Under the pieces are notes generated by a model, which was not told the DNA's origin, ran no database searches, and saw only the letters and a program-made list of their open reading frames with translations. 49,653 bases of DNA from a virus. The translations under genes and the position numbers were made by a program. Shown one piece after another: positions 1-49,653 of the stretch; within the stretch, counting starts at the first letter, position 1, and each line of letters begins with the position of its first letter. The stretch lies in the IMG/VR virus record IMGVR_UViG_3300046790_000019, positions 1 to 49,653 of that record; one strand, 5' to 3'.

Positions 1-180
1 GGCGACAGCGTCGACACGAGTCGAGCTGTCGCCGACAGCCCACGCCAGAATGATGGCGTCGGCCGAGCGGCTGTAGCGGTCCGTTCCCGCAGTGATCGGG
101 ACGTTGCTGCGGGTTTCGAAATCGATCCAGCCGATGGTGTCGAGGTCGAAGGTGGCACCGGGTGCGCGAAGGTTTTTCAC
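1..180 (-). CDS. Family A DNA polymerase, N-terminal part (cut by window edge)
   Basis: GTG start at 180 with a GGAGAG ribosome binding site 7-8 nt upstream; it overlaps the stop of the Lar-like gene in a GTGA arrangement. The 60 codons encode a DEDD 3'-5' exonuclease motif I (IDFETRS, about residue 18-24) followed by a segment typical of the start of the proofreading domain of phage Pol I enzymes. The frame runs off the left edge and continues at the right edge (47628-49653): overlapping the near-identical 10-bp ends gives an uninterrupted protein of about 731 aa. Simple concatenation without overlap would give a stop after 12 codons. Confidence 0.9.
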   Translation of the reverse strand, partial: MKNLRAPGATFDLDTIGWIDFETRSNVPITAGTDRYSRSADAIILAWAVGDSSTRVDAVA

Positions 181-359
181 TCTGGGTCTCTCCGGTTCCA
201 GCAGGCGAGCAGCGCCTCCTTGCTGCGACGGTTCGGGAAGGTCGCGCCACACTGGTAGCAGCACATCGACCAGACGCCGTCGTAGGGCGCGCCCGTGTGG
301 AGGTCGAAGCGAATGTCGGTGCCACGGCAGAACGGGCAGGGTTTGACCTCGTCTTTCAC
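177..359 (-). CDS. Lar-like zinc-ribbon protein
   Basis: A 60-aa protein with CPFC near the N-terminus, a second CxxC pair (CYQCGA) about 30 residues on, and the terminal WNRR typical of the Lar restriction-alleviation family. The four cysteines should bind one zinc. Classical Lar proteins modulate type I restriction, but most phage members are untested, so an anti-restriction role is inference. The GTG start overlaps the TGA of the gene upstream and its stop overlaps the DNA polymerase start, so the three are probably translated in a coupled way. Confidence 0.8.
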   Translation of the reverse strand: MKDEVKPCPFCRGTDIRFDLHTGAPYDGVWSMCCYQCGATFPNRRSKEALLACWNRRDPE

Positions 360-649
360 CGCCGCACCGCCTTCGGGAACTGCGCGATGTATTCCTTCGC
401 GGCCTCGCCGACCTGTTTGAGCACGTCGTCGTGCAGATCGTGGTCGGTGTAGATGTAGACGACCTTGCCGGTGAGCGCGTAGAGCGCGGTCACGATGGTT
501 CGCTCGTAGGCGTTGTTGTCCTCCCAGAAACCGTGCTTGGCGCACCAAGCGGCGACCAGCCCCTGCAACTGCATGAAGACTTGCGACGCGATGCGTTCGA
601 TCTCCTGCGCCTCGTCGTCGGTGATGCTTTTGTCGTCGTATTCAGGCAT
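356..649 (-). CDS. Hypothetical phage protein
   Basis: 97 aa, not recognised. The ATG at 649 is preceded by GGGGAAG, and an acidic N-terminus (MPEYDDKS) leads into predicted helices rich in Glu, Gln and Tyr. No cysteine cluster or membrane segment. It overlaps the previous gene's end by 8 nt and hands over to the Lar-like gene through a GTGA overlap, so it belongs to the leftward early operon. Upstream in-frame codons read through the neighbouring gene and were not used. Confidence 0.65.
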   Translation of the reverse strand: MPEYDDKSITDDEAQEIERIASQVFMQLQGLVAAWCAKHGFWEDNNAYERTIVTALYALTGKVVYIYTDHDLHDDVLKQVGEAAKEYIAQFPKAVRR

Positions 650-944
650 CGAACTTCCCCTTCTGGGCGCGCCGCGTCTGCTCGCGTGAGCGCAGCTCGG
701 CATGGACGTTGTGAGAGAGGTGCCGGAGGATTCCGAGCCGGTTTTCGTCGCCGACGAAGTGAAGGTCGAGCAGCTCGGCGAACACCAGCTCCATGACGAT
801 CAGCAGGGTGAGGTCGCGCTCCTTCGGATCGGGCCGTGCGTGCCGGTGGCAAAAGCTACCGGCACCCACGGTGAACCGAGCGACGAGGTCGGCGGCGAGC
901 TTGGTCAGCTCGGCCGCCTGTTCGTCAGTCAAGTCCTGCCCCAC
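642..944 (-). CDS. Hypothetical phage protein
   Basis: 100 aa from a GTG at 944, chosen because AAGAG lies 9 nt upstream and the upstream gene stops only 4 nt before. A GTG at 995 is also in frame but would create a 47-bp overlap, unlike the tight junctions elsewhere here. The protein is helical and charged (LTDEQAAELTKLAADLV near the start; a basic C-terminus). No family recognised. Confidence 0.6.
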   Translation of the reverse strand: MGQDLTDEQAAELTKLAADLVARFTVGAGSFCHRHARPDPKERDLTLLIVMELVFAELLDLHFVGDENRLGILRHLSHNVHAELRSREQTRRAQKGKFDA

Positions 945-948
945 GTCA

Positions 949-1737
949 TCAGGCTCTTGCGGCGGGACGCTGACGACGCGGGGCAGCGCCGGCACGGGTA
1001 CTGGCAGCGGCTGGGGCCGCTGCGTCCGCCGGGACGGCTTTCAGGGACGCCTTGCCGGCGGCTTTCGCCGGCTTGGCGCTAACAGGTGCGGGGGCCTCGT
1101 CTTCTGAGGCCTCAGAAGTCTCGGCCTGCTCGCCCGACATGTCGGCCCAGCCAACAATCTCGATCAGCGGCACGAACGTCTGGCCGTACTGCGAGTGGTT
1201 GTAGCTGTCGGATTCCAGTTGCACGATGGCGACCGGGTGCGAGGGATCGGTGCCGAGCTGCTCGACCAGCTTGGCGAGCATGGTGTCGACGGCCCGCATG
1301 CCGCCGACCGACGAGGTCTTGTAGAGAACCTCGGTGCCGGCGTCGTCGCCGTCGAGGCAGCGCAGTTCGAAGATGCGCTGCTCGGTGAAGGGGAAGCCCT
1401 GAATGTCGTCAGGACGTGGCGGCTTGTGCGAGGTGATGGGGGCCATCACTTCGCCGAGCAGCTCGTTCTTCCGCTTCAGTGCCGGCGGGTGGTTCGACCA
1501 GCACGACCAGCCGTGGCCGATGCTGAGCGGGTTGATCGCCCACGAAGAACCCTCCTGCACCGGATCGTCGGACTGCCCGAAGACCCAGACGCCGTTCTTG
1601 AGCAGGCGCAGCAGCGGCTTGCCGCCGGCGATGGGCGTCGAAGCCCTCGATTCGGCGATGCCGGCGCGGAGACCCGCTACGAGATCGGTGGAGAGTGCAG
1701 TGCTGCCGTTGCCGGCCTTTGCAATGTTACTTGCCAT
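949..1737 (-). CDS. Conserved phage protein with disordered tail
   Basis: 262 aa starting at ATG 1737 with AAAGGAAC as ribosome site. Residues 40-195 look folded and hold a patch (GVWVFGQSDDP...WAINPLSIGHG) that I associate with an uncharacterised family next to replication genes in podoviruses; single-strand DNA binding is possible but only a guess. From about residue 200 the chain becomes low-complexity: an acidic stretch, then Ala/Lys/Pro/Arg-rich sequence. It starts an operon segment behind an 89-bp gap that contains a hairpin and a one-mismatch copy of the CTAG operator right at the start codon. Confidence 0.75.
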   Translation of the reverse strand: MASNIAKAGNGSTALSTDLVAGLRAGIAESRASTPIAGGKPLLRLLKNGVWVFGQSDDPVQEGSSWAINPLSIGHGWSCWSNHPPALKRKNELLGEVMAPITSHKPPRPDDIQGFPFTEQRIFELRCLDGDDAGTEVLYKTSSVGGMRAVDTMLAKLVEQLGTDPSHPVAIVQLESDSYNHSQYGQTFVPLIEIVGWADMSGEQAETSEASEDEAPAPVSAKPAKAAGKASLKAVPADAAAPAAASTRAGAAPRRQRPAARA

Positions 1738-1820
1738 GTTCCTAGTTCCTTTTTCTGTTTTTGTGCCTGTTCACTACGGTCGGCAACATGCACCGTCTTT
1801 CCGGGCGCTGTCAACGCCCG
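1738..1820 (-). promoter_or_regulatory. Intergenic leader with hairpin and operator-like site
   Basis: Gap upstream of the gene starting at 1737. CGGGCG (1802-1807) and CGCCCG (1815-1820) form a 6-bp stem whose loop, on the minus strand, contains TTGACA. GTTCCTAGTTCC at 1738-1749 matches GTNNCTAGNNAC with one mismatch. This may combine a weak terminator for the PP-loop gene with a new promoter, but no convincing -10 hexamer follows. Confidence 0.35.
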
Positions 1821-1826
1821 ACCTGG

Positions 1827-2591
1827 CTACAGCGTGCAGACCCGGCAAGAGCCGGATTGGCGCGCTGCGTCCATGATGTTGAGAGAGCGTTGCGGGACTG
1901 CCCCGCCCTCGAATCGTTTCCTCAGATCGGCGAGGCTGGCGGGCCAGCTATCGCGCTGCGGCGAGCGGAAGGTGTAGGCCTTGCCGCGAGCCTCGCTGAC
2001 GAACGCCTCCAGCTCCTCGGCCTCGGCATACTGGTCAGGGTGGTTGAGCCACAGCTCGTACCACTCGCCGAGCTTCTGCCAGAAGCACATGGCGCAGTCG
2101 GTGCGCTCCGGTATGGTGACGCCGGCCCTCGCAAGGTAGGTGCGAACGTCGTCGATGCTCCAGCCCCACCGCTGCATCGGGAAGTCCATCTGGATGCCGT
2201 CCGCGTCGGGGAAGATCATGCCGGGCCGGCTCAGCTCGTCGGCCCGCAGGCCGACGTAGGAGACGCACGGTGCCTGCGTGGCCAGCCACGCATAGTACGG
2301 CTCGAGTTTCAGCTTCCGCGTACACCAACGCTGCGCGTGGTTGGGCAGGGCGCGCTGCTCGCGGATCAGGCTCTGCAGCGTGTTGGTGGCGTAGAGCTTG
2401 CCGCCGGCGACCAGCGGCGTCAGCGGCGCGCCGAGGCGCTCCGCAAGCCACCGCCAGTGCGCGTACATTTCCGGCAGCTCGTTGCCGGTCGGCGTGATCG
2501 CGTAGATGTAATCTCGCGGCTCGGCCTCGGCCAGGCGCAGCGCCATAGCCGTCGAATCCTTGCCGCCGCTGAGCGCCACGATGTGCCTCAT
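1827..2591 (-). CDS. PAPS reductase-like PP-loop protein
   Basis: 254 aa. Begins with the PP-loop ATP-pyrophosphatase signature SGGKDS at residues 8-13, as in PAPS reductases, tRNA thiolation enzymes and DndC. Downstream it carries RWCTRKLK, CAMC and a C-terminal CRVC, so three cysteine sites could hold an Fe-S cluster or accept sulfur. Family members adenylate a substrate using ATP; phage copies are often suspected of DNA or tRNA modification, but the substrate here is unknown. ATG at 2591 overlaps the stop of the DUF2800 gene (ATGA), implying coupled expression. Confidence 0.85.
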   Translation of the reverse strand: MRHIVALSGGKDSTAMALRLAEAEPRDYIYAITPTGNELPEMYAHWRWLAERLGAPLTPLVAGGKLYATNTLQSLIREQRALPNHAQRWCTRKLKLEPYYAWLATQAPCVSYVGLRADELSRPGMIFPDADGIQMDFPMQRWGWSIDDVRTYLARAGVTIPERTDCAMCFWQKLGEWYELWLNHPDQYAEAEELEAFVSEARGKAYTFRSPQRDSWPASLADLRKRFEGGAVPQRSLNIMDAARQSGSCRVCTL

Positions 2592-3793
2592 CCGAGTGCC
2601 TTCAACGCCTGCCTGAGATCGCCGACGACGGTGGAATGCGTGGTCGCGGGACGAGCGTCGTCGCTCCGCGCAATGGTGGTTCCTGACGACACCGCGTGGT
2701 GCAGATCGGCGGGAACGACGAGGCCTTTCGGCTTCAGCGCCGCCTCCATCTGCGCGACGCTCTTCAGCTCCGGCTGGGTGTACATGTCGTCGAGCGTGCC
2801 GCCGAGCTTGCGGATGCGGGCGGCGGTTTCCTTCTCGTCGATCCACTTCCGCATGGCGCGCTTCGGCACCGTCTTCCAGCCCGGCACCAGACCGCCGTCC
2901 TCAAGGAAGACGTGGCCCTGCCGGCGGGCCTCGACGGCCCACGTCTCGGCGATCTCGGCCATCTCCAGCGCACGGCTCAGGAACTCGCCATAGGCGGTGG
3001 CGCTCTCGTTGATCTTGAGCGCCGCCTTGGCGGGATCGATCAGCGCGAGATCGATGACCGGGCCGGTCCACAGCGGGCATGTCACCTTGCACGACGCGAA
3101 GCGGCAGTGTTCGCCCTTCTCGCGGTGTGCATTGCGTCCCAGCGCCTCAAGGAAGGCCGTGTGGAACGACTTGAGGAACTCGTCGAGTTCCTCGTCGTTT
3201 GTGGCCGCCCACGTCGCTGGCGGGTCAAGGCGGGGCTGCACGACGGCGCAGATGATGTTCTTGCCCTTGAACCGTCGCTTGTAGCGGTGCCGTGCCGACG
3301 CCGTGTAGAAGGCGAGTTGCGGGTTGAGGTACTCGCCGTCCTTGTCCTCGTAGAGCGCCTTGACCGGCACGCCGGAGCCGAACTTCCAATCGAGCACGAC
3401 GATGCTGCGCTTGTCGGCGAGGATCAGGTCGACCGAGCCGAACGCGCCGATGACGCCGGGCAGGCTTAGCGTCTGCTCCATGCCGAGCACCTTGAAGCGT
3501 TTGGCCTCGCCGATGCTGTCGAGCAGATCGTTCATCGCGGTGAGCGCCGTCTCCAGCACCTTGACGCGCTCCTCGGTGATCTCGAAACCGTAGAAGCTCT
3601 CGCCGAGCAGCAGCGCCGGCGGCACCTTGGATTCGATGCAATTCGCGATAGCCAGGTGGAGCGCCGTGCCTTCGGCCGCGTAGACCGATTCCACGTCGCC
3701 GACCGGGGCCTTCATCTGCTCGGCATATGATGCCGGGCAGGCGAGCAGCCGGGCGGCGTTGGACCCGCCCAGAATTGATGAGTGACTAGCCAT
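2588..3793 (-). CDS. DUF2800 family PD-(D/E)XK nuclease
   Basis: 401 aa. Contains the DUF2800/RecB-like signature in order: ACPAS near residue 19, EGTALHL (about 40), GSVDLI (about 118), VLDWKFG (about 132; the DxK catalytic pair) and QLAFYTA (about 160). Three spaced cysteines follow (HCRFASCKVTCP), as in Cas4/AddB-type nucleases with an Fe-S cluster. A role in processing DNA ends during replication or recombination is inferred. The start was placed at 3793 because a tandem ACAGGA leader precedes it. Confidence 0.85.
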   Translation of the reverse strand: MASHSSILGGSNAARLLACPASYAEQMKAPVGDVESVYAAEGTALHLAIANCIESKVPPALLLGESFYGFEITEERVKVLETALTAMNDLLDSIGEAKRFKVLGMEQTLSLPGVIGAFGSVDLILADKRSIVVLDWKFGSGVPVKALYEDKDGEYLNPQLAFYTASARHRYKRRFKGKNIICAVVQPRLDPPATWAATNDEELDEFLKSFHTAFLEALGRNAHREKGEHCRFASCKVTCPLWTGPVIDLALIDPAKAALKINESATAYGEFLSRALEMAEIAETWAVEARRQGHVFLEDGGLVPGWKTVPKRAMRKWIDEKETAARIRKLGGTLDDMYTQPELKSVAQMEAALKPKGLVVPADLHHAVSSGTTIARSDDARPATTHSTVVGDLRQALKALG

Positions 3794-4163
3794 TTTCCTG
3801 TTCTCCTGTTTCGATCTCGACTTGCCCCGCCGCGATGGCGCTGGAGCTGATTTCCTTGTTGGTGAAGCCGGGGCTGCCATCCTGCGGCAGGATGGTGCCT
3901 GTGATGTACTGGATGCTGCCGTCGTCTCCGTAGTGGATGCGGTCGATGCGGACCCGGAAGGTCCGCGTCCGCTTGTTGCGGAAGCCCTGATATTCCCGGT
4001 AGACCACCACCTTGCCGATCAGGCCGTAGAAGGTGTCGAGCGCCGCCTTGCGGTCGCCGAGCGCCTTCTCGATCTCCTTCTTGCAGACCTTTACGGTGTC
4101 GGAGCAGGCCGCGACGAACTGCCTGATGGAGCCGGGCAGCGGCTTGGATGTGAGCACAGTCAT
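3786..4163 (-). CDS. Conserved hypothetical protein
   Basis: 125 aa, mixed alpha/beta, with a basic segment around residues 62-72 (FRNKRTRTFRVRIDRI) that could contact nucleic acid. ATG 4163 overlaps the preceding gene's stop, and its end overlaps the start of the DUF2800 nuclease by 8 nt, so the pair is probably co-translated. Family not recognised; a single-strand binding or nuclease-accessory role would only be suggested by position. Confidence 0.65.
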   Translation of the reverse strand: MTVLTSKPLPGSIRQFVAACSDTVKVCKKEIEKALGDRKAALDTFYGLIGKVVVYREYQGFRNKRTRTFRVRIDRIHYGDDGSIQYITGTILPQDGSPGFTNKEISSSAIAAGQVEIETGEQENG

Positions 4164-4543
4164 TTTGCTTCCTTGTCGTAGGCGTCGTAGCGCCGTTGCA
4201 TGTCGACGAGATCGCCGCCGAACTCGGCGTGCGCGGCGAGGATGTCGGGGTGGATGACGATGAAGCGGCCCAGCCCCAGCGCCTTGAGCTGCCTGAGAAT
4301 TTCGGGGGCCAGCGACGCGCTGACCGGAATCGGGCGCAGCCAGCCGAGCGTCAGCCCGACCGTCTTGCCGAGATCGGCGAGCTTCTGCGCGGTGACGCCG
4401 TGCTGCGCGAGGCGCAGCTTGGAGATCGATCCGGTGCCGTGGCCGGCGTCGGCGCAGATGTCGCGCTCGGTGCGCGGGTCCGCCTCGACGGCGGCGAGCA
4501 GCTCCAGAACGAGCGGGTCTTTGGTCTTGGTGGCGTATTTCAT
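4160..4543 (-). CDS. HTH (XRE-like) DNA-binding protein
   Basis: 127 aa. Residues 20-65 resemble an XRE/Cro-type helix-turn-helix: ERDICADAGHGTGSISKLR followed by GVTAQKLADLGKTVGL. A C-terminal region with FIVIHPDIL may be an oligomerisation module. It is one of three XRE-like candidates in the window and so a possible reader of the GTNNCTAGNNAC palindromes. Start ATG 4543 overlaps the stop of the small zinc protein upstream. Confidence 0.7.
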   Translation of the reverse strand: MKYATKTKDPLVLELLAAVEADPRTERDICADAGHGTGSISKLRLAQHGVTAQKLADLGKTVGLTLGWLRPIPVSASLAPEILRQLKALGLGRFIVIHPDILAAHAEFGGDLVDMQRRYDAYDKEAK

Positions 4544-4656
4544 TTCCAAATCCAATCCCTCTGGCCGCACTCGCGGCACTTGCCGTTCATCTCGCGCCAA
4601 TCGTGGCAACCGATCTTGCACAGGAGCCTCGACAGGAACCTCGACAGCCATCTCAT
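4540..4656 (-). CDS. Small Cys-rich protein (38 aa)
   Basis: A 38-aa gene that is easily missed. It has a basic amphipathic N-terminus (MRWLSRFLSRLL), then CxxxCHDW and CRECG, a pattern able to bind one zinc. ATG 4656 overlaps the previous stop as ATGA and its own TGA overlaps the next ATG in the same way. This exact fit into the operon is the main support for it being real. Function unknown. Confidence 0.7.
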   Translation of the reverse strand: MRWLSRFLSRLLCKIGCHDWREMNGKCRECGQRDWIWK

Positions 4657-4997
4657 CGCACTGCCTTCCATACGGTCGCCATGCAGCCGCTCGGCGACGG
4701 CCGGTAGTGGCCGCTGTCGACCACGAATTCACCCTCGACCAGCTCGACGCGACGCGGCCGCTGCGTCGATGGATTCATCGCCAGCGCCGCCTGCATCTCA
4801 TGGTCGGTGAGGCCGTTCCTGTACTCGCGCAGGAGGTTGAGGACGCGGCCGCGCAGGCTCGCCCGGCTCGGTTCGATGGCCAGCCACGCCTTCTTGCTGG
4901 TGGCGCTGCCGCGAACAAATTTCTCGCCTGGCAGCGGCTGCAGCGATGGGTGGTAGCCCGGCATCTGCACCGGCCGGCCGAACAGCGGCGGCTTCAT
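4653..4997 (-). CDS. Winged-helix DNA-binding protein
   Basis: 114 aa. The C-terminal 70 residues form a winged-helix pattern common in phage accessory proteins: RGRVLNLLREY, then TDHEMQAAL, the recognition helix region STQRPRRVEL, and a wing ending SGHYRPSPSG...TVW. The first 35 residues are Pro-rich and probably flexible. It could be a regulator or a replication-initiation accessory factor; target unknown. Start and stop overlap the neighbours by 4 nt. Confidence 0.7.
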   Translation of the reverse strand: MKPPLFGRPVQMPGYHPSLQPLPGEKFVRGSATSKKAWLAIEPSRASLRGRVLNLLREYRNGLTDHEMQAALAMNPSTQRPRRVELVEGEFVVDSGHYRPSPSGCMATVWKAVR

Positions 4998-5329
4998 CTG
5001 ACGTTCCCCCACGGCGACGGCCCCGGCTTGACAGCGCGAACCGGCAGCGCCTCGACCTTCGGCGGCGGCGGTGCCGGGAAACACGCCAGCGCATGCTGGA
5101 CGACCTTGGCGATAGTCTCCTGCGGCGACTTGCCGCCGTCCTCGGCGATGCAGTGGGCGACATCGGTCAGCACCAGCGTCACCGCCGTGATGGCGAGCGC
5201 GTGGCGCTCGCGCAGGGTGGGCGCGTCGGCGCTCCCCTTGACGATAACGTCGAATGCGTCCTCGCCGATCTGGACGGCGTTGCCGAAGCCCTGCAGGCCC
5301 TTCAGGATGCCTTCGATATCGAGAGCCAT
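4994..5329 (-). CDS. Hypothetical phage protein
   Basis: 111 aa from ATG 5329, which forms TGATG with the preceding stop; a GTG one codon earlier is possible. Mostly alpha-helical up to residue 85, then a Pro-rich tail (PAPPPPKVEALPV). No cysteine cluster or signal sequence. Not recognised. Confidence 0.6.
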   Translation of the reverse strand: MALDIEGILKGLQGFGNAVQIGEDAFDVIVKGSADAPTLRERHALAITAVTLVLTDVAHCIAEDGGKSPQETIAKVVQHALACFPAPPPPKVEALPVRAVKPGPSPWGNVR

Positions 5330-5643
5330 CACTTGCCCTCCGCGAGCCGGCGGTAGGCGTCACGGCCTTCCGGCCCGGCGGCCCATTCGTCGCTCTCCTT
5401 GAGGTCGGCGTCGAACTCTCCTTCGTGGTGACGCTCGCGCAGCGTCTTCGCCGCGTAGCGTTCGCCGGCGGGCCGCGCCTCGTCCCTGATGATGGCGACC
5501 AGCGCCGCGTCGAGGTCCATCGACGGCACCGCGGATTTGGACAGGAAGTCGTGGAACTCGTCGGCCTCGGCGCGCTTGGCGAGGTCTTCGAATCCGACCT
5601 CGCGCAGCGTGTCGGCGAGGTTCTGGCTGGTCTTGGCGGTCAT
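5329..5643 (-). CDS. Conserved hypothetical protein
   Basis: 104 aa, acidic and helical: an N-terminal LREVGFEDLAKRAEADEFHDF block, a middle segment, then GEFDADLKESDEWA. I recall similar short proteins in other alphaproteobacterial phages but know of no function. ATG 5643 overlaps the preceding TGA. Part of the run of leftward early genes. Confidence 0.65.
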   Translation of the reverse strand: MTAKTSQNLADTLREVGFEDLAKRAEADEFHDFLSKSAVPSMDLDAALVAIIRDEARPAGERYAAKTLRERHHEGEFDADLKESDEWAAGPEGRDAYRRLAEGK

Positions 5644-5882
5644 CCGTGGGTTCCTCCCAAAAGGCGTTTGACGACGCCCGGCACGGCGTTCGGCAGCATG
5701 AGCTTCAGCACCTCGTCGAGCCGGGTCTTGTAGGCCTCGACCATGCGCCAGCCGTGCTCGTCCTGGCCGAGTGCATCCGGGTCTTGCATCTGGCCGTGGA
5801 AGTCGGTGACGGCGACGCGCACGGCCATCGCCTGCCCGATGGTCAGCGGCTGGCCGTTGACGGTGATGACCGGCTCTCTCAC
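5640..5882 (-). CDS. Hypothetical phage protein
   Basis: 80 aa. GTG start overlapping the previous TGA (GTGA). N-terminal beta segment (VITVNGQPLTIGQAMAVRVAV) followed by helices. No catalytic motif, membrane span or metal site seen. Function unknown; existence is supported by precise operon packing. Confidence 0.6.
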   Translation of the reverse strand: MREPVITVNGQPLTIGQAMAVRVAVTDFHGQMQDPDALGQDEHGWRMVEAYKTRLDEVLKLMLPNAVPGVVKRLLGGTHG

Positions 5883-6127
5883 GACGGCTTCCTCCGGTGG
5901 TGGACGGTCTTGATCAGTTGCTCCGGCGGCGCGGTGAGGATGTCCTCGACCAGATCGGCGTAGCCGTTGTCGAGCGCGAACATCAGGAACACCCGGTTGG
6001 GTACGTCACGCGGCGTGAACAGGCCGAGCAACTGCTCGGTGAAGCCGGGCTTCTTCCTGAGAACGTGCCGCAGCAGGGTGCGGCGGTCGCGGGGGATCGG
6101 CGTGTCGGCAGTCAGAAACGTGGTCAT
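5879..6127 (-). CDS. Hypothetical phage protein
   Basis: 82 aa from ATG 6127 (ATGA overlap with the gene upstream). Contains a basic region (RDRRTLLRHVLRKKPGF) and a central LFTPRDVPNRVFLMFALDNGYADLVEDIL. Not recognised. Confidence 0.6.
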   Translation of the reverse strand: MTTFLTADTPIPRDRRTLLRHVLRKKPGFTEQLLGLFTPRDVPNRVFLMFALDNGYADLVEDILTAPPEQLIKTVHHRRKPS

Positions 6128-6360
6128 GCACGCGCCTCCAGCTCGATGTTGATCAGCGAGATCACCGCCGGTTTGGTAAGTGCCTTGGTGATGTCGCGGC
6201 CACGGCCTTTCAGGTGCCAAGCGAAGCGGCGCGACGCCGGGTAGTAATCGCAGATCAGCGGACCCCACTGGACGCGAGACGTGTCAGCGGACACGGCTTG
6301 GCCTCTCGCTGTCGAGCGCACGCCGCCGTAGATCAATTCAGCTTGCTCATTCATTTTCAT
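6124..6360 (-). CDS. Hypothetical phage protein
   Basis: 78 aa. ATG 6360 follows a strong GAGGAGG ribosome site and overlaps the stop of the membrane peptide upstream. Basic overall, with Trp/Tyr-containing beta segments (VQWGPLICDYYPASRRFAW). No known family. Confidence 0.6.
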   Translation of the reverse strand: MKMNEQAELIYGGVRSTARGQAVSADTSRVQWGPLICDYYPASRRFAWHLKGRGRDITKALTKPAVISLINIELEARA

Positions 6361-6467
6361 CAGCGCCTCCTCAAGATGGCATAGAAAACTTCGGCTATCG
6401 CCCAGCCGATGCAGAGCACGGCGAGGATGCCGATCAGCGTGAAGACCACGTCGTCGCTGATGGTCAT
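6360..6467 (-). CDS. Single-span membrane peptide (35 aa)
   Basis: A 35-aa gene: short polar start, one hydrophobic span (about residues 7-29, VVFTLIGILAVLCIGWAIAEVF), then a basic ILRRR end, giving an N-out/C-in prediction. Preceded by GGAGGCG and linked by a TGATG overlap to the next gene. Such early phage peptides can target host membrane functions, but nothing here shows that. Confidence 0.65.
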   Translation of the reverse strand: MTISDDVVFTLIGILAVLCIGWAIAEVFYAILRRR

Positions 6468-6643
6468 CAGAGCGCCTCCGGCTTCGGCGCGGGGATGCAG
6501 TAGAAGCGCGCCGAGTGATCGCCCATGAAGCCGACGCTGTCCTTGGCCTCACGCACGGCAGCTTGGCAGGCCACCATGTCGGGGTAAGCCTCGACCAGCA
6601 CCGGGCGGCCGCCGTAGACGCTGAGCATGAACAGCAGGACCAT
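6467..6643 (-). CDS. Small exported or membrane-anchored protein
   Basis: 58 aa with a hydrophobic N-terminus (MVLLFMLSV), a conserved-looking GGRPVLVEAYPDMVACQAAV core and a C-terminal FYCIP, so two cysteines that could form a disulfide if exported. Starts at ATG 6643 in a TGATG overlap. Function unknown. Confidence 0.6.
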   Translation of the reverse strand: MVLLFMLSVYGGRPVLVEAYPDMVACQAAVREAKDSVGFMGDHSARFYCIPAPKPEAL

Positions 6644-7020
6644 CAGCCGTCGCCCCGCTTGCGGCCCATGATCTCGTCGACGCGGCGCTCGGCCGACAGG
6701 ATGACCTGTGCGGCCTTGCTGCCGTCGTTGCGCGCCATGTTCTGGCGGCTGAGATCGTAGAGGCGCTTCTCGGCCCACTGGTGGGCGTCCCGCGCCCCCT
6801 GCACGGCGTACTGGTAGTCGATCTGCGCGGCGTCGAGGATACTAAAGCCCTCGACGTGCGGGTAGTCGCGGCCGTGCGGGGCGGCCGCCCTGAGCACGTC
6901 CATCAGCTTGCCGGCGGCGCGGTGGACGCTGAGCGTCTGCACGATCAGGTCTTCGATGCTGGTGCCGTTCAGGTTGACCAGCGGCATCGCCGGGTCTTGC
7001 GGTTTGTCGGTGGTGGTCAT
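6643..7020 (-). CDS. Conserved phage protein
   Basis: 125 aa. Its core VNLNGTSIEDLIVQ...LRAAAPHGRDY matches a family I have seen in many alpha- and betaproteobacterial phages (NGTS and PHGRDY blocks). No enzymatic function is known to me. Helical C-terminus. ATG 7020 overlaps the stop of the 58-aa gene upstream. Confidence 0.75.
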   Translation of the reverse strand: MTTTDKPQDPAMPLVNLNGTSIEDLIVQTLSVHRAAGKLMDVLRAAAPHGRDYPHVEGFSILDAAQIDYQYAVQGARDAHQWAEKRLYDLSRQNMARNDGSKAAQVILSAERRVDEIMGRKRGDG

Positions 7021-7193
7021 GTCAGTCCTCTTCCGATGCTGTCGCCAAGGTCGTTCATGAACTTGGTGTGCGCGTTGTTGGCTTCACGTACCTTCGCCTT
7101 CTGCTCGTCGGTGAGGTCGTCCCAAGCCGGGATTTCCGGGTGCTGCTCGCGGACGCCCTCGTACATCTGGCGGTGCAAAAATGTCGGGGTCAT
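7017..7193 (-). CDS. Small hypothetical protein (58 aa)
   Basis: 58 aa, short enough to be missed. MTPTFLHRQMYEGVREQ leads into PEIPAWDDLTDEQKAKV and a helix ending in GRGLT. Stop overlaps the next start (ATGA). The acidic, aromatic WDDLTDEQ motif looks like a protein-interaction helix; no family assigned. Confidence 0.65.
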   Translation of the reverse strand: MTPTFLHRQMYEGVREQHPEIPAWDDLTDEQKAKVREANNAHTKFMNDLGDSIGRGLT

Positions 7194-7196
7194 ACA

Positions 7197-7511
7197 TCAG
7201 TCCATCCTCGCCACTTCGAATTCCTTGCCGCCCTTCTGGACGATGGCGACGAAGTCGTAGTGGTAGATCAGCACCAGCTCGTCGCGCAGCTTGGCGACGG
7301 CGAGCGGGAACAATGTCTGGTCGCCGGGGAAGGCAATGGCGTAGTGCGGCGGGATCAGCGTCCAGCCCTCCATCGGCTGCCAGCCGCCGCCGTGCTGGTA
7401 GCCGCTGTCGAGCTGCTCCTTGGCGGGGCGCGGGTCCGATGCCGACAGCATCTGCTCCATCAGGTAGGTGTCGATGGCGGCGCGGCTGAGACGTGCGAAG
7501 GCGAGGGTCAT
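7197..7511 (-). CDS. Hypothetical phage protein
   Basis: 104 aa from ATG 7511 (overlaps the previous TGA). N-terminal helices, a Gly/Trp-rich middle (QHGGGWQPMEGW) and a beta-rich C-terminus. Not recognised; tight spacing with the neighbours supports translation. Confidence 0.6.
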   Translation of the reverse strand: MTLAFARLSRAAIDTYLMEQMLSASDPRPAKEQLDSGYQHGGGWQPMEGWTLIPPHYAIAFPGDQTLFPLAVAKLRDELVLIYHYDFVAIVQKGGKEFEVARMD

Positions 7512-7774
7512 GACACCACCGCGCAGTCGGCGAGGATCACCCGCACGGTCTTGTTGGATTTGTCGAGGCGCACATGCGCGACCTCGACCGGGCCGTTCCA
7601 CTTGCCGGCGGCGGTGAGCAGCGCCTCGCGGGGCGTCAGCTTGGTCCGCTTGGTGATGCGAACGACCGCGCCGAAGCGGTCGCCCATCATCCACCTGTCG
7701 GTGTAGGCCGGTATCTGGACACGCATCGGCTGCGCGATATGCAGGCTGGTGAAGGCCTTGTTGCCCTTGTTCAC
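7508..7774 (-). CDS. Conserved hypothetical protein
   Basis: 88 aa from GTG 7774, with GGGAGAGG upstream and a GTGA overlap with the previous stop. The segment MRVQIPAYTDRWMMGDRFG followed by KRTKLTPREALLTA looks like a compact beta-rich fold similar to other small phage proteins that I cannot name. No catalytic motif. Confidence 0.6.
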   Translation of the reverse strand: MNKGNKAFTSLHIAQPMRVQIPAYTDRWMMGDRFGAVVRITKRTKLTPREALLTAAGKWNGPVEVAHVRLDKSNKTVRVILADCAVVS

Positions 7775-7965
7775 TTGACCTCTCCCGTGATGGTCGCCCT
7801 GATCTTCCCCTCGACCAGCGACGACCTGTGGCTCTTGTTGTTGATCGCCTTGTTGGCGAGGATGTCGGCGACCTTCTGCCACTGGATGTCGAGGTCGACC
7901 TTGACCACGACGAACGTCTTGGTCTCCGGGTCATAGACGCGGGACGTGGTGCTCCAGACGCTCAT
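7771..7965 (-). CDS. Hypothetical phage protein
   Basis: 64 aa. Beta-hairpin-like N-terminus (SRVYDPETKTFVVVKVDLDI) then a helix (KVADILANKAINNKSHRSS) and a short strand. ATG 7965 overlaps the preceding stop. Function unknown. Confidence 0.6.
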   Translation of the reverse strand: MSVWSTTSRVYDPETKTFVVVKVDLDIQWQKVADILANKAINNKSHRSSLVEGKIRATITGEVK

Positions 7966-8375
7966 CAGAGCACCCCGGCGTTGGCGATGCTGTTGGCGGC
8001 GCGGGCGGCGACGATGCGCGGCACGATCAGCTCGTTGTAGAGCTTGCGCCCGCCCTTCTCGTCTTCGAAGATGAAGGGGAACTTGCGGCGCTTGTAGTCG
8101 ATGCCGACCAAGGTCAGCAACTGCCCGTTGAGCAGCACCTTCGCGCCGTAGTCACGCGGCTCAAGGCCGTAGCTGTAGCAGGCGAGATCGAAATCCGCCT
8201 TCTCGCTGGCCGCGATGGCGGCGGTGTCGGCGGTCTTGAACTGGAACTTCAGCACCATGTCGATCCCCCCGATGGTGCCGCCGCGAGCGGCGACGGTCAG
8301 GCCGTGCTTGTCGGCCACGGCCTTGAGGGCTGCGGCGGCTTCGTCCTGCACGATCTTGGCTAGTTTCTTGTCCAT
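7965..8375 (-). CDS. Hypothetical phage protein, first of the early operon
   Basis: 136 aa from ATG 8375, which follows a textbook tandem ACAGGA leader (AAACAGGAAACAGGAGA). Two basic/hydrophobic blocks: MDKKLAKIVQDEAAAALKAV and DYKRRKFPFIFEDEKGGRKLYNELIVPRI. As the first gene behind a probable promoter and a CTAG operator (8416-8427) it may be abundantly expressed early. Family unknown; DNA binding is possible because of its basic patches, but unproven. Confidence 0.7.
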   Translation of the reverse strand: MDKKLAKIVQDEAAAALKAVADKHGLTVAARGGTIGGIDMVLKFQFKTADTAAIAASEKADFDLACYSYGLEPRDYGAKVLLNGQLLTLVGIDYKRRKFPFIFEDEKGGRKLYNELIVPRIVAARAANSIANAGVL

Positions 8376-8415
8376 GAAAATGTCTCCTGTTTCCTGTTTG
8401 CGATTGCGGTAAGAA

Positions 8416-8427
8416 GTGTCTAGTGAC
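8416..8427. promoter_or_regulatory. CTAG palindromic operator
   Basis: GTGTCTAGTGAC, a full match to GTNNCTAGNNAC, about 41 nt upstream of the start at 8375. On the minus strand TTGACA (8449-8444) precedes it, and TCACTA (8426-8421) at 17-nt spacing could be a weak -10. CTATG touches its 5' side, as at the 14066 and 15546 copies. Confidence 0.7.
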
Positions 8428-8434
8428 CATAGAA

Positions 8435-8458
8435 CGAGGCGCGTGTCAACGCGCCTCG
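8435..8458 (-). terminator. Hairpin over the stop codon of 8446-8733
   Basis: CGAGGCGCGT (8435-8444) and ACGCGCCTCG (8449-8458) form a perfect 10-bp stem with a 4-nt loop. The loop contains the TGA stop (8448-8446), and TTGACA spans loop and stem on the minus strand. The run after it (TTCTAT) is only weakly T-rich, so termination is probably partial; it may also insulate the next promoter. Confidence 0.6.
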
Positions 8459-8733
8459 CGGGTGGGGTGGTAGCCGAGCGCGTAGCGCGGCACGAAGCAG
8501 TCGACGAGCACGCAGGCCCGCCGGTCCATGTGGCAGCGGATGCCGAGGATGTCGTGCAGGAAGTCGCTGTCGGGGCCGGTACACATGCGGGCGAGGTCGA
8601 GCGGGTACTGCTCATGGGCGAAGTGGAGGTCCATCAGCGTGGTCATGCGATCCTGCCTGACGCCGTGCGCCTTGAGCAGGCGCTGGGCGCGGTCGACGAC
8701 GATGGTCATCAGCTTGATGTCGTAGGTTACCAT
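8446..8733 (-). CDS. Conserved phage protein (DUF6874-like)
   Basis: 95 aa. Pattern of a small phage family I recall as DUF6874: DRAQRLLKAHGVRQDRMTTLMD, PLDLARM, then DSDFLHDILGIRCHMDR and DCFVPRYA. Function unknown. Start ATG 8733 follows an ACAGGAAACAGGA leader. The stop codon lies within a strong hairpin. Confidence 0.65.
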   Translation of the reverse strand: MVTYDIKLMTIVVDRAQRLLKAHGVRQDRMTTLMDLHFAHEQYPLDLARMCTGPDSDFLHDILGIRCHMDRRACVLVDCFVPRYALGYHPTREAR

Positions 8734-8757
8734 TGGTCCTGTTTCCTGTCTGAGGGT

Positions 8758-8958
8758 TTAGCGGAGGTAGATGGCGAGGGTGTCGGCGTCGGCGATAACG
8801 ACGCCGGTCTTCTTCTGCACGTCATCGAGCATGCCGGCCCAGAACTTGGCGCGGTCGAATTCGCCGGGCCGCGAGGCGTGGTCGAAGAAGGCGTGATAGC
8901 GCACGGCGAGGCACTTGATGTCGCGGGGATCGATGCGGATGGTGGCGGGCTTCTTCAT
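8758..8958 (-). CDS. Hypothetical protein at the divergent promoter
   Basis: 66 aa from ATG 8958; a repeated ACAGGAC/GCAGGAACC leader precedes it. Charged with a short hydrophobic end (VVIADADTLAIYL). It is the promoter-proximal gene of the leftward unit, transcribed away from the VRR-NUC gene across a 69-bp gap that contains a promoter with an embedded palindrome. Not recognised. Confidence 0.6.
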   Translation of the reverse strand: MKKPATIRIDPRDIKCLAVRYHAFFDHASRPGEFDRAKFWAGMLDDVQKKTGVVIADADTLAIYLR

Positions 8959-8997
8959 GGTGTCTGGTTCCTGCGTCCTGTTTGTGATATGCATGTG

Positions 8998-9024
8998 TGT
9001 ATAGTAACTGGTTACATAGGTCAA
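8998..9024 (-). promoter_or_regulatory. Leftward promoter with embedded operator
   Basis: Minus strand: TTGACC (9024-9019), 15-nt spacer, TATACA (9003-8998). The spacer holds GTAACTGGTTAC (9004-9015), a one-mismatch copy of the CTAG palindrome that touches the -10 box, so a bound dimer would block RNA polymerase. The same site is 13 nt from the start of the rightward VRR-NUC gene, so it could control both directions. Confidence 0.6.
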
Positions 9025-9027
9025 CAG

Positions 9028-9324
9028 ATGCTTGAGAAAAAAGTTGAGGACTATCTGGTCCGCATGGTGAAGGCGTGCGGCGGCCTCGCCGACAAGACGA
9101 GCAGCCCGTCAGGGCGCGGCTTCTTCGACCGAATCATCCTGATGCCTGGCGGCCAGGTCTGCTTCTGCGAGGTCAAGAAACCGAAGGGGAGCCGGGTGTC
9201 AAAACACCAGATCGTGCGTCACGACGCCTACCGCGCACTAGGGGCTGATGTCGCCATCGTCAGGACATTCGAGGAGGTCGACGCGCTTGTTGACCGGCTG
9301 ACGAAGGCGGGCGTAGAACGCTAG
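9028..9324 (+). CDS. VRR-NUC domain nuclease
   Basis: 98 aa, a stand-alone VRR-NUC fold of the PD-(D/E)XK superfamily: acidic residue in LEKKVEDYL (helix 1), FFDRIILMPGG (catalytic Asp), CEVKKPKG (E-x-K motif) and a following Gln (KHQ). Small phage VRR-NUC proteins are predicted structure-specific or Holliday-junction nucleases. First gene of the short rightward replication unit, 93 bp before the primase-helicase. AGGT precedes ATG 9028. Confidence 0.9.
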   Translation: MLEKKVEDYLVRMVKACGGLADKTSSPSGRGFFDRIILMPGGQVCFCEVKKPKGSRVSKHQIVRHDAYRALGADVAIVRTFEEVDALVDRLTKAGVER

Positions 9325-9417
9325 TTTCCACCAACGAAAAGGCCGACGACGTTATTGCGGACGCCGCCGGCCTGAAGCGAGTTATTCAGCCCAACCGCAA
9401 AGAAGGAAAGAACACCC

Positions 9418-12057
9418 GTGGCCAAACCACTAGGGCAAAAGCCCGTCCTCCGCAACACCCACCCGCTGCTTGATCATCGCCTCGCGATGTCGGCTAATGG
9501 TTACGCGATCAACCCCTGCACGCTGAAGACGCGGACATGCAAGGGGTGGCCGACCATCCCCTACGACGAGGTCAGCCTGCATCGCGACAGCCGCTGGCGA
9601 GACGAGTATTTCGCCGGCACCGCGGTGCGAATCGAGGGCGACCTCTGCGCGTGGGACATGGACGTATCCATCCCGAAGATCGCCAAGCTACTGGTCGCCG
9701 ACCTCGCCAAAACAGTCCCTAAAGGCACGCCTTTTCCCATCCAGCGCACCTCCGGTGGCGTCTCTATGGCGGTGTTCTTCAGGACGCCGAAACCGTTCTC
9801 ACGACGCGCCACGCAACGCTACACGGCGCACCCGGAGAAGCTCGTCGAGCTTGCAGCTGCGCGGGAGCTGCCCGAGACGACCGAGGAAGAGCATCTGGCC
9901 AAGGCGGCGCTGATCCGCGATCTCACCAAGGCGCTGGAGCCGCAGCACGTCGAGTTCTGGGGGCCGGAGCGCAAGGGCCGATACTTTCAGGTCGAGGGGC
10001 CGCACACAGCCGAGGACATCGACGCCGGCGTCAAGCGCCGCGACTACCTCTGCCTGAACGACCGCGCCCCGTGGAACACGCCGCGCTCCGACCTCCCCTT
10101 CATCGTCATGGACCCCGGCGACTACATCGACCGCGCCGAGAAAATACTGGCCAAGCACCTCACCCTGATCCCCGACGCCGAGACCTACTCGGCCGATGTC
10201 GTCTACGATCTCGAGCCGGAAGGCGAATTCATCGCCAAGGACGGCACCGCCATCACCTACGGCGAGCTGCTTGGCACACTGGAGCCGGGCGCGGAGAATG
10301 GCCTCAGAGGGTGCTTCTCATGGGCGGCCTACGCGGCATCGAATTCGCTGGCCAACTGCAACTGCTATGTCACCTCCGGCCGGCACCAGTTGGTGGTGCG
10401 CGATTGGTCGCACAATGGTGTCGAGCACCGCATGAAGGCGGACGAGCCGCCGCCGCCGGTCGAGATCGACGACAACACGCGGGCGATCCTGCAGTCGATG
10501 GTGGACGCCGCCAGCCTCGGTGTCCTCAAGGGCATGGCCGAGGGCGCAGCCGCGCCGAAATCAGATCCGATGGACGACGAGCCTGAGACGCCGCCGCCGT
10601 CGCTCGACGACATCCAGCGCGGCGACGACGCCGAGACGGGCTATGTCAACGCGGTCGCGTGGCTGCTCGTCAACATCGCCTACTACGCCGGCGCATTCGG
10701 CGGGCGCGGCGGCATCGTCGGCATCCACCCGGAAGGTGATTTCCAGACGCCGCACACGATTGCCGCGCTCAGAAGCTACATGCAGGACTACTGCTATGTG
10801 TCGACGGGACCGCGTGGCGGCAAGCAGACGCACAACCCGGTCGATGCGTGGATGCTGCACGCGGCCAGGGTGAAGGTGTCGGCGATCCGCATGAGGCCCG
10901 ATCTGGCGCGGCCGCTCTACCGCGAGGGCGTGATGCTGCACATCAATCGCTACCAGCCGCCGCGCCACCCGAAGAGCGGCGGCACCACGAAGGTGTTCGA
11001 CACCTTCTTCGAACGGCTGGTGCCTGACGCGGTCGAGCGGGCGTGGGTGGTCAACTGGCTGGCTTCGAAGGTGCAGCACCCGGAGTGGCGCATGGTCGCC
11101 GTGGCGATGGTGGCGCGTGACACCGGCACGGGCAGGGGCCTGCTCGGCGACGTGATCACCAAGCTGTTCGGCGAGCGGTTCGTGACGTTGATGCCGTATG
11201 CCAAGATCAGCGGCGGCGAGGGTTCGCGCTTCAATGCCGAGCTTGCCGACAAGGGCATCGTCATCATCAACGAGAGCCGCGACGCCGAGGACACGAAGTT
11301 CAGCCACAAGGCGGCGGCGCGTGAGGCGCTGAAGGTGTTCATCGAACCGAACCACGCGAGCCTGTTCCGCGTCGAGGCGAAGGGCCAGGACGCGGTCTAC
11401 ATGCGCTCGGCGGTGTCGACGCTGATCTTCTCCAACAACCTCGACGCCTTGCCCATATCCGAGAACGACCGCCGCGTCGCAGTGATGCTGAACGGCCGCC
11501 AGATGACGCAGGACGAGGTCGACGCGCTGCTCGCGTGGATGGCGGTGCCGGAGAACATCGGCGCGCTGTGGCGTCGGCTGAAGGCGCACGCCGTGCCGCT
11601 CGACCGCGCCGTCTTTAACGCGCACATGGCACCGCACACCTATGCGCGTGACCTGATGATCGCCGCCGGCAAGACGCCGGTCGACACGGCGCGTGAGGAC
11701 GCGCTGGAAAAACTGGTCGAGGCGGCGGACCTCTACACCGAGGCGCAGATCGTGGCGGTGGCACGGGCGCTCACCAAGCACACCGCGCAGAGCGGCGAGA
11801 TGGATGAGCGCGTGGCGCGTGAAACGCGCTTCAAGGGGTTCCGCATCGGGGTCAATCACTCGACCAACTGGTACGTCCGCTACAGGGGTGAGAAGTGCAA
11901 GGTGTTCGCGCACAACGAGGCTGATCGCATCCGCTATTCGAACGCCGCGCCGAACGTCATCAAGGCGGAACTCGACAGGGCGCAGGGCGTGGTCGAGCAG
12001 CCGTCGAAGCTCCGCAACAAGTTGCTGAAGGGTGTCGAGAAGGGTGGGGAAGGGTGA
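9418..12057 (+). CDS. Primase-polymerase / SF3 helicase
   Basis: 879 aa, GTG start after AGAAGGAAAG. The N-terminal half resembles a phage prim-pol (AEP) domain: AWDMDV about residues 78-83 (acidic metal site), QRTSGG about 113, and a later VEFWGPERKGRYFQVEG block. Residues 540-720 look like the SF3/DUF5906-type ATPase: Walker A-like RDTGTGRGLLG at about 567, Walker B KGIVIINESRD at about 611, and STLIFSNNLDALP with DRR as sensor and arginine finger. The usual Walker A lysine is replaced by Arg (GTGRG), a variant I have seen in related phage helicases. Likely the replication initiator; an iteron-like region lies directly downstream. Confidence 0.88.
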   Translation: MAKPLGQKPVLRNTHPLLDHRLAMSANGYAINPCTLKTRTCKGWPTIPYDEVSLHRDSRWRDEYFAGTAVRIEGDLCAWDMDVSIPKIAKLLVADLAKTVPKGTPFPIQRTSGGVSMAVFFRTPKPFSRRATQRYTAHPEKLVELAAARELPETTEEEHLAKAALIRDLTKALEPQHVEFWGPERKGRYFQVEGPHTAEDIDAGVKRRDYLCLNDRAPWNTPRSDLPFIVMDPGDYIDRAEKILAKHLTLIPDAETYSADVVYDLEPEGEFIAKDGTAITYGELLGTLEPGAENGLRGCFSWAAYAASNSLANCNCYVTSGRHQLVVRDWSHNGVEHRMKADEPPPPVEIDDNTRAILQSMVDAASLGVLKGMAEGAAAPKSDPMDDEPETPPPSLDDIQRGDDAETGYVNAVAWLLVNIAYYAGAFGGRGGIVGIHPEGDFQTPHTIAALRSYMQDYCYVSTGPRGGKQTHNPVDAWMLHAARVKVSAIRMRPDLARPLYREGVMLHINRYQPPRHPKSGGTTKVFDTFFERLVPDAVERAWVVNWLASKVQHPEWRMVAVAMVARDTGTGRGLLGDVITKLFGERFVTLMPYAKISGGEGSRFNAELADKGIVIINESRDAEDTKFSHKAAAREALKVFIEPNHASLFRVEAKGQDAVYMRSAVSTLIFSNNLDALPISENDRRVAVMLNGRQMTQDEVDALLAWMAVPENIGALWRRLKAHAVPLDRAVFNAHMAPHTYARDLMIAAGKTPVDTAREDALEKLVEAADLYTEAQIVAVARALTKHTAQSGEMDERVARETRFKGFRIGVNHSTNWYVRYRGEKCKVFAHNEADRIRYSNAAPNVIKAELDRAQGVVEQPSKLRNKLLKGVEKGGEG

Positions 12058-12061
12058 AAAA

Positions 12062-12262
12062 CTGTCTCCCTGTCTCCCTTTTTGTCTCCCTTTTGCGTTC
12101 GAGGGAGACAAAGCTAAGTGGTTGAAAGCGGGCGGAAATTCGACAATCTGTCTCCCTGTCTCCCTTATGGTGCTGTCAACCCTATGGTTATTTAAAAGAG
12201 AGAGTGAATCTATGTATATTAAATGCGCGCGCGCGGGAGGGAGACAGGGAGACAGGGAGACA
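12062..12262. other. Candidate replication origin (GTCTCCC iterons and AT-rich core)
   Basis: Nine copies of the 7-mer GTCTCCC or its complement: forward at 12064, 12072, 12084, 12150 and 12158; inverted GGGAGAC at 12103, 12239, 12247 and 12255. Several are tandem at exactly 8-bp spacing. The pairs at 12150-12164 and 12239-12261 can form a stem of about 17 bp around a central stretch that includes an AT-rich segment (about 12186-12223) and a GC alternation. Direct repeats, dyad and AT-rich core beside the primase-helicase gene are typical of an origin; function is inferred. Confidence 0.5.
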
Positions 12263-12270
12263 CTTTTGAT

Positions 12271-12294
12271 CGGGCCGTGGCCGCCCGGTTTTTT
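12271..12294 (+). terminator. Rho-independent terminator of the primase unit
   Basis: CGGGC (12271-12275) pairs with GCCCG (12283-12287) around a 7-nt loop, followed by G and six T residues. It lies about 215 nt after the primase-helicase stop, so the iteron region is transcribed. Confidence 0.7.
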
Positions 12295-12306
12295 CAGCGG
12301 CCGCCA

Positions 12307-12339
12307 AGTCTGAAAACCTGAGTCTGAAAGCTTGAAAAC
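12307..12339. repeat. AGYCTGAAAA repeats, copy block 1
   Basis: AGTCTGAAAA (12307-12316), AGTCTGAAAG (12321-12330) and a diverged GCTTGAAAAC from 12330. The first two are 14 bp apart. The same repeat family recurs at 14111-14149. The rest of the gap to 12431 holds a GC-rich direct repeat, CGCCGGCGAG, twice in tandem (about 12378-12397), and no gene. Confidence 0.6.
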
Positions 12340-12431
12340 ATTTTTCCTTGCCACGCCCTGGCGCGCACGCCAGCCGGCCCCGCCGGCGAGCGCCGGCGAG
12401 GCGGGCAGATCGGGTCTGAAATCCTGTCAGG

Positions 12432-12713
12432 TCAGAAGTCGAAGCCGGCGGCCTTGGCGATGGCCCATGCGTCGTTCCACAGCGCGGTGTCGGCGTCGCT
12501 CTGGAGGTCAGGCTCGCGGCCAAGGTACTCGGTCATGGCGGCGTGCATGACCATGTTGGCGTCGCAGTAGTCGTGGCTGTGGCAGATCAGCGGGTTGTTC
12601 TCGACCTTGTTGAGGTAGTTCATGGTGCGGAACTCGGCGGTGCCGATCTCGTCCTGCATCGCTCCGGCGAAGTAGCCGGCGAGCGCGATGGCCTGATGGA
12701 TGGTGTGGGTCAT
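12432..12713 (-). CDS. Conserved phage protein
   Basis: 93 aa. Holds a block, NPLICHSHDYCDANMVMHAA, with two Cys and three His that could bind metal; I have seen similar blocks in uncharacterised alphaproteobacterial phage proteins. Mostly helical. ATG 12713 follows three spaced ACAGGA-like units and overlaps the stop of the HTH gene. Function unknown. Confidence 0.7.
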   Translation of the reverse strand: MTHTIHQAIALAGYFAGAMQDEIGTAEFRTMNYLNKVENNPLICHSHDYCDANMVMHAAMTEYLGREPDLQSDADTALWNDAWAIAKAAGFDF

Positions 12714-12940
12714 TGTCCTGTCTCCTGTTCCTGTTCAAGGCCCGGCCAATCGAGCGGGCGGTAACCGTCGCGGTATGCCCGCATCAACCTAGCGACGAGT
12801 GGCGGGATGTTGCGGCCGGAGGCCGAACGGCTCTCCAGAGCGCAGACGTAGTTGCGGCGGGCGAAGCCGAGCACGGTCGCCAACTGGGCCTGCGTGAGGC
12901 CCAGCTTGTGCCTGATCTTGATGAAATCACCCTTGGTCAT
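12710..12940 (-). CDS. XRE-family HTH regulator
   Basis: 76 aa. Clear helix-turn-helix at the N-terminus: FIKIRHKLGLTQAQLATVLGFARRNYVCALESR (residues 6-38), as in Cro/C1-type proteins, then a short helix (ARLMRAYRDGY). Lacks an obvious separate dimerisation domain. A candidate repressor for the CTAG palindromes. ATG 12940 overlaps the previous stop by one base. Confidence 0.8.
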   Translation of the reverse strand: MTKGDFIKIRHKLGLTQAQLATVLGFARRNYVCALESRSASGRNIPPLVARLMRAYRDGYRPLDWPGLEQEQETGQ

Positions 12941-13539
12941 CAGGCGGCCCTCACGTTCGGGTAGGCCTCGCCGACGAATGATTTGGCGTCGCCGAGGCTG
13001 TAGAAATCGTTGTCGCAGAAATCGACGCCATCGGGGATGTAGACCGACAGGTGGAACATCTCGTTGCCCTCACGGTCGCGTGTCGGCTTGATGCTGTAGC
13101 GCATCGCCTGCTGCTGCTTGCGCCACGCGGTGAAGAGGGTGGAGGCGTCGTCGTAGCTCCACTCGGTCGAGCCTGAAAACACGACGCCGAAATAGTCGCC
13201 GTCGCACTCAAGGCCCCAGCCGTCGCAGGATGCGATGATGAAATCGTCGAGGCTGCCGTCGTTGGTCGAGAGCACCACGTCGTCGCAGCACTCGGTGAGG
13301 TAGTGCCACGCCCACAGGATGCGCTCGAGTTTTTCACGCTCGCCGATCCAATCCATGTTGGCGAGGATGAGGCTGTACTGGGTGGCCTCCTTGTGGCCGG
13401 TGGCCAGCGGTCCGACGAGGTAGCAGTCGCCGGCGTAGACAAGCCCTTGCGTCGGCTCGTCGTAGCCGGTGTCGATGCCGGCCTTGTCGAGGTCGGCGAA
13501 CCACATGGCGGTCTGCTGGAATTGGTCGAAAGTGAGCAT
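12940..13539 (-). CDS. Hypothetical phage protein
   Basis: 199 aa, acidic, rich in Asp, Trp and Tyr, with several cysteines including a CC pair (ECCDDVV). No signal sequence or membrane span. Not recognised. Its start follows an ACAGGAG site and an unusual 88-nt leader with three hairpins, so expression may be controlled at the RNA level. Confidence 0.65.
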   Translation of the reverse strand: MLTFDQFQQTAMWFADLDKAGIDTGYDEPTQGLVYAGDCYLVGPLATGHKEATQYSLILANMDWIGEREKLERILWAWHYLTECCDDVVLSTNDGSLDDFIIASCDGWGLECDGDYFGVVFSGSTEWSYDDASTLFTAWRKQQQAMRYSIKPTRDREGNEMFHLSVYIPDGVDFCDNDFYSLGDAKSFVGEAYPNVRAA

Positions 13540-13558
13540 TGCGGTTTTCTCCTGTTGG

Positions 13559-13611
13559 CTGACGCTCTCGTCAGTGGCCGTTTCAGGGCCATACGCGCCC
13601 CGTGGGCGCGT
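13559..13611 (-). promoter_or_regulatory. Three-hairpin leader
   Basis: Three perfect stems in series: CTGACG/CGTCAG (13559-13574, 4-nt loop), TGGCC/GGCCA (13575-13591, 7-nt loop) and ACGCGCCC/GGGCGCGT (13593-13611, 3-nt loop). They fill the gap between the stop at 13628 and the start at 13539. No T-run follows on the minus strand, which argues against a simple intrinsic terminator. Confidence 0.5.
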
Positions 13612-13627
13612 TTCGAGCTATTGGTGG

Positions 13628-13855
13628 TCAAATCCCCTTGGCGAAGGCCTTGGGGTTGCGTACGGCCCTCACAGTGAACCGCACGGCCCAATCCATCTGC
13701 GGGTGGCGGTCGCTTGGCTCAATGGCGGCGACCCGCGCCACCTCTTCAGCGCCGGCGGCGTAGGCGGCGGCGTGGCTCATGAAGAATTGCGGCAGGCAGT
13801 CGCCGGCGATGCGCTCGCCGGCGGCGTACAGTGAAACGATGTATTCGGTTATCAT
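13628..13855 (-). CDS. Hypothetical phage protein
   Basis: 75 aa from ATG 13855, with AGGTC just upstream and an overlap with the preceding TGA. Ala-rich helix (HAAAYAAGAEEVARVAAI) followed by a beta-rich end (WAVRFTVRAVRNP). No recognised family. Confidence 0.6.
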   Translation of the reverse strand: MITEYIVSLYAAGERIAGDCLPQFFMSHAAAYAAGAEEVARVAAIEPSDRHPQMDWAVRFTVRAVRNPKAFAKGI

Positions 13856-14028
13856 GACCTGAAATCCCCACGGTTGAAGAGGCGGTCGATCTCCTGATCG
13901 GCGAGCGCCGATGCGAGGTCTTTGATGGCGTCGACGAGGCGGTCGGCCTCGTCGTCGCGCAGGCGCAGCACGTCCTTGACCACGGCGGTCAGGCTTTCGT
14001 CGGCGGCGGATATGGCGGAATAGCTCAT
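13852..14028 (-). CDS. Small helical protein (58 aa)
   Basis: 58 aa, very acidic and helical (VVKDVLRLRDDEADRLVDAIKDL), possibly a short coiled coil. It is easily missed. ATG 14028 follows ACAGGAAACAGGACC, and its TGA overlaps the next ATG. It is the first gene behind the promoter/operator at 14066-14103. Function unknown. Confidence 0.7.
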   Translation of the reverse strand: MSYSAISAADESLTAVVKDVLRLRDDEADRLVDAIKDLASALADQEIDRLFNRGDFRS

Positions 14029-14065
14029 GGTCCTGTTTCCTGTTTTGAGGTTGAAAAGTTTATGT

Positions 14066-14103
14066 GTGCCTAGTTACATAGCATGCGGATTGAGGGTGTA
14101 CAA
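14066..14103 (-). promoter_or_regulatory. Leftward promoter overlapping a CTAG operator
   Basis: Minus strand: TTGTAC (14103-14098), 17-nt spacer, TATGTA (14080-14075). The palindrome GTGCCTAGTTAC (14066-14077, full consensus) overlaps the -10 box. Placement 38 nt before the start at 14028 fits a repressible promoter. Confidence 0.65.
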
Positions 14104-14110
14104 GTGTGTA

Positions 14111-14149
14111 AGCCTGAAAACTCGAGCCTGAAAAGTCTGAGCCTGAAAA
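14111..14149. repeat. AGCCTGAAAA iterons, copy block 2
   Basis: Three exact copies of AGCCTGAAAA at 14111-14120, 14125-14134 and 14140-14149 (14 and 15 bp apart), directly upstream of the promoter at 14103. Related to the repeats at 12307-12330, so the 12.4-14.0 kb gene block is bracketed by the same iteron. Confidence 0.7.
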
Positions 14150-14218
14150 CATCGGCCCTGCCCGTGGTCGAGCGGCGGCCGGCCGGCGGCGATCCTGCCG
14201 GCGCAGCGCAAGGCATTT

Positions 14219-14290
14219 GTTCCTAGGAATGCGATCCTATAGGACAGGGTTCCTAGGAACACTGTCCTATGGGATAAAATTCCTATCGAC
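14219..14290. repeat. Phased TCCTA palindrome array
   Basis: TCCTA recurs at 14221, 14235, 14251, 14265 and 14281: intervals of 14, 16, 14 and 16 bp. Most are halves of palindromes: GTTCCTAGGAAT (14219-14230), ATCCTATAGGAC, GTTCCTAGGAAC (14249-14260, a perfect palindrome and full CTAG operator), GTCCTATGGGAT. The regular alternation suggests cooperative binding by one dimeric protein. No gene lies between 14104 and 14364. Confidence 0.65.
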
Positions 14291-14328
14291 CTGGTGCTCC
14301 GATTTTTGCGCCAGCGCCGGCCGAAACG

Positions 14329-14358
14329 AAAAGGCCCGGCATTGCGGCCGGGCCTTTT
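14329..14358. terminator. Bidirectional intrinsic terminator
   Basis: AAAAGGCCCGGC (14329-14340) and its exact complement GCCGGGCCTTTT (14347-14358), with a 6-nt loop. U-runs form on either strand. It ends the leftward unit 14365-15522. Confidence 0.8.
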
Positions 14359-14364
14359 AGCGTC

Positions 14365-14649
14365 TCAGTGTTTCGCTTTGATCTCATCTAGGAACGGATT
14401 TGATTTGCCGGCCTGTTCGGTTTCCCATTTGGCAAGCGCGGTATCAAAATCGGCCTGAGTATCAAAGCCGGCGATTTCAACGGTATCGATTGCCGGCCCG
14501 TCAATGACGATTGCAAACATCTTGCGGCCGGCCGTTTCGCGCTTTTCCACGCGTGGATTTTGCCGGTAACTGATAGCGCCGCTATCGCCTAACGCTTCTA
14601 GATGCGCCATCGCATCGCCGAAAATTTCATGCCAGAAAAGTATCTGCAT
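14365..14649 (-). CDS. Hypothetical accessory protein
   Basis: 94 aa from ATG 14649 behind GAAGGAAACC. Mixed alpha/beta, MQILFWHEIFGDAMAHL at the start and a long C-terminal charged helix. Function unknown. Base composition and codon choice (GAT, AAA, GCG with many AT-ending codons) differ from neighbouring genes, as does the next gene, suggesting that the two were acquired together. Confidence 0.7.
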   Translation of the reverse strand: MQILFWHEIFGDAMAHLEALGDSGAISYRQNPRVEKRETAGRKMFAIVIDGPAIDTVEIAGFDTQADFDTALAKWETEQAGKSNPFLDEIKAKH

Positions 14650-14664
14650 TTTGGTTTCCTTCCG

Positions 14665-14722
14665 CGCTTGATTGCACGACGCTCCGGCCGCCATTGCGGC
14701 CGGAGAATGATGCAATCAAGCG
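14665..14722. repeat. Nested inverted repeat (cruciform) between genes
   Basis: Outer arms CGCTTGATTGCA (14665-14676) and TGCAATCAAGCG (14711-14722), 12 bp, perfect; inner arms CTCCGGCCGC (14682-14691) and GCGGCCGGAG (14696-14705), 10 bp, 4-nt loop. The stop codon of the next gene lies in the outer arm. No U-tract, so RNA processing, stability control or protein binding is likelier than termination. Confidence 0.75.
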
Positions 14723-15522
14723 GCCGCTTGGAATGAGCCGGCCGTAGCACCATGCGCCGCAATGACGATTGAAACTTTCGCCTTTGCACTCAGGCCCCCA
14801 CAGGCCTTGCAATCTGCACAGGCCGCTTTGTATCCGGCCTCTTTTGATGCCGGGCATGTGACTTCCAAACCTTTAAAGACAGGCTCTGTCAAAGCGCGGA
14901 CCCGGAATGTGCGCCATCCTGCAGCATGTGCGGCCGCCATCTCGTCTGCGCTGTCTGCGCTTGCCATGCATAGCAATTTGAAAGCGGCGAAACGGCTATC
15001 CTGCCATTGATGCGTATAGCCGTTTACCATTGCCGCTTTCAATGTCGCGGCACGCCAAATCTGAAATGGAATTGCGGCCGGGTCACCATAGGAACCGATG
15101 CGGAATGCAAGGCCTTCGAAGAGGGCCGGCAAAAGCTTGGCGTCATAATCGATGCCGGGCCGGGCATAGCGATTGCGGTTCGCATAGGCTCCCCAAACGC
15201 TTGCAACGGATTTGGCCACTTCTACGTAGCAAGTGCGAACCGTGCGGCCGCTTTCCAGTTTGCGCGGCCGATGCTTGCAGGAACCGCAAACGCTAGCGTC
15301 TGCACCATTGGCCAGAGCTTCCATGGGATGCAGATCGGAGCGCAGGATATACGATTGCACCATATGACCGGTTTTGCTGTTGGCCGATTTGGCCAGTATC
15401 TTTGTCGCAATGGCAACGATTGGCGCGCCATCAAGCGCGGACGGGCCTTCGTACAAAATCAGGCCGGCAAAGGTTTTGCCGTTTTTCAAGGCCCGGCGAA
15501 GTGTTTCAAGGTCGCGTATCAT
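14716..15522 (-). CDS. Conserved Cys-rich phage/accessory protein
   Basis: 268 aa. Belongs to an uncharacterised widespread family recognisable by GPSALDGAPIVAIAT near the start, NSKTGHMVQSYIL, then two cysteine clusters: ADASVCGSCKHRP...RTCYV (about residues 75-100) and CPASKEAGYKAACADCKACGG (about 225-245), likely zinc sites. The middle GSYGDPAAIPFQIW is also typical. No enzymatic role is known to me. Start preceded by a perfect ACAGGAAACAGGAC leader. Less GC-biased than its neighbours. Confidence 0.8.
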   Translation of the reverse strand: MIRDLETLRRALKNGKTFAGLILYEGPSALDGAPIVAIATKILAKSANSKTGHMVQSYILRSDLHPMEALANGADASVCGSCKHRPRKLESGRTVRTCYVEVAKSVASVWGAYANRNRYARPGIDYDAKLLPALFEGLAFRIGSYGDPAAIPFQIWRAATLKAAMVNGYTHQWQDSRFAAFKLLCMASADSADEMAAAHAAGWRTFRVRALTEPVFKGLEVTCPASKEAGYKAACADCKACGGLSAKAKVSIVIAAHGATAGSFQAAA

Positions 15523-15545
15523 GTCCTGTTTCCTGTTTCGGTTTA

Positions 15546-15585
15546 GTTCCTAGGCACCATAGCACAGCCGGGCAATGTTACGCAA
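15546..15585 (-). promoter_or_regulatory. Leftward promoter overlapping a CTAG operator
   Basis: Palindrome GTTCCTAGGCAC (15546-15557, full consensus). On the minus strand TATGGT (15561-15556) overlaps its edge as a possible -10, with TTGCGT (15585-15580) 18 nt upstream as a weak -35. It lies 24 nt before the start at 15522. Confidence 0.55.
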
Positions 15586-16016
15586 GCGCGTATCGATATC
15601 GGCCAATGATCGCACACCAATATTTAACCAAATGGTAAAATATCCCACCGCGGAAAGTATACTTCAAACATCTTGACGTATACTTGTGTGCACGTCCAGG
15701 TTGTCTATACTGTATTGTGCCATCCCGGCACAGCTGCGCGGCCAGGGCTAGGACTATCGTCCTACTTGACTATACTTGCGCTATACTTGCGCTATACTTG
15801 TCATTATACCAAATGGTAAAGCGTTTATACTGCAACTATACTTCGATACAACCTCGGCGAGCCAGGCTATACTGTCGGGTTGTATAGGATTAAAATCCTA
15901 AATCCGCCCCCCGGCCCCCGTCGCTACAACCTCAGGTTGTACGACGGTGGGTCGATTAGGAAATTTCGCTGAAATTACATCGGGTTAGCAGGAACTGTCC
16001 CATTCTGGCACATCTG
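15586..16016. promoter_or_regulatory. Divergent regulatory region with TATACT array and palindromes
   Basis: No convincing gene. TATAC elements start at 15658, 15679, 15716, 15771, 15782, 15793, 15805, 15826, 15837 and 15868; several are 11 bp apart, on one DNA face, and most continue as TATACT, close to a -10 hexamer. ACCAAATGGTAAA occurs at 15627-15639 and 15808-15820. Palindromes: TAGGAC/GTCCTA (15749-15764), CTATAC/GTATAG (15866-15887), TAGGATT/AATCCTA (15885-15900) and TACAACCT/AGGTTGTA (15925-15941). A C-rich run (15904-15920) is G-rich on the other strand. It separates leftward early genes from the rightward structural operon. Confidence 0.6.
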
Positions 16017-16028
16017 GTTACTAGACAC
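16017..16028. promoter_or_regulatory. CTAG operator upstream of structural operon
   Basis: GTTACTAGACAC, full consensus and the exact reverse complement of the operator at 45026-45037. It lies 137 nt before the first structural-operon start (16165). I see no strong -35/-10 pair around it, so promoter assignment is uncertain; the 16029-16164 leader holds no gene. Confidence 0.6.
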
Positions 16029-16164
16029 GACACTATGCCGGATGGTTGAATGACCCGCTGCCGGTATCCTCAATCCCGGCGGTGAGGGGCCGCTGGCGCG
16101 TGCTTGAAGACTCCCGCGCCGGCGGTCCTTTCCCTCGCAACCCGACGAAAGGTAAGACCCCGTC

Positions 16165-16740
16165 ATGACCCCCGAACCCAAAGACCTGAGCGACACCGAG
16201 ATCGCGGCGCTCGCCGACGCCCAGGCGCTCGACGCGGCGCTGGCCCGCGCCGAGGACCGGAATGCCGCCTACACCCCGGAGCTGTCGGTGGCACCCGATC
16301 TCGACCAGCGCCGCCCACGCAGCGCGGATGATCTCGTCACCGCCGCGCATGAGACCGATCAGGCCCGCCTGCAGCGCACCCGCCTGTCATCGGTCGCCCA
16401 GACCGACGCCGAGAGCGGCGCGGTGCAGAAGACCCCGCATCGCGTCACCCTCGACAGCATCCTCGACAAGATCGAGCACACCGAGTTCTACCACCCGGAG
16501 CGCCACCCCCACATGACCATAGCCATTCTCACCTTGAGCAACGGCTACATCGTCGTCGGCAAGTCGACGCCTGCCGATCCCGCCAATTTCAATGCCGAAC
16601 TCGGCCAGAAATTCGCCACCGAGGACGCCATCCGGCAAATCTGGGGTCTGGAGGCCTATCTGCTGCGCGAGAAGCTGCAGCCGACCGGCGCGGAGGAGCC
16701 GCCGACCATGCGCGAGGCCATGCGTAGCTCCGGCTTCTGA
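16165..16740 (+). CDS. Phage Gp49/66-like protein
   Basis: 191 aa. The C-terminal 90 residues match the Gp49/66 family: HMTIAILTLSNGYIVVGKS...NFNAELGQKFATEDAIRQIWGLEAYLLR. The N-terminal 90 residues are charged, low in hydrophobics and probably disordered. The family is common beside structural genes and its role is unknown. First gene of the rightward late block; ends in TGATG, coupling it to the next gene. Confidence 0.8.
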   Translation: MTPEPKDLSDTEIAALADAQALDAALARAEDRNAAYTPELSVAPDLDQRRPRSADDLVTAAHETDQARLQRTRLSSVAQTDAESGAVQKTPHRVTLDSILDKIEHTEFYHPERHPHMTIAILTLSNGYIVVGKSTPADPANFNAELGQKFATEDAIRQIWGLEAYLLREKLQPTGAEEPPTMREAMRSSGF

Positions 16741-16898
16741 TGGACAGGCTCTGGATCGCCATCGCGTGGGCGCTGCCGCGCCGGCTCGCCTACTGGTGCG
16801 CCATCCGGGTCTGCGCCGAGGCCACGCAAGGTAAGTGGAGTGATCAGGTGGTGCCTGATCTCACCGCGATGGACGCGCTCAAGCGGTGGGATATGTAA
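16740..16898 (+). CDS. Small conserved phage protein (52 aa)
   Basis: 52 aa, with an amphipathic, Trp/Arg-rich N-terminus (MDRLWIAIAWALPRRLAYWCAIRV) that could associate with the membrane, then VVPDLTAMDALKRW. Short proteins of this type commonly follow Gp49-like genes in phages. Its ATG overlaps the previous stop, and a strong terminator follows 4 nt after its stop. Confidence 0.75.
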   Translation: MDRLWIAIAWALPRRLAYWCAIRVCAEATQGKWSDQVVPDLTAMDALKRWDM

Positions 16899-16901
16899 AT
16901 C

Positions 16902-16953
16902 GGGCGCTGCCGCCTCTCAGAGGGGGGTCTTCGGGTGCGGCAGCGCCCTTTTT
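16902..16953 (+). terminator. Intrinsic terminator
   Basis: GGGCGCTGCCGC (16902-16913) pairs perfectly with GCGGCAGCGCCC (16937-16948), followed by TTTTT. The 23-nt loop contains a smaller CCTCT/AGAGG stem. It ends the two-gene Gp49 unit, so the tail fibre and later genes need another promoter or read-through. Confidence 0.85.
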
Positions 16954-16989
16954 GGCCGCAATCAGCAACGAAATCGGCCACCCGAGACC

Positions 16990-17487
16990 CTAGGCGGACT
17001 TTTTCGGCGCGGCAAGCGATTTCAGGTGCCTGAGAACCTCGTCCGAGGTGCCGAAAAACGCCTCCCACTCCTTTGCGCGAGCCTCAAGCTTCTCGGCCCG
17101 CTCCTTGACGCCCGGCGGCGGCTTTTTGCCCTCCCGCGCCATGTACCTCCCTTCGATCAGCGGCCATTTCTCGACCACGAAGACGGGAATGACCTTCACA
17201 CCCTGCGCTTCCAGCCTTCCCTTCAGCCGGCGCTCGTCAAATGGAGCTTCGGTGAGGATCGGACCGCCGCCGCGCCGTGCGGCGGTCACCAGCGTCTCGA
17301 AATGCGTGTTCACCGACCCCGGCGGCCCCCATTTTGGATCTAATCCGGCCGCCGGCTTCGCGGTCGGGTGCCTCCAGCACCTGTCGTGCGGAATGTAGCG
17401 GAAATCGTCGGCCAGTTGCCGACACGCCCATGATTTGCCCGACCCCTGCACGCCGATCACCAGAATGACTGTTCCTGCCCGCGCCAT
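16990..17487 (-). CDS. P-loop nucleotide kinase-like protein
   Basis: 165 aa. N-terminal Walker A GVQGSGKSW (residues 12-20), then IPHDRCW and a strand ending ILTEAPF, the layout of small nucleoside/shikimate-kinase-like or zeta-toxin-like P-loop proteins; C-terminal half is charged and helical. Substrate unknown. It is the only minus-strand gene in the structural block, sits between a terminator and an HNH gene, and is probably a moron (separately expressed extra gene). Confidence 0.75.
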   Translation of the reverse strand: MARAGTVILVIGVQGSGKSWACRQLADDFRYIPHDRCWRHPTAKPAAGLDPKWGPPGSVNTHFETLVTAARRGGGPILTEAPFDERRLKGRLEAQGVKVIPVFVVEKWPLIEGRYMAREGKKPPPGVKERAEKLEARAKEWEAFFGTSDEVLRHLKSLAAPKKSA

Positions 17488-17567
17488 TGTCCCAAATCTC
17501 CGTTTCGGCTACACACTCTGCCACACCGCCACGCCGGCCGGCCACATCGCGATCAGGAGAGCAGGAA

Positions 17568-17597
17568 ATGCTCAAGGTCATCCGTCGCGTGTTTCGT
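17568..17597 (+). pseudogene. Duplicated start of the tail-fibre gene
   Basis: ATG 17568, with AGGAGAGCAGGAA upstream, encodes MLKVIRRVF, nearly the same as the tail-fibre start MLKVIRRIF at 18129. The two 30-nt stretches are clearly related. Beyond the ninth codon the frame diverges into nonsense. This looks like the original ribosome site and first codons, left behind when the HNH gene entered, or a partial duplication. Confidence 0.55.
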
Positions 17598-17638
17598 TGC
17601 GGTCTTGCTACCAGTGCCGGGATTGGTATGCTGGGCCT

Positions 17639-18157
17639 ATGGCAGGCACAGCAGGCTACGGCATCATCCCTTATGCCCAGGACCCGGTTGAACGGTTCCA
17701 CAGCCGGTATTGCGTCGACCCGACCACCGGGTGCTGGCTGTGGCAGATCAAGCGGCTCAAGCCGCGCCGCAAACGCGATTATTACCCGCAGATGCGCGTC
17801 GCACCTTACCGGACGGAGCGGGCCAGCCATTTCTCGATGGAGATCGCCGGCAAACCGCTCAGACCCGGCCAGATCGTTTGCCATAGCTGCGACAACCCGC
17901 TCTGCGTCAATCCCGACCACCTTTTTGCCGGGACACACGCGGATAACGTTCACGACTGCATCAGGAAGGGTCGCTTCGTGCAGGATGTCAGCAAGAACCC
18001 GTTCGATTGGACCGGCCGGAAGCACACGCCGGAAACCCGCGAGAAAATGCGTCTGCGCGCCGTCGAGCGCGAGGCTGAGCGCCGCCGCCTCGGCCTCAAG
18101 CAGAAACCAGGCCGAAGGGTAAAACGCCATGCTCAAGGTGATCCGCAGAATTTTTAG
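17639..18157 (+). CDS. HNH homing-type endonuclease
   Basis: 172 aa. Central HNH_3-type motif CHSCDNPLCVNPDHLFAGTH (about residues 81-100), with CVDPTTGCWLW upstream and a basic, helical C-terminus (KHTPETREKMRLRAVERE) resembling a NUMOD-like DNA-binding region. Free-standing phage HNH genes usually cut a nearby site and spread by homing. It ends 29 nt inside the tail-fibre gene and follows a duplicated copy of that gene's first codons. Confidence 0.85.
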   Translation: MAGTAGYGIIPYAQDPVERFHSRYCVDPTTGCWLWQIKRLKPRRKRDYYPQMRVAPYRTERASHFSMEIAGKPLRPGQIVCHSCDNPLCVNPDHLFAGTHADNVHDCIRKGRFVQDVSKNPFDWTGRKHTPETREKMRLRAVEREAERRRLGLKQKPGRRVKRHAQGDPQNF

Positions 18158-20648
18158 TTTTAGCGATTGGTCGGTCTCGCACCCCAATCAGCCGCCGCCC
18201 GGCGACATGCTCGACGCGCAGTTTACCGAGATCATCGACCGCGTCGATGTCTGGGAGGATCGCATCCGCTCGGTCGTCACCGAGGACGGCAAGGTGGCGC
18301 ACGGCGCGATCACCGAGCACTCCTTGACGCCGGGTCTGGCCAAGCAGCTTGAGGACGACATCGCGCTGAAGATACAGCCGGCGATGGACGCGCTCGGCGT
18401 CGCCATGAGCCTCGCCGCGCAGCTCAAGGTGCAGATCGCCCGCGACGCCGACCGCGCCGCCAGCGCCGCCCAGCTCACCGTCGCCAATGTGGTCGAGCTG
18501 CACGACCGCCGCGCCATCGCTCTCGACGATGTCAACGCCGCGCTGAGCCAGGCGCGTGAGCTGATCGCCTCGGCGCAGAGCGCGCAGGATGGCTGGACGA
18601 ACGCCCAGAAGGACGCCTTCGCCGGCGAGCAGACGGCGCAGAACTGGGCGGTCGCGTCGATGGATTGGGCCGAGTACATGCCGGGTCCGCTGCCCTCGGA
18701 CATCATCGCCATGATGGGCATCACCGGCGATCACTGGTCGTCGCGCTGGTGGGCCAACTACACCGCCCAGCTCGCCACTGGTGTCGACGCCGACGCCGCC
18801 CGCGCCGAGATCGCCAAGGACACCGCGATAGCCGAGGCGGCCGCCGCCGAGGCTGCGAAGGACGCGGCGATGGCCGCCGACAACAACGCCGCCGAGAGCG
18901 CCGCCGGTGCCGAGGCCGCCAAGATCGCGGCGGAAGCCGCCCGCGACGTGGCGGTCACCGCCAAGGACGCGACGGTTGCCGCAGCCGACGCTGCCGCCGA
19001 CCTCTACGACCAGTTCGACGACAGGTATCTCGGTGCCAAGGAGGCACCGCCGACCACCGACAACGACGGCGACCCCTTGCTGGAGGGCGCGCTCTACTGG
19101 AACTCCATCGTCAAGCGCACCGAAGTCTGGACGGGTTCGGCGTGGCAGGCTGTGGGTTCCGGTTCCGGCGGCGCTGGCGGCGCTGCCATAGATGTCACCT
19201 TCGGGCCTTCCGGCACGTTGTCCTCGACCAACGTCCAGGCCGCGTTGCAGGAAGTCGATGGCGACGTGCAGGCTCTCGATGCCCGCCTCGACCCGGTCGA
19301 GGCTGCCGTCGTCTCGCTCGACAGCCGCGCCGATGCGCTGGAGGCGACCGATGTCACGCTCGACGCCCGCCTCGACGCGCTGGAGACGGGTGCCACCGGC
19401 GCAGGCGGTTTCGACCAGCGCCTCGACGCCATCGAAGCCGACCTGGCGGTGCCTCCGGCGTGGACCGAAATCACCGGCAAGCCCGCGACCTTCCCGCCCT
19501 CGTCGCACGGCCACCCGCAGTCGGAAATCACCAACCTCGTCAGCGACCTCGCTGGCAAGGCACCGACCGTCCACACCCATACCACGGCGCAAGTCACCGG
19601 CCTCGACACGGCTCTCGCCGCCAAGGCTCCGCTGGCGTCTCCTGCACTGACCGGCATACCGACGACGCCATCCCCGGCGGCAAACGACAACAGCACGCAG
19701 ATCGCCACCACCAACTTCGTCGTCGCTGCGACGACTACCGGCGGCTACCCGACGCAGGCGGCGATTGTCGACGCTGACGCACTGTTTGGGAACCAGAGCG
19801 GCACCGGCAAGGCCAAGTGGCTGTGGTCGACCCTCAAGGAGGCGGCGCGGGTCTTCATCGTCGGCTTCGCCAACGTCTTTACTGTCAGGCAGGAATTTAG
19901 TGGCGGCAGTGACGCCAACGCCATTGCCGCCTCCAATTCTACGATGGGGCAGATAAAAATATTCAACAGCGTTGCTGGTGGTGCGGCGAGGCTTGGGTTC
20001 AGCACGGCGGGTTTTGGCGGCTTCTTCGGCATCGACAGCGACAGCGTGTGGAAGGTTGGCGGCTGGTCGATGGGCGCTGCCGCCTACAAGCTGCTGCACG
20101 AAGGACTAAGCGCCGACTTCAACGTCAACAACAGCTTCATCACGCAGCAAGAAGCGAACGTCCCCAGCACGGCGAATTTCACGCCGCCGATCACCGTCAA
20201 GGGCAACATGATGTATGTCCAGCCCGTGGCTGGCTCGGCCTTCACCTTCAACGCTCCAGCCGCGACACCCAGCAAGGCGTTCACGATGATCGTCATGGTC
20301 TGGAACCCCGGCGCGATCCCCTCGTTCACCTTCGCAGGCTTCAACAAGGTAAGCGGCGACAGCCCCGCCATCAGCAGTGGCGGACTGACCGTCTGCTACA
20401 TCACCCGCATCATCGGCCAGACCACGGTGTTCGTTGACAAGATCATCGGCACATCGCTGCTGCGCGAAGAAATCGCCGACGCACTGGAAGACGCCGACAT
20501 CGTCGGGACACATCCCGAACTGCCGGAGCCGGAGACACCGCCGGGCGTCGACAATACGCTGCCGGGTTACGAGCCGCCCGTCGAGGACCGCAAGCCACGG
20601 CGCGGCAAGACTGCACCGCCGGTTCAGGACAGGCGCAAGCGCAAATGA
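18129..20648 (+). CDS. Tail fibre protein
   Basis: 839 aa. N-terminal helical region (1-200), an Ala-rich coiled-coil stalk with many heptad-like AAEAAKDAA repeats (about 215-300), coiled segments VQALDARLDPVEAAV, and a repeat block typical of fibres (GKAPTVHTHTTAQVTGL...SPALTGIPTTPSPAANDNSTQIATTNFV, about 470-540). The distal region (540-790) is beta-rich and should hold the receptor-binding part. The last 45 residues are Pro/Arg/Lys-rich and probably disordered, unusual for a fibre tip. Ends in ATGA with the next gene. Confidence 0.85.
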   Translation: MLKVIRRIFSFSDWSVSHPNQPPPGDMLDAQFTEIIDRVDVWEDRIRSVVTEDGKVAHGAITEHSLTPGLAKQLEDDIALKIQPAMDALGVAMSLAAQLKVQIARDADRAASAAQLTVANVVELHDRRAIALDDVNAALSQARELIASAQSAQDGWTNAQKDAFAGEQTAQNWAVASMDWAEYMPGPLPSDIIAMMGITGDHWSSRWWANYTAQLATGVDADAARAEIAKDTAIAEAAAAEAAKDAAMAADNNAAESAAGAEAAKIAAEAARDVAVTAKDATVAAADAAADLYDQFDDRYLGAKEAPPTTDNDGDPLLEGALYWNSIVKRTEVWTGSAWQAVGSGSGGAGGAAIDVTFGPSGTLSSTNVQAALQEVDGDVQALDARLDPVEAAVVSLDSRADALEATDVTLDARLDALETGATGAGGFDQRLDAIEADLAVPPAWTEITGKPATFPPSSHGHPQSEITNLVSDLAGKAPTVHTHTTAQVTGLDTALAAKAPLASPALTGIPTTPSPAANDNSTQIATTNFVVAATTTGGYPTQAAIVDADALFGNQSGTGKAKWLWSTLKEAARVFIVGFANVFTVRQEFSGGSDANAIAASNSTMGQIKIFNSVAGGAARLGFSTAGFGGFFGIDSDSVWKVGGWSMGAAAYKLLHEGLSADFNVNNSFITQQEANVPSTANFTPPITVKGNMMYVQPVAGSAFTFNAPAATPSKAFTMIVMVWNPGAIPSFTFAGFNKVSGDSPAISSGGLTVCYITRIIGQTTVFVDKIIGTSLLREEIADALEDADIVGTHPELPEPETPPGVDNTLPGYEPPVEDRKPRRGKTAPPVQDRRKRK

Positions 20649-21952
20649 CCGCTGCTTTTCACATGGTTGGCGCAAGGCCGCGTGGCATCGCGCTGCCGGA
20701 TTTTTCGTTCATCGCCGCGACGATGGGCTACAGCACTGCTGGCACGCCGACCATCACGCTCCCGGCGTTCCTGCCCGGCGACATCGTCGTCATCCTTAAT
20801 TTTTATCGCGATGGTTTGAGCGGCGGCGTTAACCAGATAGCGGCGGGCTTCACTGAAGCCTGCTTCGACAATCAGTCGACGCTCACTGCCGGTGGTGGCC
20901 GTATCTCATTCCGCAAGATGCAGGCCGGAGACGCCACCACAGCCGTCATCGAAGGCGGCGGAACCTCGGCAAGCTGGATGGCGGCGACGTTCAGGCCGTC
21001 GTTCCCGATCCCCGCCGGGATGATCGTTGTTCCCAACGATGTCGAGAGCTTCGCGACGGCAGGAGACCCGGCAGCGCAGATCATCAAGCTGAATGGCGAG
21101 CCGACGCCGGTCCTTGCCCTTGCACATTTCCGGGGTACTGCTCCTCCGACAGCCTATGGCACCCTGACGCTTGTTCAGAACACGACTTCCGGCGCGACCA
21201 CGCAGTATTTGGGCTACCAGTGTTTCAACAAGGGCAGCACCCCCGCTAACATCAGCATTGATACCGGCGATTCCGGGCAGCCAAATCTTCTGCAAGGATG
21301 TTTCCTGTCGCTGGTCGAGACGGCGAAGCGACCGACCAGCCTGACTTGGGTTTCGCACAGCCTTTCGGAGGCCGCCACCATCGCTATTCCGGCGGGCGCA
21401 GCCGCTGGCGACCTCGGCATCCTGCTCGACGGTCCAAGCAGCACTTCTGGCCAACCCATTCCAACAACTGTTGTCCCGGCGGGCTGGAAGGAACTCCTGA
21501 ACTACGGCAGAGCGCCCGACTCGGCGGCGCGAATGATTATCTCAACCAAGGTGCTGACGGCAGGCGATATTGGCGCGACGATTACCGGCATGGTCGGCAC
21601 TTCACTGTCCAACAAGACGCTGATCGTCCTGCGACCCGACAAGCCGATCAACAACGTCGAACACGCGAGCGGCTGGAACGATGTCACGGCGGCTAACCCC
21701 GCTCTGCAAATCATGCAGCCACAGAACAGTTATCTGCCGGGGATAGCGCTCTCGCACATCACCAATTTCAGCGCCGACGCCAACCCGTCCGGCACGATGG
21801 TGACGACGGGCAGCTATATCCCCGGCATCACCGCCAACCGCCGCAAGACCTACTACAAGATCATCAACAGCGCGCCCGGCGACCTCACCATCGACATGGG
21901 CGATGCCGGTGCGCTGAATGCAATGCAGAGCGCCTATGTTTGGGTGGTGTGA
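20645..21952 (+). CDS. Tail-associated beta protein with internal duplication
   Basis: 435 aa, Ser/Thr/Gly/Ala-rich beta structure without cysteine clusters. Residues about 30-225 and 245-435 are diverged copies of one module: PGDIVVIL/AGDLGILL, then GF or GW, then AGDATTAVI/AGDIGATIT, RPSFPI/RPDKPI, and late YQCFNKGSTPANISIDTGDSG against YKIINSAPGDLTIDMGDAG. It follows the fibre gene by a 4-nt overlap and may be a second receptor-binding or tip protein. Function inferred from position. Confidence 0.7.
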   Translation: MTAAFHMVGARPRGIALPDFSFIAATMGYSTAGTPTITLPAFLPGDIVVILNFYRDGLSGGVNQIAAGFTEACFDNQSTLTAGGGRISFRKMQAGDATTAVIEGGGTSASWMAATFRPSFPIPAGMIVVPNDVESFATAGDPAAQIIKLNGEPTPVLALAHFRGTAPPTAYGTLTLVQNTTSGATTQYLGYQCFNKGSTPANISIDTGDSGQPNLLQGCFLSLVETAKRPTSLTWVSHSLSEAATIAIPAGAAAGDLGILLDGPSSTSGQPIPTTVVPAGWKELLNYGRAPDSAARMIISTKVLTAGDIGATITGMVGTSLSNKTLIVLRPDKPINNVEHASGWNDVTAANPALQIMQPQNSYLPGIALSHITNFSADANPSGTMVTTGSYIPGITANRRKTYYKIINSAPGDLTIDMGDAGALNAMQSAYVWVV

Positions 21953-22129
21953 ATGATCGAGAAGCTCACCAGCGTCGTCGGCGAACTGAAGGGCCACCCG
22001 GCCCTGATGGCTGTCGTGCTGTTGCAGCTTGCCACGCTTTGCATGGTATACCTCGTCGCCAGCGCCAACGCCGAGCGTTCCTCGGAACGCGAACTCGCGC
22101 TGATCGAGGCTTGCAAGGACCGGCCATGA
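21953..22129 (+). CDS. Single-span membrane protein (58 aa), lysis cassette candidate
   Basis: 58 aa: basic amphipathic start, one membrane span (about 19-37, MAVVLLQLATLCMVYLVAS), then a charged C-terminus (ERSSERELALIEACKDRP). It begins right after the previous stop and overlaps the next start. Size and topology suit a holin/antiholin or a small inner-membrane spanin, but no diagnostic motif is present. Confidence 0.65.
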   Translation: MIEKLTSVVGELKGHPALMAVVLLQLATLCMVYLVASANAERSSERELALIEACKDRP

Positions 22130-22218
22130 GCAAGCAGTGGAACGTCGACATCTGGGCGACGCTCGCCTTCTCGGCGGCGGTCGCCACGGTCGTCATCGTT
22201 TTGTGGGCGACGACATGA
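22126..22218 (+). CDS. Membrane peptide (30 aa)
   Basis: 30 aa, MSKQWNVDIW followed by a hydrophobic span ending in WATT. ATG overlaps the previous stop and its TGA overlaps the next ATG. Probably a cassette member with its neighbours; too short for homology-based naming. Confidence 0.6.
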   Translation: MSKQWNVDIWATLAFSAAVATVVIVLWATT

Positions 22219-22499
22219 AGATCACGCACCGACCCATGCATGGTGTCTCCATCATACTGGCGCTCGCGGTGCTGCTGGTCGTCATGTCGGTGCTGTCCGC
22301 CTGCGTGCAGCCGTACCCCGCCGAATCGAAGACGATGGGAACGCAGCCGATCTGCCTGTTCTTTTGCCTGGTGACGCAGACCACCATCGAAGACAACCGC
22401 GCCGACACGTTCACGCCAACGGTCGGCACCTCCACTACCGGCGGCTCGCGCAGCCGCTCGACCAACGTCACCGATTCACCCAACTCGGCGCTCTACTGA
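22215..22499 (+). CDS. Small lipoprotein, possible outer-membrane spanin
   Basis: 94 aa. Basic start, hydrophobic signal (about 12-30) and lipobox LSAC giving a lipidated Cys. The mature part is short, with CLFFC and a Ser/Thr-rich end. An o-spanin role would fit a lysis cassette with membrane peptides either side, but the mature chain is less Pro-rich than typical o-spanins. Translationally coupled on both sides. Confidence 0.65.
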   Translation: MKITHRPMHGVSIILALAVLLVVMSVLSACVQPYPAESKTMGTQPICLFFCLVTQTTIEDNRADTFTPTVGTSTTGGSRSRSTNVTDSPNSALY

Positions 22500-22687
22500 T
22501 GCGAAACGTGGCCCAGATACTGCTCGACCCGAACCGCGATCTTTCAGGCGGCGAAATCTTCATGCGCGAGCTGTACGCGGCGATCCTCACCGAGCGGCCG
22601 TGCGTGGCCATGCTCCATCATGCCGCCTGGCGTGCGGGTTTCCGCGTCAACGGCTGGCAGTATCCCCAGAGGCCCGTAGGAGGCTGA
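22499..22687 (+). CDS. Small hypothetical protein
   Basis: 62 aa, soluble: MRNVAQILLDPNRDLSGGEIFMRELYAAIL then a His/Trp-containing end (MLHHAAWRAGFRVNGWQYPQ). Contains one Cys. Start overlaps the preceding stop. Function unknown. Confidence 0.6.
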   Translation: MRNVAQILLDPNRDLSGGEIFMRELYAAILTERPCVAMLHHAAWRAGFRVNGWQYPQRPVGG

Positions 22688-22688
22688 C

Positions 22689-22883
22689 ATGCTACAAACC
22701 GTTGTCTGGATACTGCTGATCTGCGGCGGTGCCGCGCTGGTCTACTGGGCTGTCGACAAGCTTGGTACGCCTGATCCGCTCAACAGGATCGTCAAGGTGC
22801 TGACCATCGTCGTCGCCATCGTCCTGGTGGTCATCATCCTGCTTGGCCTGCTAGGGATGAGCGCGACACCGCCGGGACTTTGA
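22689..22883 (+). CDS. Two-span membrane protein, holin-like
   Basis: 64 aa with two hydrophobic spans (about 2-21 and 36-59) joined by a short polar loop with VDKLGTPDPLNRIVKV, and almost no tail. AGGAGG lies 5 nt before the ATG, the strongest ribosome site in this cassette. The topology resembles class II holins, but I know of no experimental relative. Confidence 0.65.
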   Translation: MLQTVVWILLICGGAALVYWAVDKLGTPDPLNRIVKVLTIVVAIVLVVIILLGLLGMSATPPGL

Positions 22884-22943
22884 CGCATGATCACTTTTGC
22901 AGACGTGAAACGCAGCCCGAGTGGCTGGCCAGAGGAGACAAAA

Positions 22944-23423
22944 ATGGAACGCGAAGTTGAAGTCGAGCAGACAGGGGCAAACGAGGATTTCGAAGTGGCG
23001 CTTGCCGCCTTCGTCGAGACCTATCGCAACGTGGCCAACCGGAGCCGGGTCGTCAGGCTCCTGCAGAACCAGGCCGAGCAGACCAACCGTGACGACGGCT
23101 GGGCCTACGACGATGTCAACCCGCAGCCGGCGTCGCCGACGCTGACCGCGCTGACGCCGAACACCGCCGTGCTCGGCAGTGAAGACGTGACGATGGTCTG
23201 TACCGGCACCGGCTTCACGCCGCAGTCGGTGATCAACTTCAACACGGTCGACGAGCCTATCGTGTTCATCTCGGAGACCGAGATTTCGACCGTCGTCAAG
23301 CCGTCTATCGATTGGGGCGAGGTCGCCGCGCCGGTGTTCGTCAAGAACGGCTCGCTGGCGAGCGAGACGCTGGAGTTCACCTTCACCGCGGTCGCGGCGG
23401 ACGACACCAAAAAGAGGCGCTAA
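22944..23423 (+). CDS. IPT/TIG Ig-like domain protein
   Basis: 159 aa from ATG 22944, preferred over 22887 because GAGGAGA precedes it. The first 55 residues are charged and helical; about 60-150 form an IPT/TIG fold (LTALTPNTAVLGSEDVTMVCTGTGFTPQSVINF...). Ig-like domains of this kind are common on phage capsids and tails. It directly precedes TerL, where a small terminase often lies, but does not resemble one. Confidence 0.7.
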   Translation: MEREVEVEQTGANEDFEVALAAFVETYRNVANRSRVVRLLQNQAEQTNRDDGWAYDDVNPQPASPTLTALTPNTAVLGSEDVTMVCTGTGFTPQSVINFNTVDEPIVFISETEISTVVKPSIDWGEVAAPVFVKNGSLASETLEFTFTAVAADDTKKRR

Positions 23424-24989
23424 GTGGCGCGACTGACGCCTGCCGAAACCCGTTACCTGTTGCTGCTCAAAAGGCAGCGACAGGTGACCGCCGCCCGCGA
23501 CGACCTGATCGAATTTGCGCGCTACATGAAGCCGCATCCCGATCACCCGCAGGACACCGACTATTCGCTCTACGAGGTCGCCCAGCACCACCGCGTCATC
23601 GCAGCTGCGCTGGAACAGGTCGAGCAGGGCAAGATCAAGCGGCTGATCATCAATGTGCCGCCGCGCCACGGCAAGAGCGAGCTGTCGTCGCGGCTGTTCC
23701 CGGCGTGGTTCATGGGCCGCCATCCCGAGCAGTCGCTGATCCTCGCCACCTACGCCGACAAGCTCTCATGGGATTTCGGCCGCGAGGTCACCGGCTACAT
23801 CGAAGACCCGCTCTACGCGCAGATTTTCCCCGAGCTTGATGTCAAGACATCCAGCGTGGATCGTCTTGAGACCACCCGGGGCGGCAAGGCCTTCTTCGTC
23901 GGTCGCGGCTCGGCCACCACCGGGCGCGGCTCCATCGGCCTGCTCATCGACGACCCGATCAAGGACCGCGTCGAAGCCGATTCCAAGGTCACCCGCGAGA
24001 AGCTGTGGAACTGGTTCAATCAGGTCGCCAAGACACGTTTGCACTCCTTCAAGGGGTGGATCGTCATCATCCAGACGCGGTGGTCCGAGGACGATCTGGT
24101 CGGACGCCTGACCGATCCGCTCAACCCCTCCTACAGCCCCATCGAAGGGCCGAAGTGGAAGATCATCGATCTGCCGGCGCTCGCCGGCGAGGACGACCGC
24201 TTGGGACGCAAGCCCGGCGAGGCGCTGTGGCCGTCGCGCTTTCCGATTGAGTATCTGGAAGACCTCCGCGCATCCGACCCACGCGGCTTCCAGAGCCTCT
24301 ACCAAGGCAGCCCGACGCCCGACAAGGGCAACCACTTCCCGGCCGAGAAACTGCTCACCTACCGGCGCGGCGACATGCCGCCGAAGGAGAAGCTGCGCTT
24401 CTACGCCGCCAGCGACCACGCGGTGTCGTCTAGGCAGGAGCGCGACAAGACGTGCGGGCTGGTCGTCGGCCTCGACGAGGACGAGAACCTGTGGGTGCAG
24501 CCCGACGCGATCTGGGGCCGCTATCCGACCGATCAGGTGGTGGAGCGCATGATCGACCTGATGGCGCTCTACAAGCCGCTGCACTGGTGGGCCGAGCGCG
24601 GCCACATCACCAAGTCCATCGGGCCGTTTCTCCGCAAGCGGATGCTGGAGCGCGGCACCTTCTGCTCGATCTACGAGATGACGCCGGTCGCCGATAAACT
24701 AAGCCGGTCGCAGTCCATTCTCGGCCGCATCGCGATGGGAAAAGTGTTCTGGCCGGCACACGCGACGTGGTGGATGGAGGCGCAGAAAGAGCTGCTTCAG
24801 TTCCCCTACGGCGCACGGGATGACTTGGTCGACACAATCAGCTATATCGGGCTGGGGCTATCACTCCAGCAGCCGCTCCGACACAAGACGACCGCCCCCA
24901 AGGTCGTCAGGACAGGCACACTCGGCTGGGTGAAGGCGCAAGCTCGCCAGGAAGCGAAGGAACGGCAATCCCGCAATAACGGGTGGTAG
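23424..24989 (+). CDS. Terminase large subunit
   Basis: 521 aa, GTG start right after the previous stop. ATPase: Walker A VPPRHGKSE (about 77-85), Walker B LLIDDPI (about 171-177), coupling motif TRWSEDDLVGRL (about 218-229). Nuclease: acidic residues in YAASDHA, VGLDEDENLW and RDDLVDTISYIG near the C-terminus. It packages DNA into the prohead through the portal. No small subunit is adjacent; the 93-aa gene at 43971-44252 is a distant guess. Confidence 0.95.
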   Translation: MARLTPAETRYLLLLKRQRQVTAARDDLIEFARYMKPHPDHPQDTDYSLYEVAQHHRVIAAALEQVEQGKIKRLIINVPPRHGKSELSSRLFPAWFMGRHPEQSLILATYADKLSWDFGREVTGYIEDPLYAQIFPELDVKTSSVDRLETTRGGKAFFVGRGSATTGRGSIGLLIDDPIKDRVEADSKVTREKLWNWFNQVAKTRLHSFKGWIVIIQTRWSEDDLVGRLTDPLNPSYSPIEGPKWKIIDLPALAGEDDRLGRKPGEALWPSRFPIEYLEDLRASDPRGFQSLYQGSPTPDKGNHFPAEKLLTYRRGDMPPKEKLRFYAASDHAVSSRQERDKTCGLVVGLDEDENLWVQPDAIWGRYPTDQVVERMIDLMALYKPLHWWAERGHITKSIGPFLRKRMLERGTFCSIYEMTPVADKLSRSQSILGRIAMGKVFWPAHATWWMEAQKELLQFPYGARDDLVDTISYIGLGLSLQQPLRHKTTAPKVVRTGTLGWVKAQARQEAKERQSRNNGW

Positions 24990-24993
24990 AAGC

Positions 24994-27432
24994 ATGGCAC
25001 TCCCGCCGGTTGTCGGACCCCCACCGGGTCCATCGCTGATCGAGACGTTCGGCGCGGCAATCGGATCACTCCCACCCTCGCCGAAGCTGACACCGGGCGG
25101 CGAACTCGCCGGCCACGGCGACGAGTTCACGCAGACCACCCCCGCCGGCGAAGACACCATGCCCCGCGACAAGCCGGAGCCTGACGAGCGCCGCAAGCGT
25201 CTGGTCACCGCGCTCAGCGACATGGTCAAGAAGGCCAAGTCACACTGGGAACCGACCTTCAGGAAAATGGAGCGGAACCAGAAGTTCGCCGCCGGCCAGC
25301 AGTGGCCGGAGGAGCCGAAGAAGGACGCCTTCAACGACACCTACGACGACGATCTCTACGTCGCCAACATCACCCTCCAGCACATTCAGAAGCGCGTCGC
25401 CGCGCTCTACGCCAAAAACCCCCGCGCCATCGCGAAGAAACGCGCACGTCTGCTTGCGACTGTCTGGGACGGCAGCCTGGAATCGCTCGCGCAGGCGGAA
25501 GCAACCATCAGCGCCGCGCAAGCCGCGCTGATGGGCATGCCAGCCGGCGTCCCGGCAGGCATGCCTGGAATGCCACAGGGAGGCCCACCCGGCGCGCCGG
25601 CCATGCCGCCCGGCCCCGGAGGCCCTCCCGGTGCTCCACCGCCCGCTGGCGGCCCCGCAGGGCAGCCTATGATGCCCGCGCCGCCGCCGCCGCCGCCATC
25701 CCCGGAGGAGTTCGCCAACGCGCAGGCCGTCATGGCCGACGCGCAGGCCGTCAAGCAGCAGATCACGCAGCTCAACAAGATCGGCAAGACACTCGAGATT
25801 TTGTACGACTACGAGATCAGCGAGCAGCAGCAGAACTTCAAGTCGATGATGAAGATGACGGTGCGTCGCGCCTCGACCGCAGGCGTCGGCTGGACCCGTC
25901 TCGGCTTCCAGCGGATCATGGGGCCGTCGCCAGATCGCGACAGCCGCATCGCCGACATGCAGCAGCAGCTCGACCTGATTGAGCGCGTGTCCGCCGACAT
26001 CGCCGACGACGAAGTCGATGTCGACAGCGCCTCGGCCGAGCAGATGCGGCTCACCATGCAGGCGGTCGCCGAGGAAGGCGATGTCGTGCTGCGCGAGGGG
26101 CTGCAGTTCTCATGGCCGCGCTCGACCTCCATCATCCCCGACCCGCGCTGCATCCAGCTCCGCGACTTCCTCGGTTGTGATTGGGCGGCCGAGGAGTACA
26201 TACTCTCGGTCAACGAGATCAAGGAGACCTACAACGTCGATGTCGGCTCCAGCCACACCACCTACAGCCGCACTGACACCGGAACGGATTATGAGCGTGC
26301 CAGGGTGGCTTGGCAGGCGAACTCCAGTAACACCGATGACGATGGTAATGTCGATGAAGGCGATTCCGACAACTGTCTGGTGTGGGAGCTGTTCAACAAG
26401 CGTGACGGATTGGTCTACGTCATCTGCGACGGGTATCCTGATTTCCTGAAGGAGCCTGCCGCGCCGGATGTCTACACCGACCGCTTCTGGCCGTGGTTTC
26501 TCACCGCCTTCAACGAGACTGACGGCAAGGTCTATCCGCCGTCCGATGTGGATCTGATCCGGCCGATGCAGCGCGAGCTTAACCGCTCGCGTCAGGGCCT
26601 GCGCGAGCATCGCTTCGCCAACCGCCCGAAGATCGCCTACGCCGAGGGAACGCTGTCGGAAGAGGACATCGACGCCCTCAAGTCACACCCGGTCAACGCG
26701 CTGATCGCGATAGCCGGCCTGCAGCCGGGGCAGGACGTGAACCAGCTCCTGCAGGCCATCAAGGGCGCGCCGGTCGATCCCAACCTCTACGAGGTCAACC
26801 CGATCTTCGAAGACCTGTTGCGCTCGGTCGGGCAGCAGGAGGCCGATCTCGGCGGCACCTCTGGCGCGACCGCCACCGAATCCAACATCGCGGCGTCGTC
26901 CAAGTCGTCCGCGCTGTCGTCATCCATCGACGACATCGACGACACGCTGAGCGCGATGGCGCGGGCCGGCGGCCAGATACTGCTGCTCAACATGCGCCCG
27001 GAGACGGTCAAGGAGATCGTCGGCCCCGGCGCGATGTGGCCGGAGCTGACCCGCGCCCAAGTGTCGAAGGACATCTACCTTGAGATCGAGGCTGGCTCTT
27101 CCGGCCGCCCGAACCAAGCGCAGGAGCTGCAGAATTTCGAGCGCCTCGCGCCGATCCTGATGCAGCTCCCCGGCGTCAAGCCGCAGTTCCTCGCCAAGCA
27201 GGCGATCAAGCGTCTCGACGACAAGATCGACACCGACGAGGCGGTCGCCGATGGGCTGCCCTCGGTCATCTCCATGAATGGCAACAAGGCGATGCAGCCG
27301 GGTGCCACCGGAGGAAACGATCCGACCGCGCAGGGGCCGAGGGGCGCAGGGAACAGCCCTGCCGCCCCGGCACCCAACCCAAGCGCGCCGACACCACCAC
27401 CGAAGCCATCTGCCGGTCCACTGCCGAACTAG
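24994..27432 (+). CDS. Portal protein
   Basis: 812 aa. Position after TerL and sequence (HWEPTFRKMERNQKFAAGQQWPE, DRFWPWFLTAFNETDGKVYPPSDVDLIRPMQRELNRSRQ) fit a large podovirus portal. About residues 180-240 are a Gly/Pro/Met/Ala-rich collagen-like insertion ending in six prolines, probably a flexible loop. The C-terminal 40 residues are also Pro-rich. An internal Met at residue 56 (MPRDKPEP) is a possible alternative start. Confidence 0.88.
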   Translation: MALPPVVGPPPGPSLIETFGAAIGSLPPSPKLTPGGELAGHGDEFTQTTPAGEDTMPRDKPEPDERRKRLVTALSDMVKKAKSHWEPTFRKMERNQKFAAGQQWPEEPKKDAFNDTYDDDLYVANITLQHIQKRVAALYAKNPRAIAKKRARLLATVWDGSLESLAQAEATISAAQAALMGMPAGVPAGMPGMPQGGPPGAPAMPPGPGGPPGAPPPAGGPAGQPMMPAPPPPPPSPEEFANAQAVMADAQAVKQQITQLNKIGKTLEILYDYEISEQQQNFKSMMKMTVRRASTAGVGWTRLGFQRIMGPSPDRDSRIADMQQQLDLIERVSADIADDEVDVDSASAEQMRLTMQAVAEEGDVVLREGLQFSWPRSTSIIPDPRCIQLRDFLGCDWAAEEYILSVNEIKETYNVDVGSSHTTYSRTDTGTDYERARVAWQANSSNTDDDGNVDEGDSDNCLVWELFNKRDGLVYVICDGYPDFLKEPAAPDVYTDRFWPWFLTAFNETDGKVYPPSDVDLIRPMQRELNRSRQGLREHRFANRPKIAYAEGTLSEEDIDALKSHPVNALIAIAGLQPGQDVNQLLQAIKGAPVDPNLYEVNPIFEDLLRSVGQQEADLGGTSGATATESNIAASSKSSALSSSIDDIDDTLSAMARAGGQILLLNMRPETVKEIVGPGAMWPELTRAQVSKDIYLEIEAGSSGRPNQAQELQNFERLAPILMQLPGVKPQFLAKQAIKRLDDKIDTDEAVADGLPSVISMNGNKAMQPGATGGNDPTAQGPRGAGNSPAAPAPNPSAPTPPPKPSAGPLPN

Positions 27433-27444
27433 GGAAACACTGCC

Positions 27445-28506
27445 ATGACGCCTGCCGACGACATCAGCACTGCCACGACCGAAGCCGCGTCGACACCCAC
27501 CGAGGGTACGTCCGCGACGCCGTCGTCAACCCCATCCCCTGCGTCCGAGCCGACGCCGGGTAGTACTTCGGAAGACAGCTCCAAGCAGAGCATGCTTGAC
27601 GCCGTTCTCAAGGTGGTCCCGGCCACGAACGAGACCGACGTGCTTGCCGAGCAGACGGGCGATTCCGAGACGACTGATGAAGATCAGCCAGCAGACGGGC
27701 AGGCGGAAGCCGACCCCGACGACGACAAGGAACCTCCTGCGGAAGCGGCCTCTCCGGTCATCCGCAAGAAGATTTCCAAGCTCCTGAAGCAACGCCGCGA
27801 ACTGCGTCAGCAAGTAGAGCAGATGGCGACCCTTCGGCGACCCGCCGAAGTAGGCCAGCAGCTCGAAAACTACGCCGTAGCCAACGACCTTAGCGCCGAA
27901 GACATCACCGGCATCCTGCAGATTGCCGCGCACCTTCGTCACGGCGACTATGCGGAGTTCTACAAAGCGGTCGCTCCCTATGTCCGCACCGCCCAAGAGT
28001 ATCTGGGCCACGCCATCCCGAAAGACCTTCGGGAGCGGGTGCAGAAGGGGGAGATGACCGAAGCGACGGCCAAGGAGTTTGCCAGGACGCGCATGGATAT
28101 GAAGCGCGGCGAGATGCAGCGGGAGACGGCCGAGGAGGCCAGCGCCCGCAACAATCTCGTCGCGACGCAGAACCGTGTGGAGACCTCTGTCGCTGCGTTG
28201 GAGAGCCGGATGGCCGCGAGCGATCCCGACTACAAGGCTAAACAGGGCGCTGTTCGAAGGACCGCGCAGGCAATGCTGTTCGAGCGAGGTGGCACAATCG
28301 CCAGCGTCGAGGAGGCCTTGGAGATCACCAAGGCCGCCTACGCCGAGGTGAACGCCACGATCCGCAAGCAACGGCCGAACCCGACGCCCACGTCCAAGAT
28401 ACCGAACGGCAATGGATCAACCCACACGGTGCGCGCCGAACCGAAGACGCTCATGGAAGCGGCTCTTCAAGGATTGGCAAATTCACGAAACGGCGCGCAC
28501 CCCTGA
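27445..28506 (+). CDS. Scaffolding-like protein
   Basis: 353 aa between portal and capsid, the usual place of the scaffold. First 110 residues: Ser/Thr/Pro/Asp/Glu-rich, disordered, acidic; middle: basic coiled coil (KISKLLKQRRELRQQVEQM) and long helices; C-terminus basic (about 310-345). This acidic-helical-basic plan fits a scaffold that binds capsid through its tail. Sequence alone does not prove it. Confidence 0.75.
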   Translation: MTPADDISTATTEAASTPTEGTSATPSSTPSPASEPTPGSTSEDSSKQSMLDAVLKVVPATNETDVLAEQTGDSETTDEDQPADGQAEADPDDDKEPPAEAASPVIRKKISKLLKQRRELRQQVEQMATLRRPAEVGQQLENYAVANDLSAEDITGILQIAAHLRHGDYAEFYKAVAPYVRTAQEYLGHAIPKDLRERVQKGEMTEATAKEFARTRMDMKRGEMQRETAEEASARNNLVATQNRVETSVAALESRMAASDPDYKAKQGAVRRTAQAMLFERGGTIASVEEALEITKAAYAEVNATIRKQRPNPTPTSKIPNGNGSTHTVRAEPKTLMEAALQGLANSRNGAHP

Positions 28507-28520
28507 AGGGGTAAATTGAA

Positions 28521-29639
28521 ATGGCCTTTACGGCAGGCGAAGTCACCAACATCGCTAACGCGTCGTTGGACTTCTATCTCGACAAGGGCGACCAGTGGAG
28601 GCAGACCCTCCAGAAGCGCCCGCTGATGGACAAGCTCGTCGCCCGGAAGAAGTTCTTCCCCGGTGGCAAGGGTAACATCAGCGTAGCGGTTTCGGGCGCG
28701 TTCGGTGACGGCAGCGGCACCAACGATGTCCTGAAGGGCTACACTCACAACGACAGCGTCGCGTTCTACACGCCCGCTAACATCAAGCGCGCCGCCTACC
28801 CGTGGCGCGAGCACCACCTCGGCCTTGAGATCACCCACACCGAGCTGAAGATCGACGGCATCTCCGTTGTCGACCCCGGTTCCAACGGTGAGCGCACGAC
28901 CGAGCACAGCCGTCGCGAAATGACCGTCCTTGTCGGCCTGCTTGAGGACAAGCTGTTCGACCTCGGCGAGAAGTACGCGAGGGACTTCAACAAGCTCCTC
29001 TACGGCGACGGTGTCGCCGACGCGAAGGCGCTTGCCGGCCTCAAGCTTCTGGTGGCGGACAACCCCTCGGTTGGCGTCGTCGGCGGCCTCGACCGGGCGA
29101 ACGCGGCCTACACCTGGTGGCGGAACCGTGCGCGCACGGCAGCCTTCGGCGTGGCGGTCGGCACGACCCCTGCACTCGCCGCATGGGGCGGCGGTGCCGT
29201 TACCTCCAGCGTCGCCGATGGCGGCGCTCTGCTCCAGATACTCCAGTACGAGCTGCGCCAGTTGACCCGCTACGGCGGCAAGCCTGACCTGTTCGTGGTG
29301 GGGTCTGACTTCCTCGGCGCGATGGAAAAGGAAATGCGTGCGAATGGTTCGTACAGCATGACCGGCTTCACCAAGACGCAGGACGGCAGCATCGGCGAGA
29401 TGTTCTTCGCCGGTTCGGAGGTCATCTACGATCCGACGCTTGACGACCTCGGTCTCAGCAAGCGCGGCTACTGGATCGACACCAAGAAGGTCGGCATCCA
29501 GGCAATGGAAGACGAGTGGATGCACAAGCACACGCCTGCGCGTCCGCACGACAAGTTCCTGATGTACCGCTCGGTCACCAGCACTTGCCAGCTCGTTGGC
29601 AAGCAGTTCAACTCTTCGCTGGTCATCGACATCGCGTGA
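28521..29639 (+). CDS. Major capsid protein
   Basis: 372 aa, AAGGGGT before the ATG. Located between scaffold and neck genes, followed immediately by a terminator hairpin, as for a highly expressed capsid gene. Shows features of the HK97-like fold: a long N-terminal helix/arm, PLMDKLVARKKFFPGG, a KLFDLGEKYARDFNKLLYGDG spine-like helix, and a C-terminal DKFLMYRSVTSTCQLVGKQFNSSLVIDI beta segment. Codon use is strongly GC-biased. Confidence 0.88.
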   Translation: MAFTAGEVTNIANASLDFYLDKGDQWRQTLQKRPLMDKLVARKKFFPGGKGNISVAVSGAFGDGSGTNDVLKGYTHNDSVAFYTPANIKRAAYPWREHHLGLEITHTELKIDGISVVDPGSNGERTTEHSRREMTVLVGLLEDKLFDLGEKYARDFNKLLYGDGVADAKALAGLKLLVADNPSVGVVGGLDRANAAYTWWRNRARTAAFGVAVGTTPALAAWGGGAVTSSVADGGALLQILQYELRQLTRYGGKPDLFVVGSDFLGAMEKEMRANGSYSMTGFTKTQDGSIGEMFFAGSEVIYDPTLDDLGLSKRGYWIDTKKVGIQAMEDEWMHKHTPARPHDKFLMYRSVTSTCQLVGKQFNSSLVIDIA

Positions 29640-29648
29640 TTTACTACC

Positions 29649-29678
29649 GGGGCGGCCATCCCGGCCGCCCCGTTTCTT
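29649..29678 (+). terminator. Terminator/attenuator after the capsid gene
   Basis: GGGGCGGCC (29649-29657) pairs with GGCCGCCCC (29663-29671) around a 5-nt loop, followed by GTTTCTT. Read-through probably lowers expression of the downstream tail genes relative to capsid. Confidence 0.75.
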
Positions 29679-29690
29679 GAGGAGCGACCT

Positions 29691-30080
29691 ATGCACTTCT
29701 GCCGAGCAATGATCTCCATCGGCGGCGACGCCGATAACGTCTACTTCGCCGATCACTATGCACCTGTCTCATGGCCCGAGGTAATGGTGCTCCAGCACGT
29801 TCACGGCATCGACGCCGTCACCGCCGTCGAACCCTTCGTCAAGGTCGACCAGGACCCGCGTTCCGAGCGCGACCGCCTGGTCCACAAGTACGGCGAGGAG
29901 AAAGTCAGTGAGGTGTTCGGCGGCAAGCGCCTGCCGGCCGAGATGGAGGCACCGCAGGCACGGCTGCCGTTCGACCTCGTCTGGAAGAACCCGATCACCA
30001 TGATGCACGAAAAGACGCCGGAGGAGTACGACCCCGAAAAGGCGGTCGCCGCCAACGCCGCCGCCCGGAAAGCGAGATAA
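29691..30080 (+). CDS. Hypothetical structural-region protein
   Basis: 129 aa, ATG after GAGGAGCG. Contains SWPEVMVLQHVHGIDAVTAVEPF and a charged, Ala-rich C-terminus. Lies between capsid and neck genes where minor head proteins are found. Similar short proteins occur next to podovirus capsids, but I cannot name a family. Confidence 0.65.
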   Translation: MHFCRAMISIGGDADNVYFADHYAPVSWPEVMVLQHVHGIDAVTAVEPFVKVDQDPRSERDRLVHKYGEEKVSEVFGGKRLPAEMEAPQARLPFDLVWKNPITMMHEKTPEEYDPEKAVAANAAARKAR

Positions 30081-30081
30081 G

Positions 30082-30789
30082 ATGGCCCGCGTCCAGACCC
30101 TGCTGGAGATGACCAAGAACCTCCGCGCCGAGGCTGGTCACAGCCTCGCCGTGGCGCAAGGGGTCAACACCGTCGACACGCTCAAGTACATCCTGCGGCG
30201 CACGCAGGAGGAGCTGTGGACGGCCTTCATCTGGCCTGAGATGACGCTCCGCGACGACCGGGCGCTGACGCCCGGCACCTTCCTCTACGACTACAGCGTC
30301 AACCTCCAGTTCGACGCGATACGCGAGGCCTACTCCGCGCCGGCGTCGGCGACCGGCAAATGGACGCCGGTCGCCTACGGCATCAGCGAGGAGAAGATCG
30401 TCCCGGTCACCGGCGTCAACAGCGAGCAGAGCGACCCGGTGCTGTGCTGGGAGGCCGCCGGCGCGCCCGGCGCAGCGGCGGCGAAGTTCCGCATCTGGCC
30501 GACGCCGAAGACGGCGACCTACCTCCGCTTCAAGGGCAACCGCGAGCTGAACGCCTTTGTCGCCGACGCCGACAAATGCACGCTCGACGCGACGTGCATC
30601 ATCCTCTTCGCAGCAAGCGAGCTGCTCGCCAGATCGAAGGCCGAGGACGCCGCGAACAAGCTCCAGAAGGCGCAGCGCCATCTGACCAAGCTGCTCGGCA
30701 ACCAAGTCTCGGCGAAGAACAAGGTTTCGACGTTCGGGGCAGGGTCGCCGCGCAACATCATCATGAAGCACACCGGCATCAACGCTTGA
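30082..30789 (+). CDS. Neck/head-tail adaptor (tubular A-like)
   Basis: 235 aa. Helical start (VDTLKYILRRTQEELW), a beta-rich middle with FRIWPTPKTATYLRFKGNRELN, and a helical C-terminus, the arrangement of T7 gp11-like adaptor proteins. Position (capsid, small protein, this gene, large propeller-like gene) agrees with the gp11-gp12 order. Naming rests on order and pattern. Confidence 0.65.
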   Translation: MARVQTLLEMTKNLRAEAGHSLAVAQGVNTVDTLKYILRRTQEELWTAFIWPEMTLRDDRALTPGTFLYDYSVNLQFDAIREAYSAPASATGKWTPVAYGISEEKIVPVTGVNSEQSDPVLCWEAAGAPGAAAAKFRIWPTPKTATYLRFKGNRELNAFVADADKCTLDATCIILFAASELLARSKAEDAANKLQKAQRHLTKLLGNQVSAKNKVSTFGAGSPRNIIMKHTGINA

Positions 30790-30796
30790 GGTTGTC

Positions 30797-32737
30797 ATGG
30801 CCTATGAAGTCGTTGACAACTTCGCCGCTGGACTTGACCTTCGCAAGTCTCCGCTTACCGCGCCGGGCGGAACGCTTGTCAGGCTGAAGAACGCCGTCAT
30901 CAATCCCGGTGGCGAGATCGAGAAGCGCCGCGCCTTCGTCAAGCTCGGCTCCAATCTGCTTGCCGGCACCTTCGGCCTCGCCTCGACCGAGGCGACGCTT
31001 TACGCCTTCACCCGCAACGTCACCACGACGCCGCCGGCGCTCGGCGTTCCCGGCACCACGCTGAAGTACCAGAGGCTGCCCAACGCGGCCGCCGACCTTC
31101 AGCAGATGGACTACGACACCTTCGACGGCAAGGTGTACTTCGTCGGCTACCAAGCCTCCGGCGCGGACGCCAAGGCAAAGAACCCGCACTACTACGACGG
31201 GTTTGAGACCGAGGGTTCCGGCAAGGGCTACTACATCCGCACCTATCAATCGAAGGTCTACTCGGTCAGCGGCAAATACCTCTACTTCTCGGCCGTCAAC
31301 AACCCGGTGCTGTGGAACGAGAGCGCGCTGATCGACGCCGTCATCGTCACCAAGCTCGACAAGACGAATCCGGCGACCGTCACCGTGGCGCTCGCCGACA
31401 TCTCCAAGTTCACCACCGGCATGAAAGTGCTGATACAGGGTGCCACCGGCACCGGCCTGACCGTCGCCAACGGCATCAAGACGGTCGGCACCGTCAACGC
31501 CGGCATCGGCACCTTCACGCTCAACGCCACCGACTGCTCGACCGCGACCGCCGCGCAGACCACGGGTCTGAGCGCGACGCCGGCGATCAACGTCGTCTCC
31601 ATCTCAAGCGCCAACCCGGCGGTCGTCACTGTCGCTGCCGCCGACATCGGCAAGTTCACCAACGAGATGACGGTTGAGATTTTCAACGCGACCGGCACCG
31701 GCACCGTCAACGCCAACGGCAAGCACCAGATCAGCGGCGTCGGCTCGCCGGCCAACAGCTTCACGCTGGTCAACGTCAACACGTCAGGCGGCGTCGCGCT
31801 CGGCAGCGGCATCGCCACCGTCGTCCACAGCGCCGACACGGCGCGCACCGGGGCTGGCTTCATCAACCTGTCGCTGCAGGACAGCGATTCGGAATTCCTC
31901 ACGTCACTTGAGGTCTACTACGACAAGCTGGCGATCTTCAGCTCGGAGGCCGTGCAGCTCTGGGCGGTCGACCCCGACCCGCTGCAGAACGCCTATGTGC
32001 AACTCCTGCGCGGCACCGGCACCACGGCACCGCGCTCGACCTCGCAGTACGGCTCCGGCGACGTGCTCTACCTCGACCAATCGGGGGTACGCTCGCTGCG
32101 TGCAAGGGACAGTTCAAACAGCGCCGCGGTGTCGGATATCGGCTCGCCGATCGATGCCGTCATCAACGGCGAGAACCCCGCCATCACGCCGATCCCCGCC
32201 GCCGAACTCGACAAGGGCATCGCGCTTCTGGAGCCGCTGGTCGGCCGCTTCTGGATGGTGTTTCCGAACAAGCTCTATTCGCTGAGCTATTTCCCCGGCC
32301 CCGAGATCACCGCGTGGTCGGAGCACACGCCGGGCTTCACCATCGACCACGCCGTTGCCTGCGGCGGCCGCATCTATGCGCGCAGCGGCGACGAGCTGTA
32401 CGTCTATGGCGGCGTCAACGGCAACCAGCGTGACGCCTGCGGCGTCGAGGTCCGCCTGCCGTACCTGAACGGCAAGAAGCCCGGCCACAACAAGATTTTC
32501 GAAGCTCTCGACATGTCGATAGCCGGGACGTGGGAGGTCTACGTCAACTACAACCCGTCCGACCCCGAGGCCGAGGAGCTGGTCGGCACCTTCAGCGCGC
32601 CGACGTGGAACGGCGGCCGCGCCGAGCTGTCCGGTTACGCCAGCCACATCTCGCTGCGCTTCAAGAACACCGACGCCAACCACGCTTCGATCAGCAACAT
32701 CGCGATCCACTACCAACTGGTGGATGACGAGCAATGA
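30797..32737 (+). CDS. Tail tubular B-like protein with duplicated beta domain
   Basis: 646 aa. Start FAAGLDLRKSPLTAPGGTLVRLKNAVINPGGEIEKR is typical of nozzle/stabilisation proteins of short tails (T7 gp12, P22 gp10 functional class). Two diverged repeats of about 80 aa (about residues 180-262 and 263-345: NPATVTVALADISKFTTGM and NPAVVTVAAADIGKFTNEM) form an inserted beta pair. Its stop overlaps the GNAT gene. Confidence 0.75.
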   Translation: MAYEVVDNFAAGLDLRKSPLTAPGGTLVRLKNAVINPGGEIEKRRAFVKLGSNLLAGTFGLASTEATLYAFTRNVTTTPPALGVPGTTLKYQRLPNAAADLQQMDYDTFDGKVYFVGYQASGADAKAKNPHYYDGFETEGSGKGYYIRTYQSKVYSVSGKYLYFSAVNNPVLWNESALIDAVIVTKLDKTNPATVTVALADISKFTTGMKVLIQGATGTGLTVANGIKTVGTVNAGIGTFTLNATDCSTATAAQTTGLSATPAINVVSISSANPAVVTVAAADIGKFTNEMTVEIFNATGTGTVNANGKHQISGVGSPANSFTLVNVNTSGGVALGSGIATVVHSADTARTGAGFINLSLQDSDSEFLTSLEVYYDKLAIFSSEAVQLWAVDPDPLQNAYVQLLRGTGTTAPRSTSQYGSGDVLYLDQSGVRSLRARDSSNSAAVSDIGSPIDAVINGENPAITPIPAAELDKGIALLEPLVGRFWMVFPNKLYSLSYFPGPEITAWSEHTPGFTIDHAVACGGRIYARSGDELYVYGGVNGNQRDACGVEVRLPYLNGKKPGHNKIFEALDMSIAGTWEVYVNYNPSDPEAEELVGTFSAPTWNGGRAELSGYASHISLRFKNTDANHASISNIAIHYQLVDDEQ

Positions 32738-33216
32738 TCCGCGTCGCCACCGCCACCCTCGACGACCTCGCCTATGTGGCGTCGTGGATGTGCGATCTGG
32801 ACCGGCAGGAGCTGTCGGTGACACGCGATCCCGACGACTATGAGGGCCTTGCTCTGGACGCCTACGCCTCGACGCTGCACCACGTCGCGCTCGACGCCGC
32901 TGCCCGGCCGATCTTTGCCTTCGGCGCGTACCCGGTCGACAGCCGCACCGCGCACGTCTGGGGCTTCAAGACCAAGGACGGCCCGAGGGCCATTCACACG
33001 GTCACCAAATTTCTGGTAAGAGAGATGATCCCGAGGCTGCGCCGCCTCGGTGTCAACCGAGCGGTCTGCTACGTCCACAAGGACAACACGCCGTCTCGCA
33101 AATGGCTCGCGCATCTGGGGTTCGCCCCCAGAGCCACCCCTGGGGAGCTTGGCACCCCGCTGATCTGCTATCAGCGTGACTACGAGCCGTTCCCTGATGA
33201 ACGCACCCTTCACTGA
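32734..33216 (+). CDS. GNAT-fold protein (T7 gp13-like position)
   Basis: 160 aa with GNAT-like order: IRVATATLDDLAYVASWM (strand 1/helix 1), FAFGAYPVDSRTAHVWGF, and VTKFLVREMIPRLRRLGVNRAVCYVHKDNTPSRKWLAHLGF (pyrophosphate-binding region/helix 4). T7 gp13, which has a GNAT-like fold, lies at the same place between gp12 and gp14. An acetyl-CoA site is not clearly conserved, so it may be structural only. Confidence 0.75.
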   Translation: MIRVATATLDDLAYVASWMCDLDRQELSVTRDPDDYEGLALDAYASTLHHVALDAAARPIFAFGAYPVDSRTAHVWGFKTKDGPRAIHTVTKFLVREMIPRLRRLGVNRAVCYVHKDNTPSRKWLAHLGFAPRATPGELGTPLICYQRDYEPFPDERTLH

Positions 33217-33700
33217 CCACCGGCAGGCGCAGATCGCCCGCCACAGCTACCGCCTCGCCACCGTCGACGATGTCGCCGAGCTGGCCGAGCTGTTCCGCGA
33301 ATTTTTCCATGAGAGCGATCTGCCGTCGTTCGGGCTGACCTTCGACATCGGCCGCATGCATCGCTGGCTGCTCGGCGTCACCGAGGCCGGCAGCGTGCCG
33401 CACGTCGTCGCCATAGACAAGCGCACCGGCCTGGTTGTCGGCGCAATCGCCTACCGGCTGATGCACAATTATACCGACCGGCCCATCGCCCAGATGGACA
33501 AGTTCTACGTCCGCAGGGACCACCGCCGGTCGGCCGCCGGCCGCACGCTTTTGACGCTCGCGATAGAGATGGCCCGCGACGACGGTGCGGCGCTGTTTCA
33601 GGTCTTCGTCAACTCCGGCATCGCAGGCAGCCGCAACATCTTCGACAGGTTCGGCTTCCGCGAGACGCCGCACTCACGCCTACTCGGAAAGGAACTCTGA
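33197..33700 (+). CDS. GNAT acetyltransferase-like protein
   Basis: 167 aa from ATG 33197 (20-nt overlap with the gene before). More canonical GNAT than its neighbour: YRLATVDDVAELAELF, MDKFYVRRDHRRSAAGRTLLTLAIEMA (motif A, with R-x-x-R-x-x-G/A-like loop) and NIFDRFGFRETPHSRLL (motif B). Could acetylate a host or virion target; substrate unknown. Tandem arrangement with another GNAT suggests duplication or a heterodimer. Confidence 0.78.
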   Translation: MNAPFTDHRQAQIARHSYRLATVDDVAELAELFREFFHESDLPSFGLTFDIGRMHRWLLGVTEAGSVPHVVAIDKRTGLVVGAIAYRLMHNYTDRPIAQMDKFYVRRDHRRSAAGRTLLTLAIEMARDDGAALFQVFVNSGIAGSRNIFDRFGFRETPHSRLLGKEL

Positions 33701-33702
33701 TC

Positions 33703-34797
33703 ATGTGCTTCGGTGGCGGCGACGACAGCGGCGAGAAAATGCTCAAGCTTCAGAAGAAGCAGGCAAAGGAGGCGCGTGAGAAGGAGGCGGCACGGCAGAA
33801 GCGCATCAAGGAGGCGATGGGCAAGATCACCACCGCCTTCGAAGGCGGCCCGGTCATGGAGACGAAGAAGAGCAACTTCGATTGGTCAAAGTTCGACGCT
33901 CCGACATCGGCGCTTCTCAGCCAGTTGCAGAACGGCGCGAACGCGCTCGGCTCCAAGTTTCGCGGCAATAGCACGCCGTTTGACCTGACCGGCCTCACCG
34001 ATTCGCTGAAGGCGATGTTCCAGAACGTCGGCTCGACCAAGTCGGGACAGGTCAGCGGCCTGCCGGAGGGCTACTCCTACGTCCAGCTCACCAAGCCTAG
34101 CGGCAGCGGCACCCAAGAGGTGTACAGGCAGAACAACGTCGGCGGCGGCTACACGCGGGAGCAGCGGCCGAGCGGGGTGACGACCGTGCAGGGCAGCGGC
34201 AACTACCTTCCCGGCACCTACGGCATCAAGGGACCGGACGGCAAGGTCTACAAGCCCGGCGACGCGCTCCCCTTCGAAGAGACCGTCGACACCGGCCAGG
34301 TTTCCGGCGGCTTCAACGACGATTTCTACAACACCTTCAAGCAGGGCATGATCGACTATTACGCGCCACAGGTCGCCGACAAGTACGGCGAGGCGAAGGA
34401 CGAGCTGACCTACCGGCTCGCCCGCGCCGGCACCGGCCGCTCGTCGGCCGCCAACAGCGCCGTCGCCGACCTCGCCAAGCAGAACACGCTGAACACCGCC
34501 AACGTCTATTCGGAGGCCGACGCCGGCGCTGCCGATCTCCGCACCCGCGTCGCCAACGAGCGCACGATGGCCGAGAACCAGGTCTACGCGACGGAAGACC
34601 CGACCATCGGCGTCAATCAGGCGCTGGCGGCGGTCAAGAACATCTCGCTCGACCAGCCGAAGATGACGCCGCTCGGCGAGATATTCAAAGTCGCGCTGGT
34701 CGGCGGCGCGAACGCGATGACCGGCTACAAGAACCAGAAGACCATCAATGAAATCCAGAAAGCGTCCAACAACGCTGGCTCATGGGTATCAAACTAA
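33703..34797 (+). CDS. Putative internal virion protein
   Basis: 364 aa. Starts MCFGGGDDSG, then a highly charged helix (KLQKKQAKEAREKEAARQKR); the middle is Gly/Ser/Tyr-rich with a GTYGIKGPDGKVYKPGDAL beta block, and the C-terminal 140 residues are Ala-rich helices (LARAGTGRSSAANSAVADLAKQ). Proteins starting MCxGGG with this layout are common just before the gp14-like gene in podoviruses. Stop overlaps the next ATG (TAATG). Confidence 0.7.
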   Translation: MCFGGGDDSGEKMLKLQKKQAKEAREKEAARQKRIKEAMGKITTAFEGGPVMETKKSNFDWSKFDAPTSALLSQLQNGANALGSKFRGNSTPFDLTGLTDSLKAMFQNVGSTKSGQVSGLPEGYSYVQLTKPSGSGTQEVYRQNNVGGGYTREQRPSGVTTVQGSGNYLPGTYGIKGPDGKVYKPGDALPFEETVDTGQVSGGFNDDFYNTFKQGMIDYYAPQVADKYGEAKDELTYRLARAGTGRSSAANSAVADLAKQNTLNTANVYSEADAGAADLRTRVANERTMAENQVYATEDPTIGVNQALAAVKNISLDQPKMTPLGEIFKVALVGGANAMTGYKNQKTINEIQKASNNAGSWVSN

Positions 34798-35609
34798 TGT
34801 GCGATCCACTCACCCTCGGAATGCTCGCCATCGGCGTCGCCGGCACGGCGGCCAGCTCGATTGGCCAGATGAACGCGCAGAAGAAGCAGGAGGCGGCCTA
34901 CAACGAGTGGGCGCAGCAGCAGGAAAAAGCGCGCCAGATGGAGAACGTGCGCCAGGAGGGCATGCGGAAGACCGCCGAGGAGGCCCGCGAGATCGGGCTG
35001 GAGAAGGTGTCCGCCGACAGCCAGAAGAACCTACAGGCCGAGGAGGCCGCCCGGCTCGCCGCAGAGATGGAGGGGCAGGGGCAGACGCAGGCCTCGGCCG
35101 ACCCGGCGGCGACGACCTCGGTCGCCGACAAGGCGCTGTCTGGCAGCGCCGGCGGCGGCGAGGTGTTTCAGTCCGACCTCGCCCAGAAGCTGTCCAACGC
35201 CGCCAAGTCGGCCAAGCAGCGGATCGGCGCGCTCGCCACCGCCAACTCGTTCGGCGATAGCTGGGGCGGCCTCGGCACCGTCAACCCGCTCAACCTTCAG
35301 GAATCGGGCCGCAAGATCGACGAGCAGAACGCCTACCGCAAAGGCTCGCTCGGAGCCTACTCGGCCGAGCAGGCCATCGACCCGCAGCAGATCAGCTACT
35401 CCAATCCGATTGCCGACATCGCGGCGTCGTTCCTCGGCCCGGCGCTCGGCCAGATCGGCGGCGGCGCGGCCGGCGGCGGTCTTGGCAAGATGTTCTCCGG
35501 CGCGCTCGGCAAGGGCGCGACATCGACCATGTTCCCGGCCGCGCCGGTGAGTTCGTTCATAGGCCCGTCGCTGCCAGTGCCGAAGGGTTTCGGCGCAGGC
35601 CTGTTCTAG
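34797..35609 (+). CDS. Internal virion (ejection) protein, T7 gp14-like
   Basis: 270 aa from ATG 34797. Begins MCDPLTLGMLAIGVAG with a hydrophobic segment, then a long Gln/Glu/Ala/Arg-rich helix (QMNAQKKQEAAYNEWAQQQEKARQM), as in the gp14 family, which enters the outer membrane during ejection. A Gly-rich C-terminus (GQIGGGAAGGGLGKMF) may be membrane-active. An upstream in-frame ATG at 34782 adds five residues but lies inside the previous gene. Confidence 0.75.
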   Translation: MCDPLTLGMLAIGVAGTAASSIGQMNAQKKQEAAYNEWAQQQEKARQMENVRQEGMRKTAEEAREIGLEKVSADSQKNLQAEEAARLAAEMEGQGQTQASADPAATTSVADKALSGSAGGGEVFQSDLAQKLSNAAKSAKQRIGALATANSFGDSWGGLGTVNPLNLQESGRKIDEQNAYRKGSLGAYSAEQAIDPQQISYSNPIADIAASFLGPALGQIGGGAAGGGLGKMFSGALGKGATSTMFPAAPVSSFIGPSLPVPKGFGAGLF

Positions 35610-35619
35610 GAGAGACCCC

Positions 35620-38600
35620 GTGGCGACCATCGGCCTCAAGATCAATCGCGACAACTCCGGTCTCGGCATCGCCGAGATGTTCAGCAAGGCGATGACGAGC
35701 GGCGTCGACGACGCCATCGCCGTCGCCAAGCTGAAGTCGTCGCTCGCCACCGACGAGATGCAGCGCCGCCAGCTCCGCGAGGCGGCCTCGCTGCTGACCC
35801 AGCAGACCATCGAACAGTCGATGAAGAACAAGTACGCCCACGCCAACCGGCTGGCCGCCTACGACGCCGCCGAGCAGGCGAGCCAGTTGGAAGCCTTCAT
35901 GAACGGCAGCGAACCGCCGGTGGTGGTTGGCGACGAGACCGTCGCCGGCGGCGGCGGCACTACTGCACCCGCCGCGCCCGCCGCACCCGCCGATCCGGCA
36001 GCGGCGCTGGCTGCAGTCTTCGGCGGCGCACGTCCCGAAGGCCCGGTCAGTTCAAACCTCCCCTACGAGATGCCCGAGATCGTCGCCGATCCGCGCCTCG
36101 CCGGCGTGCCGCAGGAGCTGCTGCCGCAGCCGAACGTGCCGATGCCGCCGACCATCAACGGCCTGCCGCCGCAGATCGCGCTCGACGCCACCGCGCCCGG
36201 CCCGGACTTCCGCCCGGCCATGCCGGCGCAGCCCGGCCTCGCCGGCCTGCCCGCCCCCTTGATCTCGCAGCCGGGCAACCCGGCGACGCAGGCAGCACTC
36301 GCCGCGACGCCGCCGGAGCTGGTGGCACCGCCGCTGCCGCCGATGCCGGGCATGCCGACCGGCCCCGCGCCGTCGCTCGACGGCCGCACCCGCATGGGTT
36401 CGCCCGCCATGCAGGACATCCTCAACACCGGCCCGGCTCCGACGATGCCGCCGGCGATCCCCGGCCTGCCGCTGGAGCTGAACCAGCCGCCGATGCCGCC
36501 GGCCATACCCGGCCTGCCGCTGGAGATGAATCAGCCGGCGATGCCGCCGGCGCTCGGCGGTCAGTCGCCGCAGCTCAACCCGCCGCCGCCCCCCGTGGTC
36601 GCGGGCCGGCCGGAGATACCCGGGCAGCAGCCCGGAAGCCTGCCATCCGATCCCGGCGCGATAGCCGCCATCGGCAAGCGCGTCATGGACATGCTCGGCA
36701 TCGGCGGCGGACCCGCTCCGCTGGCCGGGAACGAGCCGCCCATGCCGCCGGCGCTCCGGGGGCTGCCTCGCGACCTCGGCGGCACCGGATTGCCTCCAGG
36801 GGCAACGGTGGCCACGCCTGACCAGTTCATCGGCATCGGCGACGTGCTGGCCAAGCTCGGCATGCCGCTCGACGACGGCGTCAGCCCGGTGCCGGTCGAC
36901 ATGGACGCCACCGCCGCGACGCCGATGACCACCTCGCCGGCCGGGACGCCGGCGACCTCGATCCTCGACAGCATCATGCGGGAGGGCGTGCCGAAGGACA
37001 CCCCGAACTACAGCAGCCAGCCTCCCGGCGTGCCGCCGCCGCCCCTGTCTGCGACGCCTCCGGGTGTCGCGCCGCCACGTCCCACCGTCGCCGGCCGCCC
37101 CGACACGCCACCGCCGACCGGCCTGCCCGGCCCGAAGCCCATCGTCAATCCGCTCGACGACGTGATGCCTCTGCCCATCGGCGAGGAGGCCGGCGTCGGT
37201 CCCGGCCAGGAAGTGCTCGGCGGCCTGCCGCCGGAGCTTGTACCGCCGCGCCCGGCACCGCCTCCTCCAGCTCCTCCGGCGGCCCCTCCCGCCGCAGCGA
37301 GCGCGGGCGATGCTGCGGCCACCTCGTCGGCTGCGGCGTCGCCTGTCGACGCGGCCGCCGACAACATCAGCGCGGCAGTCGCCGGCGTCGATGGCGGCAA
37401 GGGCGATACCGCGACCACTGTGCAGACCAGGCAGGGGCCGGTCGAGCGCGCCGCGATCAGCGCCATGATGAAGTACATCTTCCTCACCGCCGGCACCCCG
37501 GAGCAGGCCGTGCAGGCGGCGCAGCGTTGGGCCGGCACGGTCGGCGCGACCTACAATCCGAAGTTCGGCGTCGACCAGAAATTCACCGAGAACGCCGCGT
37601 CGCTGCGGCAGGGCGGCGGCGCGCTTGCCGAAGCCACTGTCGCCGGCGGCACCGGCGAGGCGACGGCGCTGCCCGGCAGTGCCAGCGGCACCGGCGATCC
37701 CGCCTTTGTCGCCAACACCTTCATCAGAATGCAGGACTACATCCGGCGCGGCGAACGCCCGCCGCCGAGCGTCGTCGACGCCTACGCCCACGTCTACGCG
37801 CAGGAGTCGCGGCCGACGATATCGGAGTGGGTCGACCCCCAGACCAACCGGAAGTACCGCGACGAGAAGCCGCCGGCCCTCGACCCGAACTTGCCTAGCC
37901 CCGCCGCCGTCAGGGCGTGGCTCGCAGGCGGGCCGGTGCCATCCGCCGGCTCCGCAGCCCCGGCGGGCGGCCAAGGCGCACCAGCGGCCTCTCCTGCGGC
38001 CGCAGGAGGCACTGCGGCGGCCCCGGCTACCTCGGCCGGCGGCGGCACCGTCGTCGAGGGTGAGGTCGAGGTACTGCCTGACGGCACCCGGCGGACCCAG
38101 CTCGGCGGGCCGGAGGAGAAGGCGCTGACCGAGGCGGCCGCCGACAAGCAGAACTATTACATGTCGACCAAGGCCGCCGACAAAGAGATCAGGACGTTGC
38201 AGCAGGCCGACATGCCGTCGATGCTCAGCGTGACGGCGTCCGACCCGACCGTCTCCGGTGGCGCGGCCGGCGCGTCGCGCATCGGCACGTTCCTCAACGC
38301 CCTGCCCAACTACATCGCCCGCACCAACAACCCCGGCCTGAAGCGGTACTGGGGCGCGGCGACGGCGTTCGCGGCTCCGATCCTGCGCGACGAATCGGGC
38401 GCGGCCACCCGCACCGAGGACATGGGAACCATTCTGGAACGCTACATCCCGCTCAGCGACGACCCGCCAGACGTGGTCGCCATGAAGGCGGTCAGGCGCG
38501 AGCTGGCCGTCGAAGCGCAGCTTGCCGGGTTCCTGCCGCAGGCCACCGACAGGAGTGTGCTGGATCAGGTCGATGCCTACGTCAACGCCAACATCGAAGA

Positions 38601-38697
38601 GCGGCTGCGGATCGCCGGCACGCGGCCCGGCCTGACGCCGACAGCGGTCAGCACACGGTCACCCGGCGATCAGTCGCTGCTCGACAAGTACCAATAG
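35620..38697 (+). CDS. Large Pro-rich internal virion protein
   Basis: 1025 aa, GTG start after TAGGAGAGA. Helical N-terminus (1-110), then about 110-560 of extreme Pro/Ala/Gly-rich sequence with repeats such as PPAIPGLPLELNQP and PVVAGRPEIPGQ, then a folded C-terminal part (600-1025) with MMKYIFLTAGTPEQAVQAA. It occupies the T7 gp15/gp16 position, but no transglycosylase motif is visible. The Pro-rich middle probably forms an extended linker or conduit. PLDDGVSPVPV (residues 416-426) recurs in the next protein. Confidence 0.7.
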   Translation: MATIGLKINRDNSGLGIAEMFSKAMTSGVDDAIAVAKLKSSLATDEMQRRQLREAASLLTQQTIEQSMKNKYAHANRLAAYDAAEQASQLEAFMNGSEPPVVVGDETVAGGGGTTAPAAPAAPADPAAALAAVFGGARPEGPVSSNLPYEMPEIVADPRLAGVPQELLPQPNVPMPPTINGLPPQIALDATAPGPDFRPAMPAQPGLAGLPAPLISQPGNPATQAALAATPPELVAPPLPPMPGMPTGPAPSLDGRTRMGSPAMQDILNTGPAPTMPPAIPGLPLELNQPPMPPAIPGLPLEMNQPAMPPALGGQSPQLNPPPPPVVAGRPEIPGQQPGSLPSDPGAIAAIGKRVMDMLGIGGGPAPLAGNEPPMPPALRGLPRDLGGTGLPPGATVATPDQFIGIGDVLAKLGMPLDDGVSPVPVDMDATAATPMTTSPAGTPATSILDSIMREGVPKDTPNYSSQPPGVPPPPLSATPPGVAPPRPTVAGRPDTPPPTGLPGPKPIVNPLDDVMPLPIGEEAGVGPGQEVLGGLPPELVPPRPAPPPPAPPAAPPAAASAGDAAATSSAAASPVDAAADNISAAVAGVDGGKGDTATTVQTRQGPVERAAISAMMKYIFLTAGTPEQAVQAAQRWAGTVGATYNPKFGVDQKFTENAASLRQGGGALAEATVAGGTGEATALPGSASGTGDPAFVANTFIRMQDYIRRGERPPPSVVDAYAHVYAQESRPTISEWVDPQTNRKYRDEKPPALDPNLPSPAAVRAWLAGGPVPSAGSAAPAGGQGAPAASPAAAGGTAAAPATSAGGGTVVEGEVEVLPDGTRRTQLGGPEEKALTEAAADKQNYYMSTKAADKEIRTLQQADMPSMLSVTASDPTVSGGAAGASRIGTFLNALPNYIARTNNPGLKRYWGAATAFAAPILRDESGAATRTEDMGTILERYIPLSDDPPDVVAMKAVRRELAVEAQLAGFLPQATDRSVLDQVDAYVNANIEERLRIAGTRPGLTPTAVSTRSPGDQSLLDKYQ
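36864..36899 (+). repeat. 36-bp direct repeat, copy 1
   Basis: Identical to 38820-38855 over 36 bp and encodes PLDDGVSPVPV in the same reading phase in both neighbouring virion genes. Flanking bases differ at both ends. Confidence 0.85.
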
Positions 38698-38706
38698 GGG
38701 CGCGAG

Positions 38707-39585
38707 ATGGACGAGGCAGCACTGTTCGAACAGCTCCGCGCCGCCGATGCCGCCGGCGACGCGGCGGAAGCCAAGCGCATCGCCGACCAGATACGCGCCG
38801 GCTCCGGCGTGGCTGTGTCGCCGCTCGACGACGGCGTCAGCCCGGTGCCGGTCGAGGGTGATGGCCACAACGTGCTGGTCGACAAGGCGCGTGACTACCT
38901 CCAGAGCTGGGTGCCGGAAGGCGACGAGTTCGCCGCCGTCGACGAGTACGGCACGGGCCTCGCCGAGGGTGCCGTAGGCTTGGCCAACATCGTGCCGAAC
39001 ATCGGCAACTCGGCGCGCAACCTGTTCGATCTGCACTTCGGCTCCGGCCAGGGGCTGGCCGAGGAGGACCGCTACCAGCCGTGGATGGACGAGCCGGAGT
39101 TCGACGCGCCGCGCCCCGGCTGGGAGGGCGTCCGCGAGACCGGCCAGATCACCGGCGGTGCAGCGCCGCTGGCGCTCGCCGGCCCGGCCGGCATCCTCGC
39201 CGCCACGGTCGGCGTCCCGGCGCTGACCAAGGGCGGCGGCGTGGCCGGCGAGTTCGCCGACAAGCTGACCGGCAACGAGGACACCCACAAGTGGGAGCAG
39301 ACCGGCGAGGCGCTCGCGCCGCTGCTGTCGGGTGCGCTGCGCGTCACCAAGGGGTCGCCGGTCGGCACACTGGCCAAGAAGATACCGTTGACCAAAGGCG
39401 GCGGGCTGGCCGCCGTCACCGGCACCGTCAGCCCGCAGACGGCGCTCGCGGCGCTGGCCGCCAAGCTCGGCATCCAAGGCATGGACAGGGTGGTCGTCGG
39501 CAAGCCGAAAGGCCTCGTCAAGGACACCAAGAAAGCCATCGGTGAGACCGGCGCGACGATGCAGACGAGCGAGGAGCGGCGCTGA
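38707..39585 (+). CDS. Putative internal virion protein
   Basis: 292 aa. N-terminal helix FEQLRAADAAGDAAEAKRIADQIRAG of a type seen in several podovirus ejection proteins, then the shared PLDDGVSPVPV peptide (39-49), a folded section and a hydrophobic Ala/Gly/Val-rich region (about 155-185, TGGAAPLALAGPAGILAATVGVPAL) that could cross a membrane. Basic Lys-rich C-terminus. Stop overlaps the M15 peptidase start. Confidence 0.65.
   Translation: MDEAALFEQLRAADAAGDAAEAKRIADQIRAGSGVAVSPLDDGVSPVPVEGDGHNVLVDKARDYLQSWVPEGDEFAAVDEYGTGLAEGAVGLANIVPNIGNSARNLFDLHFGSGQGLAEEDRYQPWMDEPEFDAPRPGWEGVRETGQITGGAAPLALAGPAGILAATVGVPALTKGGGVAGEFADKLTGNEDTHKWEQTGEALAPLLSGALRVTKGSPVGTLAKKIPLTKGGGLAAVTGTVSPQTALAALAAKLGIQGMDRVVVGKPKGLVKDTKKAIGETGATMQTSEERR
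38820..38855 (+). repeat. 36-bp direct repeat, copy 2
   Basis: Second copy of the 36-bp repeat at 36864-36899, near the start of the 38707-39585 gene. Confidence 0.85.
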
Positions 39586-40382
39586 TGGCGGGCATCCCCT
39601 ACCGGCTGGTCGGCGGCGCAGCGCGGCCCGACGCCATCACCGGGCTGAACCCGGCTTTCATGCAGGCGATGACGCAGCTCTACGCAGCTGCGCCGCCGGA
39701 GGTGCAGCGCGAGCTGGGGCTGACCTCGGCCTACCGCTCGCCGGCCGTGCAGCAGGCGCTGTGGGACAAGTCCGACAAGACCGGCCACACGGTGGCGGCA
39801 CCCGGCAAGTCGCGGCACAACCACGGCACCGCCGCCGATCTCGCCGGCTTCGGCGTCGGCGAGGGTGGCGTCAGCCCGGCGACCAAGGCGTGGGTCCACG
39901 GCAACGCCGCGCAGTTCGGCCTCGAGTTCCCGATGGACTACGAACCGTGGCACATCCAGCTCGCCGGAAACGTCCCTGCCGGTGGGGGCGGCGGTGCGCC
40001 GGCGCTCGGCACGACGCTGGCGGCCGCCGTCGATCCGCGCATGGCTGCCCTGCAGATCGGCCAGACCGATCCGTGGAAGAATTTCACCAATGATGTGGCC
40101 CAACGGCGTGGCGGGTCTTTCACTGGTGAAAGGAGTGCCGGGGGTTCGCTGTCGGCGTCGGCCGACAGCGACCCCGGCATTCCGCCTCTGGAGACCGCCA
40201 GCGCGCTTGTGCCGCCGGCGGGGCCGATGGGCGGCCCGATGCCCAGACCGCGCCCCACAGCCTCGCCAGAGGCCCTGGCGAGCCTTTTTAGGGTCAAGGA
40301 GGTCGGCAGCGCCGCCAACAGGTCGTCCGAGCGCGTCGCCGGGCAGGCCAAGCGACTGACGCCGCGCCGCAGGAGCGCCTGA
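39585..40382 (+). CDS. M15-family peptidase (endolysin-like)
   Basis: 265 aa. D-Ala-D-Ala carboxypeptidase/L-Ala-D-Glu peptidase (VanY/M15) pattern: SAYRS (about 48), SRHNHGTAADLAG (75-87; zinc His77 and Asp84) and EPWHIQL (about 120; third zinc ligand His). These enzymes cut the peptide part of peptidoglycan. Residues 150-265 are Pro/Gly-rich with a basic end and no known domain, suggesting a virion-associated or tethered enzyme. Neighbour of a muramidase-like gene. Confidence 0.88.
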   Translation: MAGIPYRLVGGAARPDAITGLNPAFMQAMTQLYAAAPPEVQRELGLTSAYRSPAVQQALWDKSDKTGHTVAAPGKSRHNHGTAADLAGFGVGEGGVSPATKAWVHGNAAQFGLEFPMDYEPWHIQLAGNVPAGGGGGAPALGTTLAAAVDPRMAALQIGQTDPWKNFTNDVAQRRGGSFTGERSAGGSLSASADSDPGIPPLETASALVPPAGPMGGPMPRPRPTASPEALASLFRVKEVGSAANRSSERVAGQAKRLTPRRRSA

Positions 40383-41167
40383 TGCCGACCAGAGAAGAGC
40401 GCATAGCCTACTACCGGCAGGCCGCCGCCAAGCGCGGCATCGATCCTGAGTACGCGCTCCGGGTGGCCGGCGGCGAGGGGCTGAACAGCGCGGACGGCAT
40501 AGGCGACGGTGGGTCTTCCTTCGGCGATTGGCAGCTCCACTACGCAGGCATCAACCCGTCGATGCCGAACGCCGGCCTCGGCGATGAGTTCACCGCCAAG
40601 ACCGGCCTGCACGCCAGCGATCCCAACACATGGATGCAGCAGGCGGACTTCGCCCTCGACTACGCGGCGCAGCATGGCTGGGGATCGTGGATGGGCGCGG
40701 CCGCCTCCGGCGTCGGCGAGTTCGACGGCATCAAGGGTACGCCGCGTGTCAGCGGCCCCGTGGAGGCGGCGGGCGGCGGTGCGGGCAGCGATCCCGGCCC
40801 GCAGCTCTACACCCCGCCGACGCCGGCGATAGCCATCGTGCCGCCGCTGCTGACGGCACCGCCGACCGGCCCGGTCGACACCACCAACCCGTGGGCGAGC
40901 ATCGGCAGCGGCCTGGCCAGCGCCGTGCGCCCCTCGCAGAGCGGCATCGGCACGACCGACTACCCGGAAGGCACCCTGCCCAAGCCGCCCGATTTCGAGA
41001 GCGCGCAGGCCCCGGCGCAGCCCGCCCCGCTGCCGGCTATCGGCGGCGAGTTCGGCGCGGACAGCGGCGGCCTCGCCAACCTGTTCAAGGTTGGCGACAT
41101 CGGCATGGGCGAGACGTTGAATCTTGACCAGAAGGGTCAGCCGATCCGGCGGCGACAGTACGGCTAA
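40382..41167 (+). CDS. Muramidase/transglycosylase-like virion protein
   Basis: 261 aa. N-terminal 115 residues: AAAKRGIDPEYALRVAGGEGLN (catalytic-type Glu in GGEG), then SSFGDWQLHYAG and a helix FALDYAAQHGWGSWMGA, a phage lysozyme/SLT-like arrangement. The remaining half is Pro/Gly-rich and disordered. Overlap with the M15 gene suggests that the two cleave glycan and peptide in turn, either for DNA entry or for lysis. Confidence 0.75.
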   Translation: MPTREERIAYYRQAAAKRGIDPEYALRVAGGEGLNSADGIGDGGSSFGDWQLHYAGINPSMPNAGLGDEFTAKTGLHASDPNTWMQQADFALDYAAQHGWGSWMGAAASGVGEFDGIKGTPRVSGPVEAAGGGAGSDPGPQLYTPPTPAIAIVPPLLTAPPTGPVDTTNPWASIGSGLASAVRPSQSGIGTTDYPEGTLPKPPDFESAQAPAQPAPLPAIGGEFGADSGGLANLFKVGDIGMGETLNLDQKGQPIRRRQYG

Positions 41168-41177
41168 GGAGGCCAAC

Positions 41178-41474
41178 ATGAGTGAGGAAATCTACAAGGG
41201 CGCGACGATCCGCCACCAGGGCAACGGCCGCGTCACCGTCCAGATCGAGGGCGACGAGGCAGTCAACTTCCACAAGAAGGAGCAGGCCTACGCCTACGTC
41301 GACGGGCTGGAGGACGAGGAAGACGAGGAGCTGCCCGACGAGCCGGAGCCGGAGGCCGATGCGCCCGACGCGGAGATCGCCAACCCGCGCAAGCCGGTCG
41401 CGCCCAAGCCGCTCAAGAAGAAGCTGGCCAAGTCCAAGACCATAGCCAAGGCCAAGGCCAAGCCGAAGAAGTAG
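41178..41474 (+). CDS. Small charged protein, acidic middle and Lys tail
   Basis: 98 aa, ATG after a perfect TAAGGAGG. First 45 residues form a small beta domain (YKGATIRHQGNGRVTVQIEG), then a Glu/Asp-rich stretch (EDEEDEELPDEPEPEAD), then a histone-like Lys/Ala/Pro tail. Such bipolar charge is found in DNA-compacting proteins. Its stop is directly adjacent to the stop of the opposing gene with no terminator between. Confidence 0.7.
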   Translation: MSEEIYKGATIRHQGNGRVTVQIEGDEAVNFHKKEQAYAYVDGLEDEEDEELPDEPEPEADAPDAEIANPRKPVAPKPLKKKLAKSKTIAKAKAKPKK

Positions 41475-42131
41475 TCAGCCCCATTGATCCCCGATGGCTG
41501 CGGCGAGGCCGGGGTAGGTGCGCGAACGTTCCTTCCAGCGGTCAGGCGACGGCGACAGCCGGTTCTGCCCGCTGTCGGTCTGGTTGGCCCAGCGCGGCCA
41601 GCCATTGACCATGCGCGGCTCGACAAACTTGGTCGCCTTCAGCAGCGGCAGGCCCTTCAGCCACAGACACGTCGCCTTGCTGGCGTCGTCGCCGAACCAC
41701 CACGGCTGCACGATCTGGTCGGGCTTCCTGATCCGCGTCGAGGCCGCGCCGATGGGGTTCTCTATGGCGATCTTTTCGACGCCGAGGTCGAGCAGTCGGC
41801 GGAAGTCGATCAGCGCCTTCTCGCGGGCCAGCCGGCGGACCTCGCCGACCAGTGTGCCGGGCTTCACCTTCTGGTGGTAGGGTCCGTCGCCGTAGGCCCA
41901 CTCGGCCGAGATCGTCAGGTAGGTACAGGTCGGGTGGAAGATGGCGAGGTCAGGCACCCACGGAACCCGCTTGCGCTTCAGCTTGTCGAGCGTGTCGAAC
42001 ACGTCGCCCCGGATGTGGTTGGCCGAGCCGTCCTCGGCCGGCAGCGTGTCGCAGGAGATCACGTCGTGACCGCGCTTCTGGAACACCCGGCGCAGCGCGC
42101 CGGATGTCTCCATCCCGATGAATACTTTCAT
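41475..42131 (-). CDS. DNA cytosine methyltransferase-like protein
   Basis: 218 aa. MKVFIGMETSGALRRVFQKRGHDVISCD fits the SAM-binding motif I; HPTCTYL (about 66) corresponds to the PC-containing catalytic motif IV; AIENP (about 118) to the EN motif VI. QPWWFGDDASKATCLWLKGLP is a conserved block of this short phage family. It is shorter than full C5 methyltransferases and lacks a clear target-recognition domain. A role in protecting DNA from restriction is inferred. Confidence 0.8.
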   Translation of the reverse strand: MKVFIGMETSGALRRVFQKRGHDVISCDTLPAEDGSANHIRGDVFDTLDKLKRKRVPWVPDLAIFHPTCTYLTISAEWAYGDGPYHQKVKPGTLVGEVRRLAREKALIDFRRLLDLGVEKIAIENPIGAASTRIRKPDQIVQPWWFGDDASKATCLWLKGLPLLKATKFVEPRMVNGWPRWANQTDSGQNRLSPSPDRWKERSRTYPGLAAAIGDQWG

Positions 42132-42574
42132 GTTCTTTCCCTGCGCTCGCGGGTGATCTCGAAACGATAAATCTCAGGCGACGTGAGCCGGTTGAACCAC
42201 GCTTCGAACAGCCGGCCGCGAGCGACGACGCCGAGCTTCAGCAGATCGGGCCGCTGTGGCAGGCCCTCCGGCCACGGCGTCGTCGTCGCCAGCTTGACCC
42301 ACGCCTTCTTGCGCGGGTTGCCCGGCACGATGACCTTGTCGCCGTAGCGGGCGATGGCGGCCGCCTTGGCCAGCGCGTAGCCGCCGTGGTAGCGGCAGCG
42401 GTTGGTGCCTTTCAGCGCGATGCCGTTGCACTTCCTGCCGTTGTACTTCTTGGTGGGTGCCTCGCACCGGGCGGCGTTCTGGATGTTGAACCGCTTGCCG
42501 ACGAGGCGGGCGGGTTCGCCCGTCGACCGGGGGCTGCGCTTCAGCGGCACCCGCCACTTTGGTGCGGGAGGCAT
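42128..42574 (-). CDS. HGG-motif protein
   Basis: 148 aa. RCEAPTKKYNGRKCNGIALKGTNRCRYHGG matches a phage family with spaced Cys and a terminal C-x-x-HGG, probably a zinc knuckle. The rest is basic (about 20% Arg+Lys) and likely binds nucleic acid. Often located near replication or packaging genes; function unknown. Starts in a TGATG overlap and ends in ATGA with the methyltransferase. Confidence 0.72.
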   Translation of the reverse strand: MPPAPKWRVPLKRSPRSTGEPARLVGKRFNIQNAARCEAPTKKYNGRKCNGIALKGTNRCRYHGGYALAKAAAIARYGDKVIVPGNPRKKAWVKLATTTPWPEGLPQRPDLLKLGVVARGRLFEAWFNRLTSPEIYRFEITRERRERT

Positions 42575-42966
42575 CAGCCCATCCGCTGTGCAAGCTTGTC
42601 GTGCTCGCGCAGCTTCTCCGCTGTGGTGTCGGCGAGCGTCTGCAGATCGGTGCGGCGCTGCGCTTCGAACTTGGTGATCGCCTCGTCGATGCGGCGGTCG
42701 TAGTCGGTGTTGAGGTCGAGCACGTCGCGGTCGTAGGCCGCCGCGATGGCCGCCTTCTCGCGTCGTATCCTGGCGCGTAGCTCATGCTCGACGCGCTCCT
42801 TGGTCGCCCACATGTCCGACAGCGTCGGCGTCGGCTTCGGCACCGTGCGAAGCGCGGCGGCCCCGGCCGGCGTCGGAGCCGGCGGGCCGGGAGGCGGCAT
42901 GCCCTCCAGCACCTTGGCGATGTTGGCTTCAGTCTCGGCGGCGAGTGCGGCTTCTAGTCCGGGCAT
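42574..42966 (-). CDS. Coiled-coil protein
   Basis: 130 aa. Pro/Ala-rich first 45 residues, then a long charged helix (about 55-130) with heptad character. Start ATG 42966 follows an AT-rich leader with TTTTTAGGAGA that is closely matched by the leader of the gene at 47112. Function unknown. Confidence 0.65.
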   Translation of the reverse strand: MPGLEAALAAETEANIAKVLEGMPPPGPPAPTPAGAAALRTVPKPTPTLSDMWATKERVEHELRARIRREKAAIAAAYDRDVLDLNTDYDRRIDEAITKFEAQRRTDLQTLADTTAEKLREHDKLAQRMG

Positions 42967-43012
42967 GTTTTTTCTCCTAAAAATTTTTTCAGTTTCCGGC
43001 AGTTTGTAACTA
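42967..43012 (-). repeat. Duplicated leader, copy 1
   Basis: Shares TTTGTAACTA and, after a diverged 10-nt part, TCTCCTAAAA(A)TTTTTT (plus-strand reading) with 47113-47160. On the transcript this is an AT-rich segment ending in TTTTTAGGAGA, the ribosome site. Confidence 0.6.
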
Positions 43013-43017
43013 GGTAC
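43006..43017. promoter_or_regulatory. CTAG palindromic operator
   Basis: GTAACTAGGTAC, full consensus, 40 nt before the start at 42966. It contains the TAG stop of the gene at 43010-43243, so the site serves the downstream leftward unit. Adjacent sequence TTTGTAACTA is shared with 47150-47160. Confidence 0.65.
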
Positions 43018-43243
43018 TCAACTTCTTCCCGGTGCCACTGCACGCCGGGCATTTGACGAAGTGTGTGCCGTCGAGGGTCGGCTCGACAGCTTCGGCAGCG
43101 ACCCACAGGCCGCGCCACGGCTCCTCCATGTCATCCTTGCCGATAGGCACCCAGCCGGTGCCTTCGCACTGGTCCTCGCACATGGTTTCGAGGTCTGGCG
43201 CGGGCATTCCCAAAGCCTCGTAGCGGTCGGTGATCTCTATCAT
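43010..43243 (-). CDS. Cys-containing small protein
   Basis: 77 aa from ATG 43243 (TGATG with previous stop; a GTG one codon earlier is possible). Has CEDQCEGTGWVPIG and CPACSGTGKK, two CxxC(x)GTG units like half of a DnaJ zinc finger, so it probably binds zinc. Acidic overall. Function unknown. Confidence 0.65.
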   Translation of the reverse strand: MIEITDRYEALGMPAPDLETMCEDQCEGTGWVPIGKDDMEEPWRGLWVAAEAVEPTLDGTHFVKCPACSGTGKKLST

Positions 43244-43491
43244 CACGGGTGTCCCGGCTGGGCGTCGACGAGGTCGCGCAGTGTCGCGTTGAGCGCGTCG
43301 AGGCGACGCACCATCGGCGTGTCCTCCGGGCTGGCGGGCGTGCCGGTCGAGGTGTCGATCAGCTCCTTGTGCTTCTCGATCTCGGCGGCGACGAGCTGCA
43401 CGCGGGTGACGCCGGCGAGGCTGTCCTCGGCGATGCCGGTGTCGTTGCTGGCTGCGATCTCACGCAGCAGATTGCGGTTGTAGTCGGCCAT
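43243..43491 (-). CDS. Hypothetical helical protein
   Basis: 82 aa. ATG 43491 after ACAGGAGAACG. Two predicted helices (REIAASNDTGIAED and RVQLVAAEIEKHKELID), then a Pro/Thr linker and a third helix. Not recognised. Overlaps the HTH gene end by 32 nt. Confidence 0.6.
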   Translation of the reverse strand: MADYNRNLLREIAASNDTGIAEDSLAGVTRVQLVAAEIEKHKELIDTSTGTPASPEDTPMVRRLDALNATLRDLVDAQPGHP

Positions 43492-43759
43492 CTTCGTTCT
43501 CCTGTTTCGGATGATGAACAGATCGAATGCTGTCGGCATCGGCAGGCCTCCTGATGCGGTAGTAGTAACCGACGCCGGCCTCGCCCGACAACCGCTCGTC
43601 AATCGCCATCAGCGTGTCGAGGTAGCGGTAGATGGTGCGCTGCGAGCAGCCGATGTGGCGGGCGGCGTCGCTGGCCTTGAAGTAGCGGCGGTCCCGCGCC
43701 CACACCGCGAGGCTGACCAGCTTGTCGAACACGGTGATGCGGTTCGGATCGCTGCTCAC
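43460..43759 (-). CDS. Winged-helix HTH protein
   Basis: 99 aa, GTG start in a GTGA overlap. FDKLVSLAVWARDRRYFKASDAARHIGCSQRTIYRYLDTLMAIDERL is a DeoR/HTH_11-type winged helix (recognition helix SQRTIYRYLDTL), followed by a wing (GVGYYYRI). The C-terminal 25 residues are polar. A plausible transcription regulator of phage or host genes. Confidence 0.78.
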   Translation of the reverse strand: MSSDPNRITVFDKLVSLAVWARDRRYFKASDAARHIGCSQRTIYRYLDTLMAIDERLSGEAGVGYYYRIRRPADADSIRSVHHPKQENEDGRLQPQSAA

Positions 43760-43971
43760 GCCGGCTCCCCCTTCTTGCGAACGACAAAGTGGAAGGACCG
43801 TGTCTCAGGATCGACCGCCATCGCCAGATTGAACTTTCCGGTGCCGTCGATCTCGGCGACCGGCACGGTGATGTCGCTGCCGAGTCGGTTGACCAGCACG
43901 ATCAGCAACTGCGGCAGCATGGCCATGATGGCCTGCTGATGGTCGTAGGAAAGGTCGTCGACGACACCCAT
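43756..43971 (-). CDS. Hypothetical phage protein
   Basis: 71 aa. N-terminal helix with hydrophobic core (IMAMLPQLLIVLVNRLG), then two beta strands (FNLAMAVDPETRSFHFVVRKKG). ATG 43971 overlaps the preceding stop. Not recognised. Confidence 0.6.
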   Translation of the reverse strand: MGVVDDLSYDHQQAIMAMLPQLLIVLVNRLGSDITVPVAEIDGTGKFNLAMAVDPETRSFHFVVRKKGEPA

Positions 43972-44252
43972 CAGATCACCTTCTTGATGCGGGGCTTCGG
44001 CAGCTTCTTCGACAGCCGCAAAATCTCGTCGGAGATTTCGCCGGTCGTCATCTCGGCCGGGTTGGGATCGCCGAGGCCGCGACTGAGGTCTTGGTTGCGG
44101 CCGATGGCACCGATCACCTCAAGCATCGTGCGCGCCGCCGCCGCCCGCGCCGCTGACGGCGCGAGGCCGTCGCTGGCGACCGAGTAGAGCGCCTCCATCG
44201 CGGTGTCCTTGATCGTTTCCGGCGACAGGTCGACGGGCTTCTTTGATGCCAT
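43971..44252 (-). CDS. Hypothetical protein, possible small-terminase-like
   Basis: 93 aa. ATG 44252 after AAAGGAGATC. Helices LSPETIKDTAMEALYSVASDGLAPSAARAAAARTMLEVIGAIGRNQD, then EMTTGEISDEILRLSKKLPKP. The Ala-rich helical start and acidic EM..EI motif recall the C-terminal halves of small terminase subunits, but that is a weak impression. It overlaps the methyltransferase end by 134 nt. Confidence 0.6.
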   Translation of the reverse strand: MASKKPVDLSPETIKDTAMEALYSVASDGLAPSAARAAAARTMLEVIGAIGRNQDLSRGLGDPNPAEMTTGEISDEILRLSKKLPKPRIKKVI

Positions 44253-44805
44253 GCTTGATCTCCTTTGCGGGCTTGCCGAAGAACAGTGTTGCCACTTGGA
44301 CGGTCGGCCGGAACAGATACCACGCACAGTCGTCCATGCTCTGGTGCTTGGTGTCGTCGATCCACTTGACGCGGCCGACCGTGACGATGCGCGAGACGTA
44401 GGGCAGGAAGGGCGCGGCCTGCGCGGTGAACATCCAGCCGGCGTCGAACAGCAGCCACGCCGGCAGCCCGACATTCACCCGCAGCCGCGTCAGGAACGGG
44501 TGCAGCAGCTCGCGGTCCCACGGCGGGTTGGTGATGATCATGTCGGCACCGACCTGTGTGCAGCCGAGGCCGACCAGCGTCAGCATGTCGTGCTTGCGGA
44601 TGTCCTCGCGGCGCGGCGCGATGTCGGCGGCCCAGACGCAAGCGTGGCCCGCTGCCGACAGGTGCTTCATCAGCTCGCCGCGACCGGCGCACGGCTCGAC
44701 ATACTTGCGGCCCGGCGAGAGGTGCGGCAGCAGCGGCGCGACCGCGCTCGCCGGCGTGTCGTAGGTGCTGTTCATGCGCGTGTTATAGTTGCTGCGCTTG
44801 CCCAT
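44119..44805 (-). CDS. DNA adenine methyltransferase-like protein
   Basis: 228 aa. NSTYDTPASAVAPLLPHL (typical entry), YVEPCAGRGELMKHL (SAM motif I) and MIITNPPWDRELL (catalytic motif IV NPPW) indicate a class I, N6-adenine or N4-cytosine type methyltransferase. The last 45 residues lie entirely in the overlap with the next gene and are Gly/Arg-rich, unlike the folded part, so the original stop may have been lost. Start at ATG 44805 in a TGATG overlap. Confidence 0.82.
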   Translation of the reverse strand: MGKRSNYNTRMNSTYDTPASAVAPLLPHLSPGRKYVEPCAGRGELMKHLSAAGHACVWAADIAPRREDIRKHDMLTLVGLGCTQVGADMIITNPPWDRELLHPFLTRLRVNVGLPAWLLFDAGWMFTAQAAPFLPYVSRIVTVGRVKWIDDTKHQSMDDCAWYLFRPTVQVATLFFGKPAKEIKHGIKEARRPVAGNDQGHRDGGALLGRQRRPRAVSGAGGGGAHDA

Positions 44806-45002
44806 CACTCACCCATCCCGTCGTCTTCGAACTCGCGGATGAAGGTGTCGACGCGCTCCTTGACCTCTTCGTAGCGCAACACCTCGGAGCTGCGGCTGGT
44901 GCCGGTGCGCTGGCCGTCCCACTCCCAGACCTCGGTCAGCGCCGCCTTGGCGCGCCGCCAAGCTTCGGCCTTCCGCATGTCGATGTACTCGTCGCGTGTC
45001 AT
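44805..45002 (-). CDS. Small charged protein
   Basis: 65 aa, ATG 45002 after GAGGGG. Helical with Trp pairs (EAWRRAKAALTEVWEWDG), an SRSSEVLRYEEV stretch and acidic end. First gene of a leftward unit divergent from the Cro-like gene; they share the promoter gap at 45003-45088. Confidence 0.6.
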   Translation of the reverse strand: MTRDEYIDMRKAEAWRRAKAALTEVWEWDGQRTGTSRSSEVLRYEEVKERVDTFIREFEDDGMGE

Positions 45003-45020
45003 TAGTCCCAACCCCTCTTG

Positions 45021-45048
45021 TTGACGTGTCTAGTAACAGTCATATACA
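45021..45048 (+). promoter_or_regulatory. Rightward promoter with CTAG operator in the spacer
   Basis: TTGACG (45021-45026), 16-nt spacer, TATACA (45043-45048). Operator GTGTCTAGTAAC (45026-45037) fills most of the spacer. The following gene encodes a Cro-like HTH protein, so autoregulation is the natural reading. Confidence 0.7.
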
Positions 45049-45088
45049 TAGGCACCACTTCACTGCAACCGAAAAGGAACCAGACACA

Positions 45089-45370
45089 ATGGACTTGCAG
45101 ACCTGGATGACCAACCAGAAACTCACCGACCAGAAGCTCGCCGACAAGCTTGGCTTCACCCGCCCCTACATCACCCGCGTCCGCGCCGGCCAGGTCAACC
45201 CGACGCTGGTCAGCGCACTGAAGCTCGTCGACTACAGCAAGGGCGAGATCGACATCAGGCAACTGCTGCCGATCTCGCTTCGGCCCAAGCTCAAGCGGCA
45301 GCCGAAAGCGACAGGTACTTCTCGAAAGCCTGCTGCTTCGAAAGCTTCTCCAGAACCCGCAGACGCTTGA
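45089..45370 (+). CDS. Cro-like XRE-family regulator
   Basis: 93 aa. Residues 4-45 form a Cro/C1-type HTH: WMTNQKLTDQKLADKLGFTRPYITRVRAGQVNPTLVSALKLVDYS. The last 35 residues are Lys/Ala/Pro-rich and disordered. The gene faces the opposite way to its neighbours, has its own promoter with a CTAG operator, and its 3' end overlaps the helicase gene by 80 bp in antisense. Best candidate for the protein that binds the dispersed palindromes. Confidence 0.85.
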   Translation: MDLQTWMTNQKLTDQKLADKLGFTRPYITRVRAGQVNPTLVSALKLVDYSKGEIDIRQLLPISLRPKLKRQPKATGTSRKPAASKASPEPADA

Positions 45371-46682
45371 GATCATCCACCGTCCCGGCAGCCGAGCACA
45401 CATGCACCATGACGTGTTCGGCCTGACCGGGGCGGTGAAGGCGGGCCAGCATCTGGTCCCACAGTTCCGCCGACCACGTCGGTGCCAGCCACAACATCCT
45501 TGACCCGCCGCTCTGCAGATTGAGGCCGTGGCCGCCCGACGCCGGGTGGATCGCGAAGACAGACAGGCTGCCGGCGTTCCATTCCCTGATCGCCTCGTCC
45601 GCCGCCTTGTCGGACACCCCTGCCCCCAGATAGCAGATGTCGCGACCAGCTACGCGCCGGATCATTTCGAGGTCTTCCTTGTACTCGTAGACGACCAGCG
45701 CAGGCTCGCCGTCGAGCTGGTCGAGCATGCTCTCCAGCCAATCCTTCTTGGCGTCGTGCAGCCACTGCACGTTCGACGCGCCGCCCTCGTCGTAGACGAA
45801 TCCATTGGCGATCTGCGCGAGCTTGCCGGTGGCCACGGCGCGGCTGGCGGCGACGATGTCGGTCATGTCGAGCTTGGCGAACAGCTTCGACTCCATCGTC
45901 CGGTAGTAGTGCCGGGCTACGTCGGGCAGCACGACCTCGTCGACCAGCACCGAGATCGGCGGCAGATCGGGCATGTCACCCTCGGCCAGCGTGATCGACA
46001 TCGAAGCGATGTCGGCCATGAGGCCGGCGTCGTGGCCGGGCAGCACCTTCCACTGGTAGGCGTTGCGGTCGACCGGGTAGAAGTGCTGCGACTGCCACTT
46101 GTAGAATGACTTGCCCCACAGGCGGCCGTTGCTGATGATCTTGGCCGGCGTGAACAGATCAAGCAGGCTGTTGGGCGTCGGCGTCCCGGTCAGGCCCCAG
46201 CGAGACTTGAAGCGGCCAGCTATAGTGGCGAGCGACTTGGCGCGTTTGCTCTTGGGGTCTTTGAACTTGCTTGTCTCGTCGATGATCAGGCAGTCCCAGA
46301 TCGGGTGGCCGTCAGGCAGGCGGGCGATCTGGTCGACCAGCCACTGCGTGTTGTCGATGCCGATGATGGTGATGTCGCGGCGGTCGGCGGTGGCGAGCAC
46401 CAGCCCCCGGTGCTGCGCGGTGCCGTCGAGCACGGCGTACTTCAGATGGTTGGTGTGCGCCCACAGCTTGATCTCGTCGGGCCACACCGAGGTGGCGACG
46501 CGCTTCGGCGCGATCACCAGGGCATGCCTGATCTGCTTGTCGGCGAGGAGGTCGACGACGGCGGTCAGCGACGACACCGTCTTGCCCGCGCCCATCTTGA
46601 GCACGGCGAAGGACTCGTAGCTTTCGTAGAGGTGGTCGGCAACCCGGTTCTGGTAGCCTCTCATGTCGGTGCGCGGTCTCAT
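45291..46682 (-). CDS. SNF2/DEAD-type superfamily 2 helicase
   Basis: 463 aa. Motif I KMGAGKT (about 29-35), motif II IIDETSKF (about 134), motif III GLTGTPTPN, and C-terminal motifs V/VI: HPASGGHGLNLQSGGSRMLW and LARLHRPGQ. Similar to phage SNF2-like helicases involved in DNA remodelling or replication restart. The ATG at 46682 was chosen for its tandem CAGGAACAGGACACAGG leader; an ATG at 46724 that overlaps the previous stop adds 14 residues and is a fair alternative. Confidence 0.88.
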   Translation of the reverse strand: MRPRTDMRGYQNRVADHLYESYESFAVLKMGAGKTVSSLTAVVDLLADKQIRHALVIAPKRVATSVWPDEIKLWAHTNHLKYAVLDGTAQHRGLVLATADRRDITIIGIDNTQWLVDQIARLPDGHPIWDCLIIDETSKFKDPKSKRAKSLATIAGRFKSRWGLTGTPTPNSLLDLFTPAKIISNGRLWGKSFYKWQSQHFYPVDRNAYQWKVLPGHDAGLMADIASMSITLAEGDMPDLPPISVLVDEVVLPDVARHYYRTMESKLFAKLDMTDIVAASRAVATGKLAQIANGFVYDEGGASNVQWLHDAKKDWLESMLDQLDGEPALVVYEYKEDLEMIRRVAGRDICYLGAGVSDKAADEAIREWNAGSLSVFAIHPASGGHGLNLQSGGSRMLWLAPTWSAELWDQMLARLHRPGQAEHVMVHVCSAAGTVDDLKRLRVLEKLSKQQAFEKYLSLSAAA

Positions 46683-46720
46683 GTTCCTGTGTCCTGTTCC
46701 TGATTCGATGATGATTCGTT

Positions 46721-46903
46721 TCATTGCTTCTTGCGCTCGGCGTCGATGGCCCGCCGCAGGGCGTCGGCGGCGCGCAGCGTCTTGTCGGAGATCAGCCCGC
46801 CGTTGCCGCCGACCAGCTTGCCGCCCATTATCGCGCCGTGCATGTCGAACGACACCGCGTCGGCGAGTGCAAGCGCGGCGTCGAGCAGCTTCTCGGTGCT
46901 CAT
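46721..46903 (-). CDS. Small helical protein
   Basis: 60 aa: MSTEKLLDAALALADAVSFDM, a Gly-rich turn (GGKLVGGNGG), and a basic C-terminal helix (ALRRAIDAERKKQ). ATGA overlap on both sides. Not recognised. Confidence 0.6.
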   Translation of the reverse strand: MSTEKLLDAALALADAVSFDMHGAIMGGKLVGGNGGLISDKTLRAADALRRAIDAERKKQ

Positions 46904-47112
46904 AGCGCGAGGATCAGTTCTTCGGTGCCGTAGACGCCGGGCTGACCGCAGCTCTCGCATGTGTAGTCGCGGGCGTCAGGCTCGACGCCGTGCGCCTCGG
47001 CTCCGCAGGCGAGGCAGAAGCCGGGATCGTCGAGGCTCTTCATGCGTCGCGCCGTGGCGTCGAGCACGCGCTTCTCGGTGATGCTCTTGTGCCAAAATTC
47101 ACGCTCCAGCAT
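46900..47112 (-). CDS. Zinc-ribbon protein
   Basis: 70 aa. CLACG and CESCG, 17 residues apart, make a classic zinc ribbon in the C-terminal half, preceded by a basic helix (ITEKRVLDATARRMKSL). Possible transcription or replication accessory factor. Its leader strongly resembles that of the gene starting at 42966, and a degenerate CTAG operator lies 41 nt upstream. Confidence 0.7.
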   Translation of the reverse strand: MLEREFWHKSITEKRVLDATARRMKSLDDPGFCLACGAEAHGVEPDARDYTCESCGQPGVYGTEELILAL

Positions 47113-47160
47113 TGGTTTTGTCTCCTAAAATTTTTTCACGCGCCCGCATTTTGTAACTAT
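47113..47160 (-). repeat. Duplicated leader, copy 2
   Basis: Second copy of the AT-rich leader described at 42967-43012, ahead of the zinc-ribbon gene. Confidence 0.6.
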
Positions 47161-47164
47161 GAAC
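47153..47164. promoter_or_regulatory. Degenerate CTAG operator
   Basis: GTAACTATGAAC, one mismatch to GTNNCTAGNNAC, 41 nt before the start at 47112 and touching the stop of the XF1762 gene. Placement matches 43006-43017. Confidence 0.45.
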
Positions 47165-47640
47165 TAGCGGTCTATTTCCCACAAGACCCGGTCGACGCCG
47201 CCGTTGCCCTTGGCGTCGCGCATCGCCACCAGGCGCGGGTCTTTGGTGTGGTCGGCCCATGAGCCGCGAGCCGGGATGTCCTTGACCCGCCGCCAGCCGG
47301 CGGCGCGCAGGCTGACGCCCAGCTCGCGGCCTTGCGTGTAGGTGATGCAGCGGCGGTAGCCCATTGCCTTGCCACAGCGCCATGCGGCCCCGTAGAGCAT
47401 CGAATTGACGTTCGGGGTGCCATCGGTGCAGCTCCGCGTCACTTCCAGCGTCAGGCCGTCGTCGTAGGCCCGCGCAATCGGGCGGCCCGCCATGACGACG
47501 CCGACCAGCACGTCGCCGGCGTCGACGCCGATGGAGAACTTGTGGCCCCTCGGCGGCTTGTTGTGGCGGTGCAGCGTCTCGACGAAGGCGCAGGCCTGCT
47601 TCAGCGTGATCGGCCGGATGGTCAACTTCACAGACCCCAT
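47164..47640 (-). CDS. XF1762 family protein
   Basis: 158 aa. Unmistakable family pattern: RPITLKQACAFVETLHRHNKPPRGHKFSIGV, VMAGRPIARAYDDGLTLEVTRSCTDGTPNVNSMLYGAAWRCGKAMGYRR and SLRAAGWR. The family looks like a diverged acyltransferase-type fold and is common in phages, but its function is unknown. ATG 47640 overlaps the polymerase 3' end by 13 nt. Confidence 0.85.
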   Translation of the reverse strand: MGSVKLTIRPITLKQACAFVETLHRHNKPPRGHKFSIGVDAGDVLVGVVMAGRPIARAYDDGLTLEVTRSCTDGTPNVNSMLYGAAWRCGKAMGYRRCITYTQGRELGVSLRAAGWRRVKDIPARGSWADHTKDPRLVAMRDAKGNGGVDRVLWEIDR

Positions 47641-49653
47641 GATGTCTTGTTCTTCGAATAGAACCGCCCGATTGTCGTCTCTGCCGCGATGGGCAGACCC
47701 TTCGTCCATGCGAACCCCTTCTCCATCGTTTTCCGCAAGATCGCAGCTGCGCGTTCGGCGTCCTTCTCAGCCGTGTGCGTCAGGATTTCATCGTGCGTAT
47801 GCAGCCGCGTCGGCATCCAGCCGGCGGTGGCGTGCAGCGCCTCCAGCCGCACCAGGGTGCCGCGCAGGATGTCGGCGGCGGCCGCCTGCGTGACGTTCTC
47901 GGCGAACAGCCCGGGCCACAGCTTCATGCGGCCCATGTCGCGGGAAAACATCAGCTCGCGGCGATAGCCCTCGACCTCGCCGGTGTCCTCGTCGACGATC
48001 TCGACCATTTCCCACTTGATGCGGCGGTAGGTCAGGAATCGGCCTGACGGCAACTGGCAGAGCAGCGATCCGCCGAGGTAGTCCTTGAGGTAGACGAAGC
48101 CGATCAGGCCGCACTTGAACATGGTGTCGGGCGCTTCGATGGCCTTGTTGGCCGCGCCCCACAGACCATAGCTGCCGCGCTCGTCGTGGCGGCCCCAGAA
48201 GCGCGCCGCCCACGGGTTGGCGTCGCGCCACCGCTCGACCGCCGCCTTGGCCTCGTCGACCTCCAGATGCATGCCGTAGGACGCCGCCATCGCGAGCAGC
48301 GCGTTGTGGCCGCCGCCGAAGCCGCAGGCGAGGTCGACGACCTTGCCGCGCTGGCGGATTTTGCTGTCGACAGCGTCGAGCGGGATGTGGCTCAGATCGG
48401 CCGCCGTGCGCGTGTAGACATCGTATTTCTCGATCCCGGCGTCGACACGCGCAAACACCTTGAGACGCTTGTCGGCGTCCTTGTCGACGGCCAGCCACGG
48501 CGTCACCCGTGCTTCGATGTTGGCCCAATCGCCCCACACGAAAGCGTGATCGGGTTCGGCGATCAGGCTCGGTCGGATCAGCAGCGACAGCTTGCGGCTG
48601 GTCGGCGTCTCGTCGCCGAGCCGGGCGAACTCGGCCGGCGTGATACCTTCGACCAGAGCGTCGATGAGGTCTATCTCATCGCCGAAACTGTCGCGCATCA
48701 GATTGTGGACCTGGATACCCTTGGCGCTGAAGCGGCCGGTCTGCGGCGCGCCGTTGAAGACGTACTGACCCCGGATCACGCCGTCGACGTGACTGCCCAT
48801 CATGCGGCCGAATTTGGCCGGAGTTTTAGATCCACCGTAGAGCCTGATCTGGAGCACCCGCTGCGCGGCCCAGAGGTGGGATGGGAGCGTCTCCATGCTG
48901 TCGATCCACGCGAGCAGCCTGACGACGCGATTGCGCGTCAGCGACCATTTGCCGGGCTTTGTGACCTCTCCGGTTTCCTCGTCGACCTCCTCATACCGCT
49001 CGACCAGCATGTCGCGGCCCTCGGACGGCAGGACGTGGAACAACCACTCGACGATGCGCTTGACCTGATTGACCGTGGTGACGGCGCGCCCGGTTATCTC
49101 GGACAGCTCATATGCCGCGATCTTCTGGTCGGCGGCGGCCATGTGCATGGCGGCCTCGACCAGTGGCAAGTCTATACAAATGCCACGGTCGTTGATCTGC
49201 TCGGCGGCCCAGTACTCCTGCCACTCGGCGAGCGGCAGTTGCCGGGTGCGCCGGAACAGTCCGCGCATGGCGTCGATGTCGGCCCCGGCGTAGATCAGGA
49301 ACTGCTGCCACTCGGCCGGGTGCGTCTGCGGCGTCGCCACGGCGTCGGGCGCGCAGAACAGCTTGATCAGGAGCTTGCCGAGCGGGTCTTTGTGATACTT
49401 GGAGCCGCTGAACTTGGCCGCGTATTCGAGCGCCGCCGGCAGGCCGCTGGCGGCCGCCTGCACGCGGCTGTCGACGATCATGTGCGGCTCCAGCACCGGG
49501 AAGCCTCTGGTGGCGTGGTTCCAGATGTTGCGGTCGAAGTTGGCGTTGTGGGCGCAGTAGATCGCCGCGCCGTCGCGCACCTTCTCATGGAAGGCGTGGA
49601 AGTGCTTCGGCATGTCAGCCCAGCGCAGCGGGCGAGAGAAGTCGGGGACAGCG
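47628..49653 (-). CDS. Family A DNA polymerase, main part (continues across the window ends)
   Basis: The open frame enters at the right edge and holds the rest of the exonuclease domain (HNANFDRNIW, YAGADIDAMRG) and the Pol I palm: motif A DWANIEARV, motif B VVDLACGFGGGHNALLAMA, and motif C THDEIL. No 5' nuclease domain. With the 60-codon start at 1-180 the enzyme is about 731 aa, the usual length of phage Pol I with proofreading. Together with the primase-helicase it forms a self-contained replisome core. Confidence 0.93.
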   Translation of the reverse strand, partial: AVPDFSRPLRWADMPKHFHAFHEKVRDGAAIYCAHNANFDRNIWNHATRGFPVLEPHMIVDSRVQAAASGLPAALEYAAKFSGSKYHKDPLGKLLIKLFCAPDAVATPQTHPAEWQQFLIYAGADIDAMRGLFRRTRQLPLAEWQEYWAAEQINDRGICIDLPLVEAAMHMAAADQKIAAYELSEITGRAVTTVNQVKRIVEWLFHVLPSEGRDMLVERYEEVDEETGEVTKPGKWSLTRNRVVRLLAWIDSMETLPSHLWAAQRVLQIRLYGGSKTPAKFGRMMGSHVDGVIRGQYVFNGAPQTGRFSAKGIQVHNLMRDSFGDEIDLIDALVEGITPAEFARLGDETPTSRKLSLLIRPSLIAEPDHAFVWGDWANIEARVTPWLAVDKDADKRLKVFARVDAGIEKYDVYTRTAADLSHIPLDAVDSKIRQRGKVVDLACGFGGGHNALLAMAASYGMHLEVDEAKAAVERWRDANPWAARFWGRHDERGSYGLWGAANKAIEAPDTMFKCGLIGFVYLKDYLGGSLLCQLPSGRFLTYRRIKWEMVEIVDEDTGEVEGYRRELMFSRDMGRMKLWPGLFAENVTQAAAADILRGTLVRLEALHATAGWMPTRLHTHDEILTHTAEKDAERAAAILRKTMEKGFAWTKGLPIAAETTIGRFYSKNKTSWGL

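Follow-up and report, generated by a model that had tools for sequence, protein, structure and literature searches.

Genes and Sequence Features at the Locus

The window, i.e., the whole stretch of 49,653 nucleotides analyzed here (IMG/VR virus record IMGVR_UViG_3300046790_000019), is a full tailed phage genome encoding terminase, portal, and tail proteins, a family A DNA polymerase (47628-49613), and DUF2800 and SNF2-related proteins. Its portal relates the phage to Microcystis phage Mae-Yong1326-1 and Rhizobium phage RHph_N65. The following features surround the 3' end of its replicase gene:

9418..12057, + strand: 879-aa replicase with N-terminal prim-pol, DUF5906/SF3-type helicase, and C-terminal putative DNA-binding domain (domain and structure matches)
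11827..11886, + strand: codons aligned with the putative iteron-matched wing of E. coli-type relatives (about residues 804-823, within TRFKGFRIGVNHSTNWYVRYR; assigned by alignment)
12064..12090, + strand: iterons 1-3, GTCTCCC, starting at 12064, 12072, and 12084 (exact matches)
12103..12109, - strand: iteron 4, inverted (exact match)
12150..12164, + strand: iterons 5-6, GTCTCCC, starting at 12150 and 12158 (exact matches)
12187..12224, no strand: AT-rich core, putative melting site, the 38 nt richest in A+T in the window (the run 12186-12223 has 76% A+T)
12239..12261, - strand: iterons 7-9, inverted, starting at 12239, 12247, and 12255 (exact matches)
12268..12294, + strand: hairpin with a T6 tract behind it, which may terminate the replicase transcript past the iterons (stem-loop prediction, weak, z = -0.3)
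12432..12713, - strand: convergent small gene bounding the intergenic region (ORF)

The replicase matches Pfam DUF5906 (1.2e-9) and DNA primase in PHROG (7e-23), and the nearest solved structure to its helicase domain is the NrS-1 primase-polymerase helicase (6k9c, 1.4e-6). By the DUF5906 and NrS-1 matches the protein carries an SF3/D5-type ATPase, and the catalytic DxD and H of AEP enzymes are present as residues D80, D82, and H196, which are invariant in the alignment. At about residues 570-574 (window 11125-11139) its Walker A motif is GTGRG, an arginine replacing the usual lysine. The same holds for the relatives at loci L191, L192, and L328; the relative G006 has GSGRG and the NrS-1 relative GTGKG.

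The Iteron Array

Six nucleotides after the stop codon of the replicase begins an array of nine exact GTCTCCC heptamers, which occupy 198 nt (12064-12261) in the order +++-++--- and with start-to-start spacings of 8, 12, 19, 47, 8, 81, 8, and 8. A first-pass annotation, made from the DNA letters, had described nine such 7-mers in direct and inverted order around an AT-rich core directly after a prim-pol/SF3 helicase gene, and all of this is borne out. The best 38-nt and 50-nt AT windows of the entire window, which has 65% G+C, both lie here between the clusters. The two inverted clusters that it described are recognizable in arms of 33 nt each (12058-12090 and 12235-12267) that are 85% complementary, although one inverted copy (12103) stands in the left half as well, where it forms part of an 11-bp perfect inverted repeat with 12081-12091. 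The 8-bp spacing does occur, but in just four of the eight intervals and not predominantly. Cumulative GC skew, which it had named as an origin marker, lends no support: the curve follows the coding strand and peaks near 13-15 kb, with a sign opposite to that of a bacterial-type origin.

It is the clustering of the word, not its number, that is exceptional. GTCTCCC occurs 10 times in the window, unremarkable against a shuffle mean of 7.9, and the tenth copy, at 28121, is the sole one outside the array. When all heptamers were scored for clusters, counting both strands and allowing a span of up to 300 nt, the nine GTCTCCC copies formed the densest cluster in the window, whereas 60 dinucleotide shuffles of the window reached 4-5. 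DnaA boxes (TTWTNCACA) are found nowhere in the window, so that the array does not conform to the theta iteron-plasmid type.

The two genes flanking the iteron region converge on it with their 3' ends, which means that it is no operator preceding a coding gene. A consensus scanner lists no terminator at 12268-12294. The DNA inside the convergent small gene resembles hypothetical genes of PaMx74 and QDWS359. Further to the right, intergenic gaps contain copies of a diverged repeat of 14 nt, AGTCTGAAAACCTG (12307-12334, 12413-12426, and about 14113-14150). The 62 nt of another intergenic stretch, 14224-14285, form an almost perfect palindrome, TAGGAAT-gcg-ATCCTATAGGACAG-g-GTTCCTAGGAAC-a-CTGTCCTATGGGAT-aaa-ATTCCTA, which recalls a telomere-resolution or recombinase site; no such enzyme was recognized among the proteins scanned.

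The Same Word in Other Phages

The first-pass annotation had not recognized the repeat unit, and a literature search for the literal word returned nothing relevant. GTCTCCC is not unique to this phage, however, as it recurs beside other primases. Clusters on both strands, found by DNA pattern alone, exist in unrelated phages and prophages, and at six loci (L010, L017, L026, L142, L169, and L188) the cluster is located at the 3' end of a gene for a primase or a VapE-type helicase. A homology search excluding self-hits detected a replicase homolog within 1 kb of 8 of 18 dense both-strand loci (one more dense locus is added by PHROG) vs. 3 of 147 sparse loci, a contrast that is indicative and not exact because the query set held some of these proteins and two locus pairs are near-duplicates. 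A search for a C-terminal domain common to all phages with GTCTCCC found none, so the word was probably reached by different proteins. In one of these loci (L010, 3518-3830) the cluster is interleaved with several TTATCCACA-like DnaA boxes, unlike in the window. Many GTCTCCC pairs in viral contigs represent coding or low-complexity repeats and have nothing to do with origins.

The Same Place With Other Words

Relatives of the phage were reached by an alignment query and by a portal-based search of viral contigs, from which the best 80 of 254 portal relatives were kept; with P0001 alone as query against the viral contigs no relative was found. Heptamers clustered on both strands were sought in unbiased genome-wide scans. 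The top cluster lies directly 3' of the replicase gene in RHph_N65 (CGGAGAT, 12 copies), Nostoc phage JY18 (GGACCCG, 7 copies), and E. coli phage 689R2 (AGGTGAC, 9 copies), and in Mae-Yong1326-1 five copies of CTGGCGC 3' of the replicase tie for the top cluster. Milano and P106B, which have related replicases, showed no comparable cluster 3' of the gene in this heptamer scan.

Among the best 80 of the 254 portal relatives, the nearest to the window is G006, whose replicase is 43% identical. The first-pass annotation had held that absence of the repeats from close relatives would speak against an origin. GTCTCCC is indeed absent from G006, yet an equivalent set stands in its place: eight copies of TGTCCTTA/TAAGGACA right after the replicase stop codon, in inverted clusters around an AT-rich core. 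In the sister phages G002, G005, and G015 clusters of differing words lie 7-12 nt 3' of the replicase, in G014 the cluster is about 300 nt and in G001 about 730 nt 3' of it, the last consisting again of GGGAGAC, and a GGGAGAC cluster about 730 nt away is also present in G003 (the contig of locus L189). The distance in G001 and G003, like the lack of a comparable cluster in Milano and P106B, weighs against the origin reading. Clusters in repetitive or terminal sequence outrank the replicase-adjacent ones in G002 and G015. Some of the sister replicases have another type of helicase, and thus exchange of the enzyme leaves the place of the cluster unchanged. Separately from these sets, G001 has a second cluster, of GGAGACA, near its other contig end (L331 6720-7018, i.e., G001 46720-47018), and G015 carries dense CCCCTCAG clusters on both strands at both contig ends (L341 21-325 and L343 8931-9172, with 14 and 10 copies).

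In Bordetella phage BPP-1 (L193), TTTGCCTCG doublets stand in inverted order around an AT-rich core at 26608-26709. They occupy the next gap, with one small gene between them and the end of the primase gene, and are a candidate origin that differs from the stem-loop proposed at 27,177 in BIP-1 (PMC4234260).

The distribution of these sets bears on two other explanations. According to one, the origin lies elsewhere in the window, for example at the TATACTT cluster at 15655-15843, while the GTCTCCC copies serve in regulation or partition. This second heptamer cluster does have six copies and an AT-richer setting, but it lies between divergent genes and mostly on one strand, like a promoter or operator, no partition genes were recognized among the proteins scanned (part of the ORFs), and the relatives keep the place 3' of the replicase; we consider an origin elsewhere highly unlikely. 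As an observation by itself, the six AAGTATA/TATACTT heptamers in this AT-richer divergent gap (15655-15890) might constitute an operator/promoter array, and they are the only rival cluster. According to the other explanation, the repeats work at the RNA level, as a 3' element of the replicase transcript that affects stability, termination, or autoregulation, as their situation between the stop codon and a possible terminator hairpin would allow. The relatives, however, retain both orientations and the duplex symmetry, and in pRN1 the terminator is dispensable and the origin element alone is needed (PMC4234260), so that we give hardly any credence to a role in the transcript.

Co-Switching of Iterons and a Predicted Replicase Hairpin in Relatives

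Contigs of E. coli-type prophages encode relatives of the replicase that are about 26% identical to that of the window. In each prophage the ~275 nt that follow the DUF5906 gene contain about ten iterons, whose positions are fixed and which likewise form inverted clusters with an AT-rich core between them. Four words occur, GGTGAC, GGTGGC, GGTAAC, and GGTGTC, and the word is switched in nearly all copies at once between loci of near-identical gene backgrounds (L192, L196-L210, and L225-L231). For 19 distinct sequences, including seven added E. coli chromosomes, we determined which alignment columns sort perfectly by word. Among the iterons 29 of 35 variable columns do so (83%), and among hairpin codons 711-726 it is 15 of 29 variable columns (52%). 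The proportion is 7 of 1012 columns (0.7%) in codons 1-660, 1 of 47 columns in codons 661-710, 0 of 24 variable columns from codon 727 to the stop, and 21 of 133 columns in the spacers. On a tree of the remaining gene the word is polyphyletic, changing at least 10 times, no fewer than random labels do.

Residues 711-726 are predicted with low confidence to form a β-hairpin after a helix. The simplest reading of the sorting is that this segment of the E. coli-type replicase would read the iterons. Hitchhiking was considered as a cause of the match and judged unlikely: the codons between hairpin and iterons do not sort by type, and physical linkage alone would have dragged these intervening codons along. 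At the aligned segment of the window replicase (residues 804-823), which differs from that of G006, the model likewise shows a helix and then a β-hairpin, at low confidence (AlphaFold pLDDT 41); for both C-terminal domains, those of the E. coli-type and the window protein, pLDDT values are 39 and 41, too low for a fold search. As candidate matches of word and segment, GTCTCCC may pair with RIGVNHSTNWYVRYR and TGTCCTTA with RAFEKYDGHNWLVRFG.

The co-switching is also informative about two explanations that share the location of the element. One of them supposes that the prim-pol/SF3 protein recognizes a hairpin extruded from the inverted clusters, not duplex iterons, as in pRN1, where a stem-loop of ~100 nt, located 54 bp beyond the 3' end of the prim-pol/SF3 gene, is required; the same has been proposed for BIP-1 (PMC4234260). 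A single strand of the iteron region is indeed predicted to fold with z = -7.6, but any inverted set of iterons folds. Moreover, the E. coli-type words are faithful in 10 places and change with a protein segment, which argues for sequence reading, and BPP-1, the sister of BIP-1, has TTTGCCTCG iterons in inverted pairs. The pRN1 type, i.e., a large stem-loop and no iterons, is not what the window presents, as stem-loop potential is accompanied by iterons, and we regard recognition of an extruded hairpin as quite unlikely.

The other explanation takes the iterons as the initiation or priming sequence of the prim-pol and, being compatible with an origin, is just partly a rival. The polymerase of NrS-1, the nearest solved structure to the helicase domain, initiates at a specific 8-nt sequence (PMC8718748, PMC7102993), and CCPol-MP of SCCmec primes on iterons (PMC7581432). 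However, the NrS-1 genome has only two copies of its sequence (PMC7102993), and the co-switching falls in the C-terminal hairpin and not in the prim-pol or its helix-bundle domain. Such a priming role for the iterons seems most unlikely.

Proposed Mechanism and Significance

The origin reading made in the first pass is supported by the place of the array, by the domains of the replicase, and by the same anatomy with other words in relatives. The iteron region is a real and probably functional replication origin of a known design, and it is very likely, judging from these comparisons, that 12058-12268 acts in cis as the origin by a replicase-iteron mechanism. For the window replicase we infer binding, ring loading, melting, and priming in the following way. 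The 879-aa protein would bind the GTCTCCC iterons through its winged-helix-like C-terminal domain, assemble, probably as a pair of helicase rings, on both inverted clusters, and melt the AT-rich core between them, and its prim-pol domain would prime synthesis for the family A polymerase. Reading of the iterons by the C-terminus in this phage is indicated indirectly, by the co-switching in ~26%-identical relatives and the low-confidence fold.

The element belongs to a known origin design, and what is unexpected is its occurrence across tailed phages, though the design was described as unique to PICIs. Also unexpected is the apparent switching of words together with a protein hairpin, as a cassette, in one family. 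On balance, we lean toward the view that many tailed phages, with replicases of the prim-pol+SF3, prim-pol+RecA-type, or VapE kinds, may have a PICI-type origin directly 3' of the replicase gene, that word and C-terminal hairpin could be an exchangeable specificity cassette, switching repeatedly between near-identical phages, and that GTCTCCC would be one word of many. As the design is found in full phages, some with other kinds of replicase, it may be a general origin of prim-pol phages and may offer a way of finding origins from sequence alone. The E. coli-type family is a ready system for studying how initiators recognize origins and why origin specificity diversifies. The switching may have been driven by incompatibility of related prophages or by rivals that target origins, such as Odn.

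Comparison With Known Systems

In PICI origins, two iteron sets flank an AT-rich region immediately 3' of rep and are needed for plasmid replication (PMC6092414). The iteron region resembles the origins of SaPIbov1 and EcCICFT073 (PMC6092414): the gene for an initiator-helicase is followed at once by short iterons in two sets, with an AT-rich stretch between them. According to the SaPI work cited in PMC7581432 (Ubeda et al.), the C-terminal domain of SaPI Rep recognizes repeats directly downstream of its own gene, and the protein assembles, with two hexamers proposed, and opens the DNA. In contrast to PICIs and SaPIs, the window belongs to a tailed phage that itself encodes terminase, portal, and DNA polymerase A, its prim-pol is fused to a DUF5906 helicase, and the word is GTCTCCC. 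Since it encodes terminase, portal, and tail proteins and is not a satellite, its origin would work like that of a PICI without the phage being one.

Like the window replicase, the P4 alpha protein unites primase, SF3 helicase, and an origin-binding C-terminus in one initiator that uses short iterons. Its primase, however, is of the Toprim type, and ori and crr are arranged differently. A comparison with P4 is also made in the pRN1 study, which locates the origin 3' of the prim-pol/SF3 gene (PMC4234260). ORF904 of pRN1 and the proposed BIP-1 origin share with the window the combination of prim-pol, SF3, and C-terminal winged helix, a strong stem-loop potential, and a cis element lying no more than about 166 nt beyond the 3' end of the gene, whereas pRN1 is without iterons (PMC4234260).

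Cch2 of SCCmec binds downstream repeats by its C-terminal domain, and its site consists, as in the window, of direct repeats just 3' of a D5/SF3-type helicase gene; it differs in having three 5-nt AAGTG repeats and a separate primase, and inverted clusters flanking a core are not described for it (PMC7581432). Finally, although the Vibrio cholerae PLE satellites have ~30-bp iterons and an N-terminal RepA_N domain in an initiator of another family, in their RepA/origin system the DNA-binding domain and the iterons are exchanged together between elements (PMC8263062), as seems to be the case in the E. coli-type prophages.
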